DNA from: a virus
Reading direction: 5' to 3' (one strand)
Virus record (IMG/VR): IMGVR_UViG_3300035670_007445
Location: 1-20,624 of that record
Length of the DNA: 20,624 nucleotides
Shown here: positions 1-20,624 of the stretch, piece after piece
How the letters are laid out: the number at the start of each line of letters is the position of its first letter
How positions within the stretch are numbered: the stretch's first letter is position 1
The notes under the pieces: model-generated
Database searches by the model: none
What the model was told of the DNA's origin: nothing
The model's input: the letters and a program-made list of their open reading frames with translations, nothing else
Program-made: the position numbers and the translations under genes

Positions 1-116
1 GAATTGGGGTGGGGATTGAAAAACCAAGCCCCACCCCAATTTTGGAGAAAAGTCGTTTTTTAGCTAAGGTTAGCGAAGAATTGGGGTGGGGATTGAAAAA
101 CCCATCCCCACCCCAT
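1..116. repeat. Tandem pair of G-rich inverted repeats
   Basis: A 25-base unit beginning GAATTGGGGTGGGGATTG occurs at 1-25 and again at 78-102. Each copy opens a strong hairpin. AATTGGGGTGGGG (2-14) pairs with CCCCACCCCAATT (29-41), 13 perfect pairs, followed by TTT. TGGGGTGGGGAT (82-93) pairs with its complement at 104-115. The first may act as an intrinsic terminator for a gene left of the window, although its T-run is short. The second has no T-run. Two G4 runs per copy also allow a G-quadruplex. The function is not determined. Confidence 0.75.
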
Positions 117-134
117 AACTAGCAGTATGGTTAA

Positions 135-166
135 TTTGTGGTAGTTATCCACCGGATATCCACAAA
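135..166. promoter_or_regulatory. Possible DnaA-box pair inside an inverted repeat
   Basis: TTATCCACC (145-153) and ATATCCACA (156-164) each resemble the bacterial DnaA box TTWTNCACA with one or two mismatches. They lie between TTTGTGG (135-141) and its complement CCACAAA (160-166). Two close sites next to G-rich hairpins could be part of a replication origin. Such short matches also occur by chance and no replication gene is visible nearby, so this is only a pointer. Confidence 0.25.
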
Positions 167-183
167 CCAGCTGTGTATTTTTA

Positions 184-192
184 TGGTATAAT
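184..192 (+). promoter_or_regulatory. Extended -10 promoter element
   Basis: TGGTATAAT is a perfect extended -10 (TGn followed by TATAAT). It lies 33 bases upstream of the ATG at 225. No good -35 hexamer is found 17 bases upstream, which is tolerated in extended -10 promoters. Transcription would begin near 199 and read into the small gene at 225. Confidence 0.5.
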
Positions 193-224
193 ATAAGCAT
201 AATTCTTTAATGCTTGTGAATTAT

Positions 225-500
225 ATGGGTAGGAATAAAAAATACCTAGTAGGTAGGGGTCTGCATTGGCGTATTACACGCCAGATAAACACGCTCCAAA
301 AACAAATATTGGATCGTCGTGAGCAACTTATCAAGTGCTTAAACTTTGAAAGCTATTACCGGTACGGAACTTATAACGGAAAAGTAATTAGCTGGGATTA
401 CGGGTCAGAAGTAGCCGAAGATAAAATCATCAAAAAACTATACCAAGAAATAGAATATTTATTGAATATCGTACTACCGCCAAAAGTGGATAAGTCATAA
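225..500 (+). CDS. Small hypothetical protein (91 aa)
   Basis: I do not recognise this protein. It is basic at its N-terminus (MGRNKKYL), with an amphipathic, charged helix-like middle around residues 20-40 (RQINTLQKQILDRREQL) and a second helix-like stretch near the C-terminus. No metal-binding or catalytic motif is visible. I chose ATG 225 over the in-frame ATG at 210 because its context (TTATATGGG) resembles other starts here and it leaves a sensible leader after the extended -10 at 184-192. It is followed by a gene-free, structured region, so it may be a separate transcription unit from the morphogenesis genes. Confidence 0.6.
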   Translation: MGRNKKYLVGRGLHWRITRQINTLQKQILDRREQLIKCLNFESYYRYGTYNGKVISWDYGSEVAEDKIIKKLYQEIEYLLNIVLPPKVDKS

Positions 501-554
501 AACCCCCGTGTTTATTGAGTTTTTAATAAATGAGATTTTAGTGTATAATTATAC
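501..554 (+). promoter_or_regulatory. Possible promoter with palindromic -10
   Basis: TATAAT lies at 544-549 within the perfect 12-base palindrome GTATAATTATAC (543-554). The nearest -35-like hexamer, TTGAGT (515-520), is 23 bases away, too far for a normal sigma-70 promoter, so the call rests on the -10 alone. The palindrome could also be an operator. The site sits directly upstream of the structured RNA region. Confidence 0.35.
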
Positions 555-750
555 TGTAAATCTCTTTTTACATTACGGGTACTGGTTGAATTGTTTGAAC
601 TGCGCCTAAGTCGCAAGACAAGGGACTTGGATAACGTGAGACTGCGTAGCCGTAAGCTGAAAGGGGAGTTATTCCCTGTAACGCTTGTGTATGGGGGTTA
701 TCCAAAAATGTGGTAAAAAGAAACCTAGAAAATAGGTCAAGTTTTGTTTT
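555..750 (+). ncRNA. Candidate structured RNA of unknown family
   Basis: No gene fits here, but the sequence folds well by eye. Helices are CC-bulge-AAGTC/GACTTGG (605-612 with 624-630), GGATAAC/GTTATCC (629-635 with 697-703), GCGT/ACGC (644-647 with 681-684), AGC/GCT (648-650 with 656-658) and AGGGGA/TTCCCT closed by GTTA (662-667 with 672-677). The first two helices compete for 629-630. The last four nest as a branched structure. A promoter-like TATAAT precedes it, and a 5-bp hairpin followed by a T-rich tract ends it. I could not match it to tRNA, tmRNA, a group I intron core or a riboswitch I know. It may be a free small RNA or the 5' leader of the morphogenesis operon. Confidence 0.45.
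723..750 (+). terminator. Weak intrinsic terminator candidate
   Basis: ACCTA (723-727) pairs with TAGGT (733-737) across a GAAAA loop. It is followed by CAA and a T-rich tract, GTTTTGTTTT (741-750). The stem is short and the T-run is broken by one G and offset by three bases, so termination would be partial. This would suit a leader RNA separated from the downstream operon. Confidence 0.35.
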
Positions 751-765
751 CATAGTGTCGGTATA

Positions 766-858
766 GTTTACTTAACCTTGCCACCGATCACGGCAATTAA
801 GTGAAGTAGAGGGGAGACACAATCAAAGCTAAATGCTTTGTCCCATATACCCCCTCTA
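766..858 (+). promoter_or_regulatory. Structured leader upstream of the morphogenesis operon
   Basis: Two strong helices lie between the putative small RNA and the first operon gene. TTTACTTAA (767-775) pairs with TTAAGTGAA (797-805), including one G-T pair, and continues after a CC bulge with TTGCC/GGCAA (778-782 with 792-796). TAGAGGGG (807-814) pairs perfectly with CCCCTCTA (851-858) and encloses CAAAGC/GCTTTG (824-829 with 835-840). GGGA (812-815) could instead pair with TCCC (841-844), which gives an alternative fold. The leader ends 20 bases before the ATG at 878, so it could influence translation or transcript stability there. Confidence 0.4.
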
Positions 859-877
859 TGAGAACAAAAATTATTTT

Positions 878-1039
878 ATGATTAAATACCAAGATGAGAG
901 GGTTGAAGTATCACACGTCAAAGAGGTGCTGAACTTCAAGCGTTGTACAACCTGCGGTGAAGATTTAGACTTACAGTTCAGATGCAAACCGTGCAGAACG
1001 CAGTATTTATTTATTATTAAACAAGAGAAAAAGAAATAA
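878..1039 (+). CDS. Zinc-ribbon microprotein (53 aa)
   Basis: This 53-residue basic protein contains two CxxC knuckles, CTTC at residues 23-26 and CKPC at 36-39, spaced as in zinc ribbons. One structural zinc ion is expected. The role is unknown: small phage zinc ribbons may bind nucleic acid or a host protein, but nothing here says which. I chose ATG 878 because the in-frame ATG at 833 lies inside a leader hairpin. The gene ends TAA-T-ATG into TerS with one base between. Its length and knuckle pattern resemble the five zinc-ribbon genes at 18909-19706, although the sequence outside the cysteines differs. Confidence 0.65.
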   Translation: MIKYQDERVEVSHVKEVLNFKRCTTCGEDLDLQFRCKPCRTQYLFIIKQEKKK

Positions 1040-1040
1040 T

Positions 1041-1415
1041 ATGGAACTAAACTGGCTAGACGCTGCCATACAAAGAGAGGCAACCCCGAAAGCGTTGAGA
1101 GAAGGAAGTGTTGAAGAGTTTGCTCAAAAATGGGGTATAACAACTCACAAGTACTGGTATGAAATGTCTAAAAAAGAAAGCTGGGCTAAAATACTTGAAA
1201 CATCGCTTAACTCAGTTAAAAAAGCAACACCAGATGTTTTGCTAAAACTTCAAGAAAAGGCTGAAAATGGCGATATGAAAGCAATAGAAATGTATTTAGA
1301 CTATGTATTAAAGCTAGCAAAGAACTTAGATATTAAAACAGACGGTAAACCTTTCCCAATTCTAGGATATGTTTCAAAGAACAACAGCGACGGACAAAAT
1401 ACAAGCGATGAATAA
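1041..1415 (+). CDS. terS: Terminase small subunit (putative)
   Basis: Small terminase subunits bind the packaging site on phage DNA and recruit the large subunit. The 124-residue protein has an N-terminal helical region (residues 20-50, with KWGITTHKYWYEMSK resembling a helix-turn-helix) and a second helical part ending MKAIEMYLDYVLKLAKNLDIKTDG. That is a common end of phBC6A51-type phage TerS proteins. Its position just before TerL supports the call. Its last 95 bases belong to the first copy of a tandem duplication. In the second copy the matching stop is lost and the frame stays open to 1893, so the ancestral TerS may have had a longer tail overlapping TerL. Confidence 0.7.
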   Translation: MELNWLDAAIQREATPKALREGSVEEFAQKWGITTHKYWYEMSKKESWAKILETSLNSVKKATPDVLLKLQEKAENGDMKAIEMYLDYVLKLAKNLDIKTDGKPFPILGYVSKNNSDGQNTSDE

Positions 1416-2063
1416 AAGAATCCGAGCGATAGCTGGGGGAACATCAGCGTCGAAAACAATATCAATACTGTTGTGCTTGATACACCTAGCACAAACGGAC
1501 AAGAAGCCAACGCTAACTAGCATTGTCGCAGAAAGTATTCCGCACTTAAAAAGAGGTGCAATGCGAGATTTCAAAATAATCCTAACAGAACATAACTACT
1601 GGAAAGACGCTTGCTGGAACGCCACAGACTCAATTTACACATTTGAAACAGGAAGCAAGATAGAGTTCTTTTCAACTGACAACGGTGATAAGAACTTAGA
1701 TATTAAAACTGACGGTAAACCATTCCCAATACTAGATTATGCCATTTCAAAGAACAACAGCGACGGACAAAATAATGGCGATGAAGAAAAGGATCAGAGC
1801 GATAGCGGGGGGAACATCAGCGAGCAAGACAATATCAATCCTGCTGTACTTGATACACCTAGCCCAGAGCGACAAGAAACCAACCCTAACTAGCATCGTA
1901 GCAGAAAGTATCCCACACTTAAAGCGTGGCGCAATGCGAGATTTCAAAATGATATTGCTAGAGCATAACTATTGGAAAGATGCTTTATGGAATGCCACCG
2001 ACTCAATCTACACATTTGAGACCGGAAGTAAAATAGAATTCTTTTCAACTGATAACGGCGACA
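1321..2063 (+). repeat. Diverged tandem duplication across the TerS/TerL junction
   Basis: The segment starting AGAACTTAGATATTAAAAC at 1321 recurs at 1691 (AGAACTTAGATATTAAAAC then T). Copy 1 is 1321-1690 and copy 2 is 1691-2063, which has one extra codon near 1743. By hand alignment I count about 55 substitutions, roughly 85% identity. Most are silent in the TerL frame. The breakpoint lies at a shared AAG: the TerL triplet for Lys in copy 2 (GACAAG) corresponds to the TerS AAGAAC start of the unit. The 370-base offset shifts the frame by one. Confidence 0.9.
1369..1893 (+). pseudogene. Truncated TerL N-terminus fused to a TerS tail
   Basis: Residues 1-107 of this open frame repeat the TerL N-terminus, including the Walker A motif GGTSASKT (24-31 in TerL numbering, one less here). 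At the duplication joint (about 1690) the frame passes without a stop into the TerS C-terminal frame (KNLDIKTDGKPFPILDY) and ends at 1893. The product would have an ATP-binding loop but no Walker B and no nuclease, so it cannot work as a terminase alone. It could still matter: its translation would carry ribosomes over the 320-base gap between the TerS stop and the TerL start. It may be a duplication remnant, a chimeric protein, or an assembly error from two strains. Confidence 0.65.
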
Positions 2064-2905
2064 AGTTACGAGGGGCAAGGCGTGAAAGATTATTTATGAA
2101 CGAAGCAAATAATCTAACGCTAGATGCTTTTAACCAATTAGAAGTTCGCACAAAAGATTTTGTGTATTTAGATTGGAACCCCTCAAATGAATTTTGGTTC
2201 TATACCGAATTAAAAGACAAGCGTGATGATGTAGAGTTTATTACCCTAACCTACAAAGACAACGAAGCGTTGAGTGATGAAATAGTAAAAGCAATTGAAC
2301 AGCGTAAGAATAATAAATCGTGGTGGCAAGTGTATGGTTTAGGACAACTCGGTGAAGTGGAAGGAAAGATTTACAAAGACTGGGCGATAGTTGATGAAGT
2401 ACCACACGAAGCTAGGCTAGAAAGGTATGGATTAGACTTCGGCTATTCCAATGATCCAACCGCCATAGTCGCAATTTACAAATACAATGGGGGATTTATC
2501 TTTGACGAAATAACTTTTCTAAAAGGACTAAGCAATAAACAGATAGCGGATATTTTACAAAACAACGAACGAGCCTTGGTTATCGCTGATAGTGCGGAAC
2601 CAAAAAGCATTGATGAGATTAAAAGCTACGGTGTGAATATTGTGCCGGCGGTTAAAGGTCCAGGATCAATTACGCAAGGTATCCAGTATATCCAAGAGCA
2701 AAGATGCTCAATGACAAAACGCAGTGTAAACACAATCAACGAGTATCGCAATTACTTATGGCAGACTGATCGTAACGGCAAGATACAAAATATTCCCGAT
2801 GTCGTCTTTGATCACGCAATGGATGCGATAAGATATGGGCTGTCAAATTATAAACCGCCAATAGTAAATCCTTTCAATAACGATAAACAAAACTTTTTTA
2901 GATAA
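1739..2905 (+). CDS. terL: Terminase large subunit (ATPase-nuclease)
   Basis: This is the DNA-packaging motor and headful or cos nuclease, acting at the portal of the prohead. With the start at 1739 it has 388 residues. The Walker A motif GGTSASKT is at 24-31, a Walker B-like RLFMNEANN at about 117-125 and a coupling-type YLDWNPSN at 143-150. The RNase H-like nuclease carries likely acidic residues D233 (GLDFGYSNDP), D284 (VIADSAEP) and D358/D362 (FDHAMDA). ATG 1775 (MAMKKRIR) is an equally plausible start, since the first 12 residues overlap the TerS-like frame and family members often begin just before the Walker A strand. The 5' part is the second copy of the tandem duplication. The gene ends TAA-T-ATG into the portal gene. 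Confidence 0.93.
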   Translation: MPFQRTTATDKIMAMKKRIRAIAGGTSASKTISILLYLIHLAQSDKKPTLTSIVAESIPHLKRGAMRDFKMILLEHNYWKDALWNATDSIYTFETGSKIEFFSTDNGDKLRGARRERLFMNEANNLTLDAFNQLEVRTKDFVYLDWNPSNEFWFYTELKDKRDDVEFITLTYKDNEALSDEIVKAIEQRKNNKSWWQVYGLGQLGEVEGKIYKDWAIVDEVPHEARLERYGLDFGYSNDPTAIVAIYKYNGGFIFDEITFLKGLSNKQIADILQNNERALVIADSAEPKSIDEIKSYGVNIVPAVKGPGSITQGIQYIQEQRCSMTKRSVNTINEYRNYLWQTDRNGKIQNIPDVVFDHAMDAIRYGLSNYKPPIVNPFNNDKQNFFR

Positions 2906-2906
2906 T

Positions 2907-4607
2907 ATGCTACAAGATGAGAAAATCTGGGAGAAAGTACAAAAGGTAATTGATAGTGCTACCAATGATAGCATTCAACTTATTAACGCTGACAAACAAA
3001 GTCAAGCGCCTTTTTTGTATAACCAGAGAGAATTAGTAAGACGAATTAACTTCTACGTAAATGATCGCTATTTGGAGCGTGATAACAACGCTATATTCTG
3101 GAATATCGCCACGCCTCGCATACCGCATTTTTCGAAATTATTACAATTTGACACGAAAGACTTTTTGCCGATGGGTGAGGGTGAGCTTAATATGGTTCAA
3201 GCGTGGGCGTTAAGAATTAAAGCTCGTGAGTGGTTTAGAGATGAAGGTTTTTATCAGACATTAAACGACTTAGCTATTGGACTAGCTACCTATGGCGGCT
3301 GTGTTTGGAAAGCAGTAAAAGAAGATAAAGAAATGTGCTTAGAAGAGTGCAAGCTCGGTAATCTTTATTTTGATCAAGCGGCTGATGATATCAAAGACAC
3401 TGATGTTGTTGAAATGCACTACCTATCACAAAATGAACTTTTAGAAAAGCGTAGCATTTGGAATAATGTTGATGATATTTTCGGCAAAGAAATGAAAGAT
3501 GGTCGTTATGAGATTTGGGAATACACCGGCATTTTAATTGAAAACCAAGAGCCAGTCTTAAAACACATTATCGGCTATGGATCAGGCGACCAGTACGTAG
3601 AACTTTGGAACGAAGAAATTGACGAAGAGGACAATCCATACGAGTCATTTAGACTTGGCAAATATAACGGTCGCTTTTTAGGCGTTGGTGTTGTAGAAAG
3701 ACTTTTTAAGCTACAAGAACGTGCTAACGAGTTAGTTAACCAGAACGCTGATACTACTCGTATTGCCTCGCTCTTACTCTTCAAGTCCGCTAATATGGAC
3801 TTGACCGGTAATGTTTTAGAGCAAGCGATAAACGGTCAGATTGTGCCAGATGAAACCTTCCAGCAAGTTGGTATCCAAAATACAGGTATCAATTTATTTA
3901 TCCAAGAATTACAACTCATTAACCAGCAAGCTGATAAACTGTGCTTAACTCCTGAAATTATACAAGGTGAACAAGCACCGAGTGGCACAACATTTAGAGG
4001 CTTAGCTGTAATGAACGCCGCCGCAGAAAATGCTTTCACAATTTATCGCCAAAATCTAGGTGAAAAGGTTGGTGATATTTTAATGAAGTGGATATTCCCT
4101 CAAGTTATCAAAGGCTGGAATAAAGAAAGTTTCATTGAAATAAAACAAGATGACGTTGATGTTGAAGCCTATGATAAAGCAGTTATAAATTATATCGCCA
4201 AAGAAAAGATGTTAGGTGGTGAAGTCGTAACGGAAGAGACTTTGACTAAGATCGCCGAAGATTTTCAAAATGAAGTGGGGCGTGTTGGTCGTAAAATTGA
4301 GATTGGTCCTGGATTCTTTGACTTCAAGTTTGGATTCAAATTACAACCGACAAGCGAGACTGGCGATAAAATGGCAATGAACGATGCAATGTATAATGCC
4401 TTACAGATGACCGGTGCTAACCCCGCTTTAACCGAAGTGCCTTTGTTCAAACAATACTGCGAGAATAACGGCATATCATACTGGAAATTAAAACCCAAAC
4501 AGAAAGAAGAGTTAATGGCGATGGCACAAGGACAACAACAAACCGGTGCATTGCCTCCACAAAAGAAGCCAGATGCTTTGTTAGCGTCAGCTCAACCACA
4601 AATGTAA
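2907..4607 (+). CDS. Portal protein
   Basis: Portal proteins form the dodecameric ring at one capsid vertex through which DNA is pumped. I assign this 566-residue protein from its size, its position directly after TerL and before scaffold and coat genes, and family-like features: a mixed alpha/beta first half with the helical clip-like stretch FRLGKYNGRFLGVGVVERLFKLQERANELVNQ near residues 248-280, then QGEQAPSGTTFRGLAVMN around 350-370, which resembles the channel-helix region of podovirus-type portals. The C-terminus is Gln/Pro-rich and low complexity. Both ends use the TAA-T-ATG junction. I cannot tell from sequence whether it belongs to a podovirus- or siphovirus-type head. Confidence 0.85.
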   Translation: MLQDEKIWEKVQKVIDSATNDSIQLINADKQSQAPFLYNQRELVRRINFYVNDRYLERDNNAIFWNIATPRIPHFSKLLQFDTKDFLPMGEGELNMVQAWALRIKAREWFRDEGFYQTLNDLAIGLATYGGCVWKAVKEDKEMCLEECKLGNLYFDQAADDIKDTDVVEMHYLSQNELLEKRSIWNNVDDIFGKEMKDGRYEIWEYTGILIENQEPVLKHIIGYGSGDQYVELWNEEIDEEDNPYESFRLGKYNGRFLGVGVVERLFKLQERANELVNQNADTTRIASLLLFKSANMDLTGNVLEQAINGQIVPDETFQQVGIQNTGINLFIQELQLINQQADKLCLTPEIIQGEQAPSGTTFRGLAVMNAAAENAFTIYRQNLGEKVGDILMKWIFPQVIKGWNKESFIEIKQDDVDVEAYDKAVINYIAKEKMLGGEVVTEETLTKIAEDFQNEVGRVGRKIEIGPGFFDFKFGFKLQPTSETGDKMAMNDAMYNALQMTGANPALTEVPLFKQYCENNGISYWKLKPKQKEELMAMAQGQQQTGALPPQKKPDALLASAQPQM

Positions 4608-4608
4608 T

Positions 4609-4839
4609 ATGATCACAAAATCTTTTCTAGACAGCCCAGAATATCAGGAGTTCAAAGAAATGCTTAGAGATGAATTGGAATTAAAACCAATCCACCTAAA
4701 AACAGAAGGCAAATCAAATGAGACGATCGCAAGGGAAGTAACTGCCCACGAGTTTGCTACAAAGATTGTAACGAAAGCAATGCGTAAGTTTGAAAGACAG
4801 CTACTCGGTGGAACTAGGAAAGATGAAAGCTGGGTATAA
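4609..4839 (+). CDS. Small hypothetical protein (76 aa)
   Basis: The product is a charged, mostly helical protein (KSFLDSPEYQEFKEMLRDELE near the start, then a KIVTKAMRKFERQL helix at residues 50-65). I do not recognise a family. Its place between portal and scaffold, and its TAA-T-ATG link to the portal gene, suggest a morphogenesis accessory factor, but nothing in the sequence proves that. No signal peptide or membrane segment is present. Confidence 0.65.
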   Translation: MITKSFLDSPEYQEFKEMLRDELELKPIHLKTEGKSNETIAREVTAHEFATKIVTKAMRKFERQLLGGTRKDESWV

Positions 4840-4920
4840 AATAATAAACTTTGGTTATCGCCACCATTCAAAAGCGACTTAGGTTCAAGGCAACCTCTTA
4901 AAATGCCGCATCTATCTGCT
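4840..4920 (+). other. Short gap with hairpin before scaffold gene
   Basis: This 81-base gap contains a 5-bp hairpin, AGGTT/AACCT (4881-4885 with 4892-4896, loop CAAGGC), ending 24 bases before the scaffold ATG. No T-run follows, so it is not an intrinsic terminator. An in-frame ATG at 4903 could extend the scaffold protein by six residues. I see no promoter. Confidence 0.35.
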
Positions 4921-5451
4921 ATGTCAGAAGAGAACAACCAGGATCAAAATCCTGATGAGGAGACAACCTCTCAAGAAACCGAGGAACTTGACCTCGCACC
5001 AGAGGAGGAAGGTGAACAAGTATCAGGCGACAGTGGTGAACCTGATGCAGAAGCTCTTAAAGCGCAAATTGCGAAAATGAAAGAGCAGAACGCAAAACTT
5101 TACGCCCGCTTAAAACAAGCGGAAGTAAAGAAACCCACAGAAGCTGTTAAGACCAGCAAATCTAATTCTAGCCTTACTCGTGAAGAGGCGATACTTTTCG
5201 CCAAAGGCTACACCGAAGAAGAAGTTAATCTCGCTATGAAACTTGCAAAAGTTAATGGCGTGAACGCTCTAGTCGCTGCCGAAGATGATTACTTCAAAAC
5301 TGTGGTTGAGAAACGACAGAAGAAGGAACAATCAGCTAAAGCATCGCTCGGTGCATCATCTGGTGCAAATAAGTTTGCTCCGAAATCAGTCGGTAAAATG
5401 ACTGACGAAGAACACGCTAAGTATTTCCACGAAGTAATGAGTAGGGTGTAA
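4921..5451 (+). CDS. Capsid scaffolding protein (putative)
   Basis: Scaffolding proteins guide coat assembly and leave or are cleaved before DNA packaging. The 176-residue product fits by composition and place. It has an acidic, low-complexity N-terminus rich in Glu, Asp and Gln (residues 1-45), a coiled-coil stretch ALKAQIAKMKEQNAKLYARL (about 48-67), a disordered Lys/Ser linker, a compact helical segment LTREEAILFAKGYTEEEV, and a short basic and helical C-terminus of the kind that contacts coat protein. It lies directly before the coat gene. ATG 4921 is preferred over ATG 4903. Confidence 0.75.
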   Translation: MSEENNQDQNPDEETTSQETEELDLAPEEEGEQVSGDSGEPDAEALKAQIAKMKEQNAKLYARLKQAEVKKPTEAVKTSKSNSSLTREEAILFAKGYTEEEVNLAMKLAKVNGVNALVAAEDDYFKTVVEKRQKKEQSAKASLGASSGANKFAPKSVGKMTDEEHAKYFHEVMSRV

Positions 5452-5463
5452 GTTTAATATAAT

Positions 5464-6907
5464 ATGGCAACTGGATCGTTCCCTATGTAAAATCGTAGCT
5501 TTGGGGAACTAAAACCAATTCTAATATACGGCGAAAGTCCTTTACATAGGAAAACGCCTTGGAAGACGAAAGTCACCAACAGAGACTAAACGAATTGGGC
5601 TGAGAAGCAGTATGTAATAGTCCGATCTGCACCTATAAATAAAAGTGCAGAGGATAGCAGAAATGACTATCCTGTTCATTGAAAATATGCTATAATAGTG
5701 ACAGAAGTTTTAAGAAAGGAGCAGTCCCTTGGAATAAAGGAAAGAAAAGCCCTTGGACTACTAAAAGAAACCTAGAGAGAAACCATTTAATGATAGGTGA
5801 AAATGCTTATCATTGGAAAGGCGGTAAAACTACTAGGGAGAGAAAGATTTTAATGGGCCGAAAAAAGTATCAACTTTGGAGATTGGCGGTATTAGAAAGA
5901 GACTCTTGGACTTGCCAAAGTTGTCGCATAAAAGGAGAATCTTTACACGCTCATCATATAAAACCTTGGGCTTCATATCCAGATTTAAGATATGATGTTG
6001 AAAACGGCGTAGCACTTTGCGTTCCTTGCCACCAATTATTGCATTCAATGAATAGTAACAAAAAATGACAGCTACTGAGACAAATACAACCCTAGCCTCA
6101 GTAATCCCTGGTTTGTTCGCCGAAAAAATGAACAACTGGTATAAAGACGAGTTAGTCTGTGCTAAATTTTTCACTGATTTATCAGCTGACATCTCTAGCG
6201 GTGCTAAAACTCTCTTGATCCCAAACATTACAGCAATGACTGCTCATAGCAAATCAAATGCTACAGTCGTTACTCTAAATAACCCGACAGACAACCAAGT
6301 CACTTTAACAGTGGACACTTGGTATGAATGTTCTTTCGCAATTGAAGACAAAGAAGCTGAACAGGTCAAGAAATCATATAACTATATGAGTGTCTTGGCT
6401 AAAAACGCAGCTGCTACTGTCGCGCAGGCTTACGAAGATGCAATCATCGCTTTGTTTGATAACTTCTCACAGACCGTTGGTACATCTGCTGCTGCTCTTG
6501 CTGACAGCAACATCCGTCGCGCTATCCAATACTTGGATGCAGCTAACGCTCCTAAGAACGATCGTGCTTTCATCTTATCCACCAAACAAGTTTGGTCAGA
6601 TTTAATGGGCATCGATAAATTTACCTTAGTTCAGAATGCACCTGGTGCAGATCCTGTAATGAAAGGTATGGTTGGTTACTTATATGGTATCCCTGTAATC
6701 GCTTCAAACCGCATTGGCACAACCTTAGGTTCTGCCCAAGGCTGTTTAGCTCACAAGGACGCTATCGTACACGCTTCTACAATTATGCGCGTTCAATCCA
6801 ACTACATCCCACAATACTTATCAACAGTAACAACTGCTGATGTAGTATTTGGCTGCATTGAGAACCGTGACTCAAGTGGCGTATGGATCAAGACGGCTGC
6901 CTCGTAA
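5464..6907 (+). CDS. Major capsid protein, gene split by a group I intron
   Basis: I read this coat gene as two exons. Exon 1 is 5464-5484 and encodes MATGSFP. Exon 2 is 6068-6907 and starts with the codons for TATETNTT. Splicing keeps frame and gives 286 residues. Without splicing, the first frame meets TAA two codons into the intron. The protein resembles P22-type or N4-gp56-like coat proteins in size and layout: an N-terminal arm, then strand-rich segments (KTLLIPNITAMTAHS), a spine-helix-like stretch (NYMSVLAKNAAATVAQAYEDAI) and a C-terminal domain ending in AAS. It follows scaffold, as expected. A gene caller would begin the protein falsely at ATG 6065, whose three bases are the last three of the intron. 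The start has the TAATATG context. Confidence 0.88.
5485..6067 (+). ncRNA. Group I self-splicing intron in the coat gene
   Basis: Every core helix is visible. P1: exon GTTCCCT (5478-5484) with GGGGAAC (5503-5509), ending in the U-G pair at the splice site. P3: CCAATT/AATTGG (5515-5520, 5593-5598). P4: GGCG/CGCC (5530-5533, 5555-5558). P5: TCCT/AGGA (5538-5541, 5548-5551). P6: TTGG/CCAA (5559-5562, 5576-5579), with P6a closed by GAAA. P7: GACTA/TAGTC (5584-5588, 5618-5622). P8: GCT/AGC closed by GAGA (5599-5608). P9: TCTGCAC/GTGCAGA (5626-5632, 5645-5651). P9.1: GGATAG/CTATCC (5652-5657, 5667-5672). P10: GTAGCT (5495-5500) with exon-2 AGCTAC (6070-6075). The last intron base is G, as required. 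It carries an HNH gene after P9.1. Confidence 0.95.
5679..6068 (+). CDS. Intron-encoded HNH homing endonuclease
   Basis: The enzyme should cut intronless coat genes near the insertion site and so spread the intron. The 129-residue protein begins with the PWNKGKK segment often seen before HNH domains of intron endonucleases, then a basic linker with WKGGKTTRERK. The HNH core has zinc ligands CQSC (about 90-93) and CVPC (about 117-120), and the catalytic HAHHIKPW and NGVAL between them. The only start that keeps the PWNKGKK part is TTG 5679. The first in-frame ATG is 5790. Its stop TGA (6066-6068) spans the 3' splice site, so its last base is the first base of coat exon 2. Confidence 0.88.
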   Translation: MKICYNSDRSFKKGAVPWNKGKKSPWTTKRNLERNHLMIGENAYHWKGGKTTRERKILMGRKKYQLWRLAVLERDSWTCQSCRIKGESLHAHHIKPWASYPDLRYDVENGVALCVPCHQLLHSMNSNKK

Positions 6908-6951
6908 AATTTAGCTAAGATTAGACAAAATATTTAACTTGGTTGGAGCTA

Positions 6952-6980
6952 TTGAAAAACTATTAAAATAGTGCTAAGAT
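6952..6980 (+). promoter_or_regulatory. Sigma-70-like promoter after the coat gene
   Basis: TTGAAA (6952-6957) matches the -35 consensus at five of six positions. A 17-base spacer leads to TAAGAT (6975-6980), preceded by TGC, which gives an extended -10. The spacer holds an ACTAT/ATAGT inverted repeat (6959-6963 with 6968-6972). Transcription would begin near 6987 and drive the free-standing HNH gene and perhaps the sugar island. It is the best-matched promoter I see in the window. Confidence 0.55.
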
Positions 6981-6981
6981 A

Positions 6982-7047
6982 GTAACATCATTAAATAATT
7001 GTTACCTCGGGTTATCAGTTCACGCCGATTAACCCGAGTGGCGTGAA
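6982..7047 (+). promoter_or_regulatory. Mutually exclusive hairpins before HNH gene
   Basis: GTAAC/GTTAC (6982-6986 with 7001-7005) is followed at once by a 9-bp hairpin CTCGGGTTA/TAACCCGAG (7006-7014 with 7030-7038). The hairpin loop contains TTCACGCC (7019-7026), which is fully complementary to GGCGTGAA (7040-7047) just before the start codon at 7054. The link between the stems is one base, too short for both to form fully as a pseudoknot, so they are better read as alternatives. A switch on translation of the HNH gene is possible. Confidence 0.55.
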
Positions 7048-7053
7048 AATAAT

Positions 7054-7611
7054 ATGTCTAATTGTCATAGTTGCGGAGCGGAGTTGAGTGGATTAAAAAA
7101 AATGTTCTGCTCAAAAAAGTGCAAAGCTAAAAAGAGGTGGTCAAGAATGACCGAAGAAGAAAGGGAGAAACAGAGAGAAGAAAACAGAGCAAGGTATGCG
7201 CAAAACAGGGTGGCATACCTAGAGAACAAAAGAGAATATTATCAGAAAAGAAAAAAAGAAATTAAGAAAAAAAATTCTTTGTATAAGAAGTTAAACCCTT
7301 GGACTGATAGAAAATACGCTTTGAGTATTAAAGGTAAATACAGAGATTACAAAAAAGGAGCAAAGAGCAGAGGATTAAAATTTGAAATCACATTAAAAGA
7401 TTTTTCTGATTTTAAAGGAGTGAAGTGTCATTACTGTGGCGATGTATTTGAAGAAATTGGCATAGACAGGGTAGATAACAAACTTGGCTATGTCAAAGGT
7501 AATATGGAGTCTTGTTGCCCAATATGTAATAGAATGAAACACGCATTCACTAAAAAAGAGTTTGTAGAAAAGTGCATAAAAATAGCACACAACCACATTA
7601 ACACAATTTAA
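7054..7611 (+). CDS. Free-standing HNH endonuclease with zinc finger
   Basis: This 185-residue protein begins with a zinc-knuckle region, CHSC at residues 4-7 and CSKKC at 19-23. A long, highly charged, likely helical linker follows (residues 30-90, rich in Glu, Arg and Lys). It ends in an HNH-type nuclease: CHYC (about 125-128), then GIDRVDNKLGYVKGN with the conserved Asp-Arg and Asn, and CPICNRMK (about 152-159). It is not inside a recognisable intron, so it is probably an intergenic homing endonuclease. It has its own promoter candidate (6952-6980) and a start in the TAATATG context, although that TAA ends no gene. It is unrelated outside the metal core to the intron enzyme. Confidence 0.8.
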   Translation: MSNCHSCGAELSGLKKMFCSKKCKAKKRWSRMTEEEREKQREENRARYAQNRVAYLENKREYYQKRKKEIKKKNSLYKKLNPWTDRKYALSIKGKYRDYKKGAKSRGLKFEITLKDFSDFKGVKCHYCGDVFEEIGIDRVDNKLGYVKGNMESCCPICNRMKHAFTKKEFVEKCIKIAHNHINTI

Positions 7612-7624
7612 CTCAAGTTATTTT

Positions 7625-7667
7625 GCTTTCCTTGGCTGGGTTTTCCACCTAAGCCAAGGTTGGAAAG
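7625..7667 (+). promoter_or_regulatory. Second alternative-hairpin element
   Basis: CCTTGGCT (7630-7637) pairs with AGCCAAGG (7652-7659). The loop contains TTTCCA (7642-7647), which is complementary to TGGAAA (7661-7666) immediately 3' of the hairpin and 11 bases before ATG 7678. CTTTCC (7626-7631) can also pair with GGAAAG (7662-7667). The design matches the element at 6982-7047: same loop offset, same 0-1 base link, same place before a start. Confidence 0.5.
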
Positions 7668-7677
7668 AAAGAAAAAT

Positions 7678-7881
7678 ATGCAAGACGATATATTCACTAA
7701 GATTAGAAAGGCAGTGCTAGATGTAGAAATGAAAAAACTGCCAAAAGAAAAAGTAGTGTTGGAGTATAACTTTGAATTACCTGATGAACACGGTATCAAA
7801 GCTGACGAGTTTCTTGGTCTAAAAGCCCGCTTCAACAAAGACGTTAAAGAAGGTGCAGTTAATACAATTTATTCTTTCTAA
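7678..7881 (+). CDS. Small hypothetical protein (67 aa)
   Basis: The protein is charged and soluble, with an N-terminal helix (DIFTKIRKAVLDVEMKKL) and an acidic central part (ELPDEHGIKADEFLGL). I do not recognise it. ATG 7678 is chosen because the sequence upstream belongs to the hairpin element. The gene is joined to the next one by TAA-T-ATG, which places it in the structural operon and suggests a minor head or accessory role. Confidence 0.6.
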   Translation: MQDDIFTKIRKAVLDVEMKKLPKEKVVLEYNFELPDEHGIKADEFLGLKARFNKDVKEGAVNTIYSF

Positions 7882-7882
7882 T

Positions 7883-8065
7883 ATGCCTGTCACAATAGCC
7901 ACTGGTAAAAATCTTAAAAGAGTATCAACGTTTATAAATAGATATGGACAAGTACAAGAAGGGTCAATTCACCAAAACTTGGGCGGATATGAAATGGGAA
8001 GAACTCCAGTACCAGATAAACTGGCAGAGGAAACAGGAGGAGATAAAGAAAAGAAAGAAGAATAA
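7883..8065 (+). CDS. Small hypothetical protein (60 aa)
   Basis: The product is short and basic, with a very charged C-terminus (KLAEETGGDKEKKEE). The middle, SIHQNLGGYEMGRTPVPDK, looks unstructured. It has no membrane segment and no metal-binding motif. It begins one base after the previous stop (TAA-T-ATG) and ends five bases before the glycosyltransferase start. I can give no function. Confidence 0.55.
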   Translation: MPVTIATGKNLKRVSTFINRYGQVQEGSIHQNLGGYEMGRTPVPDKLAEETGGDKEKKEE

Positions 8066-8070
8066 ACGCT

Positions 8071-9150
8071 ATGTATAGCCCGAATGTCTTTATGATCGGA
8101 AGTGGGTATGGCGGTTGTAATAAGGTGCGTATAAACTTACCGGCTGAACACAATGGTTTTCGTATGGCTCAACCGTCACTTAGTGGCGATAGAAGACCAA
8201 CCAATGAGATAAGAGACGAACTCGCAGCCGCTGACGTCGTAGTGTTCCACCGAGCCGAAGAACAGACTTACCACGATTTATCCAAGATGCTTAAAAAAGA
8301 CGGCAAGAAAATAGTAATGGATAATGATGATACTTTTGTCCTTGAAGATAACCACCCATTAGCACAGTTCAACGCCGATGGCACAGTCCAAGATAACCTG
8401 AAAAGACGAAGTGACAATATAGACGAGTTTATGCGGATGTGCGATATGGTAACGACTACGACAAAGACACTCGCCGAAGAATACAAAAAGCATAATAAAA
8501 ATGTAGTGATATTGCCAAACTGTATTGACCCTGATGACTGGGACACACCATTACGAAACGATGGCGACAAAGTGAGAATAGGCATATTCGGCAGTGCCGC
8601 CCTAGAATACGATTACTTGCACTTAAAAGATTATATCCGAGAATTAAGCGAGCGACCTGACATAACAATTTGTATGATGGGCTTAGGTGATAAAGAACAC
8701 CGCCGAAAGAACCCAAAAGTCACACAGGTTTTTCACGAAGAGTACGCTTTCTGGGATAGTATCAAGATTGAACACACAGCTTGGATGCCAGTTCACTTAA
8801 TGCCACAAGCCTTGAATGAAATGCGACTAGACATAATGCTCATACCACGCAAGGACAATTACTTTAACCGGTGCAAATCAAACTTAAAGTTTTTAGAGAG
8901 TGCGATGTGTGAAGTACCAGTGGTGGCTCAATCGTTTACAGATGGCCCTTATGAAGAGATAGAAGACTGGGTAACAGGCGTGCTGATAAAAGACAACAGC
9001 GAGTGGAAAGAAAAGGTTGAAAAGCTGATTAAAAATAAAGAGCTTAGACGACAAATAGGTAAGAACGCCAGAGAGTATGTCATCAAGAATTACGACATCG
9101 CAGACCACGCCTATAAATGGGATGAAGCGTATAAATCACTATTCAAATAA
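8071..9150 (+). CDS. GT-B glycosyltransferase (family 1/4-like)
   Basis: This enzyme should move a sugar from a nucleotide-sugar donor to a glycan or protein in the host cytoplasm. The 359-residue length fits a GT-B enzyme. The C-terminal half carries the donor-binding pattern: KVRIGIFGSAALEYDY (about 168-183), DITICMMGLG, and the PRKDNYFNRCKSNLKFLES stretch (about 262-280), which holds the conserved Glu of GT4-type enzymes, followed by EVPVVAQSFTDGPYEEI and a family-typical end (LRRQIGKNAREYV). The N-terminal half has DADVVVFHRAEEQ-like acceptor-domain features. It opens a run of sugar genes inside the structural operon. Donor and acceptor are unknown. Confidence 0.82.
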   Translation: MYSPNVFMIGSGYGGCNKVRINLPAEHNGFRMAQPSLSGDRRPTNEIRDELAAADVVVFHRAEEQTYHDLSKMLKKDGKKIVMDNDDTFVLEDNHPLAQFNADGTVQDNLKRRSDNIDEFMRMCDMVTTTTKTLAEEYKKHNKNVVILPNCIDPDDWDTPLRNDGDKVRIGIFGSAALEYDYLHLKDYIRELSERPDITICMMGLGDKEHRRKNPKVTQVFHEEYAFWDSIKIEHTAWMPVHLMPQALNEMRLDIMLIPRKDNYFNRCKSNLKFLESAMCEVPVVAQSFTDGPYEEIEDWVTGVLIKDNSEWKEKVEKLIKNKELRRQIGKNAREYVIKNYDIADHAYKWDEAYKSLFK

Positions 9151-9151
9151 T

Positions 9152-9463
9152 ATGTTAGTCGAAATAAAAGATAAAAAGTTAGAAGGAATTTTAAGCGAAC
9201 GGGCTGTATATCACAAAGAGGTCGGCGAAATAATGGAAAAGATGATGGCCCTTGATAAAGAAAAAACCAAGCTCGCCTATAAGTTAGACAAGCTCAAAGA
9301 AAAGACCAAAGTAATAATGGATAAATTAAATCCAAAGCTAGAAGAGTTTGAGTTTATCTCACGGGTATTTATGGAAAAAGGTGTCGCTTATTACGAGGTG
9401 CTAGATCAGATTGAAGAGTATAAAAAAGCAATTAGAGAAGATAGAGTCAATAAATTGAAATAA
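9152..9463 (+). CDS. Coiled-coil hypothetical protein (103 aa)
   Basis: Residues 15-65 form a long, highly charged heptad-like helix (KEVGEIMEKMMALDKEKTK, then KLAYKLDKLKEKTKVIMDKL). A second helix runs through the C-terminus. No catalytic or membrane motif is seen. The start is ATG 9152, in the TAA-T-ATG junction after the glycosyltransferase. An upstream in-frame ATG at 9077 lies inside that gene. It might be a structural or scaffold-like partner. The role is unknown. Confidence 0.65.
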   Translation: MLVEIKDKKLEGILSERAVYHKEVGEIMEKMMALDKEKTKLAYKLDKLKEKTKVIMDKLNPKLEEFEFISRVFMEKGVAYYEVLDQIEEYKKAIREDRVNKLK

Positions 9464-9464
9464 T

Positions 9465-9878
9465 ATGCGAGTCGTTTTAACCGCCGCTGTAATGGACCTT
9501 TGCCACGAAGGGCATATACGTCTGCTAAAAGAGATGCGAGCCAATGGCGATATTGTGGTGGTGGTTTTACACGACGATAAAAGCGTATATGAAATAAAAG
9601 GAAAGATACCGGTTCAAGATGTTTTACATAGGATGAACAATCTGCATATTACAGGCTTAGTGGATAGGGTGCTAGTTACGATGAACGTTGATCCAGCTGA
9701 TAAGTTCCAAGAGGTAATAAGCACCTATGGAGAAAAGAATATCCTGTTTATGCGAGCAGATGATAATAAGAACTTTCCAGGTAAATGGATAATTGAAAAC
9801 TATAACATACCAATTAAGTATGTTAAATATACCAAAGGCGTGAGCAGTAGCTTAATCAGAAAGAAATTATGCAAATAG
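9465..9878 (+). CDS. Cytidylyltransferase-like nucleotidyltransferase
   Basis: Enzymes of this fold activate a phosphorylated polyol or choline with CTP (TagD/GCT, PCT), or a sugar phosphate with ATP (RfaE). The 137 residues match a minimal single domain. HEGH at residues 14-17 is the HxGH nucleotide-binding signature. An IVVVVLHDDKSVYEIKG stretch (30-46) follows, and SSSLIRKKL near the C-terminus is a variant of the ISTTxIR motif. GKIPVQD fits the GRxP-type substrate loop. Lying five genes-lengths from a LicD-like transferase, it probably supplies CDP-linked donor to it. The precise substrate cannot be read from the sequence. The last ten bases overlap the next gene. Confidence 0.8.
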   Translation: MRVVLTAAVMDLCHEGHIRLLKEMRANGDIVVVVLHDDKSVYEIKGKIPVQDVLHRMNNLHITGLVDRVLVTMNVDPADKFQEVISTYGEKNILFMRADDNKNFPGKWIIENYNIPIKYVKYTKGVSSSLIRKKLCK

Positions 9879-10168
9879 TATTCCTACTATTTCTACACCA
9901 CTTAGCCGATGTCGCTTTGCAACCAAGCTGGCTCATAAAGCAAAAGTATCATTGGTTCAGAGTGTACGAGCATTCGTTTATCTGGGCAGGGGTGATTTCA
10001 ATGGGGTTGTACTGGCTAGATAATTTCAGTCTTTGGAAGTTCATTTTTCTACTTGTCGGACATTTCGTAATTGATTTTATTAAGTATAAGCACAAGCAAT
10101 TCTGGCTTGTTTATCCCGATCAGTTTTTACACTATATACAAGTTTTAATAGTATGGACCATAAAGTAG
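9869..10168 (+). CDS. DUF3307-like membrane protein (99 aa)
   Basis: Three hydrophobic segments are visible, at about residues 3-12, 35-52 and 57-70, and a fourth near 85-97. Conserved-looking polar residues fit DUF3307: HHLADVALQPSW (10-21), GHFVIDFIKYK (64-74) and the late DQFLH. DUF3307 has no established biochemical function. In this island it could anchor or supply the sugar-modifying enzymes at the membrane, which is inference. The start overlaps the end of the cytidylyltransferase gene by ten bases, and its own end overlaps the LicD-like gene by 16, so the three genes are translationally coupled. Confidence 0.7.
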   Translation: MQIVFLLFLHHLADVALQPSWLIKQKYHWFRVYEHSFIWAGVISMGLYWLDNFSLWKFIFLLVGHFVIDFIKYKHKQFWLVYPDQFLHYIQVLIVWTIK

Positions 10169-10689
10169 CCCTAGAAAACCTAAAAGATATACGGGACGTG
10201 CTAAACCAGTATCCAGTAAAGTGGTGGCTAGACGGTGGCACTTGTATCGGAGCGGTTAGAGAAAAAGATTTTGTCGCTATTGATGAAGATACTGATATTG
10301 GGGTGCTAGAAGAGACTTATAACGACGAGATTACACAAAAGATTTTAGATAAAGGTTTTCACCTAGAAGCAAAATACGGTACAAGAGATAAAGGCTACGA
10401 ATTAGCTTTTGTGAGAAATGGAGTTAAGACAGATATATTTTTCTACTACTTGAAAGACGGTAAAAGGTGGTACGCGATGTACGCCGACAAGATGATCCCA
10501 ATGGTTTATCCGGCAGACACTTTTGAAGAGCAAATGGACATAGATTTTCTAGGGCATACTTTCAAAATACCAGTTAAATACGACCAGTACCTAACGATAA
10601 AGTATGGTGACTATATGACCAAGATTAAGCGTGAAGATTGGGACTGGACAACCGGACCGAAAAATATAGATATGAGTTTTATAAAGTGA
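10153..10689 (+). CDS. LicD-like phosphotransferase
   Basis: LicD family proteins transfer phosphocholine, or polyol phosphate in related forms, from a CDP donor onto a sugar. Residues 24-50 contain the hallmark WWLDGGTCIGAVREKDF and then DEDTDIGV, matching the family LDGGTLLGAxRxxxfIPWDDDxDI pattern with its metal-binding acidic cluster. KTDIFFYYLKDG (about 94-105) and the late LTIKYGDYM also fit. The usual length is 250 or more residues, and 178 is compact. With the cytidylyltransferase just upstream, activation and transfer steps are both encoded. The target glycan is unknown. The gene ends TGA-T-ATG into the next transferase. Confidence 0.82.
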   Translation: MDHKVALENLKDIRDVLNQYPVKWWLDGGTCIGAVREKDFVAIDEDTDIGVLEETYNDEITQKILDKGFHLEAKYGTRDKGYELAFVRNGVKTDIFFYYLKDGKRWYAMYADKMIPMVYPADTFEEQMDIDFLGHTFKIPVKYDQYLTIKYGDYMTKIKREDWDWTTGPKNIDMSFIK

Positions 10690-10690
10690 T

Positions 10691-11332
10691 ATGGACATCA
10701 CAATACTGATAAAGACGTTCAAAAGGCCACGAATGCTAGACCGATTACTGACTAGCATAAAAGAATACGCCCCAGATATTAAAATAGACGTACTAGACGA
10801 TAGCGATACTAACATAGGTATATCAGCAGGACGCAATCAGTTAGTCGCTAGGTGCAAAACAAAATACTGTATGATACTGGATGATGATTGTATATTCACG
10901 CCAAAGACGAACCTCGAAAAAGCGATTAAAATATTAGAAGAAAGAGATTTAGACCTATTGGAAATACAAGTGCCAGGTTTGAATTATAGAGGACATTTTA
11001 AGATAAAAAACGACGAGATAGAAGCTGTTCAAGCAAACGAAGGAGAATATTTTGATTTTATAACTAACATATTCGTTGCTAAGACTGATGTTTTAAGAAA
11101 ATATAAATGGGATGACAGGATGAAGATTGGAGAGCATACATCATACTTTTTTACGCATAGGGGTAAAATGAAAATAGGAACGACGGACCAAGTAACAATA
11201 AGGCACGAACACGTTAGCCCGCCTGGATATAATATCTACCGAAGCAGAGGCGAGGATTATGTAAAGATTTTTATGCGAGAAAATGGCATTAAAAGACTCC
11301 ATACCGTAACAGGTGAATACATAGTAGTATGA
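10691..11332 (+). CDS. Glycosyltransferase resembling beta-1,4-GalNAc transferases
   Basis: The 213-residue protein has a GT-A layout. An N-terminal strand (ITILIKTFKRP) is followed by AGRNQLVARCKTKYCMILDDD, with the metal-binding DDD at residues 64-66. The arrangement, then FDFITNIFVAKTDVLRKY and TTDQVTIRHEH near the end, recalls animal beta-1,4-N-acetylgalactosaminyltransferases of family GT12, as I remember their RN...DDDF...ARTD...H pattern. That likeness is from memory and needs a profile search. A general GT2 enzyme is the fallback. The ATGA overlap (11329-11332) couples it to the deacetylase. Confidence 0.72.
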   Translation: MDITILIKTFKRPRMLDRLLTSIKEYAPDIKIDVLDDSDTNIGISAGRNQLVARCKTKYCMILDDDCIFTPKTNLEKAIKILEERDLDLLEIQVPGLNYRGHFKIKNDEIEAVQANEGEYFDFITNIFVAKTDVLRKYKWDDRMKIGEHTSYFFTHRGKMKIGTTDQVTIRHEHVSPPGYNIYRSRGEDYVKIFMRENGIKRLHTVTGEYIVV

Positions 11333-11940
11333 TTTTCCGCAATGATGACCTAGCCTATGGGGTGGATATAGAACAATACAAAGAAATACAGTCAATTTTT
11401 GAAGGATTTGGGGTAAAAGAGATGTATTCGGTGGTCGCAATAGGTGGTAATTTATACGCTGGCGACCCATTTACAATGGCAAACAACGATTTAGAAAGGT
11501 TTTTAGGCACAAAGTTAGTATATGAAGACGAAAAAGTTGATGAGTTTATTAAAAATAGCCTAGCAAAAGGTCACACAATATCGTTACACGGTTGGCAACA
11601 CACTAAAATAGCTAAATATTCGTATAAAGACCAGCTAGACAATATAAGTAGTGCTAAAAAGTTGCTAGAAGATAGGTATAAAGTAGAAATAAAGTATTTT
11701 GTGCCACCATTTAACAATTACAATAGCGCAACCCAAGAAGCGTGTAGCAAACTGGGGCTTAAAATACTAGGCACAAGTGAAAATCAGTTAGAAAGAGCGG
11801 TTAGAGAAGACTTGAAATTACCGGATAATGATTTTACTTGGTATCACGCTTGGCGGTTTTATCAAAATGGCTTAACCCCTGAAAAATTGAAAGATTATCT
11901 AACAAAGTATGATATCAATAATAATTCCAATTTGGGGTGA
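11329..11940 (+). CDS. Polysaccharide deacetylase (NodB-like)
   Basis: Polysaccharide deacetylases remove N- or O-acetyl groups from sugars using a metal held by Asp-His-His. Here N5-D6-D7 (FRNDD) supplies the first aspartates, and ISLHGWQH gives H87 and H91 in the HxxxH spacing. FVPPFNNYN resembles the RPPF-type motif 3, and YHAWRF near residue 174 is a fitting late histidine motif. At 203 residues it is a bare catalytic domain with no signal peptide, so it would act in the cytoplasm, probably on sugar intermediates of the island. It overlaps its neighbours at both ends: ATGA upstream, and 32 bases with the GT2 gene downstream. Confidence 0.78.
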   Translation: MIFRNDDLAYGVDIEQYKEIQSIFEGFGVKEMYSVVAIGGNLYAGDPFTMANNDLERFLGTKLVYEDEKVDEFIKNSLAKGHTISLHGWQHTKIAKYSYKDQLDNISSAKKLLEDRYKVEIKYFVPPFNNYNSATQEACSKLGLKILGTSENQLERAVREDLKLPDNDFTWYHAWRFYQNGLTPEKLKDYLTKYDINNNSNLG

Positions 11941-12490
11941 TAAATATAAAGAGTTTTTACCAAAAGCAATTGCGAGTATTGAATCCCAGACATATAAAGA
12001 TTATGAGATTATTATATCGGATCAAGCGACTGACCTACCAACTGCCCGTAATCAAGGGATAAAAAAAGCTAAGGGTGAGTATATTCTGTGTTTAGATGCT
12101 GATGACCAATTACACCCAGAGTTTTTAGAAAAAACACTTAAAGCAAACGATGATATAGTCGGGACTTGGTGGAAAGAGTATGGGGACTACGAAAGTGAGA
12201 TTAAAACACCAGAGTTACACCCCAAATTGCCGCACTTTTTAGACTATAATCGTATAACTTGTACAGCACTTTACAAAAAAGAAGTCTGGGAAACAGTGGA
12301 AGGATATGACGAAACAATGAAAGACGGGCTAGAAGATTGGGATTTCTGGTGTCAAGCCTTAAAAGCTGGTTATACGGTAACGATTGTCCCTGAAATACTA
12401 TTCTTTTACTGGAAGCACGGAAACACAATGATTGAAAGTAATCGCCAAAATCACTTAAAGATTTATAACTACATAAAAAGCAAATTATAA
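11909..12490 (+). CDS. GT2-type glycosyltransferase
   Basis: This is a GT-A enzyme of the GT2 superfamily. The N-terminal ISIIIPIWG strand, SIESQTYKDYEIIISDQ (nucleotide-binding half) and ARNQGIKKAKGEYILCLDADD (DADD at 63-66) are textbook features. The late EDWDFWCQAL at about 142-151 is the catalytic ED/W region. Its length (193 residues) is short but complete for a single-domain enzyme. The start lies inside the deacetylase gene, 32 bases before its end, so the two are coupled. It ends TAA-T-ATG into the adaptor gene, which marks the return to virion genes. Confidence 0.85.
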   Translation: MISIIIPIWGDKYKEFLPKAIASIESQTYKDYEIIISDQATDLPTARNQGIKKAKGEYILCLDADDQLHPEFLEKTLKANDDIVGTWWKEYGDYESEIKTPELHPKLPHFLDYNRITCTALYKKEVWETVEGYDETMKDGLEDWDFWCQALKAGYTVTIVPEILFFYWKHGNTMIESNRQNHLKIYNYIKSKL

Positions 12491-12491
12491 T

Positions 12492-13208
12492 ATGGTTTAT
12501 TCAGATACAACTAACCTAGTCGGAATTATCCAAGAAGAAGAACGCTTGACTGGTTTAGGATATGCCGCTATTTCTGGTTCGACAACCAACTTAAAAGAGT
12601 TCACCTCACTAAATAACATTGTCAGTCACCGCATTTGGCACACTATTTTTACTTCCAATGGGAATTGGCAGTATGATGACTCGAATAAAAGTGATTTGCC
12701 TGCTGGTGCGACTAGCTTAGTAAGTGGGACAGCAACTTATGCTTTGCCGACAGATGCATTAACTGTAAAACGAATTGAAGTAAAAGACGCTAATGGTGAA
12801 TGGAGTGTTTTAACTCCTATTACTCTTGAAGAAATAGACGCTAAAGCAGAAACTTTAACCGATCAAGGCACACCACGTTTTTATCGGTTAATTGGCCAAA
12901 CAATTGAGCTATTTCCTACCCCAAACTACGCATCATCTGGCGGTTTGAAACCTTATTTTGACCGTGATTGTGTAGAATTTGCGACAACCGACACGACAAA
13001 AACACCTGGTTTTGCTTCACCTTATCACAGCATTATCGCTCTGGGTGGTGCTATGGAGTGGTTAAAAGTACACACGCCAACGAGCGCGCAACTACAATAT
13101 CTACGAGAAGACTACGCTAAAATGGAAAAAAACCTGAAAGAATTTTATGGTATGCGTTTTAAGGCAAAAAAACCAATGGTAGGGCGTGCTTATTCATCAT
13201 ATAAATAA
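12492..13208 (+). CDS. Head-tail adaptor-like protein (putative)
   Basis: I assign this 238-residue protein by position and character, with moderate confidence. The first part (MVYSDTTNLVGIIQEEERLTG) and the helical C-terminus (YLREDYAKMEKNLKEFYG, then a basic, Tyr-rich end) resemble phage adaptor or tail-tubular-type proteins. The middle has alternating strand-like stretches (YALPTDALTVKRIEVKD, then FYRLIGQTIELFPTP), as in gp4-like adaptors. Such proteins extend the portal ring and hold the DNA. The gene lies between the sugar island and the tail genes and ends three bases before the next micro-gene. Confidence 0.55.
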   Translation: MVYSDTTNLVGIIQEEERLTGLGYAAISGSTTNLKEFTSLNNIVSHRIWHTIFTSNGNWQYDDSNKSDLPAGATSLVSGTATYALPTDALTVKRIEVKDANGEWSVLTPITLEEIDAKAETLTDQGTPRFYRLIGQTIELFPTPNYASSGGLKPYFDRDCVEFATTDTTKTPGFASPYHSIIALGGAMEWLKVHTPTSAQLQYLREDYAKMEKNLKEFYGMRFKAKKPMVGRAYSSYK

Positions 13209-13211
13209 AAT

Positions 13212-13340
13212 ATGTGGCTTAAACAACTATTTTGTATCCATAATTGGAAATTTTGGATGACCGGCGTAGATGAAGAGAAGGGCGCGGAGTGGGAAATATA
13301 CAAGTGTACAAAATGTGGAAAAGTCCGAGATATAATTTAA
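13212..13340 (+). CDS. Zinc-binding microprotein (42 aa)
   Basis: A 42-codon gene too short for most callers. It has a plausible zinc site made of CIH at residues 8-10 and CTKC at 32-35, with Trp residues around the first site (WLKQLFCIHNWKFW). The length and final CTKCGKVRDII recall a tiny zinc ribbon. It begins three bases after the adaptor stop, in an AAATATG context, and ends in the exact TAA-T-ATG junction, which supports it as a real gene. The role is unknown. Confidence 0.6.
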   Translation: MWLKQLFCIHNWKFWMTGVDEEKGAEWEIYKCTKCGKVRDII

Positions 13341-13341
13341 T

Positions 13342-13518
13342 ATGGCCTATACAAACGACACAAAACCAAGTGCGGCAACCTATTCTAACGATACCAAGCC
13401 TAGTGTCGCCAATGAGTTTTTATTAAAAGAGGATGCTTTCTACCTACTTTTAGAAAGCGGCAGTAAGATAGTCATTAACTACGGTATAAATTACTCATAC
13501 GATACAAAACCATCATAG
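13342..13518 (+). CDS. Repeat-bearing minor protein (58 aa)
   Basis: The protein carries three copies of a short motif: NDTKPS at residues 5-10 and 16-21, and YDTKPS at 53-58. A hydrophobic middle (FYLLLESGSKIVINYGI) separates the last two. Similar DxKPS repeats are found in small phage tail-associated proteins (recalled, not searched). It is held by TAA-T-ATG upstream and TAG-T-ATG downstream, so it is almost certainly translated. It may be a minor structural or fibre-attachment peptide. Confidence 0.6.
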   Translation: MAYTNDTKPSAATYSNDTKPSVANEFLLKEDAFYLLLESGSKIVINYGINYSYDTKPS

Positions 13519-13519
13519 T

Positions 13520-17112
<3,593 letters not shown>

Positions 17113-17133
17113 AATAATTTAACTAAAAATACT

Positions 17134-17433
17134 ATGGCATATACCATAAACATCAGCGAAGAGTTATTAGACTTCGCCACCGCCCAAGCCCAAGCAGATA
17201 ATGTCTCGCTTGACTTGTGGTGTGAAAGAAAAGTAAATGGCGTTTTGAAACGCTTAATTAAAGACGGTTTAATTGAAAAGATAAATGGTGCTAAACTTGA
17301 TCAGATTACTGTTTTCACAACAGCAGTGGAGAGTGCTAAGAGTGGTATCGTTGCTGCGGAGATTGAAAATGCCGCCAAGATAGCGGTTTTAGAACCAGTT
17401 GCTGAAACAGAAGCAACTTCAACACCTAAATAG
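17134..17433 (+). CDS. Small hypothetical protein (99 aa)
   Basis: The protein starts with a short strand (AYTINISEELL), continues through mostly helical Ala-rich segments (FATAQAQADNVSLDLW, then ESAKSGIVAAEIENAAKIA) and ends in a Pro/Thr tail. No known family comes to mind. Its place between the fibre and the LamG lectin, and the TAG-T-ATG junction into the latter, suggest a virion or fibre accessory role. It may be a fibre chaperone or an attachment factor, but this is unproven. The upstream gap is 21 bases and AT-rich. Confidence 0.6.
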   Translation: MAYTINISEELLDFATAQAQADNVSLDLWCERKVNGVLKRLIKDGLIEKINGAKLDQITVFTTAVESAKSGIVAAEIENAAKIAVLEPVAETEATSTPK

Positions 17434-17434
17434 T

Positions 17435-18178
17435 ATGGCTTTAACAGACAATCTTGTCGGTTATTGGAAGTTAGATGATAGCGGTGATGACGAAATTAGC
17501 ACCAATGATTTAACTTTGACAAACGGGAGTTATGTCACTGGTAAAATAAACAATGGTGCTGATTTTACTGGTGCGTCTAACAGTTATGCAACATTTACGA
17601 CTAAATTATCAACTGTTTGGGACAGCGCTTATACAATTACAATGTGGGTAAATGCTGCTACATTAGATACAACTAATGGTAACGTTTTATTGTGGCCTGG
17701 CGACAGAAATCAACAGCACATTATCAACAACATAGAAAAAAAATTAGAGATAACTACCTACGATGGGACTGCAGCAAGTACTGTTGGGACAACAGTTTTT
17801 TCTACTGGGACTTGGTATTTTATTGCCTTTCAACGAATAAGTGGTACAGAGGGCAAGGTTTGGGTGAATGGGGCTGACGATACATCAACAACTAAAGCAA
17901 TGCGAAATCCAGCGGGGACATTAACACAAGATTTTAGATTAGCGAGCAGGCAAGACGCAACCGCTGCAAACTTTGACGGCATAATCGATGAAGTCGGTAT
18001 TTGGTCTAGGGCTTTATCATCAACTGAAATATCTACTCTGTATAATTCTGGCAATGGTCTGGCCTATCCTTTCTCGTCTTCTGCAATTAAGACGATAAAT
18101 GGTTTGAGCCGTAGCTCAGTCAAGACTGTAGGGGGTCTCGCTATCGCAAGTTTAAAAAGTTTTAATGGTCTTCAATAA
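17435..18178 (+). CDS. LamG/concanavalin-like lectin protein
   Basis: The 247-residue protein has a laminin-G-like jelly-roll. Clear signatures are LVGYWKLDDSG at the start, NGADFTGASNSYATF, YTITMWVNAATLD, TGTWYFIAFQRISG and the closing NFDGIIDEVGIWSRALSSTEI, all typical of LamG-3 domains that bind sugars. The last 30 residues are three short repeats ending IKTINGL, VKTVGGL and LKSFNGL, which I take as a coat- or fibre-binding tail. ATG 17435 is chosen by the TAG-T-ATG junction. It probably decorates the virion or helps it adhere to glycans of the host. Confidence 0.82.
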   Translation: MALTDNLVGYWKLDDSGDDEISTNDLTLTNGSYVTGKINNGADFTGASNSYATFTTKLSTVWDSAYTITMWVNAATLDTTNGNVLLWPGDRNQQHIINNIEKKLEITTYDGTAASTVGTTVFSTGTWYFIAFQRISGTEGKVWVNGADDTSTTKAMRNPAGTLTQDFRLASRQDATAANFDGIIDEVGIWSRALSSTEISTLYNSGNGLAYPFSSSAIKTINGLSRSSVKTVGGLAIASLKSFNGLQ

Positions 18179-18179
18179 T

Positions 18180-18650
18180 ATGCCGACTGGTGTTTATATA
18201 AGGACAAAAGAATACAGAGATAAGATGAGCAAGGCTGGTAAAGGGCGCATTGTTTCTGAACAAACAAGAAAAAAAATTAGCTTGTCCAATAAAGGGGTCA
18301 AGCCTAAACCTTGGACTGTTGAGGCTTCTGTAAAATCAAGAAAAGGTAAGCATCTCACAGATGAGCATAAGAAAAAAATAGGCAGAAGTGGGGTCGATAG
18401 TAAATCTTGGAAAGGTGAAGACGCTAGTTATGCCGCCAAACACATCTGGGCTAAATACTGGCTTAATGATCCTGGGAGTTGTGAATGCTGTGGGACTAAA
18501 ATAAATCTCCAGTGGTCAAATAAAGATCATAAATACCAAAGAGTAGCGACTGATTGGAAAAGACTCTGTGCTAAGTGCCACCGACAATATGATGACTTTA
18601 CTTTTGGGAAGCGAGAGCCTTGGAATAAAAATAAAATAAATATTACTTAA
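18180..18650 (+). CDS. HNH endonuclease with NUMOD3-type N-terminus
   Basis: The 156-residue protein opens with repeated basic helices: TKEYRDKMSKAGKGR, SEQTRKKISLSNKG, and DEHKKKIGRSG. This is the NUMOD3 DNA-binding pattern of homing endonucleases. The HNH part has CECC at about 98-101 and CAKC at about 127-130. NLQWSNKDHKYQRV lies between them, with an Asp-His in place of the usual His-His, and the protein ends in PWNKNK. The start is ATG 18180, in the TAA-T-ATG junction after LamG. No intron is visible around it, so it is free-standing. It would cut at its own vacant site in related phages. Confidence 0.8.
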   Translation: MPTGVYIRTKEYRDKMSKAGKGRIVSEQTRKKISLSNKGVKPKPWTVEASVKSRKGKHLTDEHKKKIGRSGVDSKSWKGEDASYAAKHIWAKYWLNDPGSCECCGTKINLQWSNKDHKYQRVATDWKRLCAKCHRQYDDFTFGKREPWNKNKINIT

Positions 18651-18655
18651 TTATT

Positions 18656-18874
18656 ATGGAGGAAACATCTAAAATGACACTAACAGTAGCGGGGATAGTA
18701 TTTTCTCTCTGGACAGTGATGTTCGGCTATGTAATGAATAGAATAAAGAAAATTGAAGATAAACAAAGTTCCATTGATTGTTCAAATACAAATATCCAAA
18801 CACAGTTAAGCCAGATCCAAACGGACATATCTTGGATTAAAATGGAATTATCAAATTCAAATAAGAAAAAATAA
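18656..18874 (+). CDS. Holin-like membrane protein (72 aa)
   Basis: One membrane segment is visible at about residues 8-25 (MTLTVAGIVFSLWTVMFGYV). A coiled-coil-like, Gln-rich helix follows (IKKIEDKQSSIDCSN, then TQLSQIQTDISWIK), with a basic C-terminus (SNSNKKK). This layout fits a small holin, spanin-like or other membrane-anchored lysis protein, although no sequence motif is decisive. ATG 18674 is an alternative start with GGAGG at 18658-18662, 11 bases upstream. It would still contain the whole membrane segment. The gene lies between an HNH gene and the zinc-ribbon cluster. Confidence 0.5.
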   Translation: MEETSKMTLTVAGIVFSLWTVMFGYVMNRIKKIEDKQSSIDCSNTNIQTQLSQIQTDISWIKMELSNSNKKK

Positions 18875-18908
18875 GTTAATCCGTTCTTTACAACACAAGG
18901 AGGCTAAA

Positions 18909-19070
18909 ATGGTGAAAATGATGTTTTACTGTTTCACTTGTTATGCTTTTGAAGAGCATACCGTTCATTATATCTACGTTGACGGTGAACTTGTATCGGT
19001 TGAGACGACCTGTTTGAAATGCAAGTCCGTAAAATTACGGCACTCGCTCAAATACGGAGAAAAGCAATGA
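18909..19070 (+). CDS. Zinc-ribbon microprotein 1 of the cluster (53 aa)
   Basis: It has CFTC at residues 8-11 and CLKC at 35-38, a two-knuckle zinc ribbon with a strand-rich middle (VHYIYVDGELVSVETT). AAGGAGG lies five bases upstream of the ATG, a strong Shine-Dalgarno sequence unlike the starts of the structural genes. It opens the five-gene array, and its stop overlaps the next start as ATGA. The function is unknown. No enzyme motif is present. Confidence 0.72.
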   Translation: MVKMMFYCFTCYAFEEHTVHYIYVDGELVSVETTCLKCKSVKLRHSLKYGEKQ

Positions 19071-19246
19071 TACAGTTAACTCATCAGACTTGTCTGTGCT
19101 TTCGTTGCAAGCGGATAACGGTTCACGATTTGCGAGTATATCAGATAGACGGCATTGTAGAAAAAATACAATATCAATGCTGTTGCTGTCGGCTTCGCTC
19201 CGAAAGGTTTATCTACTATAACGAGGTGAAAGATGAAAATCGTTAA
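19067..19246 (+). CDS. Zinc-ribbon microprotein 2 (59 aa)
   Basis: CFRC at residues 11-14 and CCCC at 38-41 form the metal site. An extra Cys at residue 9 makes the first site CLCFRC. The C-terminus is Asp/Glu-rich. The start ATG 19067 overlaps the previous stop, preceded by GGAGAAAAGCA, a usable Shine-Dalgarno sequence. An upstream in-frame ATG at 19019 lies inside the previous gene and would add a basic leader. I prefer 19067. It ends 14 bases inside the next gene. Confidence 0.7.
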   Translation: MIQLTHQTCLCFRCKRITVHDLRVYQIDGIVEKIQYQCCCCRLRSERFIYYNEVKDENR

Positions 19247-19394
19247 TGAGTATTTTATCTTTACAGTCTGTATCTGGTGTGGTCAAAAGACCAAGCAACA
19301 GGTAGTAAAGACTTTTGAGGATATGGTTTTGAAACGCTGGCAAGTAATTTGCTGTAATTGCAAACACGAACAAGACAGGGGTGTAAATGGATAA
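19233..19394 (+). CDS. Zinc-ribbon microprotein 3 (53 aa)
   Basis: CIWC at residues 13-16 and CNC at 41-43, with C40 forming a CCNC group, give the zinc site. The middle carries an acidic helix-like stretch (VVKTFEDMVLKRW). GAGGTG lies four bases upstream of ATG 19233 as a Shine-Dalgarno sequence. The gene overlaps its neighbours at both ends. Its length equals that of members 1, 4 and 5. Confidence 0.7.
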   Translation: MKIVNEYFIFTVCIWCGQKTKQQVVKTFEDMVLKRWQVICCNCKHEQDRGVNG

Positions 19395-19548
19395 TGCGTA
19401 TGAGCTGGTCAAACAATGGTGTGAACACTGTAAAGCTGAACTGTTACACGAACACGGCGTAACTTTTCACGGGCGTGAAATTATCGGCGAGTTTTTTACC
19501 TGTATTAAGTGTGACAAAACAGTTCGCTACAAAAAGGAGCGAAAATGA
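19387..19548 (+). CDS. Zinc-ribbon microprotein 4 (53 aa)
   Basis: CEHC at residues 12-15 and CIKC at 39-42 form the knuckles, separated by a His-rich section (LLHEHGVTFHGREI) that might also bind metal. The C-terminus is basic (RYKKERK). A GGGGTG sequence just upstream serves as a weak Shine-Dalgarno sequence. The stop overlaps the next ATG in the ATGA form. Confidence 0.7.
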   Translation: MDNAYELVKQWCEHCKAELLHEHGVTFHGREIIGEFFTCIKCDKTVRYKKERK

Positions 19549-19706
19549 TTACACGGTCAATAGAAGTGAAACGAGTAATGATGCGGTGTCCGAAGTGCGA
19601 TAAAGACACCCTGCATATTGCGTTCTGTTTTCCACGACTTGAAACTGATGTGGTCGCACTAGCGGTCTGTTTCACCTGCCTACTCACCCTCCTTGATAAG
19701 GCATAA
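19545..19706 (+). CDS. Zinc-ribbon microprotein 5 (53 aa)
   Basis: CPKC at residues 15-18 and CFTC at 42-45 form the metal site. Compared with the other members, the C-terminal half is hydrophobic (VVALAVCFTCLLTLL), so it may be membrane-associated or more tightly folded. AAAAGGAGC lies five bases before the ATG, a good Shine-Dalgarno sequence. It is the last gene of the array and is followed by hairpins. Confidence 0.7.
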   Translation: MITRSIEVKRVMMRCPKCDKDTLHIAFCFPRLETDVVALAVCFTCLLTLLDKA

Positions 19707-19787
19707 GCCACGGCGTGAGCTGTTGCCAACGCCTTACTGGTTCAGCAGTCCAGTCTAAAACTGCTATTTCATTATTAAACTTTCTAT
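19707..19787 (+). terminator. Hairpin pair after the zinc-ribbon array
   Basis: GGCGT (19712-19716) pairs with ACGCC (19729-19733), and AGCAGT (19744-19749) pairs with ACTGCT (19760-19765). The latter is followed by ATTTCATTATT, which is T-rich but broken. Together they look like a partial intrinsic terminator or RNA-stability element between the array and the next gene. The call is tentative because the T-run is weak. Confidence 0.4.
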
Positions 19788-19934
19788 ATGAAAGGTTTTA
19801 AGAAATGGTTAGAGCGTAAATGTATAGCGATACAAAAACGCAAAGACTTGCAGTGGTTTGATGATTATACTTTTATCATTATTCTGCTCGTAATTGCGAT
19901 AAGTTTTATTTTTTATGTTGCAAACGCCAATTAA
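19788..19934 (+). CDS. Membrane microprotein (48 aa)
   Basis: A basic cytoplasmic N-terminus (KGFKKWLERKCIAIQKRK) is followed by one strong membrane segment at about residues 28-44 (TFIIILLVIAISFIFYV). The layout, with positive charges before the segment, suggests an N-in single-pass protein. No Shine-Dalgarno sequence is obvious: the ATG lies in TTCTATATG. It overlaps the peptidase-like gene by 20 bases. A lysis accessory role is possible but not shown. Confidence 0.55.
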   Translation: MKGFKKWLERKCIAIQKRKDLQWFDDYTFIIILLVIAISFIFYVANAN

Positions 19935-20624
19935 ATGTATCCAATACGCCACGAAAGAAAACTTAAAACAGCCTATCGGCGGAGTGCGTATTGATGTAAA
20001 AGAAAAAGACCATTATTTAGGCGGTGACTATGACTACTCTATTTTACAAGATAATAGCTCTTGGCTAGGTGTAGTCCAGCAAATGATAGATGAAGGCGAA
20101 GACATATTTGAATTTCAGCGCATTGCTGACGGGCGGGATTTATATTGGTGTATTACTTATGCTTCTAATAGTGCGGATAAAATTATACATAAAAGAAAAT
20201 ACGGGTATTCTCTTGATATGGATGAGCGTTATCTCGCTATTGGATCAGGGACTAAAATGTATGTCGGTAATTCGCAACAGGCAGTTGAGGATTTTAAGAG
20301 AAAATATGGTTTTTTAGTAGAAAATAAGAACGCTTCTGAAATGACGTGGGCGGAGTGTTGGTCTAGCATAACGAGCAATGAGATAAAAGAGGGTCAAGAT
20401 AATTTAGAGTTTTATTCTTTTAGTTATAAATATTTACCCAGGTTGCATAATGGTTTTAGCAGTCTCCCGTATTGTTCAAATGACGAACTATATAACGCAT
20501 TAAAAAGAAGACCTATAAATGTGTGCGTAGACGGTCATTATGTTATGGATGAGCAAAATAGAATTGGGGGGACAACAGGTAATTTAGGTAGGATAATTGA
20601 TTACACACACGCCGTTCTTTACCT
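19915..20624 (+). CDS. Papain-like cysteine peptidase, partial (cut by window end)
   Basis: The reading frame stays open from ATG 19915 to the last base, 236 codons without a stop, so the true C-terminus lies outside. It is easily missed because it has no stop here. The order of features fits a C1-type peptidase. C79 sits in RDLYWCITYASNSADK, followed by YGYSLDMDERYLAIGSG, where C1 proteins have a Cys-helix then a Leu-Ser-x-Arg-Tyr-Leu segment. PINVCVDGHYVMDE near 200-213 and H232 in DYTHAVLY match the later catalytic His. Such enzymes can be virion- or wall-associated. A confident call needs a profile search and the full gene. Confidence 0.55.
   Translation, partial: MLQTPIKCIQYATKENLKQPIGGVRIDVKEKDHYLGGDYDYSILQDNSSWLGVVQQMIDEGEDIFEFQRIADGRDLYWCITYASNSADKIIHKRKYGYSLDMDERYLAIGSGTKMYVGNSQQAVEDFKRKYGFLVENKNASEMTWAECWSSITSNEIKEGQDNLEFYSFSYKYLPRLHNGFSSLPYCSNDELYNALKRRPINVCVDGHYVMDEQNRIGGTTGNLGRIIDYTHAVLY

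Follow-up and report, generated by a model that had tools for sequence, protein, structure and literature searches.

A diverged tandem duplication across the TerS/TerL overlap of an uncultivated tailed-phage contig, most simply a junction of two related genomes

Red recombines sequences that are 22% diverged efficiently in phages (PMC2327257). Phage T4 shows gene amplification that depends on TerS and is located around the terS 3' end (PMC3012670, PMC9958956). T4 is a precedent for TerS-dependent recombination near the terS 3' end, and either it or Red may have a bearing on the joint described below. Joined sequences can also be artificial, and in simulated viromes chimeric contigs made up <5% of the contigs of at least 10 kb (PMC5610896). 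A literature search for terminase duplications with microhomology, or for partial ones, found none.

The window analyzed here is the whole of an IMG/VR record, a 20,624-base contig of an uncultivated virus that is a tailed phage. It encodes a tailed-phage structural module comprising TerS, TerL, a portal-like head-tail protein, a capsid protein of the Phage_capsid_2 kind and an SU10-type adaptor. The same module includes a collagen-like tail protein, and several genes appear by eye to be glycosyltransferase-like. Between the capsid and tail genes (8071-14599) lies a run of genes that are, again by eye, glycosyltransferase-, nucleotidyltransferase- and polysaccharide deacetylase-like; the first gene of this run is common to relatives, and the middle genes mostly are not. 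The left contig end (1-115) carries two 38-nt copies that are 95% alike with starts 77 nt apart, each forming a hairpin of GGGGTGGGG and CCCCACCCC. Shine-Dalgarno sequences were not recognizable at the starts at 1041, 1369, 1739, 2907 and 6065, and the host group may be one that does not use them. Structured RNA and tRNA, looked for in the window as an alternative, were not found. The nearest isolate matches to the TerL are Flavobacterium phages, at 43% identity.

At the overlap of the two terminase genes, the following features were located:

1041-1415, plus strand: TerS version A, complete, 124 amino acids; an open reading frame whose homologues adjoin TerL in relatives
1320-1689, plus strand: copy 1 of a direct repeat, 370 nt, holding the 3' end of terS-A and the first 107 codons of terL-A
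1369-1893, plus strand: chimeric open reading frame of 174 codons, TerL-A residues 1-107 fused in frame to the TerS-B tail
1690-1692, plus strand: A/B joint at a shared AAG, placed from the sequence, with parental flanks predicted from relatives
1690-2062, plus strand: copy 2 of the direct repeat, 373 nt, holding the 3' tail of terS-B and the first 108 codons of terL-B
1739-2905, plus strand: TerL version B, complete, 388 amino acids; an open reading frame with Pfam matches

Alignment and self-BLAST both confirmed the two head-to-tail copies of about 370 bases and about 85% identity that the original prediction had described. Copies 1 and 2 are identical in 315 of 373 alignment columns, with 55 mismatches, one 3-nt indel and abrupt ends, and self-BLAST of the window gave 84.6% over 376 nt, far above chance; no other such repeat pair is found in the window. 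The predicted span of 1321-2063 was roughly right in location, with the start off by one (1320) and the end one base too far (2062). The triplet AAG is found at 1320-1322, 1690-1692 and 2063-2065. The longest exact run common to both copies is 30 nt and the contig contains no Ns; a genuine duplication like this one should therefore pose no difficulty for assembly.

TerL-B matches both Terminase_3 (PF04466, E=6.6e-11) and Terminase_3C (PF17288, E=7.8e-15) above the Pfam cutoffs. The locus has the makeup of a terminase operon, in which TerL has ATPase and RNase H-like nuclease domains and TerS lies upstream and overlaps it. TerS-A has one weak PHROG match, of unknown function, and no match in Pfam; its homologues, 40-49% identical, stand directly upstream of TerL or overlap it in L013, L056, L068, L078, L086 and L087. 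Nearly all relative loci that extend far enough upstream have a TerS that overlaps the TerL start. The overlap usually ends 29-59 nt past that start, as it does in copy 1, so the 124-residue TerS-A is of normal length and is not the shortened TerS that had been proposed. A longer TerS/TerL overlap of 155 nt occurs in L030 and L033, which makes the longer TerS frame of copy 2 (to 1893) a natural variant as well. The 174-codon TerL-TerS chimera, also predicted, is present as an open reading frame; its TerL-A part includes the Walker A-like GGTSASKT, and as a whole it has no match in Pfam or PHROG. TerL does not begin after the chimera, as had been claimed, since its start lies within that frame and the two overlap by 155 nt.

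The two copies are adjacent yet differ in the TerL frame by dN 0.06 and dS 0.88, which fits two histories, and an old in-place divergence could give the same values. Outside the gene overlap, dN is 0.054 and dS is 1.107. Most changes are silent in the TerL frame, as predicted: the 94 codons beginning at 1408 include 34 that differ synonymously and 6 that differ nonsynonymously, with 6, 5 and 36 substitutions at the first, second and third codon positions. Third positions hold 35 of the 46 changes outside the gene overlap (p=4e-9). In the same stretch there are 5 amino acid differences, as against a mean of about 30 and a minimum of 21 in 5000 draws in which the same changes were placed at random. 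Both the dN/dS and the third-position bias bear out the view that the divergence built up under TerL selection, which excludes a fresh duplication in decay. The 30-nt identical run sits in a stretch that codes in both frames, as it should if each version had served as a functional terS-terL overlap prior to the joining.

Copy 1 is now without a complete terL and copy 2 without a complete terS, so selection most simply predates the joint. By this argument both versions would have been long resident in working terS-terL pairs, and the joint would be young. There is one escape from selection before the joint, which is that the chimeric frame, reading copy 1 in the TerL frame, was itself selected. 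Polarized amino acid differences give a branch of 0.12 for copy 1 and 0 for copy 2, and copy 1 has a Cys where relatives nearly all have an aromatic residue. This hints at more amino acid changes on copy 1, at polarizable sites too few to claim relaxed constraint.

A TerL search of IMG/VR returned 256 related stretches, the best at 79% amino acid identity, and the set of relatives consisted of 80 related TerL loci from IMG/VR, raised to 178 by later scans. In a tree of the N-terminal domain with 64 relatives, copies 1 and 2 are sisters (support 100/98). The copies are each other's closest relatives, so A and B would be close kin, nearer to each other than to any relative found; the tree shows only this sisterhood, and assignment of the copies to different parents is impossible from it. 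Neither an A nor a B parent was found in IMG/VR, GTDB (one genome per species) or GenBank phages, where coverage of these phages is thin and very near records were perhaps left out, so that this absence weighs little, and relatives sought through TerS, portal, capsid, GTDB genomes and GenBank phages included none close enough to separate A from B. The joint is absent from other IMG/VR contigs as an exact or a degenerate pattern, and no other IMG/VR contig matches 25 nt common to both copies.

The 133 non-redundant related loci (1.34 Mb) contain no comparable two-copy diverged tandem duplication. Their self-repeats of at least 100 nt are short-period overlapping arrays, one spaced pair (L032) and one pair in L083 (123 nt, period 108 nt). 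The duplication is thus no regular feature of such phages and, to judge from these loci, is rare, whether viewed as a habit of the phages or of assembly. Nor does any of the 160 loci with a detectable TerL N-terminal domain hold a true second copy of it; two hits were found only in L093, where they are a TerL split by an intein-like insert and not a duplicate.

Several relatives carry rearrangements or inserts within the terminase genes. In L086 and L087, a TerS 49% identical to that of the window precedes a TerL whose nuclease half is 70% identical to that of the window TerL (residues 213-390 against 201-377 of the latter). The ATPase half of this TerL has no significant similarity to its window counterpart, although Pfam places the two halves in the same two families as those of the window TerL. 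The region L087:1694-3233, with the matching region in L086, is an apparent domain swap inside TerL. On the evidence of this seemingly foreign ATPase domain, the lineage is one that shuffles TerL and recombines within its terminase module. An intein near the TerL end is found in L030, L033 and L089 (Pfam Intein_splicing for L033), of which L033 and L089 are the same contig. L033:1330-3321 encodes a 663-aa TerL with the intein near its C-terminal end, L030 is similar, and an open reading frame at 2688-3200 inside the L033 intein, in another frame, is HNH-like by eye. L093:563-2812 encodes a 749-aa TerL in which the intein-like insert, as read from the translation, sits precisely within the Walker A loop (GG / TSASKT).

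The simplest account is an end-to-end union of segments from two related phages that are about 85% identical in the duplicated region, formed naturally or as the contig was produced. The predicted continuation of A is AAGTTA, which agrees with copy 2 at 2063 and with L013; the predicted lead-in of B is (G)CAAAG, and the B parent is predicted to have carried a B-type TerS leading into AAGAACTTAGATATTAAAACT. The original prediction had invoked either illegitimate recombination at AAG or a chimeric assembly. The joining of two related phages or strains does explain the pattern, and the AAG is only consistent with it: 6% of joints placed at random in the window have at least three bases in common, so the microhomology is weak evidence. 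As 57% of random 370-nt duplications in the window would also leave all genes intact, gene intactness is likewise weak support for a recombinant. A predicted hairpin (-12.8 kcal/mol) at 1660-1720 spans the joint, its 3' arm AAGAACTT coming from the B side, and may be due to chance.

We regard a real A x B recombinant, in which TerS-A and TerL-B were kept intact, as the best reading of the locus, and incline modestly toward accepting it. The duplication, its divergence pattern, the intact reading frames and the in-frame fusion are observed, and two parents, a recent joining and existence in a living phage are what we infer here. The event would have been a recent, unequal, non-homologous (microhomology) exchange between two kindred tailed phages, about 85% identical at this locus. 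The recombination within the terminase module of L086 and L087 speaks for this reading. The left end to base 1689, with the whole of TerS-A and the first 107 codons of TerL-A, would derive from phage A, and everything from 1690 onward, with the TerS-B tail and the whole of TerL-B, from phage B. B would have been broken near the terS 3' end and joined to A inside terL at the AAG. Its entry point would lie about 370 nt upstream of where the A sequence was left, which would account for the overlap region being present twice. The recombinant would thereby retain an undamaged TerS from A and an undamaged TerL from B. The fusion of 174 codons would be a by-product that, being in frame, may allow TerL-B to stay translationally coupled to the genes before it: TerL-A runs into TerS-B without a stop, so ribosomes could travel from TerS across the fusion and reach the start of TerL-B. 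That start lies within the fusion frame much as the terL starts of relatives lie inside terS.

The main rival, to which we give sizeable but minority credence, is a chimeric contig, in which co-occurring A and B were joined in amplification, library preparation or assembly and the joined genome would have no real existence. Chimeras are a known minority class among virome contigs (PMC5610896). The joint is known from one uncultivated contig in a single metagenome record, is unique in IMG/VR and has no counterpart in the 133 loci; its position 1.69 kb from the left contig end is where the edge of a wrongly attached short end piece would be expected. These points, together with the failure to find either parent (best TerL 79% amino acid identity), count against a natural recombinant. 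On the other side, the joint shares only 3 nt and the contig has no Ns. With so short an overlap, a k-mer assembler would need a chimeric read to bridge the joint. Random ligation would rarely place homologous loci in register, 370 nt apart and on the same strand. The intactness of both genes and the in-frame fusion are each weak evidence, and all of these features speak for the natural recombinant.

An old in-place duplication, with the fused TerL-N/TerS-tail frame kept by selection and copy 1 diverging silently, is improbable. Because the chimeric frame reads copy 1 in the TerL frame, selection on the chimera would also yield silent changes, and the copies are indeed mutually nearest relatives; however, the repeat would have had to persist to a dS of about 0.9 without recombinational loss, it is carried by 0 of the 160 loci with a detectable TerL N-terminal domain, and the chimera is without the rest of the ATPase domain and the nuclease and matches no known family (Pfam, PHROG). 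That such an old duplication yielded a 174-residue fusion selected as a protein, for instance as a regulator or competitor of the packaging motor, is an option that the original prediction overlooked, and we consider it very unlikely. A fresh local duplication left to decay would account for the tandem arrangement and abutting ends, and can be dismissed on the 15% divergence, the strong purifying selection in both versions and the synonymous bias of the substitutions.

If real, the locus would preserve phage mosaicism at an intermediate stage, in which an exchange out of register is caught before loss of the extra copy and TerS and TerL of different parents must cooperate. If the contig is chimeric, sharp-ended diverged tandem copies could serve to flag suspect records in virus catalogues. 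In neither case is a new molecular system required, and the locus is a curiosity.

Compared with described systems, the window resembles phage mosaicism (PMC2327257) in presenting a novel joint of two related genomes with essential genes still usable. The mosaicism events are exchanges within aligned diverged sequence, whereas the joint in the window is 370 nt out of register, with a partial tandem duplication and a fused reading frame as its outcome. The T4 gene 17 (terL) amplification of Hp17 mutants (Wu and Black, cited in PMC3012670 and PMC9958956) is alike in being a terminase duplication that ends in the 3' part of terS. As described there, it involves short homology and TerS action at a pac-like site, and the window agrees only in the terS 3' location; the T4 case was lab-selected, with putative sites in g16 and g19, while the copies in the window are 15% diverged, partial and known from sequence alone. 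Virome chimeric contigs (PMC5610896) likewise bring two related genomes into one contig; the joint in the window, in contrast, has just 3 nt in common between its two sides and produces a tandem duplication that is in register.

Follow-up and report, generated by a model that had tools for sequence, protein, structure and literature searches.

A predicted group I intron after the seventh codon of a viral major capsid protein gene, and related introns in phage head genes

The window analysed here is the whole of a 20,624-base virus record (IMGVR_UViG_3300035670_007445). Its head module runs in the order terminase, a gene in portal position (phrog_332, head-tail adaptor), an ORF in the place of a scaffold gene (4903-5451, zero family matches) and the major capsid protein (MCP) gene. 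Mechanical ORF calling places the capsid gene at 6065-6907. The following features were located, all on the + strand:

5464..5484, +, exon 1 of the MCP gene, codons 1-7 (MATGSFP), directly continuous with the second part in 62 of 85 relatives
5478..5509, +, P1, exon GUUCCCU with guide GGGGAAC (strands 5478-5484/5503-5509) and a U.G pair at the splice site (U5484.G5503)
5485..6067, +, group I intron, 583 nt, with core helices, P1 and terminal G; same-site homologues in relatives L020, L030, L098, L101 and L113
5510..5679, +, catalytic core, P3 to P9.1
5515-5521/5592-5598, +, P3
5530-5533/5555-5558, +, P4
5538-5541/5548-5551, +, P5
5559-5562/5576-5579, +, P6
5565-5567/5572-5574, +, P6a, with a GAAA loop
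5582..5623, +, P7, 5584-5588/5618-5622 plus G5582-C5623 around bulged A5583 (strands 5582-5588 and 5618-5623)
5599-5602/5608-5611, +, P8
5627-5632/5645-5650, +, P9
5651-5656/5668-5673, +, P9.1
5495-5500/6070-6075, +, P10, intron half GUAGCU
5679..6068, +, HNH endonuclease frame in the 3' part of the intron, mechanical TTG start, first in-frame ATG at 5790
6065..6067, +, false capsid start ATG, the last three intron bases
6068..6907, +, exon 2 of the MCP gene including the stop (phrog_267, 4e-24; PF19821, 7.3e-7)

Direct reading of the sequence gave exon 1 as ATG 5464-5466 plus six codons, the last being CCT 5482-5484. Codon 8 is ACA at 6068, so that exon 2 begins with A6068, and joining the two exons yields the frame MATGSFP|TATETNTT. 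The junction was examined in 85 MCP records, made up of 28 from a scan with the exon 2 protein and 57 new ones from a deeper alignment scan in which the best 80 of 386 relatives were taken. The gene was uninterrupted at this place in 78 records and interrupted in seven (L020, L098, L101, L113, L074, L028 and L099). In 62 of the 85, the protein runs from its start through [FLY]P into [TS] at the predicted joint without a break, the start residue being M or, in a few, the V, L or I that GTG, TTG or ATC encodes; another 16 were uninterrupted with other N-termini. Comparison with these intronless relatives established the predicted junction between codons 7 and 8 and set the last intron base at G6067. 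The original prediction of a hidden seven-residue N-terminus in frame with the coat protein was thus borne out by the relatives that are continuous across the joint.

The start codon itself varies in this capsid family. It is ATG in most close relatives, GTG in L003 and L004 and TTG in L012, and ATC takes its place in six relatives (L002:3886, L006:5980, L008:5382, L010:5400, L014:5980 and L020:5408). L008 and L010 have a stop just upstream of the ATC, with no other usual start between. The portal, adaptor and terminase genes of the contigs with an ATC start begin with ATG where readable.

L020, L030, L098, L101 and L113 have homologous introns at the codon boundary that is interrupted in the window. 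Four of them belong to the 85 capsid-scan relatives (L020, L098, L101, L113), and L030, found through its HNH gene (72% identity), lies outside that set; with the window and L030 added, the presence of the intron is sporadic. Numbered in each gene, the intron follows codon 4 in L098, L101 and L113 and codon 7 in L020 and L030. These introns, together with the intronless relatives, fix both splice sites that had been proposed. Exon 1 ends in TTTCCT in L030 and L101 vs TTCCCT elsewhere at this site, and the guide reads GGGAAA vs GGGGAA, a change from C-G to U-A that touches both strands. The 6-bp P10 of the window was not found by eye in the five same-site relatives.

Two further kinds of interruption occur in the same MCP family. 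In L074 an intron of the same type as in the window interrupts the gene after codon 21, separating ...IIP from EIWG; the last exon bases, ATCCCT, are similar to the TTCCCT found at the main site. The introns of L028 and L099, close to codon 70, are of another type. A location so close to the start of an MCP gene had been called unusual; the near-start position stands and has parallels in the homologues after codons 4 and 7 and in an intron of another type apparently after codon 5 in L034. That intron (RF00028, 59.2 bits) lies with an HNH gene inside it in an SU10-type capsid gene (L034:2340-3307; PF17236, 4.4e-68).

All core helices from P3 to P9.1 that had been claimed could be located in the window. 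G5584-C5622, beside bulged A5583 in P7, is presumably the guanosine site. For the segment 5470-5680 the folding energy is -59 kcal/mol (z -4.18), and one of 200 shuffles folded equally well. Related cores were collected from viral contigs with a 28-letter pattern written from core letters only; a first, stricter pattern had given zero matches there. Thirty-one distinct compact cores were extracted from the pattern loci and the capsid relatives, and 29 were aligned (alignment A4), L127 and L227 being set aside because of a long insertion upstream. On this alignment RNAalifold, unaided, recovered P3, P6, P6a, P8 and P9.1, and 21 of the 26 pairs were changed on both sides in some sequence. With the helices of the window applied to the 29 cores, 86.2% of 1146 cells paired. 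Double changes affected 33 of 43 pairs in 253 cells; shuffles averaged 73.8 such cells, with 0 of 500 reaching 253, and sliding the helices gave 36 to 74.

Covariation across the 29 cores was found for P3, P6, P8, P9 and P9.1. P4 and P5 can be drawn in the window, and in the family alignment P4 pairs in 56% of cells and P5 in 33-60%; part of P9 is also poor, and we think that the likely reason is misalignment there. P7, with its bulged A and G-C pair, was identical in 29 of 29 aligned cores, which is uninformative because the search pattern demanded those letters. The intron of phage LittleE, fetched by accession, reads CAGACTA..ATAGTCG vs GAGACTA..ATAGTCC in the window: both sides of the outer P7 pair have changed, C-G replacing G-C. 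Collectively, these comparisons indicate that the predicted core is supported by covariation.

Model R2 was built from 22 cores, leaving out the window and its capsid relatives. It scored the window at 109 bits with E 8e-23, an E-value that flatters and a score that is partly built in, because the training sequences were fetched by the 28-letter pattern, which the window meets by construction. Scores for L113, L101, L098, L020, L030 and L074 ranged from 143.6 to 60.1 bits. Model R1 gave a weak second match in the window at 2888-3015 (15.2 bits, E 0.017); it was absent from the R2 matches and was taken as chance. The same-site relatives and the covariation agree with the original prediction of a coat gene split after codon 7, and on this comparative evidence we regard the assignment of 5485-6067 to a group I intron as confirmed.

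A search with the Rfam group I model had been proposed as a check, and it found no RF00028 match. Rfam at gathering gave zero matches in the whole window, and its group I models gave zero matches in 5380-6200 up to E = 10. This is not decisive, because RF00028 also misses the family relatives tried, the annotated intron of phage Tuc2009 and the intron of L099 (the last two at gathering). Eighteen loci were tried at gathering; none of the 15 with the family core was matched, LittleE and 12 other loci likewise stayed unmatched, and L113 and L218 gave zero matches up to E = 10. RF00028 does match L028 (69.3 bits) and L034. Usual group I introns have ..AAGAUAUAGUCC in J8/7. The window has AUGUAAUAGUCC and other members GAUGCRAUAGUCC, and this altered J8/7 is a likely cause of the Rfam misses. 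The standard RNA library gives no warning at a capsid start that gene callers tend to misplace.

The misplacement comes about because the window intron ends in AAAAAATG, which creates the ATG at 6065. As the original prediction anticipated, the ORF list starts the coat gene at this ATG, which consists of the final intron bases. Among the six same-site genes it is private to the window: L020, L030 and L098 end in AAAACTG (CAAAACTG), L101 in AAAATTG and L113 in ATAAAG. Translation of the unspliced RNA might nevertheless re-initiate at the overlapping HNH stop (ATGA) and produce the capsid protein from ATG 6065, the upstream MATGSFP being a relic. The overlap with TGA 6066-6068 and the TTG at this place in L101 are consistent with such a start. 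We consider it very unlikely, since the place holds no usual start in L020, L030 and L098 (CTG) or in L113 (AAG), no Shine-Dalgarno-like sequence was seen directly upstream of ATG 6065, the protein start is conserved among intronless relatives and the P1 pairing is maintained through compensatory change.

The intron also encodes an HNH endonuclease, on which the original prediction is silent. Its HNH domain is complete (PF01844, 4.9e-10 over profile positions 1-46 of 47), and its stop, TGA 6066-6068, reaches one base into exon 2. Alignment with the HNH gene of L030 showed a 171-nt gap that takes in the L030 start codon, so the start region is missing from the window. The gene may be expressed from a later start or may be decaying, and because it lacks a good start, present mobility of the intron is doubtful. 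A promoter-like TGCTATAAT noticed by eye at 5688-5696 was not listed by a sigma-70 scan, which returned 6 sites vs 6.4 in shuffles. Among relatives, L098 retains an HNH stub only and L028 a broken HNH frame; L002 and L014 have a related free-standing HNH gene just upstream of the capsid gene, and L006 resembles a deletion remnant of such a gene. An intron at the capsid start of L002, L006 and L014 was considered and rejected, as the HNH gene or remnant lies between genes and R1 gave zero matches there. A homing cycle with loss is an established idea, and the HNH picture across relatives is as expected from it. The endonuclease probably spread the intron by homing, and its gene in the window would since have begun to decay if no later start is used.

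These observations bear on two further explanations. A free-standing HNH gene could have been inserted, with the RNA fold arising by chance; free-standing copies do adjoin this same site, between the scaffold-position and MCP genes of L002 and L014. The insertion in the window, however, falls between codons 7 and 8 and its core matches R2 at 109 bits, whereas R1 finds zero matches in L002, L006 and L014, and comparison of the relatives disfavours this explanation so strongly that its probability is practically negligible. Alternatively, the intron may no longer be able to splice and the window may represent a defective genome, as the missing HNH start region and the difference between AAAAAATG and the CAAAACTG of L020, L030 and L098 could suggest. 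We hold this to be extremely unlikely, since the core helices are intact, the terminal G and P1 are kept and the capsid frame is open. As a whole, the data are almost certainly best explained by an MCP gene split by a group I intron that is predicted to splice codon 7 to codon 8.

From these sequence comparisons we infer that the intron splices in this phage by the following steps. The intron RNA would fold into the usual group I core, and in P1 the guide sequence would pair with the last bases of exon 1, the U.G pair included. A guanosine bound in P7 would attack after U5484, and the freed exon 1 would then attack after G6067, joining codon 7 to codon 8 to give MATGSFPTATET... An unspliced message would yield an eight-residue peptide only, because TAA is the second intron codon (CCT|ATG TAA). 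Similarly, all six same-site genes have an in-frame stop by the 18th intron codon at the latest. Exon 1 being 12 to 21 nt long in these genes, P1 would be expected to lie beneath a ribosome positioned on the start codon.

Introns in phage capsid genes were already known. The LittleE report documents splicing of an MCP intron with RT-PCR on infected cells, the capsid band size and an N-terminal sequence read across the joint; it leaves the intron type open, with group I as the most likely, and names a capsid intron in phage Tuc2009 alongside (PMC3706429). The window therefore adds another member to a known class. In the accessible literature, which covered few subscription journals and included PMC3706429, PMC12363816, PMC11835236, PMC6669764 and PMC8541194, we came across no MCP gene reported to have an intron within its first codons; LittleE was the sole worked phage capsid intron found there, with Tuc2009 named beside it.

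Sequence comparison indicates that the window intron is kin to the experimentally spliced one of LittleE (JF937101). The latter scored 43.8 bits with R1, as the sole R1 match in its genome, and 40.4 bits with R2. Both introns lie in an MCP gene, contain an endonuclease gene, belong to the same core family by R1 and R2 and carry the same GCAGAAATG in the P9.1 place. Unlike the window intron, that of LittleE is found deep within the gene, shortly after the protein processing site, and its endonuclease gene is on the opposite strand. In Tuc2009 mp4 (AF109874) an annotated group I intron with an ORF inside likewise splits the major head protein gene. Its first part is annotated as 168 nt, which puts the intron no further in than the end of codon 56, and unlike the window it reached only 13.4 bits with R1 (E 0.29) and gave zero R2 match. 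The introns of L028, L034 and, by eye, L099, which we take to be of the td-like subgroup of group I, also interrupt MCP genes, L028 and L099 in the MCP family of the window and L034 in an SU10-type MCP; none of the three was listed by R1, and R2 gave only 13 bits for L028 and L034.

The 28-letter pattern occurred in at least 119 stretches of viral contigs, with at least 131 matches. Leaving out the window and L144, 129 matches were followed to a downstream ORF, and 119 of the matches listed had one. Without L020, L030, L074, L098, L101 and L113, which came from other scans, 113 ORFs remained, and at least 25 of these 113 listed matches precede an MCP exon. Among the matches listed, 14 of these MCP cases match phrog_1357, namely L154 and 13 of the 17 de-duplicated, scanned members of a cluster of 19; at least three of the 17 match endonuclease families. 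L187, L210 and L240 cluster with the MCP family of the window; L216, L228, L130, L176, L194 and L213 match major head families, and L171 and L206 cluster with two of them. A further 15 of the matches listed belong to portal clusters (10 with L159, three with L153, two with L174). Only one of nine scanned members of the L159 cluster reaches a portal PHROG; mean identity in the alignment of this cluster is 56%. Among the listed matches, the P22 portal model is matched by 6 of 99 downstream ORFs, the host genes also include one tail protein, RtcB and QueC, and many of the remaining ORFs are endonuclease frames, recognised by home-made motifs, or unnamed. Twenty of the 54 host-ORF families were scanned through one representative each; 12 of these 20 matched (eight major head, three portal, one tail) and eight matched nothing. 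Placement in head genes is therefore to be read as a tendency among the matches listed and not as a rate. The intron family seems to be widespread in viral contigs and often to lie in head genes.

Two named phage records contain further members. In MW202674 the intron is flanked by P22-type coat protein CDSs (R1 93.2 bits), and in CRP-118 by ribonucleotide reductase CDSs (R1 100.7 bits). The pattern was also present in 15 genome contigs, all matched by R1 (46.5 to 145.5 bits). In L247, L251 and L253 the R1 match falls inside a 23S rRNA match, and in L255 between 23S and 5S. L247 and L253 are CPR MAGs, L251 is a Woesearchaeota MAG and L255 a third CPR MAG; LAGLIDADG-like frames lie near the introns of L247, L253 and L255. 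In L043, L045 and L046 a phrog_9953 major head exon, scanned in L045, comes after a weaker intron relative (36.7 bits) and a LAGLIDADG-like frame lies upstream; no exon 1 was found there.

A joint reading of these data can be offered as a tentative proposal, rather less probable than its opposite. There may be a large group I family that goes unseen by Rfam and has two hallmarks, the altered J8/7 (RUGYRAUAGUCC) and an invariant P9.1 loop, GCAGAAAUG. It would be concentrated in phage head genes (portals, and MCPs from at least seven PHROG families), and CPR bacteria and one archaeon would have members in their 23S rRNA genes. In the capsid family of the window it would recur after codon 4 to 7, where the initiating ribosome would cover P1; splicing and the start of translation would have to compete, and capsid output could be tuned in this way. 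In these genes a ribozyme would share 12 to 21 bases of RNA with an initiating ribosome, which makes them natural cases of such overlap. With the intron family seeming common, metagenome capsid and portal genes may be shortened or split in databases.

BLASTN of 5400-6950 against named phages gave zero matches. The capsid protein had zero relatives in genome contigs, and the host was thus not found.

Several other features of the window were observed. Tandem copies at 1372-1671 and 1745-2044 (84% identity, 373 apart) cover the start of the terminase large subunit gene and take in the end of the preceding gene as well (52 nt, 90%), the first copy giving a truncated ORF at 1369-1893. Two further endonuclease-like genes occur at 7054-7611 and 18165-18650 (endonuclease VII type, phrog_1035, 5e-17; NUMOD3-bearing). 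Both gave zero Rfam or R2 matches and are for this reason taken as free-standing, although an intron of unknown type might conceivably be present at either place. A block at 8071-14599, between the capsid and the tail-type genes, encodes a glycosyltransferase, a cytidylyltransferase-like protein, LicD and a polysaccharide deacetylase, with an SU10-type adaptor gene among them. It is followed at 14602-18178 by an 836-aa collagen-repeat protein, a small ORF and a laminin-G/lectin-like protein; the two larger proteins are perhaps parts of a tail fibre.

Follow-up and report, generated by a model that had tools for sequence, protein, structure and literature searches.

What are five very small, overlapping and apparently zinc-binding genes doing in a phage genome, and do they share a common origin? 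This question is raised by a locus near the right end of an IMG/VR virus record, the whole of which (20,624 bases, hereafter the window) was analysed. The record encodes a terminase, a portal protein, a capsid protein, an SU10-type adaptor, glycosylation-type genes, a collagen-like fibre gene and a LamG-domain gene. The locus (18909-19706) is composed of five co-directional plus-strand ORFs, with putative products designated P1 to P5:

18909..19070, + strand: P1, putative zinc-ribbon microprotein of 53 aa (CFTC-x23-CLKC); Shine-Dalgarno (SD) AGGAGG, -11.4 kcal/mol
19067..19246, + strand: P2, putative zinc-ribbon microprotein of 59 aa (CFRC-x23-CCCC); ATGA overlap with P1; SD GGAG, -6.6 kcal/mol
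19233..19394, + strand: P3, putative zinc-ribbon microprotein of 53 aa (CIWC-x23-CCNC); SD GAGGTG, -7.2 kcal/mol
19387..19548, + strand: P4, putative zinc-ribbon microprotein of 53 aa (CEHC-x23-CIKC); SD AGGGG, -6.9 kcal/mol
19545..19706, + strand: P5, putative zinc-ribbon microprotein of 53 aa with a hydrophobic C-terminal tail (CPKC-x23-CFTC); ATGA overlap with P4; SD AGGAG, -7.9 kcal/mol

The successive overlaps from P1 to P5 amount to 4, 14, 8 and 4 bases. The ORF coordinates thus reproduce exactly what an earlier note on this DNA had described, i.e. overlaps of 4 to 14 bases and four proteins of 53 residues beside one of 59. The strong SD sites reported there were also recovered at all five starts: anti-SD energies at the chosen start codons range from -6.6 to -11.4 kcal/mol and outdo approximately 92% of the ATGs in the window (about 8% of 394 attain -6 kcal/mol). 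For P2, the ATG at 19067 (59 aa) reaches -6.6 kcal/mol, compared with -2.7 kcal/mol for the start of the longest ORF at 19019 (75 aa). A single five-domain gene split by frameshifts was considered and rejected, since each of P1-P5 has its own ATG, stop codon and SD site in the window. Judging from the window alone, we read P1-P5 as separate genes, as in the earlier note, and not as pieces of a larger one. The ATGA junctions and the overlaps of 8-14 bases suggest that all five would be translated together from one mRNA in a coupled manner. One-to-one coupling could fix the stoichiometry of a single hetero-oligomeric complex of five ribbons, and both the overlap at every junction and the similar SD strengths of P2-P5 would suit such an assembly; gene overlap is, however, common in phages, and a complex of this kind, one of the options in the earlier note, gained no support from the analysis and is considered quite unlikely.

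The two CxxC knuckles per protein, already recognized in the earlier note, are present in all five proteins, and their spacing, which its author overlooked, is identical throughout (CxxC-x23-CxxC). A single spacing in five of five proteins would be expected at about 2.5e-5 if spacings were drawn independently from a local background, and this figure is rough because the background comprised 105 short two-knuckle ORFs from other fetched loci, non-genes included. The background spacings were widely spread, with x23 the most frequent (12/105), and when the window was shuffled 100 times with its dinucleotides preserved, two adjacent x23 ribbons never occurred. As for conservation of the cysteines, on which the earlier note had placed weight, all 20 are retained among paralogues that share approximately 20-30% identity with P1, the comparison being confined to the paralogues. 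These observations support the view that the short metal-binding proteins constitute a real set.

Structure prediction, proposed in the earlier note, pointed in the same direction. The AlphaFold model of P1 (pLDDT 83 overall and >88 over residues 1-40) is a confident zinc ribbon-like fold of four strands (E2-8, E13-24, E27-35 and E41-46). The model of P5, the most divergent of the five, is less confident (pLDDT 75) and has three strands followed by a C-terminal helix. The best structural neighbours of P1 include the ribbon of the RNA polymerase I subunit RPA12, the TFIIS ribbon (1tfi; rmsd 2.2 over 44) and the ribosomal protein eL42, with Z-scores of 4.4-5.1. Since unrelated folds score just behind them, these neighbours support the predicted fold class and do not speak for function. 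No Foldseek match of P1 was better than E 0.1, the nearest models in a viral structure library were mostly small uncharacterised phage proteins, and no ribbon match of P5 exceeded Z 2.3. The defining features of a generic zinc ribbon, two CxxC-type knuckles on beta-hairpins, are thus seen in the x23 motif of all five proteins and in the P1 model, and more weakly in the P5 model. On the basis of motif and models, P1-P5 are very probably zinc ribbons, each of which would bind one zinc through its four cysteines.

A duplication origin, also put forward in the earlier note, was supported by the shared spacing, the zinc-ribbon models and the residual similarity of neighbours. In permutations with the cysteines held fixed, likeness beyond the cysteines was detected for P1-P2 (p 0.003), P2-P3 (p 0.016) and the whole set (p 0.018), and P1 and P2 matched each other in BLASTP with an E-value of 7e-4 (single-pair comparison). 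The same permutation test revealed no such likeness for P3-P5, P2-P4 or P2-P5. No repeated DNA of at least 12 bases marks a recent duplication, the sole 12-base match linking unrelated parts of P1 and P5. Taken together, the common spacing, the residual similarity of neighbours and the lack of recent-duplication repeats make it likely that P1-P5 are an old tandem duplication family. The opposite view, that unrelated zinc-ribbon microproteins were gained singly at a permissive locus, draws on the fact that single two-knuckle microproteins, some of them with x23, are common in phages with related terminases (TerL), and that one viral contig (L250) has two ribbons in a row. It is nevertheless very improbable, given the single spacing in five of five proteins, the similarity left between neighbours and the equal lengths.

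What these proteins do is best approached through their fold and their possible partners. We favour, with a probability of about 0.5, the reading that P1-P5 are paralogues encoded in one operon, each consisting of one zinc-ribbon domain, that they arose by old tandem duplication and that they may act as nucleic-acid or polymerase-binding regulators. Each copy would have diverged toward a different partner, most likely a nucleic acid or the host transcription machinery, and P1-P5 may thus be small proteins that control the expression of phage or host genes. Such a target is suggested by the fold, the mildly basic charge (pI 7.7-8.7, net charge +1 to +3) and phage precedents, and the ribbon neighbours of P1 (RPA12, TFIIS and eL42) all belong to nucleic-acid machinery. 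However, zinc ribbons also serve as plain protein-binding or structural domains, the structural matches are weak (Foldseek E >0.1; Z at most 5.1, and no better than 2.3 for P5), P1-P5 are only mildly basic, and the array lies between virion and possible lysis genes and not among recognisable early regulatory genes. The specific assignment of P1-P5 as nucleic-acid or polymerase-binding regulators is accordingly tentative, at somewhat less than even odds.

Short, divergent and co-expressed orphans are typical of phage accessory inhibitors. P1-P5 are short, very divergent, without homologues found and, by their layout, co-expressed; they could therefore be anti-defence or host-takeover factors, each ribbon blocking its own target among the defence or metabolic proteins of the host while the copies diversify under an arms race. 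Known defence-linked families yielded nothing more than two weak PADLOC matches of P3, though, and the neighbourhood offers no hint of counter-defence, so this role, likewise suggested in the earlier note, gained no support from the analysis and is judged unlikely. Another proposal, possible but doubtful, is a new fast-diversifying phage zinc-ribbon family encoded in one compact overlapping operon, each copy having a different host or phage partner; if true, P1-P5 would amount to exchangeable binding modules supplied together on a single transcript. Small zinc ribbons are frequent phage orphan genes, mostly without an assigned function. P1-P5 form a natural series (one scaffold, five surfaces) that is small enough to be expressed and tested together, and their operon is a good place to learn the binding partners of phage zinc ribbons.

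The precedents for the preferred regulatory reading are the phage C4 zinc regulators Ogr (PMC3931495) and Mu Com (PMC6483171). The late-gene activators Ogr of phage P2, Delta of P4 and B of 186 are likewise small C4 zinc proteins with a near-equal knuckle distance, yet their second cysteine pair is spaced by x4 and they occur in one copy, whereas P1-P5 have x2 and five copies. The Ogr motif, CX2CX22CX4C (PMC3931495), is found in none of the five proteins. Pfam and NCBIfam searches with E-values of up to 10, in which the HMMER filters drop most weak matches, did not list the Ogr/Delta profile for them. The knuckle spacing of Mu Com is about 16, shorter than x23, and is absent from P1-P5; nor did the Com profile appear among the Pfam matches with an E-value of 10 or less. 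Com has 62 residues and carries a C4 zinc finger at its N-terminus (PMC6483171). It acts as an mRNA-binding translational activator of mom, a gene that this record does not have. The ribbons of TFIIS, RPA12/Rpb9 and eL42 are akin to the predicted fold of P1, but they belong to cellular proteins, score weakly and have no sequence relation to P1 beyond the knuckles.

Multiplication of zinc ribbons in a phage has been published for Bacillus phage G (approximately 35 copies), for which transcription-factor or DNA-binding roles were suggested (PMC7824862), so expansion itself is not new. The two cases share a lineage-specific multiplication within one phage, with some of the phage G copies close together. 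In the stretch of the phage G genome examined, however, the proteins are 92-118 aa long, have CPxC followed by CxxxC-type or other spacing, share the tail WKENDRYLAK and are spaced loosely among other genes, while P1-P5 are 53-59 aa long, have CxxC-x23-CxxC, overlap and have no common tail. When the translated genes were compared by reading, P1-P5 therefore did not belong to that family of about 100 aa with CPxC and a WKENDRYLAK-type tail. Of the phage cases known, Ogr, Com and the phage G ribbons come closest, and P1-P5 fit none of them in the tests run. What is new is the compact array itself, in which five microprotein genes overlap at every junction, have a single spacing in common and lack relatives in the searches made.

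The profile search proposed in the earlier note gave no match above cut-off for P1-P5 in Pfam, PHROGs or NCBIfam; P3 approached Pfam Cys_rich_KTR below the threshold (E 3e-4; 20.9 bits against a cut-off of 25.5) and is not assigned to it. A close-relative scan of viral contigs with P1, P2 and P4 returned nothing, tblastn of P1-P5 against 50,697 phages (E up to 10) returned chance-level fragments only, and a profile search of 50 TerL-related records, run without a positive control, gave no match. A local profile applied to approximately 30,000 ORFs retrieved only P1-P5 and three weak matches. In partial pattern scans covering 2.9 million viral contigs, no other array of three or more ribbons came up. 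Among the matches listed by a tandem scan with a GGAG anchor, most were not arrays but repetitive, collagen-like tail DNA read out of frame. Two stricter scans, which required ATGA between the ribbons and TGTG or TGTA at the first codon, yielded 22 and 38 contigs, mostly of low complexity; since they admit just x23, an ATGA start and a handful of codon starts, they cover part of the possible layouts. The only other plausible pair in the scans was that of L250, two neighbouring small CxxC-x23-CxxC ORFs on the minus strand near 900-1130 of the stretch examined.

TerL relatives are abundant and some carry single x23 two-knuckle microproteins, none of them a run. In five contigs with common capsid, portal and adaptor genes (L242-L246) there was no two-knuckle ORF in sequence that does not clearly reach the equivalent place; L242 and L243, the two nearest by capsid (85%), either stop shortly past the fibre genes or carry other genes. 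The same five-gene order, sought in related phages at the suggestion of the earlier note, was thus not encountered, as no relative with these genes was found. No account of such an overlapping zinc-ribbon array was found in the literature either, and the partial searches agree with the earlier statement that no named system has this layout. The array appears rare in the sampled space, and uniqueness beyond the partial scans is not claimed.

The array is flanked by the following features:

18656..18874, + strand: upstream neighbour with an apparent single membrane segment and a coiled-coil-like region; weakly holin/XhlA/BhlA-like (sub-threshold in Pfam/PHROG)
19707..19787, + strand: non-coding gap 3' of the array that may form hairpins (19690-19800 folded as RNA, z -2.3)
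19915..20622, + strand: downstream ORF, cut off by the end of the record

The upstream neighbour has an SD site at the ATG at 18674, the gap has no Rfam match, and the downstream ORF, which had no library or PDB match, is perhaps a papain-like peptidase, a guess by eye. With the array placed after the fibre and LamG-domain genes and adjoining a weakly holin-like gene, P1-P5 might be zinc-stabilised structural or lysis-timing helpers of the late module, acting with the holin-like and downstream gene products. This is improbable: P1-P4 have no signal or membrane segment by eye, and we know of no lysis cassette with a zinc-ribbon array.

Several other features of the record were observed. The start of the terminase gene bears a tandem partial duplication, in which 1372-1671 recurs at 1745-2044 (84% identity) and 1320-1371 at 1690-1741 (90%). 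A truncated terminase-like ORF (1369-1893), left by the duplication within 1320-2044, precedes the full gene, and the duplication may be either biological or a product of assembly. In the genome collection, TerL has a single relative (L247; terminase 66% identical), a contig in a Nanoarchaeia MAG bin; since this contig is itself phage-like, the bin does not settle the host, and a nanoarchaeal host is doubtful. Three homing-endonuclease-like genes are present (5679-6068, 7054-7611 and 18165-18650), one of them an HNH gene, one cysteine-rich and HNH-like by eye, and one with a NUMOD3 domain. Sugar or surface-modification genes lie inside the virion module (8071-12490 and 13520-14599) and include several glycosyltransferases, a cytidylyltransferase, a LicD-like gene and a polysaccharide deacetylase.
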